Assembly (NCBI RefSeq): GCF_003605635.1
Contig: NZ_QMDW01000002.1
Span: 62,001 to 126,000, forward strand
Source of the DNA: Halonotius pteroides
GTDB lineage: Archaea > Halobacteriota > Halobacteria > Halobacteriales > Haloferacaceae
Length of the DNA: 64,000 bases
Reading direction: 5' to 3'
The notes under the pieces were generated by a model. That model had not been told where the DNA came from and did not search any database. It saw only the letters and a program-made list of their open reading frames with translations. Positions within the stretch are counted from its first letter, which is position 1. Each line of letters starts with the position of its first letter. Positions 1 to 64,000 of this stretch are shown piece after piece. Position numbers and translations under genes: made by a program.

Positions 1-36
1 TGTATCATTGACTGCTGATGTGGGGGTGGGCATCCG

Positions 37-1605
37 ATGAGCGTCATCCTCTATGGGATCGTCGGCATTATCGTCACGATGCTGGCGATCGGCTTCTATG
101 TCGCCCGGAAGGTGAAAGGCGACAGCGTCAACTACATTGTCGCCGGCCGGGGGCTGATCCTCCCGCTGGCGGCGGCGACGCTGATGGCCCAATCGTTAGA
201 CTCGAATGCGACGTTAGGAAATACGGATCTCGTCGCCTCCTTCGGCTTCTGGGCCGGGGCGGCACTACCGGTTGGGCTGGCAACCTGTCTGTTTCTGACA
301 GGGCTGTTTTTCGCCAAGCCGATGAACCGGATGAATCTCACGACACTGCCGGATTTCTATCGACGGAAGTACGGCCGAACGGCCGAGATCCTTGCCAGCG
401 TCATCATGTCGGTGGCGTACGCGTTCCTCCTGGCAGGGAACCTCGTCGCCGGCGGCTTCCTCTTTGAGATTTTCGTTGGCACAAGTTTCCAGGTCGGCGT
501 CTTCATCATCGCCGGTCTCGTGTTGACCTACACGGTCGCCGGGGGCCTGTTCTCGGTTGCGTACACCGATTTCCTGCAGGCCGGTGTCGCTTTGGTCGGC
601 TCGATCGCACTCATTATCTTCGTGACGACACAGTACGGTATCACGATCCCCTCGGGAATGGGCCCGACCAACCTCGGACAGCTAACCGATCCAAGTCAGG
701 GGGCGTACATCAACCTCGCCACCATCGTCGCCCTCGGGCTTGGTGACATCGTCGCTATCGACTTCATGGAACGGGTATTTGCGGCCGATAGCCCCGAAAC
801 CGCTCGGAAGGCCTGCTTTATCGGTGCAGCCGGCACGCTGATTATCGGTGTTCCGTTCTCGATTGTCGCGCTGTCTGCGAACCCGATCCTCGCGTCACTC
901 GGCGTTGAAACCGGTGGCCAAGCCGTCCTCTACACGCTGTTGCAGAACGCGGTGCCACCATGGCTCGGCGCGCTTGTCATCGCCGGCATTCTCGCGGCAT
1001 CCTTCTCAACGAGCGATGGGGCGATCCTCGGCACCTCGGCGGTCATCGCCCGCAACATCGGCAACATCCGCGTTGACGAAAGCGAAGCGGTCGCCACCGA
1101 TGGCGGCACGAACGACGACGGAAGCGACGGCGGGCTGCTTGGCACCGACAGCGACAAGCTGCTGTCGGTCACCCGGCTGATGTCGGTTCCGATCACGCTG
1201 CTTGGCATTTTCTTTGCGATCCGGGTCTCGGCGACCGGGATGTTGCTTGTGCTGGCATTCGACATCATGCTGGCAGGCGCGTTCGTCCCGCTGGTGATGG
1301 GGCTCTACTGGTCAGATATGGCGACCACGCCGGCCGCCTTGGCCTCGATGGTTGGCGGCTCGCTGACGCGGCTCGTCCTATTCGTCTTGGTTCCAACCAC
1401 CTACGCCTACGAGAACACGCTGCTGTACATCGAAAACGACATTTTCACCGCTTCCTTCGACGGCTTACCAACGTTTATCGCCGCAGGGGTCAGCCTCGTT
1501 GTCTTCGTTGCCGTCGCCTACGCCACAAAGGACAGTTACGGCGTCCGCACCCTCAACCGTGATGGCCGGCGCACTATCGTCGCTGGTGGCGAAGACGAGG
1601 ACTAA
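37..1605 (+). CDS. Sodium/solute symporter (SSS family)
   Basis: A 522-residue polytopic membrane protein with about 13 hydrophobic segments, typical of Na+-coupled symporters of the SSS family (proline, pantothenate, urea, acetate type). The N-terminal half has the family-like stretch ending in the LTTLPDFYRRKYG loop, and the segment around residues 185-195 (TVAGGLFSVAYTDFLQ) matches the conserved TAGGLxAVxxTDxxQ signature. A cytoplasmic loop near residues 345-370 is a Gly/Asp/Asn-rich linker. A purine-rich stretch lies a few bases before the ATG. The substrate cannot be read from sequence; the neighbouring PhoU-like regulator and ureohydrolase make a nitrogenous solute possible, but that is inference. 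Confidence 0.9.
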   Translation: MSVILYGIVGIIVTMLAIGFYVARKVKGDSVNYIVAGRGLILPLAAATLMAQSLDSNATLGNTDLVASFGFWAGAALPVGLATCLFLTGLFFAKPMNRMNLTTLPDFYRRKYGRTAEILASVIMSVAYAFLLAGNLVAGGFLFEIFVGTSFQVGVFIIAGLVLTYTVAGGLFSVAYTDFLQAGVALVGSIALIIFVTTQYGITIPSGMGPTNLGQLTDPSQGAYINLATIVALGLGDIVAIDFMERVFAADSPETARKACFIGAAGTLIIGVPFSIVALSANPILASLGVETGGQAVLYTLLQNAVPPWLGALVIAGILAASFSTSDGAILGTSAVIARNIGNIRVDESEAVATDGGTNDDGSDGGLLGTDSDKLLSVTRLMSVPITLLGIFFAIRVSATGMLLVLAFDIMLAGAFVPLVMGLYWSDMATTPAALASMVGGSLTRLVLFVLVPTTYAYENTLLYIENDIFTASFDGLPTFIAAGVSLVVFVAVAYATKDSYGVRTLNRDGRRTIVAGGEDED

Positions 1606-1727
1606 TAATCGCTGCGTTGCTATCGCGGCGCAATTTTTGAACCGAGTACCTATACACTTATACAACATAAGTACGATTGCTTTTTTACCAATATGGTTTG
1701 GCATACGCAATTTCTGAGGGAGCATCG

Positions 1728-2777
1728 ATGAAAGGTGACGACCAGCAGATCCGCCGGAAAGCCCAGCAGTTGGGGTCGTCGACACTCGCGGTAACGGTGC
1801 CGGCCGAGTGGGCGCATCGTCATGAGCTGATGAAAGGTGACGAACTGATCGTCCAGCGCGACGAAAACGGGAACTCGCTGCTTGTGACGCCAGCCCAACC
1901 CGCCTTGACCGAGACGGAAACGACGATCTCCGCCGATACGATGAGTGCCGACGCGCTCTCACGGGCGGTCGTTACCCAGTATGTGCTCGGTCGCGGGTTC
2001 ATCCGGATCGAAGCCGAGGAGGCACTCACCGCGGCGCAGTACGACGCTGTCCTCGACGCCGAACGCCGGCTGATGGGGTTGGGGATCGTTGAGGAGTCAG
2101 CAACCCATATCACAATTCGGTGTTCGGTCGACCCCGACGATTTTGATCTGCCAACACTCTTCGGGCGGCTGGGTCGCACCGAGGCAACGATCCGCTCAAG
2201 TGCGGTCGACGCCCTGCTGACAGCCGATCCCGAGGCGGCCCGCCGGGCGCAGAATCGAAGTCCACAGCTCGAAAAGCTGTTTTCGTTGTTCCTGCGGCTC
2301 GTGTTTACGACCTACCGAAATCCCCAGCTCAATCAAGCCGTTGGCGTCGGCTCGGGGTTCCCGTTGATCGGGTACCGCTCAGCAGCCCAAGATATCTCGC
2401 TGATGGCTGGGATCGCCGACGAACTCGCCATGATCGCCGCCGATGAGATACGCGAGCCGCTTGACGATACGGTCGCTGAGGGGATCACGTCGGTACACGA
2501 ATCCCTTGATGCGGCCGCCGAAACGGTTAGAGACGCCGTTATCGACCCGGAGTACAGTCAGGTAACGACGGCCCGCAAGCGACTCACACAGTTCCATGAG
2601 GTCTCAACGGCCGCGATCGACCAGCTTGAGGCCGCCCGGCCGGAGCCACTGCTTGCACTCCATCGGTGCCACCTCCTCTTTGAGCGCAGCGCACGTCACA
2701 CCGAGGATACCCTCGATGTCGCAACCCACCTCGCCTTCCGGGAGAGTCCGGATGTCGTTACCCAGAACGGCCATTAA
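1728..2777 (+). CDS. AbrB-PhoU domain regulator (PhoU family)
   Basis: A 349-residue cytoplasmic protein. Residues 1-50 form a SpoVT/AbrB-type swapped-hairpin DNA-binding domain (RRKAQQLGSSTLAVTVPAEW, then KGDEL). The rest is helical and PhoU-like in two halves. This AbrB-PhoU architecture is common in haloarchaea, where such proteins are annotated as phosphate uptake regulators. An in-frame ATG exists at 1677, but the ATG at 1728 is preferred: a GAGGGAG purine run precedes it and the AbrB domain starts right there. The upstream gene is a sodium symporter and no pst transporter is visible, so its target need not be phosphate. Confidence 0.85.
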   Translation: MKGDDQQIRRKAQQLGSSTLAVTVPAEWAHRHELMKGDELIVQRDENGNSLLVTPAQPALTETETTISADTMSADALSRAVVTQYVLGRGFIRIEAEEALTAAQYDAVLDAERRLMGLGIVEESATHITIRCSVDPDDFDLPTLFGRLGRTEATIRSSAVDALLTADPEAARRAQNRSPQLEKLFSLFLRLVFTTYRNPQLNQAVGVGSGFPLIGYRSAAQDISLMAGIADELAMIAADEIREPLDDTVAEGITSVHESLDAAAETVRDAVIDPEYSQVTTARKRLTQFHEVSTAAIDQLEAARPEPLLALHRCHLLFERSARHTEDTLDVATHLAFRESPDVVTQNGH

Positions 2778-2785
2778 GGAATATA

Positions 2786-2815
2786 AGGTGACCCAAACTG
2801 TTCGGGTTTGCACCT
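2786..2815. promoter_or_regulatory. Dyad between PhoU-like gene and ureohydrolase gene
   Basis: AGGTG (2786-2790) pairs with CACCT (2811-2815). Inside it CAAAC (2794-2798) pairs with GTTTG (2806-2810). The element begins nine bases after the stop of the regulator gene. It could be an operator for the ureohydrolase gene or part of a transcript end. No family of element is recognised. Confidence 0.35.
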
Positions 2816-2928
2816 AATCACCGTAATAGATGGAACTTCACCCAAGAAACGCTTTAGTATGATTTCAATCTCCATTCAAGTGGGCAACAACGGGTCATCT
2901 CCGACTCGCTATTGCGCGAACGATAGCT

Positions 2929-4035
2929 ATGACAGACGAAAGATCAGGCGAAGATATCTACGGTGATGAGTACAAAGAATCAAACGAGCCGATCTTCAGC
3001 GGCATCCCAACCTTCCTCAAGCTTCCCGAGGTCGATCGCGATTCGTTGGCTGAGGAGGATGTCGACATCGGCATTATCGGCGCGCCGCTAGACACAGCAA
3101 CAACGATCCGGCCCGGCACCCGATACGGGCCACGAGCAGTGCGAGCAGCCTCAACGGTTCCCTCGCCACCTTACGAGCATTTTAATATCGAAACCGGCGT
3201 TGACCCCTTCAACATCTTCAGCGTCGCCGACACCGGTGATGCGGCGGTCACACCGGGCGACACCCGCCAGAGCCAACTGAACATCGAGGACGCCGTCGCC
3301 GAGGTCAGCGAGCAGGCGACGCCGATCATCATCGGCGGCGACCACTCGATCTCCTACCCGGACATCAAGGGGTGGGCAGAGGCCAACGATTACGACGACA
3401 TCGGCCTCATCCATTTTGACTGCCACGCCGACACCGGTGAGGATGGCCTCACCGGGTTTGAATACGACCACGGCGCGTGGGTCAAGCGGGTCTTCGATGA
3501 GGGGATCATGGACGGCGAGAACTACACCCTGATCGGCCCGCGTGGGTTCTGGCCCGGCCCAGATACCTACGAAGGGATGCGCGAGGCCGGCATGAAATGG
3601 TACACCTCGATGGAGGTCGGCAACATGGATCTCGACGAGATCGTCGCCGATGCCGTCCAGCGGGCGACCGACGGCACCGACGCCGTCTGGGTTTCCTTCG
3701 ATGTCGACGTGATGGAGCCCGCCTACGCGCCCGGCACCGGCGAACCCGAACCCGGCGGCCTGATACCCCGGGAGGCGATCTACATGGTGCGTGAGGTCGT
3801 CAAAGCCCTCGATCCCGAGAACTTCGGCTTTGACATTGTCGAGGTCTCGCCGGCCTACGACACCAGCGACAGCAACTCGTACAACGGCGGCGTCACCAGC
3901 GGGCTGGCCAACCGGCTCATCATCGAAGTAATGGGCAGTATGGCGCTCGCCGAACAGGGACTCGAAGAGGGATCACCGATCAAACCAAAAGAACCGCTCG
4001 GCCCGACCGAGTCGCCGCAGGCAGCCGACGACTGA
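2929..4035 (+). CDS. Arginase/agmatinase-family ureohydrolase
   Basis: A 368-residue cytoplasmic enzyme of the Mn- or Ni-dependent ureohydrolase family, which hydrolyses a guanidino group to release urea. The metal-site motifs appear in order: IGGDHS near residue 137, DCHAD near 164, and SFDVDVMEPAYAPGTGEPEPGG-type region near 250, followed by the family DIVEVSPAYD. Two positions are atypical: the usual DAHxD is DCHAD, and the usual DP of SxDxDxxDP is EP. Known members act on arginine, agmatine, guanidinobutyrate, guanidinopropionate or free guanidine; the substrate here is open. It follows the symporter and PhoU-like genes on the same strand. Confidence 0.85.
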   Translation: MTDERSGEDIYGDEYKESNEPIFSGIPTFLKLPEVDRDSLAEEDVDIGIIGAPLDTATTIRPGTRYGPRAVRAASTVPSPPYEHFNIETGVDPFNIFSVADTGDAAVTPGDTRQSQLNIEDAVAEVSEQATPIIIGGDHSISYPDIKGWAEANDYDDIGLIHFDCHADTGEDGLTGFEYDHGAWVKRVFDEGIMDGENYTLIGPRGFWPGPDTYEGMREAGMKWYTSMEVGNMDLDEIVADAVQRATDGTDAVWVSFDVDVMEPAYAPGTGEPEPGGLIPREAIYMVREVVKALDPENFGFDIVEVSPAYDTSDSNSYNGGVTSGLANRLIIEVMGSMALAEQGLEEGSPIKPKEPLGPTESPQAADD

Positions 4036-4052
4036 CCGGCGACAACGCCGGG

Positions 4053-5111
4053 CTACAGCTCATGTATCGCGTCAACTGCGTCGTCCAACGATGGGGCGTT
4101 AAACCACTCGGTGCCGGTGTAGGCGTTGGCACCCGCGGTGTACATGTCGGCAACCGCTGTCAGCACCGCGTCGGGCAGCGAGATCGGATCGATCTCACAG
4201 AGCGGTCGCCAGTCCGCACCATCGGCGTCGGCAACGTTTGCTTTCGCCGCCCCGACAGCCTCAACCCAGTCCGGCTGTTCGCGTTTGTAGTACTGCCGGA
4301 TCACTTCCTTTGAAAGTTGGTGGCCCTCAGCCGAAAACCGATTTTCGTCGAAGGTGCCGACCACGTCGGCGACACGGATCTCACCATCATAGAAGAGACA
4401 CTCGATCTTGCCGTCCTCGTGGGTGAACCCCGCGGCTGCGGCCTGCTCGTTCAATAGCTCGTTAACCGACAGCGCGACAGATTCGAGCTCGTCGAGGGCA
4501 GCCGCACCGGCGATTGTTTCGGCCTCGTCGCGGCTCAGATACCGATCTTGTTCCTCGTACTTCGTGGAGAACTCAACAACCGGCTCGGGCAGTTCGACGC
4601 TCACATCGGGCCATGCGTCGACATCGAGCCCGTAGTCGGCGGGCTCGCCACGCGATCGGAGGCTGGAGCCGACCGGTACCGTGTTCCGAAAGACGATTTC
4701 AAGGGGAATCAGAAAGTTCTCGCCGGCCGCGTCGTGGTAGGCGTCATAATCGTAGGCGTCGGTGTCGGCAGTGTCGCTGTCGAAATCGGCGTCGTCGCCG
4801 CGATACGGTAGGTCGGGCACCTGCGTCAGCTGGATCGCCATCTCCGTCGGTGGCTGTTCACAGGCAGCGAGTTCAACGACCTCGCTGTCGTCGGTGACAA
4901 CACCCTCGTAGTGGGTTGGGATGCCGGTGGCCGCTAAGCGTTCGAAATTGAACGCCCCCATCGTACAAAGGCTAGCTCCCTTCTCTGGGATCGCATCGGG
5001 CATCTGTCCCCAATCAAAGACGGAGTAGGCGTCGGTGAAGACGAACCGGCCCGCGCCGAGGTCGCTGTCGGTGGGCTCGCGGTCGACCCGAAACTCCTTG
5101 ACGCTGGTCAT
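4053..5111 (-). CDS. purC: SAICAR synthase
   Basis: Phosphoribosylaminoimidazole-succinocarboxamide synthase, the ATP-dependent step that joins aspartate to CAIR in purine synthesis. The 352-residue protein begins [10 protein letters not shown], has the [15 protein letters not shown] segment (family FTDRYSVFDWG-like, near residue 25) and the [17 protein letters not shown] segment near residue 155. An upstream in-frame ATG at 5174 would add an unconserved leader, so the ATG at 5111 is chosen. The gene is convergent with the ureohydrolase and divergent from cofH with about 130 nt between starts. Confidence 0.93.
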
Positions 5112-5243
5112 GCTCCAACCGGCGGCGGCCACGCCTATCAAGCTTTCAGTTTGCCGTGTCGTTGCTGTGGCCAAGGGGTTTCGGTGCCGGTGGGCCCCGC
5201 CGCGACCGACCGCTTTTTACTCGGGACAGCCAACCTTCCTAGC

Positions 5244-6632
5244 ATGACTGGCCGGTCGGCCGCCGACCTCGACGCCGACGCCATCAGCTTTCAGCACACC
5301 GTTGAGAGCGACCAGGCCTTCGAGAACGCCCTTGCCAAAGCCCGCGACGGCGACCGGCTGACCGTTGACGACGCCGTCGAACTCCTGACGACCGGTACCG
5401 AGCGTGACGGCATCGACCACGAGCGCAAGGAAGCCGTCCTCGAACTCGCCGACCGCCGCCGCGCCGAAGAGGTCGGCGACGACGTGACCTTCGTTGCCAA
5501 CCTCAACAACAACGTCACCACCGCCTGCAACGTCGGCTGTCTGTTCTGCAATTTTAAGGATACTGCCCACCAGTTCGAAGCCGACCACGACGCCGACCAC
5601 GCCGGCTTCACGAAGACGCCCGCCGACTCCCGCCGGATCGTCGACGACGCCCTCGATCTCGGCATCTCGGAGGTCTGTTCGGTCTCGGGGCTCCATCCCG
5701 CCTTCGCGCTCGACGACGAGCACCACGAGATCCTCGCCGGCTTCGACGAGCCCGCCCGCGCGGTCAACTACAAGCCGCCGGCTGTCTACGAGACCGACCC
5801 GGGAACCTACACCGAACAGATCAATGCGATGTCGGTCGACGGGGTGCACGTCCACTCGATCACCCCGGAGGAGGCCTACCACGCCCGCCGTGGCACCGAC
5901 TGGGAGTACGAAACTGTCTACCGCCGATTGCGCGACGCCGGTCTCGATTCCGCACCCGGCACCGCCGCCGAGATCCTCGTCGAGGAGGTGCGGGACGTGA
6001 TCTGTCCGGGGAAGATCAGCAGCGACGAGTGGATCGAGGCGATGGCGGGCGCGATGGCCGCCGGTCTCGATACGACGGCGACGATCATGTATGGGCATGT
6101 CGAGAACGAACGCCATCGGGCGATGCACCTCAAGCGCGTCCGCGACCTCCAGGATCGAACGGGCGGCATCCGGGAGTTCGTTCCCCTCTCCTTTGTCCAC
6201 CAGAACACGCCACTCTACGAACACGGCGTCGTCGACGGCGGCGCGAGCGACGCCGAAGACGAACTGATGATCGCGGTCTCGCGGCTCTTTTTCGATAACA
6301 TCGACAACATCCAAAGCTCGTGGGTCAAATACGGCGACGCAAAGGGGCTCAAGCTGCTGAACTGCGGTGCCAACGACTTCATGGGGACGATACTGTCAGA
6401 AGAGATCACCAAACGCGCCGGCGGGAGCTACGGCGAGTTCCGGAGCGTCGGCGACTACGTCGAGCTGATTGCTGCCATCGGCCGCCGACCCGTCGAGCGC
6501 TCGACCGATTACCGGACGAAACGACCGATCAGCGTCGACGACGACGGCGACTACGGCCCAACGCTCGGACCGCGAGCCGACGGAACGCCGATGGTCGAAC
6601 CGGCCGAGGAGACGCTGGTTGCCGACGACTGA
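5244..6632 (+). CDS. cofH: F420 (FO) synthase subunit 2, radical SAM
   Basis: Radical SAM enzyme that condenses tyrosine-derived hydroxyphenyl with the ribityl-diaminouracil precursor, half of the FO synthase reaction in coenzyme F420 synthesis. The 462-residue product has the CX3CX2C cluster motif at C95, C99 and C102 (CNVGCLFC). The HSITPEEAYHARRGTDWEYE-type segment and the C-terminal SSWVKYGDAKGLKLLNCGANDFMGT region are family hallmarks. An ORF start 93 nt upstream would overlap the purC promoter and is disfavoured; the ATG at 5244 follows CTTCCTAGC. Its partner cofG lies 4.5 kb away, beyond an AT-rich island. Confidence 0.94.
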   Translation: MTGRSAADLDADAISFQHTVESDQAFENALAKARDGDRLTVDDAVELLTTGTERDGIDHERKEAVLELADRRRAEEVGDDVTFVANLNNNVTTACNVGCLFCNFKDTAHQFEADHDADHAGFTKTPADSRRIVDDALDLGISEVCSVSGLHPAFALDDEHHEILAGFDEPARAVNYKPPAVYETDPGTYTEQINAMSVDGVHVHSITPEEAYHARRGTDWEYETVYRRLRDAGLDSAPGTAAEILVEEVRDVICPGKISSDEWIEAMAGAMAAGLDTTATIMYGHVENERHRAMHLKRVRDLQDRTGGIREFVPLSFVHQNTPLYEHGVVDGGASDAEDELMIAVSRLFFDNIDNIQSSWVKYGDAKGLKLLNCGANDFMGTILSEEITKRAGGSYGEFRSVGDYVELIAAIGRRPVERSTDYRTKRPISVDDDGDYGPTLGPRADGTPMVEPAEETLVADD

Positions 6633-6908
6633 TAAGTCTCAGATGTGGTAGAAGCTGCTCTGTTGAATAGAGGTGATCTTGAGAGCAGATAGAATACGAA
6701 GAGTATATAACCGGTTGAGAGGCGTGTTCTGAAAGAGATTTTACTTTATTCCAGCCTATGATTACTATTCAGCAAAAATTAGAATTGGGTAGAAACCGAA
6801 AGTCTGGCAGGGGGTAGTTACATCTCGTATGAGAGCGAACTTTTTGTAATTTTCTGAGTCAGTAGAGTGAATATAATAGGTAGTAAGCACGATATGTGGT
6901 GAAATGTT

Positions 6909-7841
6909 ATGACAGAGAACAACGATAGTACTTCGAAAGAAGATAGCCATCTTGAACCGGATGGGTCGAGTGAAAAGGAAAGGCAAAAATCAATATCTGT
7001 GACGCGACGCGGTGCCCTACAGAAGTCTGGGGTAGCTGGGCTATTAGGCACACTTGGATTTACACAATCAGTCGGTGCAGAAAATGGTATTACAGGAAAT
7101 AAATCTCCTACGGCAGCCGAAGAATTAGATGAAGAAAATGTCAAAAAACTACGTAAAGAACTAAGAAAAAACAAAAAAGAGACAGATGCTTCGGTGGATA
7201 AGACTCATAAAGAGAAGCTTTCAGGAGTGTCGACCCAAGACGTGATTGGATCTATCCCGTCAATCGGAAAGAACGAATCGTACGCCACACAATCGGCAAA
7301 TTGGGAAGCAGGCGATTACAAATTTGATATTCCACCCGCATTTGCAGAGTATGATACCAAAACATCTGGTGTCGTCAACAAGGCGTTTGCAGGTGCATAC
7401 ATCAATTACATTGGCGCAGATAATCCGTGGGCATGGGCAGAAACTGGACTTCGGTTCGATGTCAAAGATTCTGGCCGCTTTGAGGTTAGTAGCCGGGGGC
7501 AGTACGCCGGTGAATTAGTTGCAAGTGGGACTGCAGCCTCAGAGATCGAATTCAACATTCATTTGATTGATTTGACGGATGAGGAGGAAGTTCTCCGATT
7601 ACGTATTTGGAATCAAGGCTCACTCATTGTCCCGATTCCAGGGCAAACGCGTGACGAAGCATATCGAATTAGTGGAGAAGCTGATTTAACAGCGGACCAT
7701 AGTTACCTCCTTGTCCCTAGAGTTCGAACTTCTGCGGTTGTCATAGGAACAGGATCTGCCCAGTCAAATGCTTGGACTGGTCGATGGAATTTTGACGGAT
7801 TCTTCCAATGGTTTAACTTGTCATTGTCGTGGCTCGGGTAG
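6909..7841 (+). CDS. Tat-exported protein of unknown function
   Basis: A 310-residue protein I do not recognise. The N-terminus is charged, then a twin-arginine signal (SVTRRGALQKSGVAGLLGTLGF, residues ~32-53) ends at VGA. Residues 75-110 are Lys/Glu-rich and probably helical; the remainder (~120-310) is rich in alternating hydrophobic and aromatic residues, with WAWAETGLRFDV and ending NLSLSWLG, which suggests a beta-sandwich. It has no cysteine. Codon use is AT-richer than the surrounding F420 genes, a sign of acquisition. A small membrane protein follows after 46 nt, which could be a partner or immunity protein. Confidence 0.75.
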   Translation: MTENNDSTSKEDSHLEPDGSSEKERQKSISVTRRGALQKSGVAGLLGTLGFTQSVGAENGITGNKSPTAAEELDEENVKKLRKELRKNKKETDASVDKTHKEKLSGVSTQDVIGSIPSIGKNESYATQSANWEAGDYKFDIPPAFAEYDTKTSGVVNKAFAGAYINYIGADNPWAWAETGLRFDVKDSGRFEVSSRGQYAGELVASGTAASEIEFNIHLIDLTDEEEVLRLRIWNQGSLIVPIPGQTRDEAYRISGEADLTADHSYLLVPRVRTSAVVIGTGSAQSNAWTGRWNFDGFFQWFNLSLSWLG

Positions 7842-7887
7842 TAATACGACGCATATTTTAGTATATTTCCCAATAAAAGAGCCAAAT

Positions 7888-8247
7888 ATGAAAACAAGAG
7901 ATAGAGCACTTGCATCCCTGTTCCTCGGACTTGTAGGTGCCTCATTTATTACAGCCAGTATTATTGTTGGCACAGTCTACGGACTGGTGATTGCGGTTGG
8001 CCTCTTCGTTGTCCTCACGTATGTGAGCCCATCAAAAAGAATAAAAACGATCTCGTTCGAACTGAGCTATACCTTTGCATTAGCTTGTGTTGGCGGACTA
8101 CTCTCACTACTCGTATTCTCGCAGCTTGCCGGTGGATTCCCGGTCGACCACCCCCAGTTCTGGGCCGGAACGGTAATAATAATTGTTCTCACGGTGGCTG
8201 CCGGATACATACTCTCTCCGGAAGCAACCTCGATTGGCCGTTCCTGA
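7888..8247 (+). CDS. Small four-helix membrane protein
   Basis: A 119-residue protein with four predicted transmembrane helices (about residues 10-28, 31-46, 58-76 and 90-110) separated by short polar turns. No family recognised. Start chosen at ATG 7888, preceded by an A-rich stretch; an earlier in-frame ATG lies inside the preceding gene in another frame. It lies 46 nt behind the Tat-exported protein gene on the same strand and is probably cotranscribed with it. It is convergent with the winged-helix regulator, with only 34 nt between stops. Confidence 0.65.
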   Translation: MKTRDRALASLFLGLVGASFITASIIVGTVYGLVIAVGLFVVLTYVSPSKRIKTISFELSYTFALACVGGLLSLLVFSQLAGGFPVDHPQFWAGTVIIIVLTVAAGYILSPEATSIGRS

Positions 8248-8281
8248 ACAGTTCGTCTCGATTCGTCGGATTTTTGATCGC

Positions 8282-9055
8282 TCACAGCTTGGAAATAAGC
8301 TCTGCGTCTTCTCGGACACGGTTATATTGGTCAGTTGCCCAGTCGAGTGCATCGTCGGTATCGTTGATGATGATGCCTTTGACGCTTTGATCGGTGTGCA
8401 CGATGATCCCTGCATGATTCTCGTCTGAGATCCACAACGAGAAGCTCACCGGGACATCACCATGATACAATGTTGTGTTTTCATCTGATAGTACATTATC
8501 TGTTTGATTGGGATTGATTGTGCGGAGCCGTTCAAATATCTCTGGCTGAAGAACGAGTTCTAATTGGGCGTCGCTACCTGCCGTGGCATGACGATAGAAC
8601 GAATCCGCGTAGCCAGACATAGCAAGCGCAGTTATGCCTCGGATATGGGTTGCGGATTCGACGGCATTAAGTAAGATCTGTATGACATCATCGGGAACCG
8701 GAGCAGTTGCGATATGAACCTCTGCATCGATGAGGAAGTGACGGTCGACGGGTGTCGTTCGAGGTAATTCGTTGATTACCGGAGCAGCATCGGTAAGGCT
8801 CTCTAACCCCTCCTTGTAACGAGTGTGGTGGTTAAATGTACATTGGCCGAGAGGAGTGGGCTGCCACTCACCGTCAAGATATTCGACAAGATCAGCATGT
8901 TCGAGGTCGCGGACGATATCATCAAGTGTCGAACGTGGAATGTCTAGTGATTCGACGAGTTCTCGCTTCGCTTGGGGTTGGTTGCTGAGTGCACGGAGAC
9001 ACTCGCATCGTTTCAGGAGGACATCCGCGAGATCGAGTGATGCAGAGCGGGGCAT
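8282..9055 (-). CDS. Winged-helix transcriptional regulator (haloarchaeal HTH/DUF1724 type)
   Basis: A 257-residue regulator. Residues 10-70 are a winged helix-turn-helix: LLKRCECLRALSNQPQAKRELVESLDIPRSTLDDIVRDLEHADLVE, then a wing. The C-terminal part (~95-257) resembles the methanogen/halophile output domain (DUF1724-like), with an IHIATAP-like start and the GIIINDTDDALDWATDQY segment. It is the only regulator in the AT-rich island and the closest candidate to control the two exported-protein loci. The effector is unknown. It is more GC-rich than its neighbours, so it may have a different origin. Confidence 0.8.
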   Translation of the reverse strand: MPRSASLDLADVLLKRCECLRALSNQPQAKRELVESLDIPRSTLDDIVRDLEHADLVEYLDGEWQPTPLGQCTFNHHTRYKEGLESLTDAAPVINELPRTTPVDRHFLIDAEVHIATAPVPDDVIQILLNAVESATHIRGITALAMSGYADSFYRHATAGSDAQLELVLQPEIFERLRTINPNQTDNVLSDENTTLYHGDVPVSFSLWISDENHAGIIVHTDQSVKGIIINDTDDALDWATDQYNRVREDAELISKL

Positions 9056-9649
9056 GACATGGGATAAATGAATGTTATCTAACTTAATATTTGCTTAATT
9101 TTTGAATATTGAGCGCATTACATACTATAATCAAGGATAATAATTAAGATACTGCCAAAGATTGGAGAACCGTGATTGGATAGCAGGTTGCTAATCGCCA
9201 GACAGCGAAGGGTCATACTTTATTTGCCAGATCTCATATCTGATCGAATGTAAAATAGTATTGCCTATATGGAGTTTAGATTAGACGAACACCAATTTAG
9301 AGAGTATGATTACACTTATATATTATGATATAAAAATAAAACAGATTTATGTACCTTATCAAACAAAAAATATCGGAGTAGAGCAATTTAGGCTGCTGTT
9401 TTCGAACGAGAGACCTGCTGTCCAACTACGGAAAACCAATCATACGCCATCTTTCATCACTGAAGAATATATGGCTTGAATATCTACTTTTCAACGCCAG
9501 CGAACTAACTTATTCATCTAACTATATTCCAGAATTCCCTGTAGACTGCTTCTGCTGTCTTTATTTATTCAACATTAATACGTTAACATGCAAATTTGAG
9601 AGATATTATTTGATTTCTTTCTTTACTAATAGAATAATATGTCTGATTT
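9056..9649. other. AT-rich stretch without a gene
   Basis: About 590 nt, markedly AT-rich with many TATA-like runs. I see no open frame with haloarchaeal coding character, no tRNA and no clear terminal repeat. The end next to 9055 must hold the promoter of the winged-helix regulator. It probably represents decayed or foreign DNA within the island. Confidence 0.6.
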
Positions 9650-9829
9650 CTAATTATAATAAAATAATAACGCAACCCCAATTAACGTTGTTGTTATACC
9701 AATGACACTCACTATATTTAGGTTAATTAATCTAGGATATCCAATCCAAGGAAGCAAATACGAAGCAGTTGAGTGAATGATCAGTCCTAGTACGATTATG
9801 ATTCTTGGAATGTGTTTTTTCTTCATCAT
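9650..9829 (-). CDS. Two-helix membrane microprotein, possible immunity protein
   Basis: A 59-residue protein starting with MMKKKHIPR, followed by two hydrophobic helices (about residues 9-28 and 36-57) with a short IGYPRLINL loop. The positive N-terminus predicts it facing the cytoplasm. The frame stays open up to 9901, but only a TTG is available there, so the double ATG at 9829/9826 is preferred. It sits 72 nt downstream of the halocin-like gene on the same strand, a typical place for an immunity or export helper gene. No sequence family is recognised, so this role is inference. Confidence 0.55.
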   Translation of the reverse strand: MMKKKHIPRIIIVLGLIIHSTASYLLPWIGYPRLINLNIVSVIGITTTLIGVALLFYYN

Positions 9830-9901
9830 AAATTTCAGATTTATGTTGTGAGTTTGATTAGTAATGTAGAAAATTTTGTTTAACTCCAAAATTAGAACCA
9901 A

Positions 9902-10756
9902 TTATGGTTCCAAGTAAGCTTGGAAATCAAAGTCGCAGTTCACACCAAATCCATCAACCTCACAGGAAGTTTCTAGGCACACAATGATAGTAGCACCAAG
10001 ATTTACTTCGGTTTCGTCTTCAATAGTATATGCGACAGAACAACCACCGCTTCCGGCAGTAATTGTAATAATAGCTATTCCCAATCCAGAGGTCGTTGGC
10101 TCGGGATAGACGGCCAGCGCGAGGCCACCTAAGTAGAAAACAGCCTCACAAACCCAGTTTGGTGGCGTATCGTCAAGGCCGAGAGGGTAATCCCATGTGA
10201 AATCACAATTATTTTGAGTTGTGATAGAATTGCTATCAGAATTTATGTCTAAGTTATCAGACCATTCTTGGCCTGTAATAATACCATACTCTTCAAGTTC
10301 CGATGAACGACTCTGATTATCCCCATTATTAGTAATCGATGGGCTACTTTTGTACACATTCGTTCCGATAGTCGCGGAAACATGCGTACCATCCTCAAGA
10401 TCACGGATGACGACATCCGCTTTGATGTCCTTCTCTTCTTCAAAAGGTGTCCGAAATAGACGGAAACTCGCATTACCCTCTGAAGACTCAATTATATACG
10501 CATCAAGATCACTGGGTGTGACGGTAATATTGTATTCTTTTTTGAGGAACGACCGCATCTGCTTAACAGGTTCAGCAGACCAGACCTTACCGGTTTGCTG
10601 GTCTCGGATGGATGCATCCTGTTTGGTTCGCTTGAGACCAAGTCCATCATCAAAGTTATCAGACTCACTTGCAGAGGCTACTCCACTGAAAGCTGTGCCT
10701 GCAAACGCTGAACCCCCGATACATTTTATCAATTTTCTCCGAATGATTTCATCCAT
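9902..10756 (-). CDS. Tat-exported halocin C8-like precursor candidate
   Basis: A 284-residue preprotein. The N-terminus IIRRKLIKCIGGSAFAGTAFSGVASA is a Tat signal with an expected cut near residue 30. Residues 31-170 are a charged polar domain. The last ~105 residues are hydrophobic and glycine-rich with six cysteines (NNC, WVC, GGC, IVC, TSC, VNC). Halocin C8 is made from a Tat-exported precursor of about this size that carries an N-terminal immunity part and a C-terminal cysteine-rich hydrophobic peptide. The layout matches; I cannot show sequence homology. It lies in the AT-rich island, followed by a membrane microprotein. Alternative: an unrelated secreted protein. Confidence 0.6.
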   Translation of the reverse strand: MDEIIRRKLIKCIGGSAFAGTAFSGVASASESDNFDDGLGLKRTKQDASIRDQQTGKVWSAEPVKQMRSFLKKEYNITVTPSDLDAYIIESSEGNASFRLFRTPFEEEKDIKADVVIRDLEDGTHVSATIGTNVYKSSPSITNNGDNQSRSSELEEYGIITGQEWSDNLDINSDSNSITTQNNCDFTWDYPLGLDDTPPNWVCEAVFYLGGLALAVYPEPTTSGLGIAIITITAGSGGCSVAYTIEDETEVNLGATIIVCLETSCEVDGFGVNCDFDFQAYLEP

Positions 10757-11109
10757 GGTTTGTTACCACATATTCATATTATAATACATTTATATTCATG
10801 CTACTGGTTCGGAAAATACCGAATTAATCGTATCCTTACGAGAAGCAACTACCGCTACCCAGTAATTGAGATAGCACTTACCGAACACAATAAAACAGCA
10901 TAAGAACCACAGTACCCAGCCGATTGTTTGCGTATGAATACATTCCCAAGCGCGACGATGATGTTCAAAATGGGCTCTCATAATAGAAAGAAAACTTGTA
11001 GCGGCTCTTCGTCTATTATTGACCAGCATACGATTCGGCAGCAGAATTTCTATTACGATCTATCAATCTTATTTGGAAGTTGGTATATCTCTCAAGACTA
11101 TGGGATTAG
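10757..11109. other. AT-rich intergenic region at the island edge
   Basis: About 350 nt between the halocin-like gene and cofG. On the minus strand a TATA-like run at about 10775-10795 fits as promoter of the halocin-like gene. A 77-codon minus-strand open frame (10796-11029) exists but is not convincing. Base composition changes sharply to GC-rich at about 11110, where cofG ends. Confidence 0.55.
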
Positions 11110-12252
11110 TTACTTCTCCCGCCGTGTGACCGCGCGGTACCGCTCGCCCGTGGCCGTTTCGTCGGCCATTGCTGCCCGAATCCGCGCCGGGAGCCACGCA
11201 TCGGTGTCAACGGGGTCGGCTGGGGGTGCAACGTCGTTGCGGCGAATCCTTTCCGGTAAATATCGATCATACACCGGCAGCCGCTCGTACAGCGGCAGCC
11301 CCGCGTCGTCGGCGATCGCGTTGAGCTCCTCCAGTGCGGGCCAGGCGTAGTCGGGATTGATGTAATCGTCTGTAACCGGCGAGACGCCGCCGAGATCGTC
11401 GACGCCGCAGTCGATCAGCTTGCCGGTCGGCGAGAGATTCGGTGGCACCTGCACCGAGATCTCGGCCGGCAGCGCGGCCCGCGCTATCGCCACCGCCCGC
11501 CGCATCGTTGCGACGGAGGGCTGGTCGAAATCCGATCGCTCGTTGGGGACGACGTTTTGGATGATCACCTCCTGGATGTGGCCGTATCGCTCGTGAAGCT
11601 CGCGGATCGCCAGCAGGCTTTCGGCGCGGTCGCGCCACGTTTCGCCGATGCCGACGAGCAGGCCAGTGGTGAACGGCACACCCTCGCGGCCCGCCGCCCG
11701 GATCGTGTTGAGCCGCTGGCCGGGCGTCTTCCGGCGGCCGCCGCTGTGGGCGTCGACATCGGCGGTCGTCTCCAACATCACGCCCATCGAGCTGTTGACC
11801 TCGCGTAAACGGTGGAACTCCGATTCGGTGATGTCGCCGGGATTCGAGTGTGGCAGCAGACCCTCCGCAAGAGCGATCTCGCAGGCCGCATACAGGTAGT
11901 CGATAATCGAATCGTAGCCCCACTCGTCGAGTTGGCGGTGGATTTCGGTGTAGCGATCGTCAGGTTTGTCGCCGAAGGTAAACAGGGCCTCCGTACAGCC
12001 GGCGTCGACACCGGTTTCGATAACATCGCGGATCGCCTCCGGCGACATCAACGTTGCTTCGCCGGGGACATCGTAGTACGTGCAGTAGCTACAGGTGTAT
12101 CGGCAGGCGGTCGTCAACGGGACAAAGACATTTCGCGAGAAGGTGAGTTCGGCCGGCGGCGAAACATCACTCGGCTCAACGGCGAGCACCGACTCGACGG
12201 CCGACTCCGCAATGTCGATGGTGATACCATACTCGTCGGCCGCCGGGAACAT
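11110..12252 (-). CDS. cofG: F420 (FO) synthase subunit 1, radical SAM
   Basis: 7,8-didemethyl-8-hydroxy-5-deazariboflavin synthase subunit, which completes FO formation from the CofH product. The 380-residue protein has the radical SAM triad C50, C54, C57 (CRYTCSYC). The FTFGDKPDD segment and LLPHSNPGDIT, then ETTADVDAHSGGRRKTPGQRL, are diagnostic for CofG. An upstream in-frame ATG at 12393 would overlap cofC and is rejected in favour of 12252 (MFPAADEYG). It lies 55 nt downstream of cofC on the same strand. Confidence 0.94.
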   Translation of the reverse strand: MFPAADEYGITIDIAESAVESVLAVEPSDVSPPAELTFSRNVFVPLTTACRYTCSYCTYYDVPGEATLMSPEAIRDVIETGVDAGCTEALFTFGDKPDDRYTEIHRQLDEWGYDSIIDYLYAACEIALAEGLLPHSNPGDITESEFHRLREVNSSMGVMLETTADVDAHSGGRRKTPGQRLNTIRAAGREGVPFTTGLLVGIGETWRDRAESLLAIRELHERYGHIQEVIIQNVVPNERSDFDQPSVATMRRAVAIARAALPAEISVQVPPNLSPTGKLIDCGVDDLGGVSPVTDDYINPDYAWPALEELNAIADDAGLPLYERLPVYDRYLPERIRRNDVAPPADPVDTDAWLPARIRAAMADETATGERYRAVTRREK

Positions 12253-12307
12253 ACCAAACCGCGGCCCCGAAGGCGCAAAAACTGCTCGGCTCCGGGGGTG
12301 ATCGCCC

Positions 12308-12949
12308 CTATCGTCGCCGAACTCCGACCCGGCCGTCGCTCCGGTCGAGGTCGAAGCCAGCGTCGATGAGCCATTCCCGAGCCGGGCCGTCACCGTGGAT
12401 CAACACCTCAGCGAGATCGCTCGGCTCGTCGATATCGGTCGCCAACCGGCGGGAGTCAACAGTTTCGACGGTTGCGCCAAGATCGGCGGCAGCCGCACGG
12501 TGATCGAGATACGACGCGCCGTGATAATCGACCCGAAACGCCGGTGCCCGAACCACAAGCGCGTTCGTTCCGCCGCCGAGCCCCGGCGCGATGGCGATAT
12601 CGGCATCGGTGCCGGCGTCGTCGCTGGCGGCGATGAGTCGGCGGATGCTCTCCGGCGTTGCCAGTGGGAGATCAGCCATCATGATCAGGGTCGGCGTGTC
12701 GGTGGTCAGTTGGTCGTTGACCGCGGTGGTCAGCGGGCGATCGTCGACGACGACTGAGGTGTCCGCTGGCAGCGCGGTCGCCGCAAGTGCGGCCGTCGAG
12801 AGAACGGTCGGCTCAGAGCCGGCCTGCTGGAGCGTCGCACACACGGATCGCAGCATCGCTCGCGCAAACGCGGCGCGCTCGTCGCCGGTGAGCACGCTGT
12901 CAAGCCGGGTTTTTGGGTTAACGGCCGCAAACGGAACAAGGGTACGCAT
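12308..12949 (-). CDS. cofC: 2-phospho-L-lactate guanylyltransferase
   Basis: Activates 2-phospholactate with GTP for transfer to FO in F420 synthesis. A 213-residue nucleotidyltransferase-fold protein: MRTLVPFAAVNPKTRL (family start with the substrate-binding KTRL), the MMADLPLATPESI segment holding the metal-binding Asp, and APGLGGGTNALVV. It follows cetZ by 38 nt and precedes cofG, so cetZ-cofC-cofG may form one transcription unit. Confidence 0.92.
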   Translation of the reverse strand: MRTLVPFAAVNPKTRLDSVLTGDERAAFARAMLRSVCATLQQAGSEPTVLSTAALAATALPADTSVVVDDRPLTTAVNDQLTTDTPTLIMMADLPLATPESIRRLIAASDDAGTDADIAIAPGLGGGTNALVVRAPAFRVDYHGASYLDHRAAAADLGATVETVDSRRLATDIDEPSDLAEVLIHGDGPAREWLIDAGFDLDRSDGRVGVRRR

Positions 12950-12987
12950 GGCTGAGAGGGAGAGTAAAAACGGAGCCAGACGACGAC

Positions 12988-14166
12988 TCAGAACAGCGAT
13001 TCGAGCTCGTCGCTGTCGTCGTTGACGAGGTCTTCGAGGTTATCGTCGCTTTCCTGTTGGATCTCGTCGATGTTGTCCTGGGCCTCGATCGCGACCTGCT
13101 GGAGTTCCTTGATCCGGGGGACGTTCGTCACGCCGGACAGCAGGACAACACTGGAGACCCGGCCGGTGGCTTTCGTCGGGTAGTCGCCACCGCGAACCTC
13201 CATACTACCGGTCTGCTCTTCGAGCCATTTCCGGCCGCGCTCGATCCCTTTGCGGTTGAGGTAGTTCGGTGGGCCCGCAAGCACGACCAGCGCGCGTTCG
13301 GCCCCATCGATCTCACACGGCAGCGTCAGCCGCCCGAGTGCGGCTTTCCGTACGAGGCTCGTGATCCGATTTGTCGTGTTGGCAGTGTCAAGCTCGTCGG
13401 TGCTATCGTCGCCGGTAAACCGTGAGAGCAGCCCGCCGGACGAGGAAACCTCAACCTCTTCTTCGGCAAAGCCGATCGTCGAAACGCCGCCCCCGGAGAG
13501 CGTATTGATGATCTCCGAGGAGTCGACGACACTTTCGGCGACCTCGTCGCCCTCGCCGACCTCACCGGCCCCGAAGAGCACCCCGAACCGCCGGACGATC
13601 TCGCTGTTGATCTCCGCGTAGCCGCCCTGAACGGATTCGCCGGTTTTCCGCCAGGCGTCGTTGTCGAAGACCAGCAGGTTGTCGACCTCACGGACGAACG
13701 TCTGGAACGACCGAGCCGCGTTGAGCGTGTAGATTCCACCCTCGTCGCTGCCCGGCAGCACACCGAGCCCATAGACCGGCTCGGTGTAGATCCGTTTGAG
13801 GTGTTTGGCGATGACCGGCGCGCCACCGGAGCCGGTGCCGCCACCGAGGCCGGCGACAACGAGAAAGGCGTCAACCTCGTGTACCGGAATGCTATCGATG
13901 GCCGACTGGATCTCGTCGATATCCTCCTCGGCGATCTCCGCGCCGAGCTCGTTGTCCGCGCCGACACCGTGGCCCTTGACCCGCGACTGACCGATCAAGA
14001 TACGTTGCTCCTCGGGGATCCGTTCCAGCCCCATCAGATCCGCCTTCGCGGAGTTGACCGCGACCGCCGCGCGGACGATGTTGGAGTTCGTTTCCGCGTC
14101 GTACTGGAGGAACCTGTCAACGATCTTACCACCGGCCTGTCCGAAGCCGATCATCGCGAGTTTCAT
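12988..14166 (-). CDS. cetZ: CetZ-family tubulin-like GTPase
   Basis: Archaeal tubulin-superfamily cytoskeletal GTPase involved in haloarchaeal cell shape and motility. The 392-residue protein begins KLAMIGFGQAGGKIVDRF and carries the tubulin signature GGGTGSG at residues 108-114; the NSAKADL segment near residue 38 matches CetZ proteins rather than FtsZ. Residues ~235-270 form a variable Ser/Asp linker and the C-terminus is a long acidic tail ending in DELESLF. The start is close to that of CetZ1 of Haloferax. It precedes cofC. Confidence 0.93.
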   Translation of the reverse strand: MKLAMIGFGQAGGKIVDRFLQYDAETNSNIVRAAVAVNSAKADLMGLERIPEEQRILIGQSRVKGHGVGADNELGAEIAEEDIDEIQSAIDSIPVHEVDAFLVVAGLGGGTGSGGAPVIAKHLKRIYTEPVYGLGVLPGSDEGGIYTLNAARSFQTFVREVDNLLVFDNDAWRKTGESVQGGYAEINSEIVRRFGVLFGAGEVGEGDEVAESVVDSSEIINTLSGGGVSTIGFAEEEVEVSSSGGLLSRFTGDDSTDELDTANTTNRITSLVRKAALGRLTLPCEIDGAERALVVLAGPPNYLNRKGIERGRKWLEEQTGSMEVRGGDYPTKATGRVSSVVLLSGVTNVPRIKELQQVAIEAQDNIDEIQQESDDNLEDLVNDDSDELESLF

Positions 14167-14476
14167 GTGGTACCTTCCCTCTCCATTGGCAGAAAAACAG
14201 TGCCATCAGCGCAATAAAGGTTGTGTCTTTCGAGACTGTCATGATTCGGTCGGCTTCGATGCCGACATGTGCTATGTGAGCTCACAACGTTGCCAGATTC
14301 GGCAACAAAAACACAGCAGCACTCGAGATCAGCGATTCGAACTGATGGCCGCCACACCCTCGGAGCAGTCAGTATCGTTTCAGTATCCAGAGGTGTGAAA
14401 GCGTGTCACATAACTATTGGAATTTTAATATGTTTGCCACCGCTGATCGCCGAGTGTCGAAAGAGCCCACAGGTTG
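14167..14476. other. Intergenic region upstream of cetZ
   Basis: About 310 nt between cetZ and the NDUFA9-like gene. It holds a perfect 6-bp hairpin GTTGCC/GGCAAC at 14289-14306 and an AT-rich patch near 14425 (TTTTAATATG). On the minus strand CTTTATTG near 14209-14216 is a possible cetZ TATA box. No gene seen. Confidence 0.5.
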
Positions 14477-15376
14477 TCAGCCAGCAAGATACGAGCCGAG
14501 TGTCGTCAGCGACGCCTCGGCGGCTCCAAAGGCGTCGATGTCGTTGTCGGCGGTCGTGTTATCAAACCGCAGCGACCGGTACTGATCGGCCCCCATCGGG
14601 AACCCGGGGATCTTGCCACCGACCGAGAGACCGACCCCGGCAAGCGCCATCGGCACCGAGACGATCGTGATGGATTTGCCCGCAGCATCGTAGACCATAT
14701 TCGTGATTTCACGGAGTGTGAGATTCTCGGGGCCGCCGAGTTCGTAGGTCTCACGCACGTGTGCATCGTCGGTAAGTGTCTCGGCCAGCATCTCGACAAG
14801 GTCGTTGACGTAGATCGGCTGGAATCGAGTCGTGCCGCCGCCAGGCAGCGGGTAGACCGGCACACCAGGGGCGAACATCCCCTTGAGCTTCTTCGTGAAG
14901 GAGACGAACTCGCCGCCTTCACCGAAGACAACCGACGGGCGGATAATCGTCCAGTCGAGAGCGGAGTCGGTGACATGTTCCTCAGCTTGTCCTTTCGCGC
15001 GAATGTAGGCGGTTGCGCCGTCGGGGTCGGCCCCAAGCGCGCTCAACTGGAGGAAGCGACCGACGTCGCCGGCTTCGGCGGCCCGCACGAGGTTTTCCGT
15101 GCCGTGGCGATGAACCTCGTCGTGCATTTTGTCGCCGCCTGTTGGCTTGAATAGCGGCGACAACGCGACAAGATTGACCACGGCATCGTGGCCAGCGACA
15201 GCCGACTCGATAGAATCGTAGGCGGTGATGTCCCCGCTGACGGTTTCGACACCATCCGGCATCGCGTCGCTGTCGGGAGTACGTGCCAGTACGGTTACCT
15301 CGTGGCCATCAGCAAGCAGTTCAGGGACAAGGTGGCTGCCGATGAACCCGTTCCCGCCGGCGACTAGGATGTGCAT
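14477..15376 (-). CDS. NDUFA9-like atypical SDR (NAD(P)-binding)
   Basis: A 299-residue extended/atypical short-chain dehydrogenase. The N-terminus [20 protein letters not shown] is the nucleotide-binding GxxGxxG motif. The SALGAD and [12 protein letters not shown] segments and [14 protein letters not shown] match the NmrA/complex I NDUFA9-like group. Residues 205-260 ([14 protein letters not shown]) complete the substrate domain. The ATG at 15376 is used; five residues upstream from another ATG are not conserved. Actual substrate unknown. It is divergent from tmk. Confidence 0.85.
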
Positions 15377-15496
15377 ATCGCGTCTTATCACCGAACCGAC
15401 CTAAAAGTAGCGTGTGGCTGCGATGGTCGAGACAGCAAACACCCCAACCGCGCCGCGGAGCGAACGCTTGATACGCCACCGGGCGGAGTGGCCTGT

Positions 15497-16078
15497 ATGC
15501 TCGTAAGCTTAGAGGGCCTCGACGGCAGCGGCAAGACGACCGTCTGGGAGTCGCTCAAAGAGACGTACCCTGAGGCTGTCTTTACCCGTGAGCCAACCGA
15601 GTCGTGGTACGGCGACGCGGTTTCCCGATCGATCAGCGCCGACGACGCCGATCCGCTGGCGGAGCTGTTTCTGTACACCGCCGACCACGCCGACCATCTC
15701 TCCCGGGTCATCCGACCGGCCCTCGCCGATGGCGATCTCGTCATCTCGGATCGCTACAGCGACTCCCGATACGCCTATCAGGGAGCGACGCTGGCTGACA
15801 GCACGATCGACGACCCCGTCGCCTACGTCCAATCGATTCACGAACCGTTTACACGCAGTCCGGATCTGACGATCTATCTCGATATCGACCCCGAAACCGC
15901 CGCCGAGCGCAGCGGGAAGACCAACAAGTTCGAGCAATCGGCGTATCTGAAGCGAGTACAACAAAACTACCAGCGGTTGATCGACGCCACCCCCGGGCGA
16001 TTTGTGCAGGTCGACGCCAGCCAACCACCGAAACAGGTTTTGACAGACGTACGTGAGCAGCTCGACGCAGTCCTGTAG
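15497..16078 (+). CDS. tmk: Thymidylate kinase
   Basis: Phosphorylates dTMP to dTDP. A 193-residue P-loop kinase: [15 protein letters not shown] places the Walker A lysine at K13; [21 protein letters not shown] (DRY motif near residue 92) and the LID segment near residue 140 ([13 protein letters not shown]) are typical. The ATG at 15497 is chosen since the P-loop starts immediately; an ORF start 126 nt upstream would cross the divergent promoter. It ends with TAG, which matters for interpreting the amber-interrupted genes elsewhere. Confidence 0.93.
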
Positions 16079-16104
16079 CCGTAGCGGAGCCGCAACCCAG
16101 CTTC

Positions 16105-16419
16105 CTACCGCTGTGGGAGTTCAACGTCCTCCGGTTGGGCGACGTAGAGCAGGTCGATCGTCATCCCGAGGGCGACCGGCAACCCGATTAGAACGGCGAA
16201 AACGACCAGCGGCGAGCCAAGGTTCGGGCCCAGACCAAGCCCGCCGGTCACCCCCAGTGTCGAAATAAACAGCAGGATCGGCGACAGCCCAAGCGAGTAG
16301 CCGACCCAGCCAGCCTGGGTGTCCAGTCGAAGGCGAAAAAACCGCGTCATGATCGCCGCAAGAATCGTATGAGCACCCACCAGCCCCAGAAACACGCCGT
16401 AGTCGATAACTGCGAGCAT
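16105..16419 (-). CDS. Haloarchaeal three-helix membrane protein
   Basis: A 104-residue protein with three predicted transmembrane helices (about residues 5-25, 45-62, 70-92) and a polar C-terminus (PEDVELPQR). It appears to belong to a haloarchaeal family of unknown function; I cannot name it securely. It is convergent with tmk and divergent from the TrkA gene. Confidence 0.7.
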   Translation of the reverse strand: MLAVIDYGVFLGLVGAHTILAAIMTRFFRLRLDTQAGWVGYSLGLSPILLFISTLGVTGGLGLGPNLGSPLVVFAVLIGLPVALGMTIDLLYVAQPEDVELPQR

Positions 16420-16535
16420 ACCTCAACTACGTGGTGATGACTCTTTGCGGTGTCGACTGGCTGTGTCGGTGCCGCACTATCACGGTATCGCAATCAGGGG
16501 TACAGTTATGCGGGCCGAGTGTGTTAGGCTGCCAC

Positions 16536-17225
16536 ATGCAATCTGTTATCATTGGGGTCGGCCGTGTTGGCCTTCGAACCGCCCGCGTGCTTCGGGAGGA
16601 AGGCCATGATGTAACGGTCATCGAGGCTGATCCGGCGATCGCCGAACGTGGCCGCGAGGCCGGCTTCGACGTGATCGAGGGCGACGGCTCTCGGGAGTCC
16701 GTACTCGAATCGGCCGGTGTCGACGACGCCGACGCGGTCGGCGCGCTGACCGGCGATCTCAACGTCAACTTTGCGGCCTGTCTGATCGGGAAACATCACG
16801 GCTGCCGAACGGTCATGCGGATCGACGAGGACTACCGCGAGGGCATCTACCAGCAGTACGCCGACGAGGTCGACGAGGTCGTCTACCCCGAGCGACTCGG
16901 CGCGATCGGCGCGAAAAACGCCCTGCTTGGGGGGTCGCTGACCGCCATCGCTGATGTCGCCCAGAATCTTCAGATCCTCCGAATCACGATCACCGAGGAA
17001 TCACCGATCCGCGGCTACACGCTCAGTGAGGTGGCCCTGCCATCGGAATCCCGGATCCTTGCCTTTGGCAAAGACGAGGAGCCGATGGGGATCCCGCTGC
17101 CCGACAACTCGATCGAGGCGGGCGACTCGCTGGCCGTATTAGCGGATTTCTCTGAGTTGGCGGCGGTACGGCAGCTCCTTGTCGGCGAGAAGCCCGCGAC
17201 AGCGGTCGCCACGGGGGGTGGCTAA
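16536..17225 (+). CDS. TrkA-type NAD-binding (RCK) protein
   Basis: A 229-residue cytoplasmic K+ transport regulator. Residues 1-120 form the RCK_N domain with QSVIIGVGRVGLRTARVL and EADP at the end of beta 2; residues 140-220 are the RCK_C domain. Such proteins gate Trk/Ktr-type potassium uptake by binding NAD(H) or nucleotides. ATG 16536 is chosen because the Rossmann motif starts at once; an earlier ATG adds a cysteine-rich leader. The stop is two bases before the RAM-domain gene, so the two are cotranscribed. No Trk pore protein is adjacent. Confidence 0.88.
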   Translation: MQSVIIGVGRVGLRTARVLREEGHDVTVIEADPAIAERGREAGFDVIEGDGSRESVLESAGVDDADAVGALTGDLNVNFAACLIGKHHGCRTVMRIDEDYREGIYQQYADEVDEVVYPERLGAIGAKNALLGGSLTAIADVAQNLQILRITITEESPIRGYTLSEVALPSESRILAFGKDEEPMGIPLPDNSIEAGDSLAVLADFSELAAVRQLLVGEKPATAVATGGG

Positions 17226-17227
17226 CG

Positions 17228-17458
17228 ATGGTCACCGCCTACGTGCTCATCAAGGCGAACACAAGCGAGGTTGACCGCGTTAAATCAGCAATCAAAGGGT
17301 TCGACGGCATCGAGCGCGCCGATGTCGTCGCCGGCGATGTGGATTTTATCGCCACGCTATCGGTCGACTCGCCGGCGACGGTGAGGGATGTCGTCGCCAC
17401 CGGGATCGGCTCGATCGATGGGATCGAAGACACACAAACCTACATCGCGATGACCTGA
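17228..17458 (+). CDS. Lrp/AsnC ligand-binding (RAM) domain protein
   Basis: A 76-residue stand-alone RAM domain: VTAYVLIKANTSEVDRV, then GIERADVVAGDVDFIATL and the IDGIEDTQTYIAM end, as in Lrp C-terminal domains but without the HTH. It starts two bases after the TrkA-type gene. The TrkA plus RAM pairing suggests a small-molecule sensing partner for K+ transport control; that role is inference. Confidence 0.87.
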   Translation: MVTAYVLIKANTSEVDRVKSAIKGFDGIERADVVAGDVDFIATLSVDSPATVRDVVATGIGSIDGIEDTQTYIAMT

Positions 17459-17480
17459 GAGGCCCACGCAACCGAGGTGT

Positions 17481-17975
17481 TCAGCTGCTGCCGCCGGCTG
17501 CCCGAGCCTGTTCGAGCAGCCCCGCAACCGGATCGGTGTAGGTGTAGCCGGGGATGACTCCTTGGACGTAGGTTCCCTCAACAAAATCGATGAACGCGGC
17601 CGCGTCGTCGACGCCGCGCTTGATGTTTGTGTCGGTAAGCGTCGCGGTCACGACAGCCTCGCGGTCGTCATGGGTGGCCTGTGGGGTGAGTTCCCGGCCG
17701 GTGCGAAAGATCGCCCCAACATCGGTGACACGCCGCTCGAAGGTCTCATACCAGCCGTCTTCGACGATCGATGCAAGCTCGTCGTCGGTCACCGTGCTGA
17801 GCATCGGGACGGTCACCGTCACCGAAAATGAGACACCGTCATCGGTTGGTGTAGCGTCGACAACACCATCGAAGGCGGTAGTCGTCGAAACGAAGGTTGT
17901 CTCGGCGTCAGCGTCCGATTCAAACGCGCGGTGGCCGTCGACAGCGCGGGTAAGGCCAGCAGGCGGAGATGACAT
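17481..17975 (-). CDS. Conserved haloarchaeal protein (DUF5813-like)
   Basis: A 164-residue cytoplasmic protein with AFDGVVDATPTDDGVSFSVTVTVPML and FERRVTDVGAIFRTGRELTP; it resembles the haloarchaeal DUF5813 family, which has no known function. The ATG at 17975 is taken; the frame extends to 18026 but the extra residues look unconserved. It is convergent with the RAM-domain gene with 22 nt between stops. Confidence 0.75.
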   Translation of the reverse strand: MSSPPAGLTRAVDGHRAFESDADAETTFVSTTTAFDGVVDATPTDDGVSFSVTVTVPMLSTVTDDELASIVEDGWYETFERRVTDVGAIFRTGRELTPQATHDDREAVVTATLTDTNIKRGVDDAAAFIDFVEGTYVQGVIPGYTYTDPVAGLLEQARAAGGSS

Positions 17976-18056
17976 GATGTCCTGAAGGGGCCGCGTGAAA
18001 AAAAGCCCTCTCTTCGGCCGTGACAAACGGCGTCACTCGCCGAACCCGGAATGATT

Positions 18057-18300
18057 AAGTATTGCCCACAACTGTCTGTAAACGACGCTTCGCTTTGGAG
18101 GGCCGAAGCGTCAGCGGGGACCAATCTGAGGCACGTCGCCTGCGCGGGACTTTTCTTGCCGCGTGGGCGATATTGCCTTTTCACACCACAATCAGGAGTA
18201 GCTACAGCGTGTAGCACATGCCGAGCTGGCTCTGAGGGGTCAATTTAAATAGCTGGAATCTAAAGATTCGATAACGCCTGATACCGCAGGGTTCAGGCGG
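18057..18300 (+). ncRNA. Candidate structured RNA (serial hairpins)
   Basis: In a 333-nt gap without a gene there are several good stems in series: a perfect 9-bp stem 18084-18092/18104-18112, a 13-bp stem with three G-T pairs 18135-18147/18159-18171, a perfect 6-bp stem with triloop 18201-18206/18210-18215, a 5-bp stem 18256-18260/18265-18269, and a perfect 7-bp stem 18275-18281/18293-18299. TTTAAAT at 18244-18250 is a possible TATA box for the following microprotein, whose leader would then hold only the last hairpin. No known RNA family is recognised, and the strand is not certain. Confidence 0.35.
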
Positions 18301-18308
18301 GGTCAATC

Positions 18309-18437
18309 ATGTTCAGCACGCTTACCCACCGTCGGAAACGGATAGAGACATTCGTCGTGTACATCACGATGGCGTTCATCGCAGCCATCATTGCAGGCTA
18401 CCTGTCACAACAACTGTTCCAGCTGTTGGGACTCTGA
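18309..18437 (+). CDS. 42-residue membrane microprotein
   Basis: A short frame, MFSTLTHRRKRIETFVVYIT onward, with a basic N-terminus and one hydrophobic helix of about 22 residues (FVVYITMAFIAAIIAGYL), ending QQLFQLLGL. The positive-inside N-terminus and single helix fit a real single-pass membrane microprotein. It is preceded by a 7-bp hairpin ending 9 nt before the ATG and by TTTAAAT 59 nt upstream. Function unknown. Confidence 0.55.
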   Translation: MFSTLTHRRKRIETFVVYITMAFIAAIIAGYLSQQLFQLLGL

Positions 18438-18501
18438 ATCGATCGGAGTCACAACACCGCTGGCGGTCATTTTCGGGCGTCCGAACCGGTAGACAGCTAT
18501 A

Positions 18502-18765
18502 GCTGTCGCTCGGGCACAAACTGCGAGGGAAGGGATTCGAACCACGGTCATTTCGATCTTGGTAATCGCTCAATTCCCTATTTCGAACCCTTCCAGAACG
18601 ATTTCAGCCCTCGCTGTCGCTCGGGCACGCAATGCGAGGGAAGGGATTCGAACCACAGTCGTTTCGCTCCTGATAGTCGCTCCACTCCCTGTTTCGAACC
18701 CTTCCAGAACGATTTCAGCCCTCGTTGTCGCTCGGGCACGCAATGCGAGGGAAGGGATTCGAACC
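18502..18765. repeat. 111-nt tandem repeat built on the tRNA-Leu 3' end
   Basis: Copy 1 is 18502-18612, copy 2 is 18613-18723, and a partial third copy 18724-18765 runs into the intact tRNA-Leu. Each contains the last 21 nt of the tRNA gene (acceptor strand plus T-arm half), starting at 18523, 18634 and 18745, exactly 111 nt apart. In copies 1 and 2 the tRNA identity ends after those 21 nt. Each copy also contains a TTCGAACCCTTCC stretch that looks like the same T-arm in the opposite direction. Copy 1 differs from copy 2 at scattered positions, so the duplication is not recent. The layout is that of integrase att sites left after element loss. Confidence 0.85.
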
Positions 18766-18828
18766 CTCGGACCCCTACGGGAGCGGGTCTTAAGCCCGCC
18801 GCTTTTGGCCTAGCTCAGCCACCCTCGC
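18745..18828 (-). tRNA. tRNA-Leu (anticodon UAA)
   Basis: An 84-nt cloverleaf on the minus strand. The acceptor GCGAGGG pairs with CCCTCGC, the D-arm has GGCTGAGC-type sequence, the anticodon stem-loop GGGCTTAAGACCC gives anticodon UAA, a long variable arm (about 12 nt, CTCCCGTAGGGGT region) marks it as class II leucine tRNA, and the T-arm has GGTTCGAATCC. CCA is not encoded. No intron is seen. Its 3' end is the template of the repeats on its downstream side. Confidence 0.95.
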
Positions 18829-18876
18829 GCATCTATTCGTTCTCCGATCAGACAAAAATCGGTTTCGGTTGGGAGC

Positions 18877-19215
18877 CTACCAGTCGACGCTGAGCGTGCC
18901 ATCACCGTGTGGGTCGGGCGCGATCTCGATATCCTGCTCGCGGTCGATGATGTGGATGATGCCCCGATCCTTTTTTGCCGGACACAGCTCGGCGGCCCGA
19001 ATGTTCTCGTCGAGGTCGGATTCGTCGAGAAAGTACGCTTGCGGGTTGGCAACACCGGTCTCGAGATCGAGCTCCCAGTTGTCGGAGGCCTCCGCACACC
19101 GACCCGCGCCGAAGCATTTGTTGGCCTCAAAGATGATCTTGTAGGGCTTTTCCTCAACCGACGGCGCATCCTCGACGGTGCCCACATCGCTGGGGCTGGG
19201 GCGGTCGTCGCTCAT
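18877..19215 (-). CDS. Ferredoxin with three-cysteine cluster motif
   Basis: A 112-residue acidic electron carrier. C34-FGAGR-C40 and C78-P match ferredoxins of the CxGAGxC...CP type; with only three cysteine ligands visible a [3Fe-4S] cluster is expected. The N-terminal 25 residues are an acidic extension. Start chosen at 19215 (MSDDRPSP). It lies just downstream of the tRNA-Leu, on the same strand, and is divergent from the TrpD-like gene. Its redox partner is not visible. Confidence 0.8.
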   Translation of the reverse strand: MSDDRPSPSDVGTVEDAPSVEEKPYKIIFEANKCFGAGRCAEASDNWELDLETGVANPQAYFLDESDLDENIRAAELCPAKKDRGIIHIIDREQDIEIAPDPHGDGTLSVDW

Positions 19216-19305
19216 AATACGGCTTTGCAACTGGGGGATCTTTCGTGTGTTGGTTTTGTGAGACCCCAGCGAGATGTTTTTGCCTTCGACGGCTGAATGC
19301 TATCT

Positions 19306-20385
19306 ATGTCCAAACAGATGACGACGTTCGGCGAGTGGCCCCTGAAACGGCTGATGACGGAGGTCTGTGGCTCCGGACACAAATCCGCCGACGATCTCAC
19401 CCGCGAGCAGGCCCTTGAGGCCTTCGAGCGGATCATCGCCGGCGAGCCCGACCCAACGACGCTGGGGGCGTTCTGGCTGGCCAACCGCTGGAAGCGAAAC
19501 ACCCCGACCGAGTTGGCGGCCTACACTGATCTGATGTGTGAACACGTCGATTCCGCCACCCCTGACTGTGATCCCGTCGACTGCGGTGCCAACTACGACG
19601 GCAAGGGCCGGTCAGCGATCCTCGGGGTTGGGGCGGGCGTTGTCGCCGCCGCCGCGGGCACCCCAGTCGTCGTTCACTCCGGCGACCGCGTCCCGACACA
19701 GAAACAGGACGCCTACAAACACGTTCTCGACGAGCTCGGTGTCCCGACCGAGGTGAGCCCCCAGACCTCCGCCAAGATGGTCGATGCGACCGGGGTTGGG
19801 TTCTACTACCAGCCCGCGTTCAACCCCACCGTCGACGAGCTATTCGACCGCCGCGATCAGATGGGTGTCCGCACCTTCGTCAACACCATCGAGACGCTGG
19901 CCAACCCTGCCGACGCGAACGTCCATCTGGGCTCATTTTACCATCTCGCCTTTGCGAAAAAGGTCGTTGAGACGTTCGAAGAAAGCGAGCACCACGACCT
20001 CGACCGCGTGCTCATGTTCCAGGGGATGGAAGGCTACGACGATATCCGTCCCGGACTCACGAAGGTCGCCGAATGGAATGCGGGCGACAGCGATGATGCG
20101 GAGCACTTCGATGACTTCGAGATCGAAACCGCCGACTACGGGATGAACTTCGAGAGTGAGGATCTCCACGTCGACGACATCGCCGCCGACTCCGCGTCGA
20201 TCACCGAGGCGGTGGTGACCGGCGAGCGCGACGATCAGTTCGCGGATGCGGTCGCACTCAACGCGGCTCTCCGGATCTATGCGCGTGAGGATGTCACCTC
20301 CATCGACGCAGGACTGACCGCCGCCCGCGAGGCCATCGACGATGGGAGTGCAGCCGCCGTTCTCGACGATCTCCGCGCCTTCTAA
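19306..20385 (+). CDS. TrpD-like phosphoribosyltransferase-family protein
   Basis: A 359-residue protein of the anthranilate phosphoribosyltransferase / nucleoside phosphorylase class (type III PRT) family. It has an N-terminal helical domain, DCGANYDGKGRSAILGVGAGVVAAAAG near residue 92 in the place of the phosphate-binding GTGGD loop, and VHSGDRVPTQKQDA. The glycine-rich loop differs from canonical TrpD, so it resembles the DNA-binding TrpD2/YbiB group or a specialised haloarchaeal paralogue rather than the tryptophan enzyme. An ATG nine bases upstream is also possible. No trp genes are adjacent. Confidence 0.75.
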   Translation: MSKQMTTFGEWPLKRLMTEVCGSGHKSADDLTREQALEAFERIIAGEPDPTTLGAFWLANRWKRNTPTELAAYTDLMCEHVDSATPDCDPVDCGANYDGKGRSAILGVGAGVVAAAAGTPVVVHSGDRVPTQKQDAYKHVLDELGVPTEVSPQTSAKMVDATGVGFYYQPAFNPTVDELFDRRDQMGVRTFVNTIETLANPADANVHLGSFYHLAFAKKVVETFEESEHHDLDRVLMFQGMEGYDDIRPGLTKVAEWNAGDSDDAEHFDDFEIETADYGMNFESEDLHVDDIAADSASITEAVVTGERDDQFADAVALNAALRIYAREDVTSIDAGLTAAREAIDDGSAAAVLDDLRAF

Positions 20386-20401
20386 GCGGTCTCGGCGTCG
20401 G

Positions 20402-22024
20402 TTAGCTATCCTGGCGCAACAACACGACCATCGAAAGCCCCGATACCGCCAGTAACAACAGCGACGGCACCACGGCGTACTGATAGAAGGCGTTTGCCTG
20501 GGCCCGCCAGATCACCGTCACCAGCGTCTCAAAACCTGTCGGCCGCAAGATGAGCGTGGCCGGGAGCTCCTTCATCGTCGTCAGGAACACGAGCGCGCCG
20601 CCAGCGACGATGCCGGGGGTGACCAACGGCAGCGTGACCGTCCGGAAGGCCCGCAGCGGCGTCTCTCCAAGCGTTCGAGCGGCCTCGACAAGCTGTGGGT
20701 CGACCTGCAGCGTCGAGGTGTGAATCGAGCCGACTGCCTGCGGCATAAATCGGACAACATAGGCGAAGATCAACAGCGGCACCGTCTGGTAGATCGCCGG
20801 CAGGAGGGGGAGGTCGATCCCATCAAACCCGGTAGCGAAAAAGACCAACGCTAAGCCGAGGACGATCCCCGGAACCGCAAACCCAACGTAGGTTGCCCGC
20901 TCAAAGAGGCGGGCCGCAAGCGAGTCGTGTTTAGCCGCGAGGTAAGCGACCGGAACGGAGGTGGCGACGGCGACAAACGCGGCGGCCGCGGCGACACCAA
21001 CGGAGTTTGTGACGGTTGACAGCTGAAGTGCCAGCGACGGCCGCGCGGTCAGATCCGCGGTCACGAACCACAGCCCAAGAATCCACAGCGGGACGAGCAG
21101 TGCCGCCCCCGCGACTGTCGCCGGCAACAGCGTCGCCGGCCACCGCCAGACACCAAGCGAGATCAACGGCTCCTCGCCAGCCGTCCCGACACCGTCACCG
21201 TGGCCGCCGCCGTCGGATCGAAGTCGGGACTCAATGGCGAGTATCACGAGCACAATCCCCAGCAGTTGTAGCGAAAGCAGCGACGCATAGTCCTGGCCGA
21301 AGGAATCCAACTCGACAAAGATCTGCCGGGTAAACACCGGCAGTCGCATGATGACAGGCGTCCCGAAATCCGAGACCGCATACAGCGCGGCCAGCAGCGC
21401 GCCGGCGGCGATCGACGGACGGACGTGCGGGAGCGTCACCCGGCGAAACGCCTGCAAGCGACCGTGGTTCAGCGTCCGGGCGGCCTCAAGCAGCGTCGGA
21501 TCAAACGATAACAGCCCGGCGCGAGCGGTGAGATAGACGTACGGATACGTATACAGCGTGATCACCAAAATCGAGCCCGGCAGCCCATAGATCTCCGGAA
21601 GACGGTCGATGCCGAGCGGCTGGAGAATCGCCTGAAACTCACCACGCGGACCGAACGCCGACACGAACGTGAACGCGCCGATGTAGCTTGGGATCACAAG
21701 CGGGAGGGCGACGACAACCGACCAAAACCGCCGGAACGGAAGATCGGTCTGGACGGTCAACCACGCCAGCGGCACGCCGATCAGAATCGACAGTCCGGTC
21801 ACCCCGCCCATCAACAACAGTGTGTTGGCCAACACGTCGACAGTCGCCGGACGCGCAAGGAGAGCCCACGCTCGGTCTGGCTCAACGCGTGTCGCCTCGA
21901 GTACGAGCCATGTCAGCGGCACCAACAACGTCGCCGCGATCGCGCCGGCTAACAACGTGAGCCCGGTTGAGCGATCAGCACTGCCGTCAGCGATAGCACG
22001 AAGTCGGTCGATAGGTGAGGTCAT
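20402..22024 (-). CDS. Iron(III)-type ABC transporter permease
   Basis: A 540-residue membrane protein with about 12 helices and two tandem binding-protein-dependent permease domains, the FbpB/ThiP arrangement used for Fe(III), thiamine or putrescine. Each half has an EAA loop: LLEAARTLNHGRLQAFRRVTLPHVRP near residue 180 and LVEAARTLGETPLRAFRTVTLPLVTPG near residue 455. The partner binding protein is at 28961-30103, and an iron box lies in the shared upstream region 93 nt from its start. No ATPase gene is found in the cluster. Confidence 0.9.
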   Translation of the reverse strand: MTSPIDRLRAIADGSADRSTGLTLLAGAIAATLLVPLTWLVLEATRVEPDRAWALLARPATVDVLANTLLLMGGVTGLSILIGVPLAWLTVQTDLPFRRFWSVVVALPLVIPSYIGAFTFVSAFGPRGEFQAILQPLGIDRLPEIYGLPGSILVITLYTYPYVYLTARAGLLSFDPTLLEAARTLNHGRLQAFRRVTLPHVRPSIAAGALLAALYAVSDFGTPVIMRLPVFTRQIFVELDSFGQDYASLLSLQLLGIVLVILAIESRLRSDGGGHGDGVGTAGEEPLISLGVWRWPATLLPATVAGAALLVPLWILGLWFVTADLTARPSLALQLSTVTNSVGVAAAAAFVAVATSVPVAYLAAKHDSLAARLFERATYVGFAVPGIVLGLALVFFATGFDGIDLPLLPAIYQTVPLLIFAYVVRFMPQAVGSIHTSTLQVDPQLVEAARTLGETPLRAFRTVTLPLVTPGIVAGGALVFLTTMKELPATLILRPTGFETLVTVIWRAQANAFYQYAVVPSLLLLAVSGLSMVVLLRQDS

Positions 22025-22117
22025 CGGTAGAGGTGAACGGTAGGTCAGCCGAACCGCTCTGCGGTAACAACGGTATCGGTTCCGGTCTGTCGGCGGTCGG
22101 ATTCCAACGGATATAAG

Positions 22118-22133
22118 TTTTAGGTTTGCCTAA
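22118..22133. promoter_or_regulatory. DtxR-type iron box 1
   Basis: TTTTAGGTTTGCCTAA follows a TATA-like ATATAAG (22111-22117) and ends seven bases before the ATG of the gluconate-dehydrogenase subunit 3 gene. It matches the first 14 positions of the DtxR/IdeR operator (TTAGGTTAGSCTAA type) with one change. Its position between TATA and start suits repression. It is also the only such box upstream of the divergent permease gene. Confidence 0.75.
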
Positions 22134-22140
22134 TCCGTCC

Positions 22141-22677
22141 ATGGAACTGACCCGACGCGATGCTGCTGCCGCGCTCGCTGCTCTCGGAGCCGGCGGCGTC
22201 GCGGCCGTCGCTGTCGGTCACACAGACGACAACGGTGGCCAACAGGCCGACGATATCGACAAGGCGGCGATCCGTAGGACGATGGTCGCCGCTGCCGAGG
22301 TTGTCTATCCCGACGACATCGCGGGAATCGACGAGTTTGTCAACACCTTTCTCGACAGCCGACTGGCTGGCGATCGTCACGCCGCCGCCGTCGACAGCGC
22401 GGTCACCGCCCTCGACGACCGAGCGCAGTCGTGGTACGGCGATCGCTTTGCCGCCCTTAGCGCCGACACGCGTGATGCAGTGCTCCGGGAGATGGCGGTC
22501 GATACGGCCGAACCGCGCCGAGAGGGGGAACCCCGGGAGACGGTGCGATACTACGTCGTCAACGAACTCCTGTTAGCGCTTTACAGCTCACCGACCGGCG
22601 GCGAGTTGGTCGGCACCGAGAACCCACAGGGGTACGCCGGCGGGATCGACAGCTACCAACGGGGGCCACAGGCGTGA
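22141..22677 (+). CDS. Tat-signal gluconate 2-dehydrogenase subunit 3-like protein
   Basis: A 178-residue small subunit. MELTRRDAAAALAALGAGGVAAVAVG is a Tat signal, and residues ~40-178 match the gluconate 2-dehydrogenase subunit 3 family (YPDDIAGIDEFVNTFLDSRL, FAALSADTRDAVLREM, and the C-terminal YSSPTGGELVGTENPQGYAGG). In bacteria this subunit accompanies the flavoprotein and is needed for its export. The start is at the Tat signal just after iron box 1; a start 15 nt earlier would run through the box. It overlaps the GMC gene by four bases. Confidence 0.87.
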   Translation: MELTRRDAAAALAALGAGGVAAVAVGHTDDNGGQQADDIDKAAIRRTMVAAAEVVYPDDIAGIDEFVNTFLDSRLAGDRHAAAVDSAVTALDDRAQSWYGDRFAALSADTRDAVLREMAVDTAEPRREGEPRETVRYYVVNELLLALYSSPTGGELVGTENPQGYAGGIDSYQRGPQA

Positions 22678-24299
22678 GCGGGCGGCCACCGGCCGAGGAT
22701 ATCGAGACTAGCGCGGGCGCGTCCGACCGCACGCCCGTCGACGACGCCGACGTGTGTGTCGTCGGTGCGGGGCCGGCGGGCGCGCTCGTCGCCGATCAGT
22801 TGGCCGACGCCGGTCGCGAGGTGGTCGTTCTCGAAGCCGGGCCGCGGTTCGATTTTGACGATCGGTTGGCCCGTCAAGAAAAGGCGATCCGGCCCACCTA
22901 CGACCGACCAGACGTGTGGGACAGCGACCCCGAGCGTGATGCGCACTCGAACTCAGGGGAGTGGTTCTACCCGCTCAACCACGCCCGCGCGAAGGGCGTC
23001 GGCGGCTCGACGCTGCACTGGCAGGGGATGGTGATGCGACTCCACGAGGCTGATTTCAACTCGAAGGCCGAGCGTGGCGTCGGCGTTGATTGGCCCATCG
23101 ACTACAGCGACCTGCGACCGTACTACGCCGCCGCCGAGCATGCGATCGGTGTTGCCGGCGGCGAGAATCCCTTTGGCCCGCCACGCGAGGAACCCCGCCC
23201 CATGCCGGCGTTTGAACCCTCTCACAGCGACAGCCTGTTTGCGGAGGCCTGTGACGAACTCGAAATCGCCATGCATCCGGTACCGAACGCCCGCAACTCC
23301 GAACCCTACGACGGCCGCAGTGGGTGTGTCGGCTACGGCACCTGCCAGCCGGTCTGTCCGTCCGGTGCGAAATACGACGGCACCGTGCATATCGAATCGG
23401 CCGAAGGGAAGGGTGCGACCGTCATCGACCGCGCGGCCGTCCAGCGGCTCGAACACGACGCCGATCGGATCACCGCCGCGACCTACGCGACGCCCGATGG
23501 CGAGTTTCGACAGGACGCCGACGCCTTCGTCCTCGCTGCCGGTGGCGTCGAAACCCCGCGGCTCCTGCTGCTCTCGGAGTCCGAGCAGTATCCCGACGGG
23601 CTGGCAAACTCCAGCGGCGCGGTCGGGCAGTTCTTCATGGATCACCTCTTTGCGGGGATGGGCGGCACACTCGACGAGCCGACTCGTCAGAACCACGTCG
23701 GCTTTCTCACCAGCGAAACTCACCAATTCTATGACGAGGCCGACGCGGAGCTCGCCCCGTTCAAACTCGAATTCTTCAACTACGCCGGCCCCTCGCCCGT
23801 CGAGATGGCGCTCACGGGCGACGATTGGGGCGACGACCTGCTTGAGCGGGTGCGCGACGGCTACGGTACACACATCGCCATGGGCGGGTTGGTCGAGCAA
23901 CTGCCACGTGAGGATAGCTACATCGGCCTCGACGAGTCGACGACCGATACCCACGGCAACCCCGTCCCGGATGTCCACTGGAACGTCGGTGACCGCGCGC
24001 TGCGCACCATCGAGCGCGCAAACGAGCTCCAGCGGTCGATTCTCGACGAACTGGGCGTCGAGATCGAATGGACAGCCGGCCCCGACAGCACCGGCCCAGC
24101 CTACCACCACATGGGGACGACGCGGATGAGCGACGAGCCAGCCGACGGCGTCGTCGACGCCGACTGCCGCACCCACGATCTCGACAACTGCTGGATCGCC
24201 TCTAGCTCCGTGTTTCCGACCGGTGGCGCGATGAACCCGACGTTGACGATCGCCGCCCTCGCCTTACGGGTTGCCGATGCCGTCGATGCGGCCGTATGA
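22674..24299 (+). CDS. GMC-family flavoprotein oxidoreductase
   Basis: A 541-residue FAD-dependent alcohol/sugar oxidoreductase. CVVGAGPAGALVADQLADAG (residues ~24-43) and VVLEAG bind FAD; GVGGSTLHWQG is the second FAD contact; the C-terminal ends with HHMGTTRM (catalytic His) and SSVFPTGGAMNPTLT (catalytic Asn). A cysteine-bearing segment CVGYGTCQPVCPSGAKYDG near residue 220 is typical of the gluconate-dehydrogenase branch. It starts at GTG overlapping the TGA of the small subunit and has no signal of its own, so it is probably exported with that subunit. No cytochrome c subunit is next to it, so the electron acceptor is unknown. Confidence 0.9.
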   Translation: MSGRPPAEDIETSAGASDRTPVDDADVCVVGAGPAGALVADQLADAGREVVVLEAGPRFDFDDRLARQEKAIRPTYDRPDVWDSDPERDAHSNSGEWFYPLNHARAKGVGGSTLHWQGMVMRLHEADFNSKAERGVGVDWPIDYSDLRPYYAAAEHAIGVAGGENPFGPPREEPRPMPAFEPSHSDSLFAEACDELEIAMHPVPNARNSEPYDGRSGCVGYGTCQPVCPSGAKYDGTVHIESAEGKGATVIDRAAVQRLEHDADRITAATYATPDGEFRQDADAFVLAAGGVETPRLLLLSESEQYPDGLANSSGAVGQFFMDHLFAGMGGTLDEPTRQNHVGFLTSETHQFYDEADAELAPFKLEFFNYAGPSPVEMALTGDDWGDDLLERVRDGYGTHIAMGGLVEQLPREDSYIGLDESTTDTHGNPVPDVHWNVGDRALRTIERANELQRSILDELGVEIEWTAGPDSTGPAYHHMGTTRMSDEPADGVVDADCRTHDLDNCWIASSSVFPTGGAMNPTLTIAALALRVADAVDAAV

Positions 24300-24316
24300 C
24301 GGCGTTCATCCACTAC

Positions 24317-24332
24317 TTTAGGTAAACCTAAA
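24317..24332. promoter_or_regulatory. DtxR-type iron box 2
   Basis: TTTAGGTAAACCTAAA is a perfect 7-bp-armed palindrome, directly followed by a TATA-like AATATAAA (24333-24340) 25 nt before the ATG of the GT2 gene. Here the box precedes the TATA element, in the BRE position, instead of following it. Confidence 0.75.
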
Positions 24333-24364
24333 AATATAAACCGGAGCGGGCAAAACGGCAGGTA

Positions 24365-25138
24365 ATGAGCCACGGACTGCAGCAGGAGGCCGACACGGAA
24401 CCGCGGACAAACGGGGCTGAGCATGCCGACGTGAGCGTCGCAGACGACACGGAGACAGACCGATTCACCTTCGACGACGTGAGTGTCGTGATGGGCACCT
24501 ACAACGAGGAAGCCGCCATCGGCACCGTCCTCGACGACATCGAGGCTGTCACCGACGGCAAAGCCGAGGTCGTCTGCGTTGATGGCTCCGCGGATCGAAC
24601 GCCCGAAATCGCCCGCGAGCACGGCGCGCGTGTAATCGAACAGGAGCCACAGGGGTACGGCGTCGCGGTCAGCGCGGCGTTGCAGGCCGCCGACCGGCCG
24701 GTCGTCGTCACCACCGACTGCGACGACACCTATCCGATGGAACAGTTGCCGGAGTTCCTCGGCGAGATCAACGATGGCGCGGATGTTGTCAGCGGTGACC
24801 GGCTCTACCACGGCGCGGAAGCAATGCCAGGTTTCAATCGGTTTGGCAATCAGGCCTTCGCGGCGATTGCAAGCGTCCTGATGGGCGAGCGTGTCCATGA
24901 TACGACGACCGGAATGCGCGCCTACCGCAAGGCGGTCATCGACGCCATCGAGTGGACCGAAAACACCGGGCTCTCGGCGGAGCTCCTGATCCGGCCGCTC
25001 ATGCGCGGCTACGAGGTTCATGAGGCCCCGATCAGCTACGCCGAGCGGGCCGGCGAAACAAAGCTCGACCCGATTCAGGGTGGCGCGGAGATAGCGAAGT
25101 CGATCCTGAAGGTCGGTCTCGAAGAGCGGTTCCTATAA
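24365..25138 (+). CDS. Family 2 glycosyltransferase (dolichol-phosphate sugar type)
   Basis: A 257-residue GT-A enzyme: VVMGTYNEEAAIGTVLDDIE, then VVCVDGSADRT, and the metal-binding TTDCDDTYPMEQLPEF (DXD-type). It has no C-terminal membrane helices and resembles dolichol-phosphate mannose/glucose synthases, which load a sugar from a nucleotide donor onto dolichol phosphate at the cytoplasmic face. The dolichol-linked sugar would serve the GT-C enzyme at 26705-28957. It has its own iron box. Confidence 0.88.
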   Translation: MSHGLQQEADTEPRTNGAEHADVSVADDTETDRFTFDDVSVVMGTYNEEAAIGTVLDDIEAVTDGKAEVVCVDGSADRTPEIAREHGARVIEQEPQGYGVAVSAALQAADRPVVVTTDCDDTYPMEQLPEFLGEINDGADVVSGDRLYHGAEAMPGFNRFGNQAFAAIASVLMGERVHDTTTGMRAYRKAVIDAIEWTENTGLSAELLIRPLMRGYEVHEAPISYAERAGETKLDPIQGGAEIAKSILKVGLEERFL

Positions 25139-25159
25139 GTTGCCAACCGGTGTGACAAT

Positions 25160-26647
25160 TCAGCCGCGGTGGACGATAGCGATATCGCAGTCGAGTTCTT
25201 TGAGCTGTTCGAATGTTGGCGCGTCAATGATTCGGGAGACAACGGTTCGATCAGTGCTTGAGCCGAGGATCGTGAGATCGTAGTTGTCGGCGTGTACTGA
25301 GAGAAACGACTCCAGTGGGCTAGTTGTGACGCGTGTTTCGATGGCTCGTTCAAACGGCTCGACCAGATCAGCGACCATCGCCTCGGCGGTGCGGCGGTCA
25401 CCCTCGCTGTCAATGCTGTGACAGACCGAGACGTAGCTCGTCTCGCCGGTAAGCCGTTCGGCGAAATCTAACATTGCGTGGGCCACCTCGCCGTAATGTT
25501 TGATCGGGACGAGGAGCCGCCGCCAGCTTGTCCGCTCGCCGTTGCTCCGGAGCACGACCACATCGAGCGTCGAGTTGAACAGCCCCCTGATGAACCGCGT
25601 CAACTCGCCGTCGGCCGTCTGGTAGGGCGTGACCACGAGATCGCAGTTCGTTTCGGTAGCGGCTTCGACGGCAACCCGGGCATCGTCTGGTTCGCCGGCA
25701 ACGACAACCACCTCACACGGGATATCGAAGCGGTCACTGAGGGATTCGGCGTGTGCTTCGAGCGATTCGGCTGTCTCGCGGGCTGGTGCTGGAAGATCAG
25801 CGGCGGCGGTTGAAACCTGTCCGTCGGCGGCCGATCCGGTCGCCGCATCCCCAGTCGGTGTCACTCGGCGAACTGCCGCTCCGCCGTCGGTATCAACGGC
25901 GTCGTCGGTCGCGTGTTCCCCGTCGGTGACGACGCTGAACAGAACGAGCTTCCCGGTGTCGTGGGCGGCGGCGAGCTGCGCGCCGAAGGTGGCGACGGTG
26001 TCAGCCGTCTCGCCGCGCATCGGGACGAGCACCTGATCGTCGGCGTGGGTGGTCTGATAGAGGTAGTCGGCGCGCTGTTCGTAGATTTCCCGCCGCCAGA
26101 CGACAAAGACGCCGACAACGATCACCGAGGAAGCGAAAACGCTCAGCACGTAGATGAACTGTGTGACCCCTGAGACGAGCACCAGCAACGCCGTTGAAAA
26201 CGCCTGTGACTCCTCTATGTCAAGCGCCCAGGTCACAATCCCGGTCAACAGCACGCCGAAGGCGGCCGCCCCCGGATTGATCTGGAACGTTTCAGGCGGT
26301 ACCCGATACAAGTACCGCGCGCTGACGGCAAGGGCAACCCAGCCACAGACCGCGCCCATCGTCATCCCGCCGACAAACCGCCGCGGCGAGGCGTACTGCG
26401 ATTCGGGCTCACGAAACAGCGTGAACGCACCCGAAACCAGCGGCGGAAACAGAAGGAATGGAAGCAGCTCAATGCTGTTGGCGAGCCATGTCACCAACCC
26501 GATCAGCAGCGGCACGACCAACAGTAGGGAAAAATGGATGAAGTTTCGAGTATCCTCAAGCCACCCGCGGAAATCACGCCGCTTTCGACGTATAAGTCGC
26601 AACAGCCGGCGAAAAACGGTTCGGAGCCGAACCCCAAGCGGCGGCAT
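25160..26647 (-). CDS. HPP-type membrane domain fused to two Usp domains
   Basis: About 495 residues. An N-terminal basic cytoplasmic stretch is followed by six predicted helices (residues ~38-190), with PPLVSGAFTLFREPESQYASPRRFVGG as the HPP-family signature. Two universal stress protein domains follow: residues ~207-360 (DDQVLVPMRGETADTV) and ~372-497 (SWRRLLVPIKHYGE ... ILGSSTDRTVVSRII). HPP proteins include nitrite transporters, but the substrate here is unknown. A GTG two codons upstream (26653) is an alternative start. It lies 50 nt downstream of the GT-C gene and may belong to the same transcript. Confidence 0.85.
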   Translation of the reverse strand: MPPLGVRLRTVFRRLLRLIRRKRRDFRGWLEDTRNFIHFSLLLVVPLLIGLVTWLANSIELLPFLLFPPLVSGAFTLFREPESQYASPRRFVGGMTMGAVCGWVALAVSARYLYRVPPETFQINPGAAAFGVLLTGIVTWALDIEESQAFSTALLVLVSGVTQFIYVLSVFASSVIVVGVFVVWRREIYEQRADYLYQTTHADDQVLVPMRGETADTVATFGAQLAAAHDTGKLVLFSVVTDGEHATDDAVDTDGGAAVRRVTPTGDAATGSAADGQVSTAAADLPAPARETAESLEAHAESLSDRFDIPCEVVVVAGEPDDARVAVEAATETNCDLVVTPYQTADGELTRFIRGLFNSTLDVVVLRSNGERTSWRRLLVPIKHYGEVAHAMLDFAERLTGETSYVSVCHSIDSEGDRRTAEAMVADLVEPFERAIETRVTTSPLESFLSVHADNYDLTILGSSTDRTVVSRIIDAPTFEQLKELDCDIAIVHRG

Positions 26648-26704
26648 AGCCACCGAGAGGGACGGTATCGATAAAAAGCCACGGCTCAGTGGCGAGGATA
26701 CCGC

Positions 26705-28957
26705 TTAGCCGGTCGCCGACACCGTGGTTTTGAACGCAACCCAGTCAGGGTGGGCCGCCGGATCATCGGGCAGATAGGCGTCCGCCGGATCACAGTCCGT
26801 TGTGAGCCGACAGACGCGTCGCTCCGCCGGGGAGACAGCTTGCACGCCCGCCGGCGTCGACTGTACCGCCGTCCGCTGCTGGTAGGTGTAGGTGTTGCCA
26901 CCGGTGTCGACCAACGTGACCCGGAGGCCGACGCTCTCGGTCGGATCAATGGGAACTGACGCGTTGCCCGCGACGGGTGCTCCATCGACACCGACCAGTC
27001 GGGCCGAGCTGTTGTCGAGCGTCCAGTTCGCGGTGATCGTCTCGCCGGGCGCGTCGATATCGCGGATCACTGTCGCATCGTCAACTTCGAGCGCGATGAT
27101 CGCTCGCGTTACCTGCTCGGCAACACCGACCCGCGTGTCGGCCCGGAGTGACTCGCCGGTCGGCGTCGACAGCGATTCGAGCTTCGGCGACACGCCCTGA
27201 TCGGGCTCCGGCGTCCACACCCCACGGTAGGCAAATCGGTACAGCGTCCGGTTCGGGTAGGCCGCCAGCACCTCGAAGTTTCCCGCCGCGTCGCGGTCGC
27301 GAGCGTAAACCACCTCGCCGTCGAAGCCAGGGTCGTTCCGCAACGACTGGAAGGGGTGGTTCTGCCACGGGCCGTAGGGATCGGGGGTGAACACAAGCGC
27401 GTTCTCAAGCTCAGCCGACTCAATCGGCTCGTAGGCGGTCGCATACTTCTCGGTGTAGGCCATGTTACGGTCAAGCGGTTCGGCGGCGGTGCTCGCCGTG
27501 AGGCCGCCAACCGCGAGCGCGGCGACAAGCGCGACGGCGACGGTGACCCGGCGGGCAGTCACCGATGACGTGACAGCAGCGAGGCGGTCGAAAACGGCCC
27601 CGCCGCGGAGCCATCGCCAGCCGACAATGAGGCCGAGTGCCGCGAAGATCGACAGCGGCACGAGAAGATCGAAGTAGTAGAACGGGCCAAAATGTGACAC
27701 TAAGCCGTTGGCCGGGTTGTCCAACTCGGCAAGCATGTTGTGGGTGCCCCAAAAGGGGATGTTGCCGAGCGGCACCGACACGAGGAGTCCCGCAAGCAAC
27801 AGCCCCGCCGTCGACCCCCACTCACGGTCACGGCGTCGCCACCACCGCACGGCGATGAACAGGCCGGCAGCCGCCGCCAGCGTCCCGATGACACCGCCAG
27901 CGAACCACCGGGTGCCGAGATACTGCAGCGCGTAGCGGTTGGACTCGATGGCGAGAGCCGGCGTGTAAACGACCTCGTGGCCGAGGATCTCACGGAACCC
28001 AAATCCAGGGCCGTCTAACGGTGCAAACGCCTGATACGGGAAGGTCAGCGGCGCGCCGGTGAGAACGGTGTTGTACGCGAGCGTCAGCCCGACGAATGCG
28101 GTTCCGCCGATGCCGGTAAGCGTGTTGCGCTGGACGGATATTGGCAGCGACTGAAAGCCGGCCTGACTCACAAACAGCCGCACCAGCCGCGGTAGCGAAC
28201 GGCTGTCGATCCACAACCCGCGGCTGAACTCCCACAGCGCGTGCAGGATGAACGGCGCGGCAAATAGGATCGCCGTATAGGGCCGAGCGAAGGCGGCAAG
28301 CCCAATGGCGATGCCGGCAACCGCGGCCGCCCGGAGCGACCCGGTTCGGACGCCGTGGAGATAGGTGACCGCAAACGAGAGATTCAGCAGCGTTGTCGGT
28401 GCATACGGGAGAAACACCGACGACGTGAACAGCGTCATCGGCGACGCTGCGAACAACAGCCCCGCGAGCAGCCCGACACGGCGATCGGCAACTATCGCCC
28501 CAAGAACCGCCACGAGAACCGCGTTGCCGGCGGCGACGACCGCAAGCGTCACCCGCGGCTCGCCGAACAGGGCCATCGAGACCGCAAACATCGCTGCCGG
28601 AACCGGGTTGTACTTCGAGTAGAGTTCGCCGCCGTCCTCGATGAAGAACCACGGCCGGAACATGTCGGCGAGATCGCCGCCGGCCAGCGTGAGTTGGCCC
28701 TCAAGCAGCATCGATGCCTGCATAAGATAGACGCCCTCGTCGTGGTTGACCGAATGGTATGGGAACACAACCACGGCAGTAAGAAATACCGCGACCCCCG
28801 CACCCACAGCGAGCGTGAGATAGCCGACGGTGCCCGAACCGATCCGGCGTCGAAGCCGGTCGGTGGGGACGGCTGCGTCGGTGCTGGCGAGGCGACGAAA
28901 CTGCTGTCGCAGCGACCGAGCGACACTCGCCAACAGGGAACGCAGGTCGAACGACAC
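26705..28957 (-). CDS. GT-C family (ArnT/PMT-like) glycosyltransferase
   Basis: A 750-residue membrane glycosyltransferase. After a basic N-terminus there are about 10-11 helices to residue ~500, with the extracytoplasmic NHDEGVYLMQASMLLEGQL loop holding the catalytic acidic pair of ArnT/PMT-type enzymes. Residues ~510-750 form an external beta-rich domain (AYPNRTLYRFAYRGVWTPEPDQG). Such enzymes use polyprenyl-phosphate sugars to decorate proteins or lipids outside the cell. GTG start; three bases separate it from the upstream binding-protein gene, so it shares iron box 3. Confidence 0.85.
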   Translation of the reverse strand: MSFDLRSLLASVARSLRQQFRRLASTDAAVPTDRLRRRIGSGTVGYLTLAVGAGVAVFLTAVVVFPYHSVNHDEGVYLMQASMLLEGQLTLAGGDLADMFRPWFFIEDGGELYSKYNPVPAAMFAVSMALFGEPRVTLAVVAAGNAVLVAVLGAIVADRRVGLLAGLLFAASPMTLFTSSVFLPYAPTTLLNLSFAVTYLHGVRTGSLRAAAVAGIAIGLAAFARPYTAILFAAPFILHALWEFSRGLWIDSRSLPRLVRLFVSQAGFQSLPISVQRNTLTGIGGTAFVGLTLAYNTVLTGAPLTFPYQAFAPLDGPGFGFREILGHEVVYTPALAIESNRYALQYLGTRWFAGGVIGTLAAAAGLFIAVRWWRRRDREWGSTAGLLLAGLLVSVPLGNIPFWGTHNMLAELDNPANGLVSHFGPFYYFDLLVPLSIFAALGLIVGWRWLRGGAVFDRLAAVTSSVTARRVTVAVALVAALAVGGLTASTAAEPLDRNMAYTEKYATAYEPIESAELENALVFTPDPYGPWQNHPFQSLRNDPGFDGEVVYARDRDAAGNFEVLAAYPNRTLYRFAYRGVWTPEPDQGVSPKLESLSTPTGESLRADTRVGVAEQVTRAIIALEVDDATVIRDIDAPGETITANWTLDNSSARLVGVDGAPVAGNASVPIDPTESVGLRVTLVDTGGNTYTYQQRTAVQSTPAGVQAVSPAERRVCRLTTDCDPADAYLPDDPAAHPDWVAFKTTVSATG

Positions 28958-28960
28958 GGC

Positions 28961-30103
28961 CTACGTGCTGATACCCACGTCGCGCATCAGATCGATCGTT
29001 GCCCGGACGTTCGAAAGCTCCGCGATGTCGAACTCCGGTACGTCGAGTTCGTCGACAGTCGGCAGATCGCCGACCGGTTCGACCTCGGAGATGAGCGGAT
29101 ACTCGAACGTTTCGACGGCGAAGTACTCCTGGGCTTCCGCCGAGAGGAGGTGCCGAACGAAGTTTTGGGCGAGTTCGGGGTTCGGGGCCGTGTCGACGAC
29201 GGCCGCGCCGGCGACGTTGAAGATCGCGCCAGCGTCACCGCTGGTGAAGGCGGTATCGATCGGCGCGCTCGGTGAGCCATCAAGAACGCGTTGGATGTAG
29301 TAGTGGTTGGTGAAGCCCGCGTCGAGTTCGCCGTTGGCGATCGCCTGAGACACCTGGAACTCGTCGGCGTAGGGGGTGATCCCGGCGTCGACGACGCCCT
29401 CAAGCCACTCCCGGGTCGCCGCTTCGCCCTCGAAGATGCGCATCGCCGTAATGAATGCCTGACAGGAGCCGTAGGTGGGTGCCCACCCGAGGTCGCCGTC
29501 GAACTCGGGGAAGGCCATGATGTCATCGGGGATGTCACCGTCGTCGTAGGCGTTGGTGTTGAACGGGACGGTGCGGGCGCGGCCGGAGGTGCCGACCCAC
29601 TGGTCGGTGCGGAACTCCTCGCTGACCGTCTCCTGGATCTCGGTTGAAAGAGTTTGCGTGCGACCGGCCTCGGCGAGCGCGCCAAGATTGCCGGCGTTGA
29701 CCGTGTAGAACACGTCAGCCGGCGAGCCGTCGCCTTCAGTGTCGATCGTGTTAACAAGGTCGCTGCCACCGCCGTAACGGACGCTCGGTTCGAACTCCGG
29801 GTAGAACTCATCTAGATCGGAGATCAACTCACCGACAAGAAACTCGTTGCGACCGGAGTACAGTTCCAACTCGCCCTCGAGATCGGGGAGTTCGTCGATC
29901 GAGGTTCCACCCGGTTCCGGTCGGCCGGCGCGGCCGGAGCCGATCTGCCCGATCGAGGAATCGGGTGTCTCCTCGGCTGCCTCCCCGTCGTTGTCGCCAC
30001 CGGTACAGCCGGCGATCGCAACCGCACCCACGCCGGCCGTACCCGCGAGAAACCGCCGTCGACTACTGTGCGTCAATCCGTCGCTATCTGTATTTCGTGT
30101 CAT
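28961..30103 (-). CDS. Iron(III) ABC transporter substrate-binding lipoprotein
   Basis: A 380-residue Tat lipoprotein: SRRRFLAGTAGVGAVAIAGC is a Tat signal with lipobox cysteine near residue 33. The mature part is an FbpA-like class of periplasmic binding protein (ELYSGRNEFLVGELISDL, then ADVFYTVNAGNLGALAEAG). GFTNHYYIQRVL contains the paired tyrosines used by FbpA proteins to ligate Fe3+. Iron box 3 ends the promoter, two bases before the ATG, and the GT-C gene follows after three bases. Partner permease: 20402-22024. Confidence 0.9.
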   Translation of the reverse strand: MTRNTDSDGLTHSSRRRFLAGTAGVGAVAIAGCTGGDNDGEAAEETPDSSIGQIGSGRAGRPEPGGTSIDELPDLEGELELYSGRNEFLVGELISDLDEFYPEFEPSVRYGGGSDLVNTIDTEGDGSPADVFYTVNAGNLGALAEAGRTQTLSTEIQETVSEEFRTDQWVGTSGRARTVPFNTNAYDDGDIPDDIMAFPEFDGDLGWAPTYGSCQAFITAMRIFEGEAATREWLEGVVDAGITPYADEFQVSQAIANGELDAGFTNHYYIQRVLDGSPSAPIDTAFTSGDAGAIFNVAGAAVVDTAPNPELAQNFVRHLLSAEAQEYFAVETFEYPLISEVEPVGDLPTVDELDVPEFDIAELSNVRATIDLMRDVGIST

Positions 30104-30105
30104 AT

Positions 30106-30123
30106 TTTTAGGTTCGCCTAAAA
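30106..30123. promoter_or_regulatory. DtxR-type iron box 3
   Basis: TTTTAGGTTCGCCTAAAA, two 7-base arms around TTCG. Read on the minus strand it lies between a TATA-like GTATAAG (about 30127-30133) and the ATG at 30103 of the iron-binding protein, the position expected for a repressor of a leaderless transcript. Confidence 0.8.
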
Positions 30124-30133
30124 CAACTTATAC

Positions 30134-31384
30134 TCACTGGTTTGGCGTCGGAGGAGTTTCGGCAAGCGCATCGAGGCAATCGAGCCAATCACCCATGAAC
30201 TCGCCGACGTAGTTGAAGAACTCGCCGTTGTTGTACGCCTCCCAATCGCCGTCTTCGAGTTCATCGGCCATCGCCTCGAAGACCGCGGCGTAGGCTTCGG
30301 GATCGGCCCCGAACGCGTCGTCCGACTGGTCGACGGCTGCGGCCGCTTCCTCGCCCACGTCGTCCTCGGACGGCTGAGCCGTCCGAGCGGCCCGTGGAAT
30401 CTCCGGTTCCACGCTGTCGACGATCTCCCAGAGGTGTTCGTTGAGTTCCAACCCTGGCACCTCGTTGTTGAGGTCGTCAAAGGTGCTACGGGCGGCTTTG
30501 TTGTGCTCACACAGCGGCTCGCCGTTGTAGATCTGGGTGCCGAGAATGTCACAGGCGCGTTTGAGGAAAACGCCCGACCAGATATCGTCGAAGCGGCCCA
30601 CGTCCCACTCGTTTTCGTCCATCGGCAGTTGGTAAAATGCCGGGATCACCTCGCGTCGGAAGGCGAGGTTCATCGAGCAGACGGTGAGATAGTTGCCCTC
30701 GGCAGCGACGAAATCGCCGTCGTAGTCGTCTTTCGTGGTTCGGGTCTGTGCTTGGCCCTGCAGGTCGCCATCCATCAGAATCCGGACGGCATCGAGGTCG
30801 GGCACGTTCGTCCACAGGCCCTGCGAAGCGACGATGTTGTCGGCGTGGGCCTGCTCGGTTTCGACACTCTCGTGCATCGCCGAGTAGGGATAGCCACGCG
30901 GGTAGAGGTCGTGTTCGTCGGCGTTCTGGTAGAGGACGTTCACCCACTGTTCGTCCGAGGAAACGGTCTCGATCTCGCCCTCGAAGGCGAGGTTGTCCAT
31001 GTGCGCTCCAAAGAAGTCCCACTCGTCGTGCGGCAGGGTGTCGTCGTCGATGAAGAAGCCGTAGTCGTAGTCGCCGGCCCACATGTAGAGCAAGCCGAAA
31101 CTTGTCTCGGCGTGGCTGGCGGCGGGCACGATATGGCTATACTCGCTTACGTCGTGGGCCTCGTACCACTCCTCGCGGCGCGTTCCGTCGAAGACCTCGC
31201 CGGCAACGTCGTCTTCCGCCGCCAACATCGCTTCCATCTCGTCGGTGTCACAGAAGTCCTCGGTGACAAGGATCACGTCCAGCCGCGAAAGGTCGAAGCC
31301 GTGCTTGCGGGCGTTCTCGAAGTACGACCGCATACACTCGTACTCACGGATCGTCGGCACGATAACACAGATGTCTCGGCTCAT
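30134..31384 (-). CDS. RGP-type protein (glucan-protein synthase / UDP-sugar mutase family)
   Basis: A 416-residue cytoplasmic protein of the reversibly glycosylated polypeptide family: ICVIVPTIREYECMRSYFENA at the N-terminus, YDYGFFIDDDTLPHDEWDFFG near residue 115 with the DDD motif, and FDDIWSGVFLKRACD near residue 265. Plant members are UDP-arabinopyranose mutases or self-glucosylating proteins; the haloarchaeal role is unknown. The C-terminal ~90 residues are acidic and specific to this group. It lies in the iron-box cluster with its own box and with other glycan genes. Confidence 0.85.
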   Translation of the reverse strand: MSRDICVIVPTIREYECMRSYFENARKHGFDLSRLDVILVTEDFCDTDEMEAMLAAEDDVAGEVFDGTRREEWYEAHDVSEYSHIVPAASHAETSFGLLYMWAGDYDYGFFIDDDTLPHDEWDFFGAHMDNLAFEGEIETVSSDEQWVNVLYQNADEHDLYPRGYPYSAMHESVETEQAHADNIVASQGLWTNVPDLDAVRILMDGDLQGQAQTRTTKDDYDGDFVAAEGNYLTVCSMNLAFRREVIPAFYQLPMDENEWDVGRFDDIWSGVFLKRACDILGTQIYNGEPLCEHNKAARSTFDDLNNEVPGLELNEHLWEIVDSVEPEIPRAARTAQPSEDDVGEEAAAAVDQSDDAFGADPEAYAAVFEAMADELEDGDWEAYNNGEFFNYVGEFMGDWLDCLDALAETPPTPNQ

Positions 31385-31401
31385 TTGGGTACTCGGCTTT
31401 C

Positions 31402-31417
31402 TTTAGGTCATCCTAAA
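31402..31417. promoter_or_regulatory. DtxR-type iron box 4
   Basis: TTTAGGTCATCCTAAA, two perfect 6-base arms with a 4-base centre, 17 nt upstream of the ATG of the RGP-type gene (minus strand). Confidence 0.7.
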
Positions 31418-31435
31418 AGGTGTGTCGGTGTCGGC

Positions 31436-32578
31436 TCAGTCGTCTTCCCCGGTTGTCTCGTCGCCGCTCCCGTCAGTTCGGGCGGCCGCCGCTGTAGGGG
31501 CTGCCGCGCCGCGCTGGGCCGCTGTCGACGGCGAGATCCCGAAGACGGCGACCGCGACGCCGCCGCCGGCGAGCGTGACCGCGTTTTTCAGGGCGTGGTC
31601 GACGACCGCCGCGGCTAGGGCGGTGCTCGCGCCGATCGGTGTCAACGCGACGACTAAGGCGGTGAAGGCGGCCTCATAGAGGCCGACGCCACCCTGTGAG
31701 AGCGGGAGCACCTTGGCGAGGTTGCCGACGCTGACGGCAAGCGTCCCGACCGCGAGCAACGGGCCGACCGCCAACCCGCTGTCGAGTGCGGCGAGAACGA
31801 GCACCGCGGTGGCGACATCCAGCGACCAGATCAGCAGGCTCCCACCACCGATACCCGCGACCGCTCGGGGATCGCGGGCGACGATCGCGATATCGGCCGC
31901 GAAATCGAGCCCGGCAGCGACCGCTCGCTGGGCTCGTGGCCGTTCCACAACGGCCGATCGAAGGCGACTGCCGACTGATAGCTCCGCGTTGGCGACGATG
32001 AGCGTGAGCACGCCGGCGATAAGCGTTACCGCTGCAACGCCGACAGCGCCCAGCAGCGCGGTTCGGGTGTCATCGGCGGCCAGCGTCGCCAGCGCGGTCG
32101 CGTCGCCAACGACGAGCCATACGGTTGCGACCGCTCCCAACACGGCGATCGCGGCGAGATCGAAGCCGCGTTCGACCGCCAGCGACGCGAAACCGGCCGG
32201 ATACGGCACGTGTCGCCGGGCTTTCAGCACGTACGCGCGAACCGCGTCACCGCCGCGGGCCGGCACAACGAGATTCGCTGTCTGGCTGAGAAAGACCGCG
32301 AGGGTGAGAAAGCCGGTTCCGAGCGGGTGGCCCGTTGTCGACAACACGTCGCCGTACCGTCGCCCCCTGAGCGGCCACGAGGCGGCGTAGACGGCGACGG
32401 CTGCCGCCAACAGCCGCGGATCCGCCCGCAACATTTCACCGACGACGCGGTCAAGATTGACCGCCCGAAACGCGACCAACAGGCCGGCGGCAACGAAGAC
32501 GGTGCCGGCGATTGTGAGTCGACGACGGGTCAGCAGGGCTCGCGGGCCGCTGTGGTCGCCGTCGTCGCTGTTGGACAT
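31436..32578 (-). CDS. AglD/LPG-flippase-like membrane protein
   Basis: A 380-residue membrane protein with about eight helices of the lysylphosphatidylglycerol synthase TM region family, which in haloarchaea includes the C-terminal part of AglD. Markers are the AVFLSQTANLVVPARGGDAVRAYVLKARR segment near residue 95 and GNLAKVLPLSQGGVGLYEAAFTALV near residue 290. Members are thought to move lipid-linked sugars across the membrane. That fits its place beside RGP, GT2 and GT-C genes. Upstream lies a degenerate iron box. Confidence 0.85.
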   Translation of the reverse strand: MSNSDDGDHSGPRALLTRRRLTIAGTVFVAAGLLVAFRAVNLDRVVGEMLRADPRLLAAAVAVYAASWPLRGRRYGDVLSTTGHPLGTGFLTLAVFLSQTANLVVPARGGDAVRAYVLKARRHVPYPAGFASLAVERGFDLAAIAVLGAVATVWLVVGDATALATLAADDTRTALLGAVGVAAVTLIAGVLTLIVANAELSVGSRLRSAVVERPRAQRAVAAGLDFAADIAIVARDPRAVAGIGGGSLLIWSLDVATAVLVLAALDSGLAVGPLLAVGTLAVSVGNLAKVLPLSQGGVGLYEAAFTALVVALTPIGASTALAAAVVDHALKNAVTLAGGGVAVAVFGISPSTAAQRGAAAPTAAAARTDGSGDETTGEDD

Positions 32579-32601
32579 ACACGGCCGTTCGTAGCGAGAT
32601 A

Positions 32602-32617
32602 TTTAAGCCCACCTAAA
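32602..32617. promoter_or_regulatory. Degenerate iron box 5
   Basis: TTTAAGCCCACCTAAA: the right arm CCTAAA is intact and the left arm has A in place of the first G. It lies 24 nt upstream of the ATG of the flippase-like gene (minus strand). The weakest of the five, but in the same position as the others. Confidence 0.5.
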
Positions 32618-32677
32618 AATTTGCAGCGGCCGCGTTCCGTTGCTCATGTCATCGGAATCAGCGACAAATAACCGCGA

Positions 32678-33607
32678 TCAGCGGAGTTCGTCGAGCAGCT
32701 CTCGGGTTGCGTGCCGGACAGCCGCGTCGCTCGATCGGTCGGGTTCCCAGCCGAGGGCAGCGAGCTTCTCGATCGACAGTCGCATCTTCGGCACATCACC
32801 CGTCCAGCCGCGGTCGCCGCCGGTGTACTCGTAGTCGGGGTCGAGGCCCATCTCGTCGGCGACGATGGCGGCGATGCGGTCGACAGAGGTCGTCGTCCGC
32901 GTCCCGAGGTTGTAGGTGTTCATCGCGTCGTCGGCGGTGGCAACGATGTGCAGCATCGCGTCAACACAGTCCTCAATATGGAGGTAGGATTTCTCTTGGC
33001 GACCGTTGCCGAGGATCGTCAGCGTCTCGGGATCGTCAGTGAGCTTTTCAATAAAGTCAGGGATGACCGCGCCGCGGAGACCGGAGCCGACGACATTGGC
33101 GAAGCGGAAGTTCCAGACTGTGAGGTCGTGGCTGTGGGCCCGCGCCGACAGCAGGCCCTCATCGGCGAGCTTGCTCGCGCCGTAGGCGCTGATCGGTTCC
33201 AGCGGCGCGAAGTCCTCGGGGGTCGGCCGCGGAGCCTCGCCGTAGACCGTCGATGAGGAGGTGTAGGCGATGTTCGTCACGTCAGCGTCGGCCATCGCCT
33301 CCAAGAGATTCAGCGTCATCTGCGTGTTGTCCTCGAACTGGCCGTGGGGGCGGTCAGTGTCAACGAGTTTCGAGGCCGCGAGATGGAAGACGAGGTCGAC
33401 GCCGTCGAGAACACCGTTGAGCGTGCTGGGATCGGTCAGATCGGCTTCGACGAGTTTGGCGTCGTCAGCGACGCGGTCGCGGGAGCCGGATGAAAGGTTG
33501 TCGACGACGGTGACAGTCGCGCCGTCGGCGAGCAGGCGGTCGACGAGATGGGAGCCGACGAAGCCGGCCCCACCCGTGACGAGGACGTGCTGGGTCGAGA
33601 GATCCAT
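32678..33607 (-). CDS. NAD-dependent nucleotide-sugar epimerase (GalE-like)
   Basis: A 309-residue extended SDR: VLVTGGAGFVGSHLVDRLL binds NAD, TSSSTVYGEAPR provides Ser/Thr, and YGASK has the catalytic Tyr and Lys near residue 148. NVVGSGLRGAVIPDFI and GRQEKSYLHIEDCVDAM are typical of UDP-sugar 4-epimerases. The ATG at 33607 is used; an 81-nt upstream extension overlaps the next gene. It sits just outside the iron-box cluster, has no box of its own, and could supply sugar donors to it. Confidence 0.87.
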   Translation of the reverse strand: MDLSTQHVLVTGGAGFVGSHLVDRLLADGATVTVVDNLSSGSRDRVADDAKLVEADLTDPSTLNGVLDGVDLVFHLAASKLVDTDRPHGQFEDNTQMTLNLLEAMADADVTNIAYTSSSTVYGEAPRPTPEDFAPLEPISAYGASKLADEGLLSARAHSHDLTVWNFRFANVVGSGLRGAVIPDFIEKLTDDPETLTILGNGRQEKSYLHIEDCVDAMLHIVATADDAMNTYNLGTRTTTSVDRIAAIVADEMGLDPDYEYTGGDRGWTGDVPKMRLSIEKLAALGWEPDRSSDAAVRHATRELLDELR

Positions 33608-33656
33608 ACACTCATCAGTTGCCAGTCGGTAGGAAAGCGTTCTGTTGTCGACCGAG

Positions 33657-34637
33657 CTATCCGTCCAGTCGCTCGGCGATGCCGACAAGCGTCTGGCCCG
33701 CTGTCACCGTCGCCTCGCGGGCGATCGAGTAGACGATCCCGTCGCGGTCGGCGGTGACCGTCTGTACGGGTTCGTAGGTCGCCGGATCGTAGACGGTGCC
33801 AAACGTGTCGCCGGCGTCAACGTCGGCTCCAAGCTCGGCCGCAGCGTCGGGAACAAAGAGTCCCGAATCTGCCGCCCGAACGCGCCCAAGGTGGTTTCGC
33901 GCGCGAACGCCGTCCCACGGATCAGGGTCGCCAGCGAGCAGGCCGAGGTGGCGAAACACGCCGAGGAGGCCATCGAGACCAGCCTGGATGGCGTCGTGGT
34001 CAAGCTGTTTGTTCGAGCCGAGTTCGGGTGTGATCGAGGGGATCCCCTCGCGGGTCGCTGCAACGCGCAGCTTGCCGCCGAAGTTGCGCTCGTCCCACTC
34101 GGTGTCGGCGTCGTCGCCGGCGGCTTCCGCCAGCAGAAGGTCGGTGCCGAAGGCTTCAGCCAGATTCCGGGAGGCGTCGTCGCCGCGGAGATAGACCGTG
34201 TGGGTCTGCATCTCCGGGCTGCCGGTGTGGAGGTCGATGATGGCGTCGGCGTCGCTCGCGCCGGCCCACAGGCGGGCGGCCATCCGCTCGTGGATCGTCC
34301 CCGCGCTGTTGCCGGGCCAACAGCGATTCATGTTCGGGGCCGCCGAGTCGATGGGTTCCGGCGTCGTGTAGGCGACGCGATCGAAGGTCAGTGGGTCGGC
34401 AACAGGAACGACGATCAGCGTGCCGTCGAGATCGCTGGCGACCGGGCCAACCGCGGTGGGGTCGGTCAATCGCTCGTGAAGGCGACGCAGAACGTCGGTG
34501 CCGTTGATCTCCCGGCCGTGTTGGGCTGCCTGCACGTAGCACGTCGGGCCATCGCCGTCGCCGTAGCGGTGGATCGTTGTCTCGACGGGGACGCCGGAGG
34601 GCAACCGTGCGAGCGTCACCCGGTCGGCGGTATGCAT
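33657..34637 (-). CDS. Succinylglutamate desuccinylase/aspartoacylase-family protein
   Basis: A 326-residue Zn-dependent deacylase/carboxypeptidase-fold protein. Zinc-site motifs: QAAQHGREINGTDVL (HxxE) near residue 37 and AIIDLHTGSPEM near residue 125. Residues ~245-326 are a beta-rich C-terminal domain (ADVDAGDTFGTVYDPATYEPVQTV). Substrate unknown. ATG 34637 is chosen over an upstream ATG at 34709 since conserved residues begin there. Confidence 0.82.
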   Translation of the reverse strand: MHTADRVTLARLPSGVPVETTIHRYGDGDGPTCYVQAAQHGREINGTDVLRRLHERLTDPTAVGPVASDLDGTLIVVPVADPLTFDRVAYTTPEPIDSAAPNMNRCWPGNSAGTIHERMAARLWAGASDADAIIDLHTGSPEMQTHTVYLRGDDASRNLAEAFGTDLLLAEAAGDDADTEWDERNFGGKLRVAATREGIPSITPELGSNKQLDHDAIQAGLDGLLGVFRHLGLLAGDPDPWDGVRARNHLGRVRAADSGLFVPDAAAELGADVDAGDTFGTVYDPATYEPVQTVTADRDGIVYSIAREATVTAGQTLVGIAERLDG

Positions 34638-34718
34638 TATCGGTGCCAATGGGCTCGGGGTTTGTAAGCTATCGGCGCAAGCCAGCACTGTTTTCCGCCT
34701 ACCGGCCAACCGTCAGCT

Positions 34719-35237
34719 ATGGCAAACCCAACGGCAACCCTACAGACGAACCACGGCGACATCACCGTCGAACTCTTCGAGGAGCGCGCTCCAAACACCG
34801 TCGGCAACTTCATCGGGCTGGCAACCGGCTCAAAGGAGTGGACTGACCCTGAAAGCGGCGACACCGTCCAGAATCAACCGCTGTACGACGACGTGCTCTT
34901 CCACCGCGTCATCGAGGGCTTCATGATCCAAGGCGGGGATCCGACCGGCACCGGCCGCGGCGGCCCCGGCTACGAGTTTGACGACGAGTTCCACGACGAT
35001 CTCACCCACGATAGCGCGGGCATCCTGAGCATGGCCAACTCCGGACCGAACACCAACGGCTCACAGTTCTTCATCACCCTCGATGCGACCCCGCATCTCG
35101 ACGGGAAACACTCCGTGTTCGGCGAGGTCACCGACGGGATGGATGTCGTCGAGGAGATCGGCTCGGTGCCAACCGACCGCGACGACAAACCGCGTGAGGA
35201 TGTCGTCCTCGAATCGGTCGACGTTGAGTGGCACTGA
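34719..35237 (+). CDS. Cyclophilin-type peptidyl-prolyl isomerase
   Basis: A 172-residue cytoplasmic cyclophilin: [26 protein letters not shown], then the active-site [31 protein letters not shown] (catalytic Arg and the Q-G-G-D), [16 protein letters not shown] and [12 protein letters not shown]. Catalyses proline isomerisation during protein folding. Divergent from the deacylase gene with about 80 nt between starts. Confidence 0.95.
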
Positions 35238-35359
35238 TCCGGAAACCAAACCCACACCGCGACTACAACGTCAGTTTTTCGTATGATAGCCGGATGTAAC
35301 AGCGATCCCGCCAGCTTTTGAGAGAATCGCTGTTGATCCATCGACCTGATTGCGGTTGC

Positions 35360-35406
35360 ATATAAAAGCTTGCGACAAGGCTTATATCATGGTACGTCAT
35401 ACCATG
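35360..35406. promoter_or_regulatory. Double dyad upstream of DUF5802-like gene
   Basis: A near-palindrome, ATATAAAAGCTTG (35360-35372) facing CAAGGCTTATAT (35376-35387), is directly followed by a perfect one, CATGGT (35388-35393) facing ACCATG (35401-35406). Two TATA-like elements lie in the first dyad; the ATG follows at 35418. The layout suggests an operator over the core promoter. Confidence 0.45.
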
Positions 35407-35417
35407 ACGTGCATCGA

Positions 35418-35762
35418 ATGTTTGAATCATTTTCCGACGGCTACTATCTCGGCGAACTGTACGTCGAACCGCACGACTGCGACCGCGCTGTCATCCAACG
35501 GGCCGACCACAAGGCCGTCAACAAGCAGTTGTATGCCGACAACGAGGGGGTCGAACGGCTCGACGCGCCGCTGGTGATGAAGCTTGACACCGCTCATTTC
35601 CCGGTTGGCGGCGACGAGGGGGTTCCCTCCGGCACGCTGGCGGTGCCATCGGAACTGCTTGAAGAGCAGACAGCGAGCGCCCGCGAAGTCTTTCTTGCCG
35701 ACCGCGAACGCGCAATGGAGCTGTTGCGGTATGCGGGCTGGGAGCCGGCGGCCGGTACCTAA
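35418..35762 (+). CDS. Conserved haloarchaeal protein (DUF5802-like)
   Basis: A 114-residue acidic cytoplasmic protein: MFESFSDGYYLGELYVEPHD at the start and SAREVFLADRERAMELLRYAGW at the end. It looks like the haloarchaeal DUF5802 family, without known function. The ATG at 35418 fits the promoter; an earlier ATG in frame would place the start inside the dyads. Confidence 0.75.
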   Translation: MFESFSDGYYLGELYVEPHDCDRAVIQRADHKAVNKQLYADNEGVERLDAPLVMKLDTAHFPVGGDEGVPSGTLAVPSELLEEQTASAREVFLADRERAMELLRYAGWEPAAGT

Positions 35763-35810
35763 CCGGTCGTCGACCCAACGTTTCAAGTCCGCTGGCCGCG
35801 GCCATTCGGC

Positions 35811-36722
35811 ATGTTCGATAAACTGCTCGGACGCGCCGAACTCAAGGCCCGTATCGAGGAGTTAGCAGACGAAAAGCACCACTTGGAGCGACAGCTCGAG
35901 GCCGAATCCGACCGCCGGGCCGACGCCGTCAGCGACAAACAGGCCGCCGAGGAACGGGTCAACCGACTAGAAGACCGGATCACAGAACTCGAAGACCGCG
36001 TCGAACGCAGCCAGCAACGCGAGGAACACGGCCGCGAGCCGCGGCGCACCGAATCACTCCGTGGCGACCGTCTTGACAGTGTTCTCGGTCGGCTCGAATC
36101 GGTCGAAACAGGCCGTGAGGGCGCACTCAGCGCGGCCATCGCCGACGACAACACGCTCCCCGGCACTGTCACAGCCGCGGTCGACGGCGACTGCGCCGGC
36201 GTCATTCGGGGAGCCGCGCCGACGCTGTACTACACCGACGATGCCGGCCTCGTCTCGGTCGCGCTCCGCCCGCCGATCATGCCCGATGCCTTCACGGCGT
36301 GGAATGCTCGCTTCGAGATCGATCGTGGGTGGTTCCAGCCTGTCGGCCGGCTGGTGTTTGGGGTCGTCCGTGCCGACGTGTGTGCCGTCGGCATCTACGA
36401 GGACGGCGAGCGCGTCGATTTCGAGGGGTTCGAAAGCGCGGTCAAATCGGAGCACTCGAAGGGGGGGTTCTCACAGCGCCGCTTCGAGCGCATCCGCGAC
36501 GAACAGATCGACGACCACCTCGGCGAGTCGGCTGACCTGATCGAGACGCTGGTCAAGGATGCCGACCCCGACCGGGTCGTCCTCACCGGTGAGCAGGCGG
36601 TCGTCGGCGAACTTGCGGAGTTGGCCGACCACACCGCCAGCACCGACGCCGGCGGGACGCCGATGGATGCGATCGAACACGCGTTTGCTGATTTCTGGAC
36701 GACGCGGCTGGTCGCAGTCTGA
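35811..36722 (+). CDS. Vms1/ANKZF1-family (VLRF1) peptidyl-tRNA hydrolase
   Basis: A 303-residue protein. Residues 8-75 are a coiled coil; residues ~115-303 form the VLRF1 domain, an eRF1-like release fold that cleaves nascent chains from tRNA on stalled ribosomes. The key loop is HSKGGFSQRRFERIRDEQID, with GGFSQRRFER at 218-227 and Q222 as the likely catalytic glutamine. It lacks the zinc finger and ankyrin parts of eukaryotic Vms1. It starts 48 nt after the DUF5802-like gene. Confidence 0.85.
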   Translation: MFDKLLGRAELKARIEELADEKHHLERQLEAESDRRADAVSDKQAAEERVNRLEDRITELEDRVERSQQREEHGREPRRTESLRGDRLDSVLGRLESVETGREGALSAAIADDNTLPGTVTAAVDGDCAGVIRGAAPTLYYTDDAGLVSVALRPPIMPDAFTAWNARFEIDRGWFQPVGRLVFGVVRADVCAVGIYEDGERVDFEGFESAVKSEHSKGGFSQRRFERIRDEQIDDHLGESADLIETLVKDADPDRVVLTGEQAVVGELAELADHTASTDAGGTPMDAIEHAFADFWTTRLVAV

Positions 36723-36746
36723 GCGATTGCGGTGAGCGACGGCCCG

Positions 36747-37169
36747 CTACCGGACGACCGTCACCGGCACCGGCGACCGCCGCACAACTGTCTCGGAAAC
36801 GCTACCCAACAACAGGCGGGCAGCCCCGTCGCGGCCGTGACTGCCCATCACGATCTGGTCGGTGTCGCGTTCCGCAGCACACTCGACGATCTCGGTAGCA
36901 GGCCGACCGGCCAGCAGTTCGCGTTCGACCGCACGATCGTCGCCGGCGGTCGCCTCGGCCTCGTCGAACAGTTCCTCGGCGCGCGCTCGCTGACTGTCGA
37001 TAACGCCGGCCGGATCGCTGAGCAGGCCATCCGGGCCAACATTGCCATCGATCGGCGTTAGGACGTGGACGAGAACGATCGTTGCGTCCGGAAACGTTTC
37101 CAGCGCGTAGCGCAGCGCTTCCTGTGACGGCGGCGAGCCATCAAGCGGGACGAGAAGTCGGCGGGCCAT
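36747..37169 (-). CDS. Universal stress protein (UspA family)
   Basis: A 140-residue single Usp domain: RRLLVPLDGSPPSQEALRYALE at the start, and the ATP-binding loop MGSHGRDGAARLLLGSVSETVVRRSPVPVTVV at the end (G-2x-G-9x-G-S type). It is an ATP-binding cytoplasmic stress protein. Start at ATG 37169 rather than 37202, since the fold begins there. Convergent with the VLRF1 gene, 24 nt apart. Confidence 0.9.
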   Translation of the reverse strand: MARRLLVPLDGSPPSQEALRYALETFPDATIVLVHVLTPIDGNVGPDGLLSDPAGVIDSQRARAEELFDEAEATAGDDRAVERELLAGRPATEIVECAAERDTDQIVMGSHGRDGAARLLLGSVSETVVRRSPVPVTVVR

Positions 37170-37311
37170 ACCAGATCGTTCGCCGGCAGGGGTAAATAAC
37201 ATGCCGAGACCGGCCCGCTATCGGGATGGCACAACCCGTCGCCGAAACCGGGGGTGTATCAACAACGCACGACGGCCGGTAGTATATACTCCGCCGGGGC
37301 CGCCATCCCAC

Positions 37312-37668
37312 GTGGCAAACGCAGCAATCATCGTTTTGGCAGGCACCGAATCGCACGCCGACTACGGGCGGCTCGCAAACGCCCTTGAGGCCGCCAAGGA
37401 GTTCGCCGAAACCGACGGCGACAGCGTGACACTCATCTTCGACGGTGCGGGCGTCCAGTGGGTGCCCGAACTCGAAGCCCCCGACAGTGACTATCACGAG
37501 CTTTTCGAATCGGTTCGAGCACACGCCGCCGTCTGTGACTACTGTGCGAGCGCGTTCGATGTCGCCGACGCCGTCGACGCCTCCGGGCTGACAACCCTCG
37601 CTGAGTACGACGGCCATCCGAGCATCCGCGATCTCGTTGCCGACGACTACGAGATCATCACGTTCTAA
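37312..37668 (+). CDS. DsrE-like family protein
   Basis: A 118-residue protein: ANAAIIVLAGTESHADYGRLANALEAAKEF and AAVCDYCASAFDVADAVDASG, a DsrE/DsrF-like fold with cysteines near residues 79 and 82. DsrE proteins act in sulfur relay or as small cytoplasmic modulators; the role here is open. GTG 37312 is taken as start because a TATA box (GTATATAC, 37282-37289) lies about 26 nt upstream, which fits a leaderless transcript. No ATG is available in the conserved region. Confidence 0.8.
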   Translation: MANAAIIVLAGTESHADYGRLANALEAAKEFAETDGDSVTLIFDGAGVQWVPELEAPDSDYHELFESVRAHAAVCDYCASAFDVADAVDASGLTTLAEYDGHPSIRDLVADDYEIITF

Positions 37669-37714
37669 CGCGGCCGAACACTCGATTTTTAGGGAGGAGT
37701 ATAGTTCCGGTCGT

Positions 37715-38845
37715 TCACTCAACGTAATCGAACTGCGCCGCAAGATAGCTGTCAACACCCCAGTAGGCAAACCGGTAACGACCCGGCTGGAGGTCGGGAC
37801 AGATCGCAAGCTCATCTTCGTGTGGATGGCCCGCAAGCAACCCGTCTTCGGTGAGTTCGAACGACCACGTGAACCCATCACCGGGGGGTTGGACGACCCC
37901 GATATCGGTATAGAGAAGGCGGTCGGCATCGCCGGTCGTGCCGCGAACCTCCTCCCAACCGGCTTCGGTTTGTAGTTGTAGATTATACTCGTACTCGTTC
38001 CCGGTTGTTAGAGACGTATTCGACACATTGAAAAGCCGAAATTCGATCTCATCGCCGCGCTCAAATGTGAGGTCGTCGACAGCGTCACCGCCAGGGTTGC
38101 GAGCACGAAGCGCGAACGTCGACGCACCATCGTCGTCGGTGGACATCCCATACTCAGTGGAGTCGTCGTCGACATACGTGGGGTGACGTCCGAAGCCGTC
38201 GGTCGCACAGTCGAGGGCAGCCGGCACCGCCGACGGATCGCCGTTTGGCTTGACGCCGCCAGCAATCGTGTCTGGGTTGATTAGCGGCGTGTCGGCGTCG
38301 ATCTCGGCTGTGACCCCCGAGCCGTTTGTGAGTGTCACACGTGTTGCTGCCGGGAGATCGTCGCCGGTGACACGGACGAACGCTGAGGGGTAGGTGAGTG
38401 CCTGCGTGCAGATCGTGCCCTCCCTGCTGGTATCAACCACGCTGGCGGTGGCAGTGATCGCGTTGTCGTCGACAGCGACTTCGTCGACGGCGATCTCGCG
38501 GTAACAGCCGTCGGGGCCGATCGACTGCAGATAGAGGATCGTCGCCGATGAAAAATCGGTTTCGTCAACGAATGCGGTGACTTCCTTGGGCGTCGTCCCG
38601 CGGTCATCAACGAGCCAGCGGAGTTCGTCGCGGCGATCAAAGCGGGCGACAACACCAGCCGACTCGGTCGGCTGCCCGGCGGTGGCCCACTGTGGTTCGG
38701 TGAAGGAGTCGCCGAGCTGGTGAACGGTATACTCCGTGGCTGATCGGTCAGCAGCCTCGTCGGCGGGGTCGGTCGGCGCGCCGGCACAGCCAGCCAACAG
38801 GAGAGTACCAAGACTCAGCCCGGCAAGATAGCCGCGGCGGTGCAT
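37715..38845 (-). CDS. Haloarchaeal lipoprotein
   Basis: A 376-residue surface lipoprotein. MHRRGYLAGLSLGTLLLAGC is a signal with lipobox LLAGC (Cys20). The N-terminal half is unassigned, with VDETDFSSATILYLQSIGPDGCYREI. Residues ~240-376 look like a BsuPI/intracellular proteinase inhibitor-type Ig-like domain (STFALRARNPGGDAVDDLTFERGDEIEFRLFN). It is anchored at the outer face of the membrane; function unknown. Convergent with the DsrE gene. Confidence 0.75.
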   Translation of the reverse strand: MHRRGYLAGLSLGTLLLAGCAGAPTDPADEAADRSATEYTVHQLGDSFTEPQWATAGQPTESAGVVARFDRRDELRWLVDDRGTTPKEVTAFVDETDFSSATILYLQSIGPDGCYREIAVDEVAVDDNAITATASVVDTSREGTICTQALTYPSAFVRVTGDDLPAATRVTLTNGSGVTAEIDADTPLINPDTIAGGVKPNGDPSAVPAALDCATDGFGRHPTYVDDDSTEYGMSTDDDGASTFALRARNPGGDAVDDLTFERGDEIEFRLFNVSNTSLTTGNEYEYNLQLQTEAGWEEVRGTTGDADRLLYTDIGVVQPPGDGFTWSFELTEDGLLAGHPHEDELAICPDLQPGRYRFAYWGVDSYLAAQFDYVE

Positions 38846-38933
38846 ACCTGATACTCAGGCGACCAAGCTAAGTGTCTTCGGGCCGGTACAGCCGGCGTTG
38901 TAGCACTGAAACAGGCGGTTTCAGGGGTGGCGG

Positions 38934-39800
38934 TTAGGCGTCGTCGTCCCGAAGCTCGTCGAGTTCGGCTTCGACCTCGGCGTCGTTGGTATCGGCCTCA
39001 AGCTCTGATAGTTCGGCATCCACGTCCGCGTCGGCCGTACTGGCCTCACCATCGGCGGTCTCGTTGCTATCGGTCGTGTCGCCGGCGCGTGCGCCCCCAT
39101 CGCCGTCACCCATCTCGGCTTTCAGCGTATCGAGTTCGGAGTCGACGGCCTTGTCGCTCGACAGTGATTCGAGTTCGCGGTCGATCTCATCGCCGTCGGA
39201 GAGCGCGTCGTCAAACGTCCCGGTTTCCTCTAACTCGTTCATCGCCTCAGAACGGGCTTCCATCTCCTCGGTTTGCTCTTCGGCGCGTTCGATCGAGCGG
39301 GCGACATCGCCCATCTCGTCGCCGACGCCGCTGAGCGCCTCCGAAACTTGGGAGGAGGCCTCGGCGGCCTCGTATTTCGCCTTCATCGTCTCCTTTTTTG
39401 TGCGGAACTCCTCGATGCGACCCTGCAGTTTGTCCTTTTTGTCAACGAGGTCGTCCTGTGTCGACTGCAGATCGGCGATCTGGTCGTTGAGCTCCTCGAT
39501 CTGGCTCATCTTCGATTGCTTCTTTTCGAGGGCTTTCCGGGCAAGGTCGTCCCGATCCTGTTGGACGGCCTCACGGGCCTGTTCGTTGTGTTTGTCGACG
39601 TTCTCTTCGAGGCGGCGTTTCTGCATCTCTAAGCGTTTCTTCTGTGTCGTCAGGTCAGCGATCCCCTGTTTGACATCCTGCAGCTCGTCTCGCATCTTCT
39701 CGTAGGAGTAATCCAGCGTCTCGGTGGGATCTTCCGATCGGTTGAGGAGGGCGTTGAGCTTCGACCGAACGACGTAGGAGGTGCGCGAGAGGATTCCCAT
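38934..39800 (-). CDS. pspA: PspA/IM30-family protein
   Basis: A 288-residue membrane-stress protein of the phage shock protein A family. MGILSRTSYVVRSKLNALLNRSEDP matches the amphipathic N-terminal helix, followed by long coiled coils to residue ~200. The last ~80 residues are a very acidic haloarchaeal tail ending in two ELDEL-like repeats (LDTLKAEM, ELSELEADT, ELDELRDDD). PspA oligomers cover and stabilise damaged membranes. Monocistronic. Confidence 0.9.
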   Translation of the reverse strand: MGILSRTSYVVRSKLNALLNRSEDPTETLDYSYEKMRDELQDVKQGIADLTTQKKRLEMQKRRLEENVDKHNEQAREAVQQDRDDLARKALEKKQSKMSQIEELNDQIADLQSTQDDLVDKKDKLQGRIEEFRTKKETMKAKYEAAEASSQVSEALSGVGDEMGDVARSIERAEEQTEEMEARSEAMNELEETGTFDDALSDGDEIDRELESLSSDKAVDSELDTLKAEMGDGDGGARAGDTTDSNETADGEASTADADVDAELSELEADTNDAEVEAELDELRDDDA

Positions 39801-40130
39801 GGGTTGTGTTGGGCCACGGCGTGCTTAAAACCTGAGATGTGGCCCCTCGGAGGCTCGACAGCCCGTTCGGCCGCTTCTCGTGAGGCTGTGTACCACTGTG
39901 GGCTGGCGGTGTCGATACTGACGCGCTGTTCTACGGCGAAGACATCGTCGACGGCGTCGTCGAACGGTTCGATCTCACGGTTGCCGACGACGGCCGACTT
40001 CGGGCGCGACGCGACGATCACGGGCGGGCTGGTATCCTCGAGTTCGCCGCCACGCTCGGCGACCGCTAAGAAATTAACTCGATTTGTACTCGCAGTAAAT
40101 TTATACACCTGTCGCCGTTACATACTGGTG
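39801..40130. other. Region upstream of pspA with decayed coding remnant
   Basis: About 330 nt between pspA and the next small gene. It holds a haloarchaeal-looking open frame without a start codon (39884-40069, listed separately) and, at its right end, a TATA-like AAATTTATA at 40097-40105 that suits the small gene starting at 40131. Confidence 0.5.
39884..40069 (+). pseudogene. Coding remnant without start codon
   Basis: A 61-codon frame bounded by TGA (39881) and TAA (40067) with no ATG or GTG at its front. The translation contains GGVDTDALFYGEDIVDGVVE and ends ILEFAATLGDR, with GC-rich third positions like real haloarchaeal genes. It looks like the C-terminal end of a lost protein; the family is not recognised. 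Confidence 0.35.
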
Positions 40131-40268
40131 ATGCCCCAGATCACCGTCTCCGACGACCTGTACCGACAGCTCGAAGCCGAATCGCGTGACACAGAAATCA
40201 ACGACACGCTCTGGAAGATGGTTGGTTCCTACCGACGCGCCAACAATCCTGAGTCGGATACAGCCTGA
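40131..40268 (+). CDS. Small antitoxin-like protein (DUF7557-like)
   Basis: A 45-residue protein: MPQITVSDDLYRQLEAESRD, then INDTLWKMVGSYRRANN. The start has the beta-strand and helix expected of a VapB-type swapped-hairpin or RHH antitoxin (TVSDDLYRQL). A TATA-like AAATTTATA lies 26 nt upstream, so the transcript would be leaderless. No toxin follows it. A degraded paralogue lies at 41286-41393. Confidence 0.6.
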   Translation: MPQITVSDDLYRQLEAESRDTEINDTLWKMVGSYRRANNPESDTA

Positions 40269-40350
40269 TTAGTTTGGTTCGGGGTTTACTGAGTAGTATC
40301 CGCTGAGCGCGAACAGTTACCAGATTGAACGACCACCGCCGGCTCGGTGG

Positions 40351-40599
40351 GTGAACGACCTTAGCGGCCGTCACGACATCTTTGGGGTCAAGATGACCGT
40401 CGAACACATCGCCGGGAAATCCAGCAGAGAACTCACCGACGAGATCTCGGGCGGCTGTCTCATCGCCGAGATCGGCCGCGGCGACGACGGCCGCGTGCCT
40501 GAGGCCGATGAAGCGATCGAGTTCGGCGACCGAATCACGTTCCTCGGCGATTCCGCCGGGGTAAAGAAAGCGGTTGGTCGGTTTCATCCGCACGACTGA
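40351..40599 (+). pseudogene. Truncated TrkA C-terminal (RCK_C) domain
   Basis: An 82-residue frame from a GTG: FGVKMTVEHIAGKSSRELTD, then GGCLIAEIGRGDDGRVPEADEAIEFGDRITFLGD, the RCK_C fold that normally ends TrkA or antiporter proteins. The membrane or RCK_N part expected upstream is absent, so this is probably a remnant of a larger transporter gene. A free-standing RCK_C protein is possible but less likely. Confidence 0.55.
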
Positions 40600-40630
40600 G
40601 GCGGGGTCGATTTAGCGTGACCGCCAGCCG

Positions 40631-40927
40631 TCAGTGCGCATGGTCGTCTTGATCTATCATCTCAACGACCTCCGCACGGGAGACGAGTTCGGCGTCACCG
40701 GATCGGAGGTCGTGTTCGCTCGCCGCGATCTGTTTCCACCCTTCCCGCGAGAAGACAGGGTGTTTCACCGCATCGCGGGCGGCATACCGGAGGAACTCGC
40801 TTCTGGAGTTGAATCCCTCCTCTTTCTACGTCGTGTCGATATCGTCGAGAAACGCCTTACTGAGCCGGAGATTGATTTGTACGGTTTCCGGATCGTCGGG
40901 GCCGTCTGCGGAATCGGTTTCTGACAT
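40631..40927 (-). pseudogene. RHH (CopG-type) gene interrupted by one amber codon
   Basis: A 99-codon frame from ATG 40927 (MSETDSADGPDD) to TGA 40631. The start PETVQINLRLSKAFLDDIDTT and the continuation KEEGFNSRSEFLRYAARDAV form one ribbon-helix-helix protein, but codon 34 (40826-40828) is TAG where homologues would be expected to have tryptophan (TGG). The rest of the frame is intact to the HPVFSREGW and VVEMIDQD segments. A single base change inactivates the gene, and recently, as no other lesion is seen. An inverted repeat lies just upstream. Confidence 0.75.
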
Positions 40928-40929
40928 AT

Positions 40930-40956
40930 ACGCATACTTTAGGCGGCTATATGCGT
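40930..40956. promoter_or_regulatory. Inverted repeat upstream of broken RHH gene
   Basis: ACGCATA (40930-40936) and TATGCGT (40950-40956) with 13 nt between, three bases before the RHH start. RHH antitoxins bind such repeats in their own promoter. The ACGCATAC half-site occurs again before the toxin-antitoxin pair at 63047. Confidence 0.5.
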
Positions 40957-41021
40957 GAAACTTGGCTCCGGACGATTCGGACAAGAAAGAATCATTCGCT
41001 ATCGACGCCGAGCCGCTGGAG

Positions 41022-41237
41022 TCACTCGCGGCGGTTTTCACTTGCTTTCGCGTCGGCCTCGGCGAGCAGGTCGCGGTGTCGGTCGGCCTCGCTGGCCGAG
41101 CCACCGCCCGTGAACGCCAGCAGGGAGTAGTCGCTGGTGAGCCGATCGATCGCCTCCGAAAACGTCTCGTCGTCGCGTTTGTGGGCCGCGATCCGCTTGT
41201 AGACCTCTTCATCGAGGCGGACTGATTTCGTGCCCAT
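41022..41237 (-). CDS. VapB-type antitoxin
   Basis: A 71-residue protein: MGTKSVRLDEEVYKRIAAHK, then RDDETFSEAIDRLTSDYSLLAFTGG, typical of the haloarchaeal/archaeal VapB (DUF217-like) antitoxins. A dyad GTATAC/GTATA lies immediately before the start (about 41239-41253). A VapC toxin gene is expected to overlap its 3' end, but downstream only a short frame remains before the broken RHH gene. It is an orphan antitoxin, possibly of a decayed pair. Confidence 0.7.
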   Translation of the reverse strand: MGTKSVRLDEEVYKRIAAHKRDDETFSEAIDRLTSDYSLLAFTGGGSASEADRHRDLLAEADAKASENRRE

Positions 41238-41285
41238 GTGTATACGGTCGTATATGAGCGGCATGAGGCTTTGGTCGTGGGTGGT

Positions 41286-41393
41286 ATGAGCGTTCTCGAA
41301 GCTAAATCGCTCGACAACGACAGTAACAACACGCTCTGGACGATGGTCATATCCTGTCGACGAGCAAACAATTCGGAATGCGACACTGTTTGA
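41286..41393 (+). pseudogene. Degraded paralogue of the 40131 antitoxin-like gene
   Basis: A 36-codon frame, MSVLEAKSLDNDSNNTLWTM then VISCRRANNSECDTV, aligns with the last 32 residues of the protein at 40131-40268 (LEAESRDTEINDTLWKMVGS and YRRANNPESDTA). The conserved N-terminal strand is missing. It ends five bases before the target duplication of the insertion sequence. Confidence 0.6.
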
Positions 41394-41405
41394 AAACAGG
41401 TTATT

Positions 41406-42869
41406 GGTCGCGTCTGAAAGTCGTTCAAACTTTACCTCCATTCGCTGTGACCGATACGCTACACCGCATCTTGTTCTGAGTTGACCGTTGGAGGAACTCG
41501 TCGAAGAACTTGCGGTAGTAGTCTGGATTAGCGTATTTCGTAAGAGTCAGTTGCAACAACGTATCCAGTCCCTCCTCGCTCCATTGCATCCAGTCACGCT
41601 TGCAGCGCTTGGCTACCTCACCCATTGCCCGTTCGACAGGGTTCGAGGTCCACGGCACCTCGAACCCGGCAGTCGCCTCCTCAGCAAACGTCACCATGGA
41701 GTCCAACTCACCTCGAAGATACGACGCTGCTTTCGGCGAGGACAGTTGGTCTAACTGCCACGCTGTCTTCTCTATCCGATCTTTCGTTTGGGCGATCCGC
41801 CCGCGGATCGCCGAATACTCATCCTCCGGTCGATGCTTCTCAACAGAGTTCTTGAGGTGGAATAACTCTCCAGCTACCTCCGAGATGATCTCTTTACGAT
41901 CCTCCAGTGAGAGTGCACCGTCATCCCACAGCTTGTAGCCAAGTGTTCGTGGAACGTGGGACAAGTCGAGCTGATGGTCACGTGTATTCGTCTTAAATGC
42001 CTTAACAAGGCTGTTTTCGGCATCACTGACGACTTTCGCGTCGTCAGTGATTGCCTCGGCAGCATCCAACGAATCGGCGATCTCACTCCACGGTGAGTTC
42101 ACCGAGACATCAAGCACTGATCGTGCGGCTGCTTCGGTGTCTTCTGCAAGTGTTACCCGCACATTGTGGTACTCACGATCTTCGTCTTGGCTGTAGCAGT
42201 TCGTTCCATCAGGAATGACTGTTTCTGCCTCACGCCCAGCTATGCGGCTGGAAACGAACTCTGTGAGTTTCCTGCCGCAGTCGGTCACACGGTCGCGGAT
42301 AGTGTCCTTCGAGGGTGTCCGTTCGAGTTCATCAGCATGAGCAACTGCGTCGCGGTAGGAGAGCGTTGTCGCAAGATCAACTGTTCGTGCAGCGATATCC
42401 TGTTGATATCGCTTCTGGCCGTTGAAATCGATGACATTGTCGATAGGGCGAAAATACGTGCTCTCGTCGTCAGCTGCTGCGGTGTCCTTGACGTAGCCAA
42501 GTGAAAACTGGTGGTCACCGGCGGTGGTAACTGCCGTGCGAGTCTTGCTCGTTGAGCGTTGATATCGCTTTGTTCCGTTTCCTTGTGCGTGTTTTTCGCC
42601 ACAGTACGCCTCAACGAGGTGCTCGTTGAGGCTTTCAACCATCGCTTCGAGCAGCGTCGATTCAAGATGCTGCTCGGTGAGAAAATCCGCGAGGGCGGCA
42701 AGCGGGTGCTTTTCGGACAGATCAAGAGTTAGAACGAAGTCTATGGTGACTGAAATCTCAGTTGGGGACTCTTTCATTTCATCAATCCGTCCCCATTCCT
42801 TCGGGGAATTAGCTACGACTTCGCATCAGCGACTGCTTGGATAGTTTTGAACGACTTTCAGACGCGACC
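41406..42869. mobile_element. ISH6-like insertion sequence, complete
   Basis: A 1464-bp element. The terminal inverted repeats are identical for 24 bp, beginning GGTCGCGTCTGAAAGTCGTT at 41406 and ending with the complement at 42869. It is flanked by an 8-bp direct repeat AGGTTATT (41398-41405 and 42870-42877), the target site duplication. It carries a single intact transposase gene on the minus strand. Perfect ends and duplication point to a fairly recent, still intact insertion. Confidence 0.93.
41425..42777 (-). CDS. ISH6-family transposase
   Basis: A 450-residue transposase that fills the element. Features: TVIPDGTNCYSQDED near residue 190 (first catalytic Asp), a central AKVVSDAENSLVKAF (second Asp near 250), and a C-terminal PWTSNPVERAMGEVAKRCKRDWMQWS near residue 378, with the Glu of a DDE site. 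Overall resembles the haloarchaeal ISH6 family. The N-terminal 60 residues are helical and may bind the terminal repeats. No frameshift is seen, so the element may be active. Confidence 0.9.
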   Translation of the reverse strand: MKESPTEISVTIDFVLTLDLSEKHPLAALADFLTEQHLESTLLEAMVESLNEHLVEAYCGEKHAQGNGTKRYQRSTSKTRTAVTTAGDHQFSLGYVKDTAAADDESTYFRPIDNVIDFNGQKRYQQDIAARTVDLATTLSYRDAVAHADELERTPSKDTIRDRVTDCGRKLTEFVSSRIAGREAETVIPDGTNCYSQDEDREYHNVRVTLAEDTEAAARSVLDVSVNSPWSEIADSLDAAEAITDDAKVVSDAENSLVKAFKTNTRDHQLDLSHVPRTLGYKLWDDGALSLEDRKEIISEVAGELFHLKNSVEKHRPEDEYSAIRGRIAQTKDRIEKTAWQLDQLSSPKAASYLRGELDSMVTFAEEATAGFEVPWTSNPVERAMGEVAKRCKRDWMQWSEEGLDTLLQLTLTKYANPDYYRKFFDEFLQRSTQNKMRCSVSVTANGGKV

Positions 42870-42925
42870 AGGTTATTATGATAGTTTCAGAGATTCTGCC
42901 CGAATTTTATTATTTACCTCACGTG

Positions 42926-43240
42926 CTATTTTGTTATCCAATATATAAAGATGCCATACACCAAAAAGAAAGAAGCCAAGAAAAGAACCGAAGTAAACAG
43001 GAGTGACTCTTTGATTGACCATCTGAGAATGCCAAGGGTTGCGAGAAACCCAGTCACTGATAGAGACAGAACCATATAAATAAATAATTTTGACAATTTA
43101 TTCTGTCTTTTGTCTGATATTTCATCGAAGACACCTTCATTTTTAACAAAATTTGCTGTTAAAAAGACAACAGGTAGTAGCAATCCAGTTACCTGTAGCA
43201 AGGTAAGAGCAATATCATTCAATTCAGCTATACTTGTCAT
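42926..43240 (-). CDS. Three-helix membrane protein, AT-rich gene
   Basis: A 104-residue protein with three predicted helices (about residues 10-28, 53-72, 78-101) and a charged loop (KNEGVFDEISDKRQNKLSK). AT-rich codon use unlike the surrounding genes suggests acquisition. It begins 49 nt from the insertion sequence end. No family recognised. Confidence 0.6.
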   Translation of the reverse strand: MTSIAELNDIALTLLQVTGLLLPVVFLTANFVKNEGVFDEISDKRQNKLSKLFIYMVLSLSVTGFLATLGILRWSIKESLLFTSVLFLASFFLVYGIFIYWITK

Positions 43241-43350
43241 GTATTAGTGATTTTTGTTGTGAGGTACTAATTCCTTCGGTGAGATTAGAATCAGATCATA
43301 GAATGTGTTCTCAGATTTTTACTGACAAAGTATTAACATTAAATTAAGCG

Positions 43351-43680
43351 TTAGTTATAATCCCGCCAGCGATAGCCGCACTCCTTACACTTAAAGAATC
43401 TCGTCGGCGGTTCGTCGGCTGCACCGGTCTGTTTGATCGTGTACCACGCTTCGCCGTGGCCGCACTCCTCGCATGTCACGTCGTCGGCGGTCGGTTTGCC
43501 CTCGAAGTTGTCGTTTTCCTCGGTTTCGATGAGTTCGTCGTCACTCTGTTCGGTCGTTGAGACGAAGGCGTCGGCGCGGTCGTCGTCGCGGTCGGCGGTC
43601 GCCCCACAGTCATCGTTGGTACAGACCATCGCACCGTCTTGAGAGACCATCATTGTCCCACACTCGTCGCAGAACTGCAT
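43351..43680 (-). CDS. tfs: Transcription factor S (TFS/RPA12-like)
   Basis: A 109-residue RNA polymerase cleavage factor with two zinc ribbons: FCDECGTMM ... VCTNDDCG at residues 3-25 and CEECGHGEAWY ... FFKCKECGYRWRDYN at 70-109. The C-terminal ribbon normally carries an acidic RDE-type tip for RNA cleavage; the corresponding stretch here is ADEPPTRFFKC, with a D-E pair. Stimulates transcript cleavage by stalled polymerase. Start at 43680 is confirmed by the zinc ribbon beginning at residue 4. Confidence 0.93.
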   Translation of the reverse strand: MQFCDECGTMMVSQDGAMVCTNDDCGATADRDDDRADAFVSTTEQSDDELIETEENDNFEGKPTADDVTCEECGHGEAWYTIKQTGAADEPPTRFFKCKECGYRWRDYN

Positions 43681-43806
43681 ACCCGCGGTACCAGCCGGGA
43701 CGGTTTAATCTCGTTGCCAACACCTGCCGGCGTCGTGACCGAGTCGATCGACTGAGGTCACACCGGAACAGCCGTAGACAGCCGACAGGCTGGATCGCGG
43801 AGGCGG

Positions 43807-44913
43807 TCAACGGATCTTTCGGACATTGCTCAGATCGTAGCCCCGGTCGTGGAGTTCGCTCTCGAAGGCGGCGATCTCATCCCGATCCAACCGACCGAGC
43901 GCACCGGGAAGTTCACGGATCGACAACAGACGGGCGCGCTGTGAGCCGCCGGTCTCCCACCCAAACGACAGCGTCCCGGTTGTCGCCGCCGAAAGGCTAC
44001 CAAGCTGGGCGTCGGTCACCGCCTCCGCGTCGGCGACGACAAGCACCAGCCCACCGCGGGCGGCGACCATCCGGGTCAGCCCGCGAAGCAGGCGAACGAC
44101 AGCCGCCCACGACACCACATCGTCCGAGAGGTCACCGAGGTCGGTGACCGCGTCGATCACAACGAGAGTCCCGCCGACAGCGTCGTCCAGCGACGCCCGC
44201 AACATCGACAGGATCGCTGGGCTGTCAGCCGCCCCCGAGTCGTCGCTCCCGGCACCCGTTGTCGACGATGTGGCCGTGGCTGCAACGTCGGCAACGGTGG
44301 TACCGTCGGCGTTGGTATCGTCGGCAGCGGTAGTGTCGTCAACGGCGGTGGCGTTGTCGACAGCGGTGGTGCTGTCACCGGCGTCGTCGCCGGGGATCGT
44401 CGCAGTGGTCTCACCGTAGTCGAATGGGTCGGCTGTTTCGTCGTTCTCGACAGCGTCATCGGCGATACCATCAGGGTCGGCGTCACCATCAGCGGGCGAC
44501 TCCGGCGGCAGCGACGGCGGCGCGTCGCTGTCCTGGTACCACGCTTCCGGCACGTCGGTCGCGTCGAAATACGCCGCCGAGAGGTCATGATAGGTGATCC
44601 CCGTGGCCGCCCGCTTAGCGATCTCGGTGGAGACCGTCTCGGTCAGTGCCGCCTCTAGCGAATCAGTCGTTGCCGCCACCGAAAGATAGTGGACACTTGC
44701 GGGGACGATCACCCCTTCGTGGTCGATCCCCCGATAGTGACGCTCGAAGGCCTCGTTGTCGGTCGTCGCTAAGGCGTTCATCGCCGCGCTGGTCTGGGCG
44801 AACTTCCGGCCGCCGGCACCGGGTTCGGTCGCCAACAACACGACGCTGCCCGTGGGGACGCCCCCGTCGAGCATCGAATCCAGCCGGGAGACGCCGAACG
44901 GGATATCGACCAT
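43807..44913 (-). CDS. RecA/KaiC-superfamily-like protein with degenerate Walker A
   Basis: A 368-residue protein. IPFGVSRLDSMLDGGVPTGSVVLLATEPGAGGRKFAQTSA is a KaiC-like opening, but the P-loop reads EPGAGGRKF instead of GxxGxGKT. Residues ~135-225 are a low-complexity Asp/Thr/Ala insert with repeated VDDTTA-like units. The C-terminal part has GGTLVVIDAVTDLGDL (Walker B-like) and RLLRGLTRMVAARGGLVLVVADAE. Similar proteins are annotated HTR-like in haloarchaea. ATP hydrolysis is doubtful; a scaffold or sensory role is possible. Confidence 0.75.
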   Translation of the reverse strand: MVDIPFGVSRLDSMLDGGVPTGSVVLLATEPGAGGRKFAQTSAAMNALATTDNEAFERHYRGIDHEGVIVPASVHYLSVAATTDSLEAALTETVSTEIAKRAATGITYHDLSAAYFDATDVPEAWYQDSDAPPSLPPESPADGDADPDGIADDAVENDETADPFDYGETTATIPGDDAGDSTTAVDNATAVDDTTAADDTNADGTTVADVAATATSSTTGAGSDDSGAADSPAILSMLRASLDDAVGGTLVVIDAVTDLGDLSDDVVSWAAVVRLLRGLTRMVAARGGLVLVVADAEAVTDAQLGSLSAATTGTLSFGWETGGSQRARLLSIRELPGALGRLDRDEIAAFESELHDRGYDLSNVRKIR

Positions 44914-44927
44914 AGGTGGCGATACGG

Positions 44928-45920
44928 CTACGCCCGTTTAGCCGTTACGTCGAGCGGGTCGCCGCCGACCCGTGCACCGTGGTTGCGGCCTGCAACGAGA
45001 TCAACCGTGCCGTCGATTCCAGCCGCATCGAGTGCTGCCCGGCCAGCCGTGCGAGCCGCGTCGCCGTGGGCGGCGTCGGTGACGCCGTAGACGGTCGGTC
45101 CCCACGAGGATTGTCCCGCCCCGTAGATCGCCGGCGACCCCGACAGCGAGTCGACGAGTTCGCCGACTGGGGGCCGGTAAACGCCGCCCTGTTCGTCGGT
45201 GTACCACGTGCCGTTGAGCCGGCCGATCTCGGCGACAGCCGCGCCAAAGCGGTCGGCATCGCCGGCGGCGATCGCGGGCAACACCCGCCGGGTGAGTAGC
45301 CCCGAGATGCGGTCGGCGATCGCCGGCTCGGCACGCTCGATGGCCGTGCGAATGCTGTCGTCCTCCACGTCGCCGCTGCGGCCTGGCTCGCTGTCAGGGA
45401 TCACAAGCAGAAATCGCCAGTGGTCAGGGATCCGGTGGCGGGCGGCGATCGGCGGCACCGTCCAGTCGCCGTCCTGTGGGCGATCGGTCGTGAACCGCGC
45501 GGTCGGGTGGCCGCCATCAAGCACGAACCCGCCGGCCTCGAAGGTGCCAACACCGATCCCCGACCGCCCGCCGCGACCGAGCGCAGGCGCGATCTCGCGG
45601 ACGGCGATCCCCTTGTTGTGGGCGTCGGCGACCGCCGTTGCCACGGTCAACGCCGTTTGGGTACCGCTACCGAGCCCGACGTGTGCCGGGAGCTGCTGGT
45701 CGAGCTGCAGTGAGACGCCATCGACACCCAACTGCTCGCAGACCGTTTCGGCGACCGATTCGATCGCCGGCGGCGCGTCGACCGACGCAGCCGGGGTTGC
45801 TGACAGCGACATCTGTGGCGCGTCGAGGGCCACGCCAAGCGCGCCATACAGCCGGCTGTGTGACAGCGAGAGATTGCTAAAGCCGAAATGCAGCCGCCCG
45901 CCAACGGCGACCTGTGTCAT
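44928..45920 (-). CDS. Beta-RFAP synthase-family protein (GHMP fold)
   Basis: A 330-residue GHMP-superfamily protein resembling beta-ribofuranosylaminobenzene 5'-phosphate synthase, which joins p-aminobenzoate to PRPP as the first step of methanopterin synthesis. Evidence: VAVGGRLHFGFSNLSLSHSRLYGALGVALDAP, the GHMP loop LPAHVGLGSGTQTALTVATA near residue 80, and GRGGRSGIGVGTFEAGGFVLDGG. Haloarchaea do not make methanopterin, so the cell role may be in folate/pABA chemistry. It ends 14 nt before the RecA-like gene starts. Confidence 0.85.
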   Translation of the reverse strand: MTQVAVGGRLHFGFSNLSLSHSRLYGALGVALDAPQMSLSATPAASVDAPPAIESVAETVCEQLGVDGVSLQLDQQLPAHVGLGSGTQTALTVATAVADAHNKGIAVREIAPALGRGGRSGIGVGTFEAGGFVLDGGHPTARFTTDRPQDGDWTVPPIAARHRIPDHWRFLLVIPDSEPGRSGDVEDDSIRTAIERAEPAIADRISGLLTRRVLPAIAAGDADRFGAAVAEIGRLNGTWYTDEQGGVYRPPVGELVDSLSGSPAIYGAGQSSWGPTVYGVTDAAHGDAARTAGRAALDAAGIDGTVDLVAGRNHGARVGGDPLDVTAKRA

Positions 45921-45989
45921 ACCGATAGTTGGACATGCGGTGGTATTCGGGTTTCGGCAGCGGCAGTGATCGGGGGGAGGGCCGCTCGC

Positions 45990-47645
45990 TCACCCGAACT
46001 GTTCGAGGAATGTGTTGACATCCGCGTCGCTGCCGGCAACAACAAGCCGATCTCGCCGTGCAAGCTGAAATGTCGCTTCCAGTTCTGTCAGCGTACGGCC
46101 GTCACGCTCAACGGCGACGACGGTACAGCCGGTTCGTGCTCTGATGTGAGCACCTTCCAGCGTCTCACCGGCCAACCCTGGAGCGGTCGTTTTCATGATC
46201 TCGACGTTGGTTTCGATGCCGAGGATCTCCTCGTCGTCGATGACAAGCGAGGCGATCGACCGGCCGCTGACCGTCGCCAACGAAAGGACATAGTCCGCCC
46301 CCGCGCGGTATGTTTTCGGCACCGCAGCCCGGGTTTCGGCACGGGCGATGAGCTCCGTCTCCGGGTCAAGTTCACGCACGATCAGTGTCGCAAACTCGGT
46401 GGCGGTCTCATCCGGGATCGCCAACACGACCGACTCGGCGGTTCCGACATCGGCGGCGGTGAGCGTCTCAGTGACCGTTGCGTCGCCGACGACATCGACC
46501 CCATCTTTCGATTCAATATCGACGACGGTATGTGTGATACTGGCCGCCGACAGCAGCTCCGAGACCGTTTGGCCGACCTGTCCGTAGCCAACGACGACAA
46601 CGCGCCCGCGACCGAACTGTCGAATCCGCGAGCCGGTAGCGGTACGGAGTCGGTCGAGGGCGGCACCGTCACCGGTCACCAACAGCGTCATCCCGCGTTC
46701 CAGCGTGGTATCCAGCGGCGGTGGCGTCTCGAAGTCGCCCTTGTGCCACGCGCCGACGACGTTGACGTTGTACCGATCACGGATGTTGCTGTCGGCCAAC
46801 GTCTGGCCGGCCAGTTCGCTGTCAGCCCGAACCGAGACCTCGGCGATCTCGAAGTCCTCGCCCAGCTGGATCGAATCCCCGAGATCGGTTTCGATGGCGG
46901 TTGTCACCTTCCGGGCCAACCCCTCCCCAAGCAGTTGCCGGGGTGTGACAACATGGTCGGCCCCAGCAAGGTCATGGTAGGCGGCAAGCGAGGGATCTTC
47001 GACGACGCTGACCACGGTCACATCCTCGGTGACCTCACGGGCCGCAAGGACGATGCTGGCGTCGACCCGATCCGAGACATCGGCGACGAGGGCGCGGGCC
47101 GAACCGAGATTGGCGTCCCGAAGGTCGGCGGCCGACTGTGGGTCGGCGTGGATGACGGTGTAATCCTCCGCATAGAGGTCGGCCGCCCGCTCGTGATCCG
47201 GTTCGACGAGGACGTAGGCAACGTCCTTCGAGTCGAGTTCGGCGATCAACTCCCGGGCGCGATCGGTGTAGGTGCAGATGACCACATGGTCGCTGTGCTC
47301 ATCATCGACGGTGGTCGGCACCGAGACCGAGAACTGCTCGCGGAACCACGGCAGCAGGATCGCCGGCAAGGCGAGAAAGAACAGGCCGACGCCGGTGAGA
47401 TCCAACAGCACAACCAACGCGTTCATCTCCGGGCTCTTCCAGGGGGCATCCGAGCCGTAGCCGGTGGCGGTGATCGTCTCGACGACGACCTGTCCCGAGT
47501 GAAACAACGAGATCTCCGTCCCTGGTGGCGGGTAGGGGCCGGGCTCGAAGGTGCGCATCCCAGCGTCGTAGATGACGGCCATGACCGCGACAAAGACGAC
47601 GACAAAGACGAGGAAGTAGCCGACGCGCTTCCGGAGACTCCGCAT
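45990..47645 (-). CDS. Two-helix K+ channel with tandem RCK units
   Basis: A 551-residue potassium channel. Two helices (residues ~8-28 and ~75-98) flank a pore loop VVVETITATGYGSDAPW with the TGYG selectivity filter. Cytoplasmic part: RCK_N 1 (DHVVICTYTDRARELI, ~118), RCK_C (~245-325), RCK_N 2 (GRVVVVGYGQVGQTVSELL, ~347) and a second RCK_C at the end. This is the MthK-like layout doubled in one chain. The nucleotide glycines are complete only in the second RCK (GYGQVG). Confidence 0.9.
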   Translation of the reverse strand: MRSLRKRVGYFLVFVVVFVAVMAVIYDAGMRTFEPGPYPPPGTEISLFHSGQVVVETITATGYGSDAPWKSPEMNALVVLLDLTGVGLFFLALPAILLPWFREQFSVSVPTTVDDEHSDHVVICTYTDRARELIAELDSKDVAYVLVEPDHERAADLYAEDYTVIHADPQSAADLRDANLGSARALVADVSDRVDASIVLAAREVTEDVTVVSVVEDPSLAAYHDLAGADHVVTPRQLLGEGLARKVTTAIETDLGDSIQLGEDFEIAEVSVRADSELAGQTLADSNIRDRYNVNVVGAWHKGDFETPPPLDTTLERGMTLLVTGDGAALDRLRTATGSRIRQFGRGRVVVVGYGQVGQTVSELLSAASITHTVVDIESKDGVDVVGDATVTETLTAADVGTAESVVLAIPDETATEFATLIVRELDPETELIARAETRAAVPKTYRAGADYVLSLATVSGRSIASLVIDDEEILGIETNVEIMKTTAPGLAGETLEGAHIRARTGCTVVAVERDGRTLTELEATFQLARRDRLVVAGSDADVNTFLEQFG

Positions 47646-47736
47646 ACCCGAGCAATGTGGCGATCATAAAAAACACCCCCGTCTGATCGCGGTCGTCGGC
47701 AGTGTGGTTTTGCTGTCGGGCCGCGGATCGGCAGGT

Positions 47737-48039
47737 ATGGCTGACAGCGGCGTCCAGCGTGTTGCTCACGACCTCCTCGGCGAGCCACACATCTGTGGGC
47801 GGCGGATCAGCGTCCGTCAGGTCGCCGCCCTCGCCAAGGAACGGGATACTGAACCCGAGACGGTCGCCGACCGGTTCGATCTCGATGTGGCCGACGTGTA
47901 TCACGCGCTGGCGTACTGCCACGACCATCCGGGCGAGATGCAGGCCGTCAAGCGCGAGCGGGCCGAAGCGATCGCGGCGTTCAGCGAGGAAATCGAGCGG
48001 CAGGACGGTGTCGATCCAAAGACGACCGACAATGAGTGA
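47737..48039 (+). CDS. DUF433-type antitoxin
   Basis: A 100-residue protein: LLGEPHICGRRISVRQVAAL, then ERDTEPETVADRFDLDVADVYHALAYCHDHPGEM, the DUF433 helix-turn-helix family (GxPxIxGTRISV-type opening). It is found as antitoxin partner of DUF5615 PIN-like toxins. The stop overlaps the next gene by eight bases. ATG 47737 chosen over 47704 because the family-specific part starts there. Confidence 0.85.
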   Translation: MADSGVQRVAHDLLGEPHICGRRISVRQVAALAKERDTEPETVADRFDLDVADVYHALAYCHDHPGEMQAVKRERAEAIAAFSEEIERQDGVDPKTTDNE

Positions 48040-48370
48040 GTGGCGGTTCCCTCTCGACGAGAACATCGATCCGAAGACAGTCACCTATCTGCGAAAGGAG
48101 GGTGTCGATGTTGAGCACGTCCGTGACACTCTCGGCGAGGGAGCTGATGACGAGGCCGGTATTCTGCCGTACGTCCGTGAGACCGACCGGATCATCGTCA
48201 CCAGCGACGTGAGTGGTTTCGGCGCGCTCACGTCAGATTCCCACGCAAGCGTCGTGTTGCTACACGACGATACGATGGCGGCCTACAGCGTCGCCGCCGG
48301 GATACTGGCGATGATCGAGGCGTATGGGAACCAGTTCAGCGGTCGCGGACAACTCGATCCGTGGTGGTAG
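48032..48370 (+). CDS. DUF5615 PIN-like toxin
   Basis: A 112-residue PIN-fold protein: [26 protein letters not shown] holds the acidic residues of strand 1 (LDEN), and [15 protein letters not shown] holds the second acidic site. The family forms toxin-antitoxin pairs with DUF433; both genes overlap by eight bases and must be translated together. The probable activity is RNA cleavage. Confidence 0.85.
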
Positions 48371-48452
48371 TGACTCTCACAGAGAATCCAACGATCCGAC
48401 AGCCCATCGCGCCCATCGAAACCGTTTTGATGAAACCTGCCGCACAGTCGGT

Positions 48453-50135
48453 ATGCCACCCGAACCGACCACCGAATACGACCCCACGCTGGGGAGGAAG
48501 TTTATTTTCGTTACCGGCGGCGTGATGTCCGGGCTCGGAAAGGGGATCACCGCCGCGAGCACGGGCCGCCTGCTGGCGAATGCCGGCTTCGACGTGACCG
48601 CGGTCAAGGTCGACCCCTATCTCAACGTCGACGCCGGGACGATGAACCCCTACGAGCACGGCGAGGTGTACGTCCTCAAGGACGGCGGCGAGGTCGATCT
48701 CGATCTCGGCAACTACGAGCGCTTCCTTGGGATCGATATGACCTCCGATCACAACGTGACAACCGGGAAGACCTACCAGAGCGTCATCGAGGCCGAACGC
48801 GCCGGCGACTACCTCGGCAAAACCGTCCAGATCATCCCCCACGTGACGGATGATATCAAACGCCGCATCCGCGAGGCCGCCGAAGGTACCGATGTCTGTA
48901 TCGTCGAGATCGGCGGCACCGTCGGCGACATCGAGTCGATGCCGTTTCTCGAATCCCTCCGGCAGTTCGCCAGCGAGGAACGCGACGATGATCTGCTCTT
49001 CATGCACGTCACGCTCGTCCCCAACTCGATGAACGGCGAGCAGAAGACCAAACCGACCCAACACAGCGTCAAGGAACTGCGATCGATCGGCTTGCAGCCC
49101 GACATCCTCGTCGGGCGCAACGAGGAGCGACTCAACGAGAAGACGAAAACGAAGATCGCCCGCTTCTGTGACGTCTCAACCGATGCCGTCTTCTCGAATC
49201 CTGATGTCGACGACATCTACAAGGTGCCGCTGATGGTCGAAGACGAGGGCCTCGACGAGTACGTGATGGAACGGCTCGGCATCGCCAACAACGCCGTCCC
49301 GAAAGCCGACCGCTCCCAACGCTGGCGGGAGCTTGTCACCCGTGAACGCGATGGCAGCGTCAAGATCGCGCTGGTCGGCAAATACGGGCTTGAAGACGCC
49401 TATATGTCGATCCACGAGGCGCTGAAACACGCCGGGATCGAACAACAAACCGATGTCGAGGTCTTGTGGGTTGATGCCGACGAGATGGCGGAGAAACACG
49501 CCGAGCGGATGGAATCGGCCGACGGGATCATCGTCCCCGGCGGCTTCGGCTCCCGCGGCGCGGCAGGGAAGATCAACGCTGTCCGCTACGCTCGCGAAAA
49601 CGACGTGCCGTTCCTCGGGCTCTGTCTGGGCTTCCAGATGGCAGTCATCGAGCAAGCCCGCAACGTGCTGGGGCTTGCGGGGGCCCACTCCGCTGAGATC
49701 GATGAGGAGACACCGCATCCCGTCATCGACATCCTGCCCGAGCAGACAGAGATCGACGACATGGGCGGGACGATGCGGCTCGGTGCCCACGAAACCCGGA
49801 TCGACCCCGACACGCTGGCCGCCGAGATCTACAACGCGGACTCCTGTACCGAACGCCACCGCCACCGCTACGAGGTCAATCCCGAGTATATCGACGAACT
49901 GGAGTCCGAGAACATGGTCTTCTCCGGAACCTCGGGCCGACGCATGGAGATCCTCGAACTCGACGACCACCCATTTTTCCTCGGGACGCAGTTCCACCCC
50001 GAGTTCCGGTCGCGGCCCGACCGCGCGAGCCCGCCGTTCGTGGGCTTCCTTGCGGCGGTCACGGAGCACAGCGACTCGACTGAAGCGGCAAGCGAACCAA
50101 CCGATGATGACACCGAAACCGAGGCGACAGTTTAG
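48453..50135 (+). CDS. pyrG: CTP synthase
   Basis: Makes CTP from UTP with glutamine nitrogen. 560 residues: [20 protein letters not shown] (P-loop, residues ~16-35), [39 protein letters not shown], and a C-terminal glutamine amidotransferase domain from ~300 with [27 protein letters not shown] (nucleophile Cys) and [12 protein letters not shown] (His-Glu). The ATG at 48453 fits the family start. It ends with TAG directly followed by the ATG of guaAb. Confidence 0.96.
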
Positions 50136-51053
50136 ATGGTAAACCCAACCGAGTTCATCGACGACGCAGTCGAATCGATCAGCGAGCAGATCGGCGACGA
50201 CAACGCGATTATCGCGCTGTCGGGCGGTGTCGACTCCTCCGTGGCCGCGACAGTCGCCTACGAGGCCGTCGGCGAGCAACTCACGCCGGTCTACGTCGAC
50301 ACCGGCCTGATGCGGAAAGGCGAAACCGAGCAGATCCGCGAGACGTTTTCCTTCATGGATTCCCTCCAGGTTGTCGATGCCCGCGAACGGTTTCTCGACG
50401 CGCTGGAGGGGGTGACTGATCCCGAGGAGAAACGGGAGGCCATCGGCGAGCAGTTCATCCGGGAGTTCGAACGCGAAGCGAAGGAAACGGACGCCAAGCA
50501 GTTGGTGCAGGGAACGATCTATCCCGACCGCATCGAGTCGGAAGGCAACATCAAATCCCACCACAACGTCGGCGGGCTGCCCGAGGTCGTCGACTTCGAG
50601 GGGATCGTCGAGCCCGTCCGCGACCTCTACAAGGACGAGGTTCGGGCGGTCGCCCGCGAACTCGACCTCGAAGCGATTATCTCTGAACGCATGCCGTTCC
50701 CCGGCCCCGGCCTTGCGGTGCGGATTATCGGCGAGGTGACACCGGAGAAGGTCAAGGTTGCCCGCGAATCCTGTCACGTCGTCGAAGAGGAGCTTGCGGA
50801 GTACGAGCCGTGGCAGGCCTTCGCCGCCGTGATCGGGAAAGCGACGGGCGTCAAAGGTGACAACCGCGTTCACGGCTGGGTCGTGGCCGTCCGGTCGGTC
50901 GAGAGCCGCGACGGGATGACTGCCCGCGCTCAAGAGATCGACTGGGAAACACTCCAGCGCGTCCAGAGCCGCATCACCGGCGAAAACGAGAATGTCGCCC
51001 GCGTCGTCTACGACGTGACCCACAAGCCGCCGGCGACCATCGAGTACGAATGA
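50136..51053 (+). CDS. guaAb: GMP synthase ATP-pyrophosphatase subunit
   Basis: A 305-residue subunit that adenylates XMP and accepts ammonia from the separate glutaminase subunit, as in archaea. Motifs: [21 protein letters not shown] (PP-loop near residue 26), [23 protein letters not shown], and the C-terminal dimerisation domain ending [13 protein letters not shown]. It starts immediately after the pyrG stop, placing nucleotide amidation genes in one operon. The glutaminase subunit is not in the window. Confidence 0.95.
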
Positions 51054-51385
51054 GCGAGACCGCAATCGTCGCCGGCCCCGATCCCGATGGGCTGGGCGAC
51101 GCCCTGGCCGACGAGGGGTTCAGCATCACCCGGATCGACGGTGTGGTATCGTCGTCGACGCTGGATGCTGCCGGCATTGACGACGCCGCGATGGTGGTGT
51201 TGACCGACGTGGGCGAAGCCAGCGGGATTCCCGTTGCCAAGGAACTGAACCCCGAGGTTCGCGTGGTCGTCTACAGCGAGCAGTCGCTGCCGGAGGTCGC
51301 AACACGGCAGACTGACTTGGCGGTCGATCCCGCGCTGTTGGACGTGAGCGTTGTCGCCGAGGAGTTGGCCGCCGAATCTAGTTGA
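51050..51385 (+). CDS. Conserved haloarchaeal protein (DUF7126-like)
   Basis: A 111-residue protein: [30 protein letters not shown] and [46 protein letters not shown] flavodoxin-like or receiver-like alternating fold is suggested. It overlaps the guaAb stop (ATGA) and so is translated with pyrG and guaAb; a role in nucleotide metabolism is inference. Its 3' end overlaps the convergent PIN pseudogene by eight bases. Confidence 0.8.
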
Positions 51386-51854
51386 CGCTGTGAGATTCCT
51401 CAAGAACGGGCGACGGAACAGGATTCACATATTCAAACGGTTCGCCGTCGCATAACGATTCAAAATCCAGATCAGTCGTGACGAGCCGATCCGCTTCAGC
51501 CTGCCGTGCGAGCGAGAGGTAGAAACAGTCATACACATCGTGATTTTTTGCCGCGCTGATCTCCTAGGCGTTGCGGACGGTTGTCTCGTCGCTATCGACG
51601 AACTCGATGGGATATGCAAGCAGAGAGTTGACCGCGTTTTTGGCTTCGACTGTCTCGAAGCCGAGATCTTCCAATAACCATTGCACACGAAGCGGGAGGT
51701 AGCCAAAGACCAGCAACGTCTCGCTGCCGCGGAGCACGGGCACCAACTCGTCGGCAACGTACGAATGGCCCGGATGGTCGTCGATCAGCTGGATCGTCAG
51801 CGCGTTCAGATCCGGGAGGACGCTATCGGCAACCGAACGTCGCCTCCCCAGCAT
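51378..51854 (-). pseudogene. PIN-domain toxin gene interrupted by one amber codon
   Basis: A 159-codon frame in phase throughout: SVLPDLNALTIQLIDDHPGHSYVADELV at the start, and NHDVYDCFYLSLARQAEADRLVTTDLDFE near the end, both typical of VapC/PIN toxins (D4-type first Asp, YDCFYLSLA, TTDxDF). Codon 97 (51564-51566) is TAG between NA and EISAAKNHD, where family members usually have a Leu or similar residue. The start overlaps the AbrB-type antitoxin gene by 32 nt. The toxin lacks the second half of its active site if translation stops there. Confidence 0.8.
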
Positions 51855-52083
51855 CGCGGAACGCTTCCTCGCCCCACTCGTCGCCGTGGGTAACCGTTTC
51901 TAACTCCGGTAATTCCCGGACGAGACGGATATTACCGCCCTCCCGAATCACGGTGAACTCAACACCGCCGTCGAGCTGTAAGTCCTCCCGGAGCGATTTC
52001 GGAATCGTCAGCCGGCCGCGGTCATTCAACTCCGCCGTGCCGTACTGCTCGCCGGTATCGGTGTCGTCGTCAGTTTGACTCAT
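51823..52083 (-). CDS. AbrB/MazE-type antitoxin
   Basis: An 86-residue protein: QYGTAELNDRGRLTIPKSLREDLQLDGGVEFTVIREGGNIRLVR is a SpoVT/AbrB swapped-hairpin, followed by a tail (GDEWGEEAFRDAGEATFG) that normally wraps a PIN toxin. ATG 52083 is used since the earlier ATG at 52170 adds an unlikely leader. The toxin gene overlapping its 3' end has an amber codon, so the antitoxin may be an orphan. Confidence 0.87.
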   Translation of the reverse strand: MSQTDDDTDTGEQYGTAELNDRGRLTIPKSLREDLQLDGGVEFTVIREGGNIRLVRELPELETVTHGDEWGEEAFRDAGEATFGCR

Positions 52084-52235
52084 CCAATCAGCTATATTTA
52101 ATCGAAAGAGTTTGATCATTATAGGTCTTGGTGACCCCAGCGTAGTTATGATCGAGTGGTTCTTCGACAACCCGAATGCCCGCCGAGAATTAGTGTATCA
52201 AAGGCTATATTTATATTCAGGTTAAGCAAATCTGT

Positions 52236-53129
52236 ATGTATGTTCGCTCTGGTGATAACCCCCTCCAGACGCCGGAGCAGTTAGATGGGCGTTTCAAGCT
52301 TGTGGCCGGGCTTTACGCCGCCGCATTGCTCTCACCAGCAGTGTTAGGCCTCGCGACACCGTGGCTGGGGTCGGTGAGCTGGCCAGTCACGCTCGGCTTG
52401 CTTGGGGCAGTGGGAGCAGTTCTCACCGCCACCGTCGCATGGACAGTTTCCCGGCAAAGCGAGTTCGTTGCATGGCTTGACTCTCCTTGGATCGCGTTTC
52501 TCGTCCCCGCTGTCGGTATCCTCCCGATAAGTCTCTATCTGTTTGATGTCTTCCTATTCGTCGCGTTCGCCGTTACGGATCTTCAGCCGGACACCGCGGC
52601 CAATCTCATTGGATTCGTCGGCTTTGTTGCCGGGATAGCGGCTACGTTACTGGGTGAGTACCTCGTCCTCAGAGCCCGCACTCAACTGGCGAACACGACG
52701 GTAGACGACACCGACGTTGCTGTCGAGTGGACGGCAGGGTGGCCACGACGCGCTCAGCTTTGGTTCATGATTGGAACACTCGTCGTCATCGGCCTTCTCG
52801 CCGGAGTGGCCTTCTGGCGACTGGGCTGGAGGGGGGTAACGACTGTCCTACCTCTCGGACCGGTACTCGTGATCGCACTCAGATCGGTGGTTTCCGAGCG
52901 CACGCATCGTGCGAGTTCAGTGGGACTGGAACGGCGCAGAGACGGGCGATGGCTCGGCCCCCGTCGCCTCATCCCGTGGTCGAGGGTTGATGGCTTCAGT
53001 GTGACCGATGACGCGATCATCCTCCACCGGGCGTTGCCCCGCGTCGACATTCGATGCCAACGGAATCTCATCGATGACGAGGCAGTCGTCGCGGCACTCA
53101 ACACCCATCTCGATCGACGGGACACATAG
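52236..53129 (+). CDS. Polytopic membrane protein with PH-like C-terminus
   Basis: A 297-residue protein with about six hydrophobic segments between residues 22 and 215, followed by ~80 cytoplasmic residues RRRDGRWLGPRRLIPWSRVDGFSVTDDAIILHR, which resemble the bacterial PH domain-like (YdbT/DUF304-type) fold. A TATA-like CTATATTTATA at 52205-52215 lies about 25 nt upstream, so the transcript is probably leaderless. Function unknown. Confidence 0.7.
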   Translation: MYVRSGDNPLQTPEQLDGRFKLVAGLYAAALLSPAVLGLATPWLGSVSWPVTLGLLGAVGAVLTATVAWTVSRQSEFVAWLDSPWIAFLVPAVGILPISLYLFDVFLFVAFAVTDLQPDTAANLIGFVGFVAGIAATLLGEYLVLRARTQLANTTVDDTDVAVEWTAGWPRRAQLWFMIGTLVVIGLLAGVAFWRLGWRGVTTVLPLGPVLVIALRSVVSERTHRASSVGLERRRDGRWLGPRRLIPWSRVDGFSVTDDAIILHRALPRVDIRCQRNLIDDEAVVAALNTHLDRRDT

Positions 53130-53261
53130 CGTCTCGGTATCTCTCGATTAGATCGCAGCGAATACTATCGGCCGCCGAAGGTCATCTCCCAGACCGCCGC
53201 GAAACGCTTTTTTTACCACTCGTCAGCGTGGGCGAAGGACAGAGCCGACAGTACGACGGCG

Positions 53262-55955
53262 TTATCCGGTGTTTTTCATCCCGGCGGCGATCCCATTGAC
53301 TGTCAGCCGGAGGGTTCGCTCCTCAGCTTCGGTGAGATGGGTCTGGCTCAACAGATGCGTCTGCAGCAGGTTCAGCGGATCGACGTATGGGTTGCGGCGT
53401 TCGAGGCTCTCGGCGAACCAGTCACGCCGCAACAGCGAGCTTCGGCCGGTGATCTCCTGCATGTACTCGACGGTCTGTTCGTACTCGGCTTCGAGCCGGG
53501 GCTGGAACTCCTCACGAAGTTCGCTGTCGGCCAGCGCGGCGTACTCGTCGGCGATTTCGAGATCCGTTCGGGCGAGTGCGATCGTCGCCCGATCAAATGT
53601 CGTCCGGAAAAACGGCCACTCCTCGTACATCTCGGCGAGCGTATCGAGATCGCCGCCGTCATCGAGATAGGCGTCGATACCGGCGGCGATCGAGTACCAC
53701 CCCGGCAGGATACACCGCGATTGCGTCCAGGAGAACACCCACGGGATCGCTCGAAGATCCTCGACGGATCGCTCCTCGGAGCGGGAGGCTGGCCGAGAGC
53801 CAAGGTTGAGATTCTCGATAACGGTGATCGGCGTCGCCTGCTCAAAGTAGGAGACGAAGCCATCGGTTTCCAGCAGGTCGCGGTACGCCTCGCGGGCGGC
53901 CGTAGCCATCGTGTTCATCGCTTCCGTCCACTCGTCGGGTACCTGCTCGACGGGCTCCTGCAAGGCGTTGTTGCGGGCGCGGATCTGGGCGTCGAGCATC
54001 TGTTCGAGGTTGCGCTCGGCGATCCGCGGGGTGCCGTACTTTTCGGCGATGGCTTCGCCCTGCTCGGTGAATTTGACCTGGCCGGTGACAGTCTCGTTTG
54101 GCAGCGCGAGCAGCGCGCGGTTCATCGGGCCGCCGCCGCGAGAGATCGAGCCGCCGCGACCGTGGAACAGCCGCATCGTGATATCGTAGTCGGCGGTGAT
54201 CTCCGCGAGGCGTCGCTGGTTCTTGTAGAGATCCCAGTTGGCCGCCATGAACCCGTTTTCCTTGTTGGAGTCGGAGTACCCAAGCAAGATCTCTTGGGTG
54301 TCGTTGCGGGCCTCAATGGCCTGTCCATAGGCCTCGTTTTCGAACAACGTGCCCATAATCCGGTCGGCCCCGTTGAGCGCGTACTCGGTTTCGAGCAGCG
54401 GGACGATGTCGAGGCCGACGTGATCGGGCAGGGAGACGACATCAACCTGATCGGCGAGGAAGAGGACTTCGAGGACGTGGCTTGGCTCCTCGGCCATCGA
54501 GATACAGTAGGTGTCGATGGCCTCGGTGCCGTACTCCGTCTGCCAGTCGCCGAGGGCGACAAACCGATCAACCACCTTCTGAGATTCCTCGGTGAGGTCG
54601 CCCGGCGACGCCATGTCAATCAGCGGCTCGTCTTGGAGAATCGCCTCCGTCAGGAGCTCGGTGCGATCGTCCTCGTCGAGTTCGCGGTAGTCGATCCCCT
54701 CGTTGGCGAGGGCTTCATCGACCGCTTTTGTGTGTTGAATGCGGTGATCCCGAAGGTCGAGGCTGGCCAGCGAGAAGCCGAAGGTGTCGACCTGGCGGAT
54801 CAGCGGCTCGATGAACGCGTCGGCGATGTCGACGCCGCCGTAGCTGCGCAGGCTTGCGTCGACGGTTTCGAGATCGGCCAGCAGTTCCGCCTCATCCTCG
54901 TAGCCACCGGGACGAACGTCGCCGACGCGGGCGAGTCGCTCCCGCATAAAGCCGAACTTCTGGCGGTAGGGTTCCTCGGGGTATCGCTCCTTGGCCTCCT
55001 CGGAGACCGAGGGGAACCGTTCCATATCCGCCGCAAGCGAGGTTTGGAACGCGCCGGTCGTCGCATACCGGTTGCCGTCCTGGCTCAGCACGGCCGAGAG
55101 CCGCTTGAGTTGGGTCTTGTAGCGATCGAGCACGATCTCACGCTGGGTGTCCAGCGTTTCGTCGGTCACATCGACGGTGACAAAGGGGTTACCGTCGCGG
55201 TCGCTGCCGGCCCACGAGCGGAACTCAAAGAGCTTCGGAACGTCGATATCGGGGTATTCGTCGGCGATGACAGCCTCAAACTCGCTGTAGACCTCGCCGA
55301 CGACATCGAACAGCGTGTTTTCGAGATACCACTGCACGTTGCGGGCCTCATCCTGTGGCTCGGGCTGTCGTTGTCGCACCTGTCGGGTCTGCCAGAGGCT
55401 GGTCACCTCGGCGTTGATGTCCTGCCAGACATCGTCTGCTTCCTGATCGGTGAGATTGTGTTCGTCCAGCGTTTTGAGATGGTCGGCGATCGAGCGGAGC
55501 TTGGCTTTGACCGTGCTGCGGCGGGCCTCTGTCGGGTGGGCGGTAAACGTCGGCTCGATGAGCACATCGTTGAGAATGCCTTCGACAGTCTCGCTGTCGG
55601 CCCCGTCGTCGGCCAGCGCGGAGATCGTCTTATCGAGACTGTCATCGAGGGTGTCTTCCTGTGAGCCCTCCCGAACCGCGCGGACGCGTTCGCGCTCCTC
55701 GGCGAGGTTGATCAGCTCGAAGTAGGTGGTGAAGGCGCGTGCCACGTCGCCCTCTTCGTCAGGCGACAACCCTTCGATCGTGTTGCGTAGCTCATCGCGG
55801 GAGCTGATCTCGCCGTCGCGGTAGGCGATCGCCGCCTGGCGGAGGGATTCGACGGTTTCGAAGGCACCGGTCGAGGTCTGTTCTTTCAGTACGTCACCGA
55901 GTAGGGCACCGAGTTCACGGACATCCTGCCGCACACCTCGGTTGTGCAAAGACAT
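53262..55955 (-). CDS. ppc: Phosphoenolpyruvate carboxylase
   Basis: Carboxylates PEP to oxaloacetate to refill the TCA cycle. 897 residues, full-length bacterial type. Catalytic motifs: FTAHPTEARRSTVKAKL near residue 137 (catalytic His), RSWAGSDRDGNPFVTVDVT near 240, LGYSDSNKENGFMAAN, and MRLFHGRGGSISRGGGP near residue 605. The C-terminus ends GMKNTG as in the family. Monocistronic; a T-rich run at 53207-53214 lies just beyond its 3' end on the other strand. Confidence 0.96.
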   Translation of the reverse strand: MSLHNRGVRQDVRELGALLGDVLKEQTSTGAFETVESLRQAAIAYRDGEISSRDELRNTIEGLSPDEEGDVARAFTTYFELINLAEERERVRAVREGSQEDTLDDSLDKTISALADDGADSETVEGILNDVLIEPTFTAHPTEARRSTVKAKLRSIADHLKTLDEHNLTDQEADDVWQDINAEVTSLWQTRQVRQRQPEPQDEARNVQWYLENTLFDVVGEVYSEFEAVIADEYPDIDVPKLFEFRSWAGSDRDGNPFVTVDVTDETLDTQREIVLDRYKTQLKRLSAVLSQDGNRYATTGAFQTSLAADMERFPSVSEEAKERYPEEPYRQKFGFMRERLARVGDVRPGGYEDEAELLADLETVDASLRSYGGVDIADAFIEPLIRQVDTFGFSLASLDLRDHRIQHTKAVDEALANEGIDYRELDEDDRTELLTEAILQDEPLIDMASPGDLTEESQKVVDRFVALGDWQTEYGTEAIDTYCISMAEEPSHVLEVLFLADQVDVVSLPDHVGLDIVPLLETEYALNGADRIMGTLFENEAYGQAIEARNDTQEILLGYSDSNKENGFMAANWDLYKNQRRLAEITADYDITMRLFHGRGGSISRGGGPMNRALLALPNETVTGQVKFTEQGEAIAEKYGTPRIAERNLEQMLDAQIRARNNALQEPVEQVPDEWTEAMNTMATAAREAYRDLLETDGFVSYFEQATPITVIENLNLGSRPASRSEERSVEDLRAIPWVFSWTQSRCILPGWYSIAAGIDAYLDDGGDLDTLAEMYEEWPFFRTTFDRATIALARTDLEIADEYAALADSELREEFQPRLEAEYEQTVEYMQEITGRSSLLRRDWFAESLERRNPYVDPLNLLQTHLLSQTHLTEAEERTLRLTVNGIAAGMKNTG

Positions 55956-56115
55956 ACCGTATGGTAGAACAACCCACTCCTAAAAGTCTCACCACATCGG
56001 CTATCTGGCCGATTTCGGTGGATATACTACGCGAGAGCCGCCAAGCGGGCTGATTTCGGTTATCTCAGGGCCACGGTTTCGTCATACTTTTTACGCCCGC
56101 GACGAACGCCTACTT

Positions 56116-56964
56116 ATGAGCGAAGACGACAAGTATCCCCCGGAGTCTGGGCGACGGCGGTTTGTCAAAGGCGTCGTCGGCGGTGGCGCGTTGGCCGGCG
56201 TTGGCGCGACCGGTGCGGTCTCTGTCAATACTCTGACAACTGCCTCAGGTGCGGGTGGCGGGACGGTTGAAGCCCGTGTTGTCGAGAATACGGGTGGCCC
56301 AGCCCCACGTGGGATGCCACAGATCCCCATCGAGATCGACGATGATGGCTTCATCAAAGGGGTCTGGCCGGAGATTACAACAGAGACAGCCCAGGGGGTC
56401 GAGTACGAGATCGCTAAAACGGAGGACTTCAAGGGTTCAGGCGTCGCTTACTCCCAGGAGTGGTTCCAGTACTGCGGGCTCGAATCGAACAACGCACTCG
56501 TCCCCAGCTACGAGTCGGACAACTACTTTATCGCCACCGAAAGCTCCGATTACGCGTGGCAACAGGAGGCAAAATCCGAGGGTGATCGGTTCAACGTTAG
56601 CGACTTCGATGATTACACCGAGTGGGGCAACGGGATCGGCAAGGCCGGCCTCGGCAAGCCCGCACAGGCAAAGTGGCGATCGGCTGACTCCGAGAATCTC
56701 ATGCCGGTGGCGATCATCCGCTCGGAGGCGATCGAAGAGGCCGCCCAGGACGATCCGTGGATCGAAGCCAGCACCGATCAGGGCGTCATGGCGTACCTGA
56801 ACAAGTGTACACACTTCTGTTGTGTGCCGGGCTACAAGACGCTCGGCGGCTCAGCGAACTACGATGCCGAGGATAGAGTCTACTGTCAGTGCCACCAGTC
56901 GGTGTACGACCCGTTCTCGATCGTCAGTTCGCTCTACGTCGGCCGGCCGCGACCCGACGACTAA
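56116..56964 (+). CDS. Rieske iron-sulfur protein
   Basis: A 282-residue [2Fe-2S] protein of cytochrome bc-type complexes. The N-terminus GRRRFVKGVVGGGALAGVGATGAVS is a Tat-like anchor. Cluster ligands: KCTHFCCVPGY (CTH plus the disulfide cysteine) and YCQCHQSVYDPF near residues 235-262. The middle domain is longer than in bacterial homologues. Other subunits (cytochrome b, halocyanin) are not adjacent in this window; a genome-wide search is needed to place it. Confidence 0.9.
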   Translation: MSEDDKYPPESGRRRFVKGVVGGGALAGVGATGAVSVNTLTTASGAGGGTVEARVVENTGGPAPRGMPQIPIEIDDDGFIKGVWPEITTETAQGVEYEIAKTEDFKGSGVAYSQEWFQYCGLESNNALVPSYESDNYFIATESSDYAWQQEAKSEGDRFNVSDFDDYTEWGNGIGKAGLGKPAQAKWRSADSENLMPVAIIRSEAIEEAAQDDPWIEASTDQGVMAYLNKCTHFCCVPGYKTLGGSANYDAEDRVYCQCHQSVYDPFSIVSSLYVGRPRPDD

Positions 56965-57031
56965 CGACCTAGCATCACACCCACGGCTGCCCGACCCGCG
57001 TCTTTTTGCCTGTTCTCCGCCGACATCGACC

Positions 57032-57409
57032 ATGAGCGACCGCACCGATTTTACCGCCGACCGCGACCGTGCGCGCACCCTGCTGGACAACGACGACATC
57101 ACTGGCCTCCATCTTGGCGTCATCCGCGACGATCAGACCGTCGACACCGTTATCGCCAGAGATCCAGCCAGCGACTACGATCCACGTATCCATACGCTCT
57201 CGTTGTTGGCGACCCACATCCGAGCGGTCGCCGCCGAAGCCGGTGCCGACTACGACGCTGTCGCCGCCGATGCCGCGGCGATTGCCGGCCAACTTGATGA
57301 GCTCCCGATCGAAGGGGCGGCCGACGAGATCGACGAAGCAGTAACCGGTGCTGACAATCCCGCAGACCAAACGAACGGCGTCGACGATGACACAACACAC
57401 GAAGAGTGA
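57032..57409 (+). CDS. Conserved hypothetical acidic protein
   Basis: A 125-residue acidic protein: LLDNDDITGLHLGVIRDDQTVDTVIARDP, then HTLSLLATHIRAVAAEAGADYDAVAADAA, ending in an Asp/Thr tail. No signal or helix. Not recognised. Start chosen at ATG 57032; the frame opens earlier inside the Rieske gene. Confidence 0.65.
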   Translation: MSDRTDFTADRDRARTLLDNDDITGLHLGVIRDDQTVDTVIARDPASDYDPRIHTLSLLATHIRAVAAEAGADYDAVAADAAAIAGQLDELPIEGAADEIDEAVTGADNPADQTNGVDDDTTHEE

Positions 57410-57454
57410 GCAGTTTGACAACGATTTTGTGTCGGGCTGATCGGAACGCCGTGT

Positions 57455-57631
57455 ATGGACAGCAGCCGAGTATCAACGGGGTCGATCGCCGGGAAAATAG
57501 CGGCGTTGCGCGCGCTCGTTGGGTTGCTAGTGCTCGGCATCGCAAACGGTGGCGGGTTCACGCCGACCGGGATCGCACAGGCGATTCCAGCAACGGTCGT
57601 TGTCGGCGGTGCAATCGTCTGGTTTCTCTAA
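57455..57631 (+). CDS. 58-residue membrane microprotein
   Basis: A short frame beginning MDSSRVSTGSIAGKIAALRA, with two hydrophobic segments (LVGLLVLGIANGG and TVVVGGAIVWFL) split by FTPTGIAQAIPA. It sits 45 nt after the previous gene and is convergent with the moeA-type gene. Codon use is normal for the region. Function unknown. Confidence 0.5.
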   Translation: MDSSRVSTGSIAGKIAALRALVGLLVLGIANGGGFTPTGIAQAIPATVVVGGAIVWFL

Positions 57632-57649
57632 TCGAGACAAGCGTCACCG

Positions 57650-59608
57650 TCACTCAAACTGATAGCCTGCAAGCGACGAGCAAACCGTTGGCAGCGTTTC
57701 GAGTGCGTTACGAACCGCGTCGATTGCGGGTTTTTCCTCCCGATCTGGATTGCCGAGCAGCCGGACGGCTTGTGTCCCGATCGACACGAAGCCGAGGTCG
57801 TGGCGGTCGGCGGTCGCTCGCAGCCCGAGCCCGACGGCTGTTCGACCATCGGCGACGCGGCGGGCAGGGCTTTCGACCCCACTCACGGTCGCTTCGTAGC
57901 CGTTGATCGCGGCGGTCAGATCGCGGCCGTCGACGCCGCGGGCGTCGGCCAGCGTATCGAGTTCGGCATCGAAACTGGCTCGCAGCCCGGAGTCGCGGTC
58001 GCGGTTGGCGAGGTCAATATCGTCGTCGACGAGGTCGGCGAGGCCGTCGACACCCTCAGGGTTGCCTTTTTTGACGAGCAGCCCCCACTCCCGTGACCAG
58101 CCGCCGAGTTCGACCGCGTCGACCGCACGATCGGTCGGGCCGGCAACGACCGCGAGATCGGGGATTCCGTCCCGAAGGCGGCGCAACCCCTCGCGGCTCC
58201 CGACCGGGAGAGATCGCGGGCGGTCAAGCTGATCCAGCAGCTCGGCAAGCGCCGGATCAGCCTCACCGACCGCAAGCAGGGATGGCGGGCGCACGGCAGG
58301 ATCGAACAGCTGTACCGTCACCGACTCGCCGGCCGCAAGATAGTCCGTATCAGGATCGATCGCGACGACGCCGTCGGCATCAACGAGACTCGTCGTCGCC
58401 CCCGAACCCTTATCGACCGGATACACCAGCGGCGAGCCGTCGGCGTCCTCGATCAGCGCGACCGAGAGCAGGCGAAGTCGGCCCTCGTCGTGTCGCTGCT
58501 GGGCGATTAGTTCGCCGTCAACGGTCGCGGTCGCCGGCTCGGGCTGACCCGCGGCGGCCCGGATCGCCGGTGCGACAAACACCCGAAAGATCGTTAGCGC
58601 GGAGACGGGGTAGCCCGGTAGCCCGATGTATGCGGATTGGGCTGTGTCGCTGGGTTCCGCCGCTGTCTCGTCATCGTCGCTGCCGGACTGATCGATCCGG
58701 CCGACCACCATCGGTTTGCCGGGTTTGACCGCCACGCCATGCAACAGGAGTTCGCCGCGTTCCTCGATGACGCGGTAGATCACATCGACCGCGCTGGCGG
58801 AAGTCGACCCCGAGGAGACAACGAGATCACAGTCGTCAGCAGCCTGCCGGAGCAGGCGCTCCATCGCCTCGAAGTCGTCGCCTGCGTGGGGATAGACAAC
58901 GGGGTCGCCGCCGGCCGCCTCGACGCCCGCGGCGATCGTCGTCGTGTTGACATCGTAGATCTCCCCGCGCTCGCTGTCGAGCGGTTCGCCGGGCGGAACA
59001 AGCTCGTCGCCCGTCGAGATGATGCCGACGCGTGGGCGTGCCCGAACGGGCACCTCGTCGACACCAAGTGCCGACAGCAGACCGATCTCCCGCGGTGTCA
59101 GGCGGGTTCCGGGGCCAAGTGCACGCGCGCCGGCAGCGATATCGGCACCCGCGAGCATGACGTTCTCGCTTGGGGCGACCGCGGTGCGGATCTCGATGGC
59201 CGTGTCGTCGTTGTCGGCGTCGCCGTCGCCGTTGATCTCATTGGTTCGCTCGACGACGACGACCGCGTCGGCACCGGGTGGCATGACCGCGCCGGTCGAA
59301 ATCTCGACGCAGGTGCCGGGCTCAACTGTCACGGCCGGTTTCTCACCGGCGTGAACCGTGCCGGCGAGATCAAGCACGGCTGGATCAACCTCACCCGCCC
59401 TGACGGTGTCGCTGGCTTGGACAGCGTAGCCATCCATCGCCGCCCGGTCGAACCCCGGCACGTCGATGGCGGCGTCGACGCGCTTGGCCAACACTCGATC
59501 GCGGGCCTCGCGGAGGTCGACGTGTTCGACCCCGCCGCCGAGATTGAGGTCGGCGATGGTTTCGCGGACGGTTTCCGGGGCAGCCAGTGTGCGGAACTCC
59601 GTGGTCAT
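57650..59608 (-). CDS. moeA: MoeA fused to a binding-protein-like domain
   Basis: A 652-residue molybdenum cofactor enzyme. Residues 1-440 are MoeA (molybdopterin molybdotransferase): VDLREARDRVLAKRV, FDRAAMDGYAVQA, the IISTGDELVPPGE loop, and SGSTSASAVDV. Residues ~455-652 are a LysR-substrate/PBP-like domain (RPRSLPVGSREGLRRLRDGIPDLAVVAGP ... SLAGYQFE) of the type that senses molybdate or tungstate. It overlaps the second moeA by four bases (ATGA). The fusion is known in archaea and bacteria. Confidence 0.92.
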   Translation of the reverse strand: MTTEFRTLAAPETVRETIADLNLGGGVEHVDLREARDRVLAKRVDAAIDVPGFDRAAMDGYAVQASDTVRAGEVDPAVLDLAGTVHAGEKPAVTVEPGTCVEISTGAVMPPGADAVVVVERTNEINGDGDADNDDTAIEIRTAVAPSENVMLAGADIAAGARALGPGTRLTPREIGLLSALGVDEVPVRARPRVGIISTGDELVPPGEPLDSERGEIYDVNTTTIAAGVEAAGGDPVVYPHAGDDFEAMERLLRQAADDCDLVVSSGSTSASAVDVIYRVIEERGELLLHGVAVKPGKPMVVGRIDQSGSDDDETAAEPSDTAQSAYIGLPGYPVSALTIFRVFVAPAIRAAAGQPEPATATVDGELIAQQRHDEGRLRLLSVALIEDADGSPLVYPVDKGSGATTSLVDADGVVAIDPDTDYLAAGESVTVQLFDPAVRPPSLLAVGEADPALAELLDQLDRPRSLPVGSREGLRRLRDGIPDLAVVAGPTDRAVDAVELGGWSREWGLLVKKGNPEGVDGLADLVDDDIDLANRDRDSGLRASFDAELDTLADARGVDGRDLTAAINGYEATVSGVESPARRVADGRTAVGLGLRATADRHDLGFVSIGTQAVRLLGNPDREEKPAIDAVRNALETLPTVCSSLAGYQFE

Positions 59609-60837
59609 GGCAACGCCTCCCAGTGTTCGACGTCGACCGTTTCACCCGCGCTGTAGCCCTCCCGCCCCTCAGAAACGACAACCCAGCCGTCAGCCAGCGC
59701 GACACTGGAGAGGATGCCCGCGCCGCCGGTGCGGACTGGTGTTGCAGTCAGGTCGCTATCAGAGTCGCCCAGGCGTGTTTCGACACGGGCAAACGTTCGG
59801 GTTCCGGGCTCGCTGGGGAGTTTGCGCTCCAGTGTCGCCGACTGTGTCGGTACCGGCTCAACAGGGAGGTGGCCCGCCTGTTTGAGGGCGGGCCGGAGGA
59901 ACTGCTGGGCGGTGATGATACAGGCAACTGGATTGCCGGGAAGCATGAGCACCGGCGTCTCTTGGACAACGCCGAGAGCAACCGGATAGCCGGGTTTGAT
60001 CGCCACGCCGTGGACGAGCACCTCGCCGAGTTCGCCGACGACCTCCGGGAGCAGGTCGCGCTCGCCGACCGAGGAGCCGCCCGTCGTGACGATCACGTCT
60101 TTCGTAAGATCGCGCTGGATCGCCGCTCTGAGCGCGGATCGGTCGTCGGTGACGGTGTTTCGGTAGGTTGCGACGCCACTCCACCGATTGACCGACTGCG
60201 AGATGGTTAACCCGTTGGTTTCGATAAGTTCACCCGGCTCAGGATCGGCTTCAACGAGTTCCTCGCCAGTCGGAATGACGCCGACGGTCGGGTTCTGATA
60301 CACCGCAACTTCACGGCAGCCGACAGATTTCAGCAAGCCGAGATCTGAGGGGCGAAGCCGATGGCCCGGCTGATAGAGCGACTGGTTCTCGGTGACATCC
60401 TCGCCGACCGCGCCGACGTTGGTGCCCTCGGCGAGAGCCACAAACACCTCAAGCTCGTCGCCGACAGTCTCAGTTTCCTCGATTTTCACCACAGCGTCGG
60501 CACCGTCCGGAAGTTCGCTGCCGGTATGAACGGGAACAGCCCCGTTCGGTCGACAGTCGGTCTCAGCATCGAGTGCGTCCAAAACGGCCGGGCTACGGCT
60601 TGACGCGCCGACGGTGTCGGCTGCGCGAACAGCGTAGCCATCCATCGCGGCGCGCTCATAGTTCGGTACCGGGGTGGGAGCCGTGAGTTCCGTCGCCACC
60701 ACACGGCCGTCAGCCAGCGACAGCCGCAGGTGTTCGGTGCGGTCGTGCGGCGTGATCGCCGACAGCAACTGCTCGCGGGCGGCGGTAAGGCGGGTTCGTT
60801 GCTTAAACCCGGAACGGCGTCGATCCTCGGATGGCAT
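59605..60837 (-). CDS. moeA: MoeA, molybdopterin molybdotransferase
   Basis: A 410-residue MoeA without the extra domain: NYERAAMDGYAVRAADT, GVIPTGEELVEADPEPGEL, and VTTGGSSVGERDLLPEV. It inserts Mo into adenylated molybdopterin. It is translationally coupled to the fused paralogue. Two copies in tandem may serve molybdenum and tungsten separately, a known idea for archaea that is not tested here. Confidence 0.92.
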   Translation of the reverse strand: MPSEDRRRSGFKQRTRLTAAREQLLSAITPHDRTEHLRLSLADGRVVATELTAPTPVPNYERAAMDGYAVRAADTVGASSRSPAVLDALDAETDCRPNGAVPVHTGSELPDGADAVVKIEETETVGDELEVFVALAEGTNVGAVGEDVTENQSLYQPGHRLRPSDLGLLKSVGCREVAVYQNPTVGVIPTGEELVEADPEPGELIETNGLTISQSVNRWSGVATYRNTVTDDRSALRAAIQRDLTKDVIVTTGGSSVGERDLLPEVVGELGEVLVHGVAIKPGYPVALGVVQETPVLMLPGNPVACIITAQQFLRPALKQAGHLPVEPVPTQSATLERKLPSEPGTRTFARVETRLGDSDSDLTATPVRTGGAGILSSVALADGWVVVSEGREGYSAGETVDVEHWEALP

Positions 60838-60929
60838 AGTCTCGCTTACAGGGCCGTCCTCTTAAGCCGCGGCCTCGCAGCACAACGCCGACCGCGGGGT
60901 TTTTCGACCTCCCGATTCTACGGAGGCGT

Positions 60930-61289
60930 ATGTCACCACTGCGCGATGCGTTGCAGGAGTTGCCGGATGCGGTGTTCGCTGATCTCTTGGAGTCCGACGA
61001 CGCCTACCTGCTGGTGCTCGATGTTCCGGGGGTGACCGCCGAGACCGCTGACATCCGTACCGAGAGTGGGCGGCTGGTCGTTGAGGCTCGTCGTGGGAAG
61101 TCGGTGCCGCCGGAGTTTCAGTATCTCCAGGAGGATCGGCCGCTGTTTCTCGACGCCGAGTTGCCGCTGCCACGCGAGGCAGACGGCAGTGCGGCGAGCG
61201 CCGAGATCGACCGCGGCGTCTTAGAGATCCGGCTGCCGAAAGCCGACACCGACGGGGAGCCGATCCCGATCGACGACGCCTCGGCGTAG
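60930..61289 (+). CDS. Hsp20-type small heat shock protein
   Basis: A 119-residue alpha-crystallin-domain protein: DDAYLLVLDVPGVTAETADIRTESGRLVVEAR and the C-terminal FLDAELPLPREADGSAASAEIDRGVLEIRLPK. The IXI-like tail is EPIPIDD. Binds unfolded proteins. The stop TAG is followed at once by the GTG start of the ABC1 kinase gene. Confidence 0.88.
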   Translation: MSPLRDALQELPDAVFADLLESDDAYLLVLDVPGVTAETADIRTESGRLVVEARRGKSVPPEFQYLQEDRPLFLDAELPLPREADGSAASAEIDRGVLEIRLPKADTDGEPIPIDDASA

Positions 61290-62975
61290 GTGGTCGCTCT
61301 GGTCTCTTTGCGTGCCTACCGACGGTTTGTCGTCGTCGCCTACCGGTTTTTGCCCCTGATCGTCGCCTACCTGCGGGATCGGCGGCGGTTTCTCATCGTT
61401 GGCCGGAGTCGGCAGGTCAGCCGCGAGACCCAACGCGAGCGCGCGGCGATCCTGCTGGAGACACTGTTGACACTCGGACCGACGTTCATCAAGCTCGGAC
61501 AGCTGCTGTCGACCCGTCCCGACATCCTGCCGAAGGCCTACATCGAGGTGTTGTCGAGTCTGCAGGATGACGTACCGCCCGCGCCGTGGGCGGAATCGAA
61601 GCTCGTCATCGAAGAGGAGTTGGGCGACGTCGACGAGGTCTACGACGACTTCGACACCGAGCCGATCAGCGGCGCGAGTCTCGGGCAGGTGTATCTCGCC
61701 GAGTATGCGGGCGAGCAGGTTGCCGTCAAGATCCGCCGGCCGGGGATCGAATCGCTTGTCGAAGCTGATCTGAAGGTGCTACGGTGGTCGATTCCGATAC
61801 TCGTACGGTTCATCGGCGAGGGTCGGGCCTTCTCGCTTGACAGCCTCGCCGACGAGTTTGCCAAGACGATCCGCCAGGAGATGGATTACAGCCGCGAACG
61901 CGATATCCTAGCGGAGATCCGCGGCAACTTCGCCGGCACCGACGCCATCGACATCCCCGAGCCGATCGATCCGCTCTGTAGCCCGCGGGTGCTCACGATG
62001 GAGTATATCCCTGGAACGAAGATCAACGAGATCGAGTCCCTCGACGAGAAGGGCCTCGACCGCACCGAGTTGGCAACAACACTTCAGGAGGTCTACCTCC
62101 AGATGATCATCAAGGATGGCGTGTTTCACGCCGACCCCCATCCGGGCAATCTCGCGGTGAAAGACGATGGCACGATCATCTTCTACGATTTCGGAATGTC
62201 GAGTACGGTCGACCCCTTCATCCAAGAGAAGATCGTCGAGTTCTATATCGCCGTCGCCAACCAGGATATCGACGCGATCCTTGATACCCTGATCGACATG
62301 GGGACGCTCAGCCCGACGGCCGATCGGGAGGTCATGGGCAACGTCTTAGAGCTCGCTATCGCCGACGCTCGCGGCGAAAACATCGAGCAGTACCGTGTCA
62401 ACCAGATTATCGAGCAGGTCGAGTCGACGATCTACGAGTTCCCGCTGCGACTACCCCGCAATCTCGCGCTCGTCCTCCGGGTGGCGACCGTCGTCGAGGG
62501 GGTCTGTGTGACCCTCGATGAGGACTTCGATTTCATCTCGGTGGCGACCGACTACCTCAGCGAGCAGGGCTACCGCGAGGAGACGGTCAAGCGGCTGGCC
62601 ACGGAGGCCGGCGAGCAGGTGCAGGATACCGCCGAGGCGCTGTTTACCGTCCCGCCGAAGCTGAACCGAGTGTTGGATACGGTCGAACGCGACAATCTCA
62701 CGGTCAACGTCCAGATCGACGACGAAAACCACGTGCTGGATAAGCTGGCCAAGCGCATCTCCTATTCGATCATGGTCGCTGTCGGGCTGCTGTCGGCGTC
62801 GATCATCTACTCCTTTACCGGCCAGTGGCGCATCTCGGTGGCGATCCTCGCGTTGACGCTGCCGATGGTGTTTTTTCTCTATCGGTCGTTCAAACAGCCG
62901 ACCGGGCTGCGGGCGCGACCGCAGTTCACCCGCCAGGGCATGCGCCAACAGCGGCAGCGTGACGAAGAGCGGTAG
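61290..62975 (+). CDS. ABC1/UbiB-type protein kinase-like
   Basis: A 561-residue UbiB-family kinase. The N-terminal KxGQ motif is FIKLGQLLSTRPDILP (K68-Q71). SGASLGQVYLAEY is the Ala-rich nucleotide loop, FHADPHPGNLAV and IIFYDFGMSS give the catalytic and DFG-type loops. Two C-terminal membrane helices (~500-540) anchor it. UbiB proteins help mobilise isoprenoid quinones or lipids; the haloarchaeal role is unproven. GTG start immediately after the Hsp20 stop, so translation is coupled. Confidence 0.92.
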   Translation: MVALVSLRAYRRFVVVAYRFLPLIVAYLRDRRRFLIVGRSRQVSRETQRERAAILLETLLTLGPTFIKLGQLLSTRPDILPKAYIEVLSSLQDDVPPAPWAESKLVIEEELGDVDEVYDDFDTEPISGASLGQVYLAEYAGEQVAVKIRRPGIESLVEADLKVLRWSIPILVRFIGEGRAFSLDSLADEFAKTIRQEMDYSRERDILAEIRGNFAGTDAIDIPEPIDPLCSPRVLTMEYIPGTKINEIESLDEKGLDRTELATTLQEVYLQMIIKDGVFHADPHPGNLAVKDDGTIIFYDFGMSSTVDPFIQEKIVEFYIAVANQDIDAILDTLIDMGTLSPTADREVMGNVLELAIADARGENIEQYRVNQIIEQVESTIYEFPLRLPRNLALVLRVATVVEGVCVTLDEDFDFISVATDYLSEQGYREETVKRLATEAGEQVQDTAEALFTVPPKLNRVLDTVERDNLTVNVQIDDENHVLDKLAKRISYSIMVAVGLLSASIIYSFTGQWRISVAILALTLPMVFFLYRSFKQPTGLRARPQFTRQGMRQQRQRDEER

Positions 62976-63020
62976 AACCGATTGGATAGCTGATAGAACT
63001 CCCTGGCGAGTATTTTTAGT

Positions 63021-63046
63021 GTATGACGTTGTAATAAGACGCATAC
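63021..63046. promoter_or_regulatory. Inverted repeat in toxin-antitoxin promoter
   Basis: GTATGACGT (63021-63029) faces ACGCATAC (63039-63046) with a one-base bulge, ending at the ATG. It probably is the autoregulatory operator of the antitoxin that follows. The same ACGCATAC half-site is seen before the broken RHH gene at 40927. Confidence 0.5.
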
Positions 63047-63349
63047 ATGCCCTCAGTTAGTGCTCGGATCCCCGACGACGACAACGACGAAATCGAGGTG
63101 GTCGCCGAACTACTCGACTCAGATAAGAGCACCATTATCAGAGAAGCCCTCCGCGAGGGACTGGCCGACATGCGACTTGACCTTGCTGTCGAGCAGTATC
63201 AGACCGGCGAGGTGTCGGTCAATGAGGCTGCTCGAATCGCGGGGTTGAGCCTCGCCGACTGGCTGGTGGTCGCCAGAGAACGAAATCTGACCACGCAACT
63301 CACGCCCGACGATCTCGCAGCCGACGCTGAGGCTGCCCGCGAGCTATGA
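63047..63349 (+). CDS. UPF0175-type antitoxin
   Basis: A 100-residue protein: an RHH-like opening PSVSARIPDDDNDEIEVVAELLDSDKSTIIREALREGL and the UPF0175 segment VEQYQTGEVSVNEAARIAGLSLADWL. These serve as antitoxins of DUF3368 PIN-like toxins. The stop overlaps the toxin start (ATGA). Confidence 0.87.
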   Translation: MPSVSARIPDDDNDEIEVVAELLDSDKSTIIREALREGLADMRLDLAVEQYQTGEVSVNEAARIAGLSLADWLVVARERNLTTQLTPDDLAADAEAAREL

Positions 63350-63870
63350 GGGTCTACTTCGACGCGACAACACTCATCGCACTCGGTTCGGTTGACGCGC
63401 TTGACCTCCTGGAAGTCCGTGATAGCGAAATCGTCGTTCTTGATCGGATCAGCAGTGAAGTCACAACCGAGCCAGCGCGAACCGCACTCCAGCAGTTCCG
63501 CGAGGAAACCGATCTCAGGTCGCCGACAGCAGTCGATGAAACTGATATCGAGCAGGCACAGACGATGCTCGGCGAACAGGAGCAAAACGGCGATGTTGCG
63601 CTCATTGCGCGGGTGTTGGCACACGACGGCGACAATATCACCGTTGTAAGCGATGACCAGCGCGTCCGCACGGTGGCACGCACACTCGGGGCAACAGTCA
63701 CCGGCACGGTTGGGATCGTCGTGCGTGCGGTCACCGCCGGGCGACTCACCTCCGAGGAAGCCAAAGACCTCGTTCGCCGCCTCGACAACCACGGCCTACA
63801 TATGACCGGCGAACTCCGCGAACAAGCTGACAAACTCATCGATGACGCCGCAGCCGACCACGGATCGTAG
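63346..63870 (+). CDS. DUF3368-type PIN-like toxin
   Basis: A 174-residue PIN-like protein: RVYFDATTLIALGSVDALDLLE (first acidic residue), LDRISSEVTTEPAR, NITVVSDDQRVRTVARTLGATVTGTVGIVVRAVTAGRLT (SDD acidic pair, then the GTLGVL-like motif of DUF3368). Active-site acids are present, so the pair looks intact. Probable RNase toxin, translationally coupled to the antitoxin. Confidence 0.87.
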   Translation: MRVYFDATTLIALGSVDALDLLEVRDSEIVVLDRISSEVTTEPARTALQQFREETDLRSPTAVDETDIEQAQTMLGEQEQNGDVALIARVLAHDGDNITVVSDDQRVRTVARTLGATVTGTVGIVVRAVTAGRLTSEEAKDLVRRLDNHGLHMTGELREQADKLIDDAAADHGS

Positions 63871-63914
63871 TTAGTCGAGCCAACAGTTATTCGCATCCCG
63901 ACCCAACAACTAAT

Positions 63915-64000
63915 ATGCAGATACTCGTCACCGGCGCGACCGGGTTCGTCGGCGGCAACCTCGTCGACGCCCTGCTGGCCGCCGACCACGAGGTGACGAT
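63915..64000 (+). CDS. NAD-dependent epimerase/dehydratase, 5' part only
   Basis: The window ends after 28 full codons: MQILVTGATGFVGGNLVDAL, then LAADHEVT. The GxxGxxG Rossmann motif identifies an extended SDR such as a nucleotide-sugar epimerase or NDUFA9-like enzyme. Nothing more can be said from the visible part. Confidence 0.8.
   Translation, partial: MQILVTGATGFVGGNLVDALLAADHEVT

Follow-up and report, generated by a model that had tools for sequence, protein, structure and literature searches.

A candidate halocin-like precursor gene pair with a halocin C8-like N-domain and an unrelated six-cysteine C-terminal module on a low-GC island of Halonotius pteroides

We consider it likely, though well short of certain, that two adjacent genes in the window (the whole 64,000-nucleotide stretch of Halonotius pteroides DNA analyzed here) form a bacteriocin (halocin-like) precursor operon built like halocin C8, with a HalI-like propeptide, a new cysteine-rich effector, and a membrane immunity protein. 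Few archaeal bacteriocins have been characterized at the gene level; Makarova and colleagues are said to have expanded the halocin C8 family (mBio 2019) and to have predicted further archaeocins. The features discussed below are as follows.

9902..10756, minus strand: secreted precursor, 284 aa, with an RR signal, a HalI-like N-domain, and a six-Cys C-terminal module
10667..10756, minus strand: signal region, residues 1-30, with RR at 6-7 and a hydrophobic core, by direct reading
10232..10654, minus strand: exported N-terminal domain, residues 35-175, from hhalign homology to HalC8-type N-domains and AF2
10214..10225, minus strand: ITTQ, residues 178-181, a V/I-S/T-T-Q junction motif right before the Cys module and a possible processing region
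9905..10213, minus strand: C-terminal module, residues 182-284, six Cys, the predicted effector peptide, from homologue alignment (AF2 is unreliable there)
10097..10105, minus strand: PEP turn, residues 218-220, invariant, at the center of a hydrophobic hairpin (about residues 200-243), from alignment and profile searches
9650..9829, minus strand: two-helix membrane microprotein, 59 aa, predicted immunity or helper protein, from conserved pairing and a dN/dS of 0.23
10787..10796, minus strand: TATA-like element AATATAAATG, 31-40 nt upstream of the precursor ATG, by direct reading
6633..11109, no strand: low-GC island of 4.5 kb between convergent cofH and cofG, 42.6% GC versus 62.5% in the rest of the window

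The precursor has the layout that a first-pass annotation of this DNA had claimed for it, with 284 residues, a polar middle, a hydrophobic, Gly-rich C-terminus carrying six cysteines, and a 59-aa open reading frame (ORF) beginning 72 nt past its stop. Residues 31-177 are polar (GRAVY -0.86) and free of Cys; residues 178-284 have a GRAVY of +0.31, contain 16 acidic residues and 11 Gly, and lack both Lys and Arg. The C-terminal cysteines, at positions 184, 203, 239, 260, 265, and 274, are invariant in the three closest homologues, and a seventh, at position 12, falls within the signal. Hydropathy maxima at 200-218 and 223-243 flank the PEP turn. The Tat signal that was also claimed fared unevenly: the RR motif and hydrophobic core are present, and the motif RRxxLKxIG is common to the homologues, but the family models (Pfam and NCBIfam) found no Tat signal in the window protein and matched its relatives weakly. 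Taken together, the motif and the homologues lead us to infer a signal of the Tat type. Searches in Pfam, NCBIfam, PADLOC, PDB sequences, and Rfam returned nothing informative, and the AF2 model of the precursor had no Foldseek matches at an E value of 0.001 or below.

The link to halocin C8 lies in the N-terminal domain. For comparison, HalC8-type precursors were picked by their C-terminal TIGR04449 domain alone, and the signal was removed before alignment with hhalign. The N-domains of the window family then matched those of the HalC8 type with a probability of 87-92% and an E value of 7e-7 to 4e-6 over 92-102 columns. Adding three further precursors raised the probability to 93.5%, the strictest signal cut lowered it to 76%, random 25-sequence subsets gave 67-93%, and the E values across the main cuts ranged from 2e-7 to 4e-6. 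Controls gave 0.8% for a reversed alignment and 0.02-0.13% for cross-domain comparisons, and a single column shuffle among 300 scored above the real alignment, as an 11-column artefact. Identity between the two groups is about 11%. When sequences were tested singly, those of the window, G028, and G031 beat 400 of 400 of their own shuffles and the piece from G113 beat 397; those of G182 and Natrialba hulunbeirensis, two of the six members, clearly failed to do so. We therefore regard the N-domain as likely to be a remote homologue of the HalI (immunity) region of halocin C8 precursors. Of the profile searches against halocin families proposed in the first-pass annotation, those with curated models left the precursor unmatched; it is the profile-profile comparison that ties its N-domain to the halocin C8 type. 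PF22862 (Hac8_like_N) did not match the window precursor over its cut-off, and it also scores below cut-off on genuine HalC8-type precursors (21 bits for L023, 13.7 for L006).

The predicted structure is compatible with this assignment. AF2 places helices at residues 48-59 and 62-75 of the N-domain, followed by strands, with pLDDT values of 68-83 at residues 41-90 and 51-68 at residues 91-140; within the precursor it is confident only near the helix-helix region (48-75) and the strands that follow. A passage in PMC11509114, citing Mei 2008, names a helix-loop-helix at the HalI N-terminus as essential for immunity, and the modelled helix-helix region would fit that element. Structure prediction of the C-terminal part, which the first-pass annotation had suggested (residues 178-284), was run as well, but AF2 gave the C-terminal module no confident fold, either in the full-length model or alone, and we can therefore assign it neither a helix hairpin nor a beta fold.

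Homologues of the precursor occur in six other haloarchaeal genomes. Among 391 Halobacteria genomes searched, five had full-length relatives, namely Haloferax larsenii JCM 13917 (G113), Natrialba hulunbeirensis JCM 10989 (G163), G182, G028, and G031; a search of 125 genomes from the family of N. hulunbeirensis added G423. The window, G113, G182, and G163 form a six-Cys subtype, and G028, G031, and G423 a more divergent one in which the number of Cys is six to eight. In G226 a C-terminal remnant persists, accompanied by a microprotein. The precursor is absent from the other searched genomes of the window's genus and of Haloferax, and the distribution of the family is sparse and patchy. Short C-terminal matches in G134, G216, and G274 were not kept as relatives, since they seemed to belong to "DIDVQATF" proteins, an unrelated kind. 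The window and H. larsenii are about 65-69% identical in the C-terminal part and 49% in the N-terminal part. In the H. larsenii gene (L083, 10001-10859), a frameshift separates the stretch that encodes the N-domain from the one that encodes the C-terminal module; it may be a sequencing error or decay.

A two-helix ORF of 58-70 aa lies 72-113 nt past the precursor stop in six of the seven family loci; at the remaining locus, G028, no downstream microprotein was detected. In the window this ORF is 59 aa long if translation starts at the first ATG (9829) and 58 aa if it starts at the second. Homology is recognizable among the microproteins of the window, G113, G182, and G163: the other three are 22-29% identical to that of the window, and all have a YxLP turn. 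When G182 is compared with N. hulunbeirensis, the precursor has a dN/dS of 0.42 and the microprotein one of 0.23, which indicates purifying selection on both genes between these two relatives. Because the six cysteines are conserved, the pairing recurs, and both genes appear to be under such selection, the gene pair is more than chance.

The pair was probably gained recently, together with the island in which it sits, as the same site is nearly empty in sister genomes. The flanking genes, which we take to be cofH and cofG from reading two radical-SAM proteins, are separated by about 4.48 kb of 42.6% GC DNA in the window, compared with gaps between matches of about 59 (G066), 32 (G232), 72 (G391), and 580 nt (G392). 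With three sisters at 32-72 nt and one at 580 nt, the site may be an insertion hot spot. A proviral origin was considered and dropped as unsupported, since the viral scans were empty; searches of plasmids and viral contigs gave no matches. The island also holds a FilR1/HVO_A0261-type regulator and a second RR-signal protein with a membrane-protein neighbor: an exported protein of 310 aa (6909-7841, plus strand) is followed by a predicted membrane protein (about 7888-8244, plus strand). This pair had no homologues in 212 Halobacteria genomes and only a weak match to a Tat signal family; it could be another secreted-effector/immunity-type pair.

Small membrane-protein genes are also found beside HalC8-type precursors. 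An ORF of at most 150 aa with two to four helices lies directly downstream at 25 of 60 such loci, compared with 8 of 928 random zones (0.9%) and none of 60 upstream zones, and the encoded proteins have two, three, or four helices and differ in size. This, with the recurrence of the microprotein in its own family, supports the earlier idea that the latter belongs with the precursor, where it probably protects the producer as a membrane immunity protein. A competing account keeps the bacteriocin precursor and makes the microprotein an export or maturation helper, or the second peptide of a two-part bacteriocin. It deserves consideration, as a HalI-like N-domain can already give immunity and so short a microprotein looks like a two-helix peptide; we nevertheless find it somewhat unlikely, since the microprotein has no cleavable leader, and varied membrane proteins occupy the same place at HalC8-type loci, the pattern that immunity proteins would show if they were suited to a range of effectors.

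Taking the gene pair as a bacteriocin operon, we envisage the following course of events. The precursor would be exported by the Tat route, probably folded, with its HalI-like domain (helix-loop-helix plus strands) serving as a propeptide that also protects the producer. Outside the cell, a cut near residues 178-183, around ITTQ, might free an acidic peptide of about 101-106 aa, in which the six cysteines, presumably as three disulfides, would staple the hydrophobic PEP hairpin. This peptide could act on the membranes of competing haloarchaea, while the 59-aa microprotein would remain in the producer membrane and most likely add to immunity. ProC8, the halocin C8 precursor, is described in a passage of PMC11509114 as Tat exported and as giving rise, on cleavage, to HalI plus a peptide of 76 aa. 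The junction motif V/I-S/T-TQ falls at most 25 aa before the first Cys in eight of its nine occurrences in the HalC8 set (about one would be expected there by length), in three of three in the window family, and in two of two elsewhere.

The bacteriocin reading has points against it: no halocin sequence model matches, the N-domain match is remote, G028 lacks the microprotein, and the H. larsenii copy is frameshifted. Furthermore, no protein homologous to the C-terminus has a proven activity, and the PEP hairpin is shared with small membrane proteins whose role may be unrelated. With the C-terminal profile, the same PEPx[ST]xxG segment between hydrophobic flanks was found in small membrane proteins, in a giant protein, and in a candidate Ntox35 protein. 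Such a stretch may be a general membrane-hairpin motif, and it therefore supports membrane contact, not toxicity as such. One could accordingly read the precursor as a nontoxic secreted or surface protein, structural or signalling in role, whose C-terminal hairpin associates with the membrane and which has the microprotein as its partner. The occurrence of the hairpin in small haloarchaeal membrane proteins and the giant protein agrees with this, as does the lack of a known activity; so does the C-terminus, which shows conservation and not hypervariability when the window is compared with H. larsenii (69%, versus 49% N-terminally). We think this reading unlikely, as the N-domain is homologous to that of halocin C8 precursors, and a sparse, patchy distribution (six other genomes) and an island location better suit a conflict gene. 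No homology was found between the precursor and any nonantimicrobial exported protein, the finding named at first pass as one that would tell against an antimicrobial role.

Among the proteins with this hairpin, L094, L095, L096, and L098 are small membrane proteins from haloarchaea in which a two-helix hairpin of the form PEPx[ST]xxG is conserved, and the three that were scanned belong to no Pfam family. The candidate Ntox35 protein (L008 1456-2523 / L092, in G193) has a PEPVSSGTG hydrophobic hairpin, perhaps a common membrane-contact segment, ahead of a candidate toxin domain that scores 21 bits, below its cut-off. It resembles the window C-terminus in the PEPxSSGxG hairpin stretch (profile E value of 6.5e-6, in one genome), but it is larger than the window precursor and no HalI-like domain was seen in it. 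The resemblance may be hydrophobic convergence.

Two further explanations fare worse. For HapP (HFX_0892) of Haloferax mediterranei, it is an N-terminal fragment, freed by an extracellular protease, that is active (PMC12893001). By description HapP is, like the window precursor, haloarchaeal, secreted, and thought to need extracellular cleavage, and the two helices predicted in the window N-domain would allow this route, one that haloarchaea do use, to apply here; we hold it very improbable, because the window N-domain has its homologues in HalC8-type N-domains, which are known to act in immunity, and the conserved disulfide-type module sits at the C-terminus, whereas the active part of HapP is N-terminal. 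That the precursor is a halocin C8 orthologue in the strict sense, with some cysteines lost, would agree with the matching layout, the matching length, and the relatedness of the N-domains, but it is scarcely credible and was rejected. The C-terminal domains are not detectably related (hhalign probability of 0.1-0.2%); TIGR04449 (halocin_C8_dom) matches 47 of 391 genomes, but neither the window protein nor its genome; and the window module is set apart by its Cys spacing and its PEP hairpin. Its Cys pattern is also a trait conserved across the family and not a sign of decay.

We conclude that the bacteriocin precursor predicted here is, as judged from sequence against halocin C8, a new variant beside it, in agreement with the first-pass view of a new type. 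The two have in common a secreted protein of about 280 aa with an RR signal, a remotely homologous N-domain, a polar middle, and a Cys-rich, hydrophobic, Gly-rich C-terminus, as well as a small membrane-protein gene that is often downstream in the wider family and a V/I-S/T-TQ junction in part of it. They differ in the C-terminal module, which in the window has six Cys instead of ten, about 105 aa instead of 76, an unrelated sequence with other Cys spacing, a PEP hairpin, and no Lys or Arg. Unlike the window locus, the canonical HalC8 loci (L025-L028) have no downstream microprotein. A second predicted effector type behind a halocin C8-like N-domain is thereby defined, and the exact pieces for expression are given above.

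The N-domain may have a wider use. The family profile also picked up, by their N-termini, further precursors that have an RR signal but end in Cys-rich tails of quite another kind. Their N-domains match those of HalC8 at an hhalign probability of 97%; as these precursors had been chosen for a resemblance to the window family at the N-terminus, with the signal left in, the additional tails are a lead, not a census. The window precursor has the same traits, namely a HalI-like exported N-domain and a Cys-rich C-terminus with a small membrane-protein gene downstream. It is tempting to propose, at slightly less than even confidence, that archaea have a polymorphic bacteriocin system with the HalI-like N-domain as its common front end (immunity or propeptide). 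Many Cys-rich effectors with no relation to each other would be joined to it, among them the C8 type, the PEP-hairpin type of the window, and several others, often with their own small membrane immunity gene, and the system would move among haloarchaea on small islands. Should a single HalI-like domain serve effectors that are unrelated to one another, immunity through it could not depend on recognizing C8 and nothing else. Two alternatives are thereby opened to testing: HalI as a dedicated antitoxin, or HalI as a general propeptide, with specific immunity left to the small membrane proteins.

Eight precursors (L058, L060, L062, L064, L068, L074, L079, and L081) combine an RR signal and a HalI-like N-domain with Cys-rich C-termini that differ among them, and are possible new bacteriocin types. 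A three-helix ORF lies directly downstream of the precursor in L068, L074, and L081.

Follow-up and report, generated by a model that had tools for sequence, protein, structure and literature searches.

Why should the 3′ end of a tRNA gene stand three times in a row beside that gene? In the window, by which we mean the whole 64,000-nt stretch of the Halonotius pteroides contig analysed here, the 21-mer GCGAGGGAAGGGATTCGAACC is found on the + strand at 18523, 18634 and 18745 and at no other position. Chance falls far short of explaining three exact, evenly spaced copies of a 21-mer. The original prediction had taken these copies for scars of an integrase that uses the tRNA gene as its target, multiplied by repeated integration and excision or by tandem duplication of the attachment region. 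Here we describe what the repeats consist of, where else they occur and which processes could have produced them.

A two-unit array behind tRNA-Leu(TAA)

The sole tRNA gene of the window, detected by both ARAGORN and Rfam, is tRNA-Leu(TAA) at 18744-18828 on the minus strand, and the third copy of the 21-mer (18745) is its own 3′ end. The last 20-21 nt of the gene are present in three exact copies with a spacing of 111 nt, as had been predicted. Tandem Repeats Finder reported a repeat at 18502-18765 (period 111, 2.4 copies, 91% matches), and 18502-18612 and 18613-18723 were identical at 99 of 111 positions.

Read on the tRNA strand, each repeat consists of a leader, the motif GGAAGGG-TTCGAA in inverted orientation (x′), a 40-nt core and TTCGAATCCCTTCCCTCGCA, the copy of the tRNA end (x). 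The last 20 nt of the tRNA gene itself (18744-18763) form the first x. Unit 1 begins directly 3′ of the tRNA with a leader at 18708-18743, for which relatives were found. Its x′, an inverted copy of the T-loop and the 3′ strand of the T-stem that is one base short of a perfect complement, lies at 18693-18705 and is followed by a core of type a (ACAGGGAGTGGAGCG...GACTGTGG, 18653-18692; model R1 match G000:C39:80633-80702) and by an exact copy of the tRNA's last 20 nt at 18633-18652. Unit 2 has the same layout, with a leader at 18597-18632, x′ at 18582-18594, a 40-nt core at 18542-18581 (R1 match G000:C39:80522-80591) and an exact x at 18522-18541, all on the minus strand. The start of a third leader (18502-18521, minus strand) marks the end of the array; the repeat stops after it. 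The T-arm-like sequence in the opposite direction that had been noticed earlier is real: GGAAGGGTTCGAA lies on the minus strand at 18693-18705 and 18582-18594, where it pairs with the x copy beginning 40 nt further on, and it turned out to be the key feature. The window thus contains a two-unit array of a haloarchaeal repeat family located 3′ of tRNA genes.

An ORF for a 42-aa protein (MFSTLTHRRKRIETFVVYITMAFIAAIIAGYLSQQLFQLLGL; 18309-18437, + strand) is convergent with the tRNA array, and sequence similar to this ORF region follows arrays in two congeners (L008, L009). Elsewhere in the window, an 18-nt tandem repeat of 3.2 copies lies at 44327-44383.

Anatomy of the units and matching of the arms to the tRNA

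The same order of leader, x′, core (~40 nt) and x describes units in general. The x element directly copies the tRNA from T54, where the T-loop begins, to position 73, the tRNA end, and x′ is an inverted copy of the T-loop and the 3′ strand of the T-stem of the unit's own tRNA. Units behind one tRNA have x in common and differ in leader and core. We compared 183 x copies, drawn from 113 arrays and spanning 32 anticodons at loci mostly picked for holding units; x agreed with the tRNA end at 20/20 in 105 copies. An inverted arm at 8/10 or better accompanied 156 of the 183, with a spacing of 40 in 71; the 27 copies lacking an arm at 8/10 count against the cassette model considered below.

Because T-loops resemble one another, an earlier test that ranked the inverted arms of the own genome was weak (cognate mean 8.1, other 7.0, with several ties and losses), and a test at a fixed offset was used instead. 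At 37 distinct, pattern-chosen loci, with the 40-nt offset fixed and free of searching, the arm matched its own x at 8.65/10 and other x at 7.17/10 (permutation p = 5e-5). We also considered whether x′ is an inverted copy of the entire 20-nt tRNA end, mimicking a minihelix; this held in single cases only and was dropped as a general rule. The acceptor part of the inverted copy was weakly enriched (4.05 versus 3.55 of 7), the inversion being mostly confined to the T part, so in most cases the 20-bp site is not restored in full, which also counts against the cassette model.

Cores fall into types, namely a (CAGGGAG...GACCGTGG), b (CCCTGGAAG...CTTCCTCCGG) and others named c, d and e. One core type recurs behind different, unrelated tRNAs with its arms re-matched to each, and one is near-identical across many genera. 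A second kind of unit was seen behind tRNA-Ala and tRNA-Arg (L026 and L031 in the own genome, L198 and L201 in G011), in which the acceptor-side copy is only 13-15 nt long and other sequence replaces the T-loop.

Distribution of units among haloarchaea

A BLAST search with the region against the own genome and four congeners gave, apart from the tRNA-Leu loci, short matches on the 3′ side of tRNA-His, Ser, Pro, Arg and Asp, and after each match came the 3′ end of the respective tRNA. As the same unit type lies behind many other tRNAs, a mere tandem duplication of one locus was rejected. In the own genome, 19 of the 44 tRNAs found by ARAGORN were followed within 400 nt by a copy of their last 21 nt (15/21 or better) and 25 had none at 15/21; the inserts between tRNA-end copies measured ~60-160 nt. 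Within 700 nt upstream of the 44 tRNAs, the best match was a single one at 14/21. For 41 of the 44 tRNAs, a search extended to 20 kb downstream gave no copy of at least 16/20 beyond 330 nt, except at tRNA-Val(CAC), where one lay at 657 nt; three tRNAs were not covered by this search, and the tRNA-Tyr tail was too short to score. Since no x copy was found beyond 657 nt within 20 kb, the units are not the shrunken ends of large elements. The idea that they are ends of larger integrated elements was rejected for this lack of distal copies and because viral integrase regions contained no such hairpin. At the tRNA-Val(CAC) locus itself (L042/L111, G000:C27), ~560-680 nt 3′ of the tRNA, a tRNA-Val fragment carries a double-hairpin insert of ~70 nt, placed exactly at the border of T-stem and T-loop and lacking a second x.

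A degenerate pattern combining the end of the core with the start of x matched 39 loci in a species-level genome collection, in haloarchaea of many genera, two of them labelled only as 'uncultured archaeon'. ARAGORN found a complete tRNA 82-399 nt upstream of 34 of these loci, and most of the 39 had the inverted arm at 40 nt, some at 41. A covariance model, R1, was built from 31 of the pattern-matched sequences. R1 identified units in 113 of 116 haloarchaeal genomes of the class, covering 44 of 45 genera, with 1-21 matches each. Among 196 genomes drawn from the phylum, R1 had matches in 37 of the 40 listed as belonging to the same family or order and in none of the 156 others, 139 of which were counted in total rather than individually. 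When the filters were relaxed, two of the three unmatched genomes still gave nothing and the third had weak matches from an E-value of 0.0015. R1 found no units in G018, whose genus mates have 21, 9 and 7, nor in G022.

In three complete genomes, 60 of 69 R1 matches lay within 600 nt 3′ of a tRNA on the same strand (about 0.5% expected). The other nine comprised four that adjoin a tRNA, or lie just 3′ of one, but on the opposite strand, four following tRNAs that the Rfam scan had missed, three of which are long enough to hold an intron, and one displaced tRNA end adjoining an SNJ2-like integrase. At G042:C1:2843194-2843368, two full tRNA-Asp genes stand in tandem ahead of a three-unit array.

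These results reshape the original prediction. A single locus scarred by one element entering and leaving repeatedly does not account for a family that stands behind tRNAs of 32 anticodons at the loci studied and is present in nearly all of the haloarchaeal genomes scanned. Repeats conserved in number across many genera, with no link to mobile elements, would have spoken against integration; the units do span many genera, but their copy number varies. The proposed search of relatives, plasmids and viruses found the unit in congeners and across haloarchaea, but not in viral contigs or phage and plasmid records.

Gain, loss and reordering of units

A count of units among strains had been proposed, and counts among congeners varied: at 15/20 or better, the same genus showed 2, 2, 2, 1 and 1 units behind tRNA-Leu(TAA), and 1, 2, 2 and 1 behind tRNA-Asp, all of the latter ahead of one common flank. 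tRNA-Leu(TAG) is followed by one unit in G002 and by none in G003, and the two genomes share their flank again from 7-8 nt past the tRNA end or the last x. At tRNA-Ser(CGA), G001 has one extra unit adjoining the tRNA as compared with G004, and the remainder aligns from the first base over 249 nt; the unit of G004 has a truncated x. The same two units behind tRNA-His are in opposite order in G000 and G002.

Composition also varies within arrays, which hold 1-5 copies. The tRNA-Lys array of G042 contains four identical 111-nt units and an x that agrees at 20/20 with tRNA-Arg(CCT), and units 1 and 2 behind tRNA-Leu(TAG) of the same genome share leader and arm and have unrelated cores. The tRNA-Ser(TGA) array of G011 has five units with three core types. 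Between close relatives, then, units are gained, lost and reordered at x. The copies are indeed 3′ pieces of the tRNA arranged in tandem on its 3′ side, and they behave as junctions of gain and loss, so that the interpretation as integration scars is partly supported. Duplications and deletions between the 20-nt repeats can also reverse the order of units and change their number, and homologous recombination with transferred DNA can swap arrays.

Folding and covariation of the hairpin

The x′-core-x segment folds into one long imperfect hairpin in which two-base-pair steps alternate with G.A-rich internal loops; the consensus had a z-score of -6.35 as RNA and -5.11 as DNA. In the 31 sequences, standard pairs made up 92.9% of paired cells, and 39 double changes were counted versus 13.6 after shuffling, most of them in the arms, where they reflect the tRNA. 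The independent evidence for covariation, as judged from sequence comparison, is inside the core rather than in the arms. At the step after the first G.A loop, 88 type-a cores had GT/AC in 45 cases, GC/GC in 17, AC/GT in 14 and GG/CC in 5, and the internal step was fully paired in 85 of the 88 (shuffled mean 53.5, maximum 62). This count used an arm-anchored definition and took in 88 of 136 distinct cores of 24-60 nt; the 57 cores left out include those of lengths outside 24-60 nt and are mostly of other types. An earlier count with a narrower pattern found 23 of 31 cores paired, with a shuffled maximum of 22. Because the cores are related by descent, the covariation counts do not represent independent events.

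Cores 1 and 2 of the window differ at nine positions. Four of the differences make up two compensatory double changes, from G-C to A-T and from C-G to T-A, and one of the five changed pairs (24:36) is broken, which counts against the cassette model. Some positions often have G-U pairs (15 U-G and 9 C-G at columns 11:50; 7 G-U at 15:46), which suit RNA at least as well as DNA. Compensatory changes could also stem from template switching in quasi-palindromes instead of selection. In Rfam 15, no family besides tRNA reached threshold for the units.

Carriers, integrases and attachment sites

No integrase was found in the array of the window, in agreement with what had been noted there, and units elsewhere could likewise not be linked to a virus, a plasmid or an adjacent integrase. 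The core pattern was absent from viral contigs, and the unit consensus from phage and plasmid records. The stretches around the integrases of eight haloviruses, 13 in number, contained no x′-core-x (best R1 E-value 0.45), and two integrase queries gave no matches in viral contigs. Across the viral contigs, the phage and plasmid records and the halovirus integrase regions, we found no free or excised unit form and no vehicle. The annotated attP sites of three virus records are 13-15 nt long and cover the acceptor side; in Haloferax phage LSV-48N, a longer match that includes the T-loop was seen by eye. The three complete genomes had 5-6 Phage_integrase matches each, none inside an array, and one of their 69 unit matches adjoins an integrase.

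Two integrase-bearing loci were observed in addition. At L171 (7688-8960, G011), an SNJ2-like integrase gene starts beside 13 nt that resemble the end of tRNA-Arg, and a displaced hairpin unit comes after the gene; the array was apparently parted from its tRNA by an integrated element. At L177 (182-4441, G006), an element of ~4.2 kb with an integrase-like gene is bounded by tRNA-Ala(GGC) on one side and by a 20/20 copy of the end of this tRNA on the other.

Possible origins of the units

The units are probably tiny mobile cassettes. Gain and loss precise at x, the exchange of cores between arms, the foreign x and the dispensability of units all point to DNA recombination and mobility, and the covarying hairpin points to a folded strand. 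A recombination site made by a folded strand would unite these two lines of evidence and would give a reason for the tRNA-matched arms. The mechanism that we prefer among the readings is therefore a cassette model whose recombinase, folded intermediate and polar insertion we infer from sequence comparison. In this model, a single DNA strand of x′-core-x would fold into a stem that restores part of the tRNA end in double-stranded form, which is why x′ would have to match its own tRNA. A putative tyrosine recombinase acting in trans would join the folded site to its counterpart, the identical sequence with which the tRNA gene ends. As the cassette carries x, each insertion would regenerate a complete tRNA and leave the displaced x behind, giving x-spaced arrays in which new cassettes stand next to the tRNA and older ones are shifted outwards. 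That gene-less cassettes recombine at x through a folded single strand, in the manner of integrons or CTXphi, and are mobilised in trans is a tentative proposal, which we hold to be nearly, though not quite, as probable as its negation. The wider version, an integron-like system devoid of genes in which hairpin cassettes mimic the end of a tRNA gene and one trans-acting recombinase addresses dozens of tRNA genes through re-matched arms, is possible but doubtful.

The hairpin could instead act as RNA. Units would then be transcribed behind the tRNA, x′-core-x serving as a trailer in tRNA 3′ maturation, in termination or as a small RNA, and x′ could act as a folding switch by pairing with either the x copy or the T-arm of the tRNA itself. 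Covariation read on the tRNA-sense strand, the frequent G-U pairs, the near-universal presence of units in haloarchaea and their nearly constant orientation just 3′ of tRNAs all favour such a function; yet the unit-bearing tRNAs and unit numbers vary within one genus, arrays range from one copy to five, G018 and G022 yielded no units, and a tRNA-Val fragment that cannot function as a tRNA carries a hairpin insert. The T content after tRNAs is the same with and without units, only the tRNA family of Rfam is matched, and a trailer has no obvious need for x to copy the acceptor strand. On balance, we consider a function as RNA rather unlikely. Much less probable still, to the point that we give it very little weight, is that the hairpins are terminators or insulators that stop or punctuate transcription, with the resemblance to tRNA a by-product. 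Their position directly 3′ of tRNA genes would suit this role, but more than half of the tRNAs in the own genome (25 of 44) have no copy at 15/21, T content is equal after the tRNA, the inner x and the last x, and x and the tRNA-matched arm would be left unexplained.

Units may also be passive remains, that is, old attachment-site copies of integrases that were multiplied by slippage and homologous recombination at the 20-nt repeats and passed between strains, x′ being held complementary to x by template switching in the quasi-palindrome. The identical tandem 111-nt units of G042 look like the product of such multiplication, passages of PMC3119063 report repeat-mediated deletions at short repeats in haloarchaea, and the annotated attP sites show that SNJ2-type elements do use tRNA 3′ ends. 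The halovirus integrase regions, however, contain no x′-core-x, and the absence of x copies at 1-20 kb behind 41 of the 44 tRNAs of the own genome leaves no series from large element to unit. The same core types also stand behind unrelated tRNAs with re-matched arms, and one of them is near-identical over many genera. We judge this origin improbable, to about the same degree as a function as RNA.

Returning to the cassette model, units that are mobile would be among the smallest known cassettes and would show how the target of site-specific recombination can be re-addressed by base pairing. If they act as RNA, they would represent a clade-wide tRNA trailer structure. Units may also explain many 'partial tRNA' annotations, and a nearby copy of a tRNA 3′ end in haloarchaea does not alone mark an integrated element.

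Comparison with known systems

In the open-access literature, as far as its text was accessible, we found no description of the unit family; nearest are one sentence on tRNA remnants (PMC7921747) and a report of small mobile repeats (PMC3119063). The former, in the main text on Haloferax gibbonsii LR2-5, mentions partial tRNAs beside full copies, which are probably the same objects as the units; unlike the present analysis, that main text describes no hairpin, core, arm or family. In passages of PMC9897764, partial tRNAs are treated as products of element integration or of CRISPR uptake.

The SMR-A repeat of Haloquadratum, as portrayed in parts of PMC3119063, resembles the units in its length of ~110 bp, terminal inverted repeats, lack of coding capacity, strong target preference and unknown mode of mobilisation. 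It inserts in palindromes of IS605-type elements, has ends of its own and makes no target duplication, whereas the ends of units copy the 3′ end of the target tRNA. Units share with MITEs and SMRs that they are short, non-coding, bounded by inverted repeats and present in many copies; their arms track the host tRNA, and their end sequence is thus not fixed independently of the target. Like attachment-site scars, x copies are direct and lie on the 3′ side of the tRNA gene. SNJ2-type elements and pleolipoviruses also target haloarchaeal tRNA 3′ ends and restore the tRNA, according to passages of PMC8371274. Unlike units, these elements are kilobases long, carry an integrase, have an attP of 13-15 nt on the acceptor side only (three annotated records) and contain no x′-core-x.

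Integrons hold arrays of cassettes with attC hairpin sites that recombine as a folded strand. Cassette arrays and units are alike in their varying order and number, in gain beside a fixed anchor and in hairpin sites of similar size, which in the units would likewise recombine as a folded strand; in both, repeated hairpin sites separate exchangeable cassettes, which in the units are gene-less. Units differ from integrons in that they have no integrase gene, are anchored at a tRNA gene, have arms that differ with each tRNA and are archaeal. No integron integrase gene with attI was seen at the arrays: the Phage_integrase matches of the three complete genomes lie outside them, and the array of the window has none.

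In CTXphi, two inverted att-like sequences of one folded strand form a double-stranded recombination site. Its single-stranded genome integrates at dif, as described in PMC3089051. CTXphi is a phage that relies on Xer recombinases and a single site, whereas units have many tRNA-specific sites and no phage or recombinase identified with them. The likeness, drawn by analogy, would lie in a single strand that folds into a double-stranded site.
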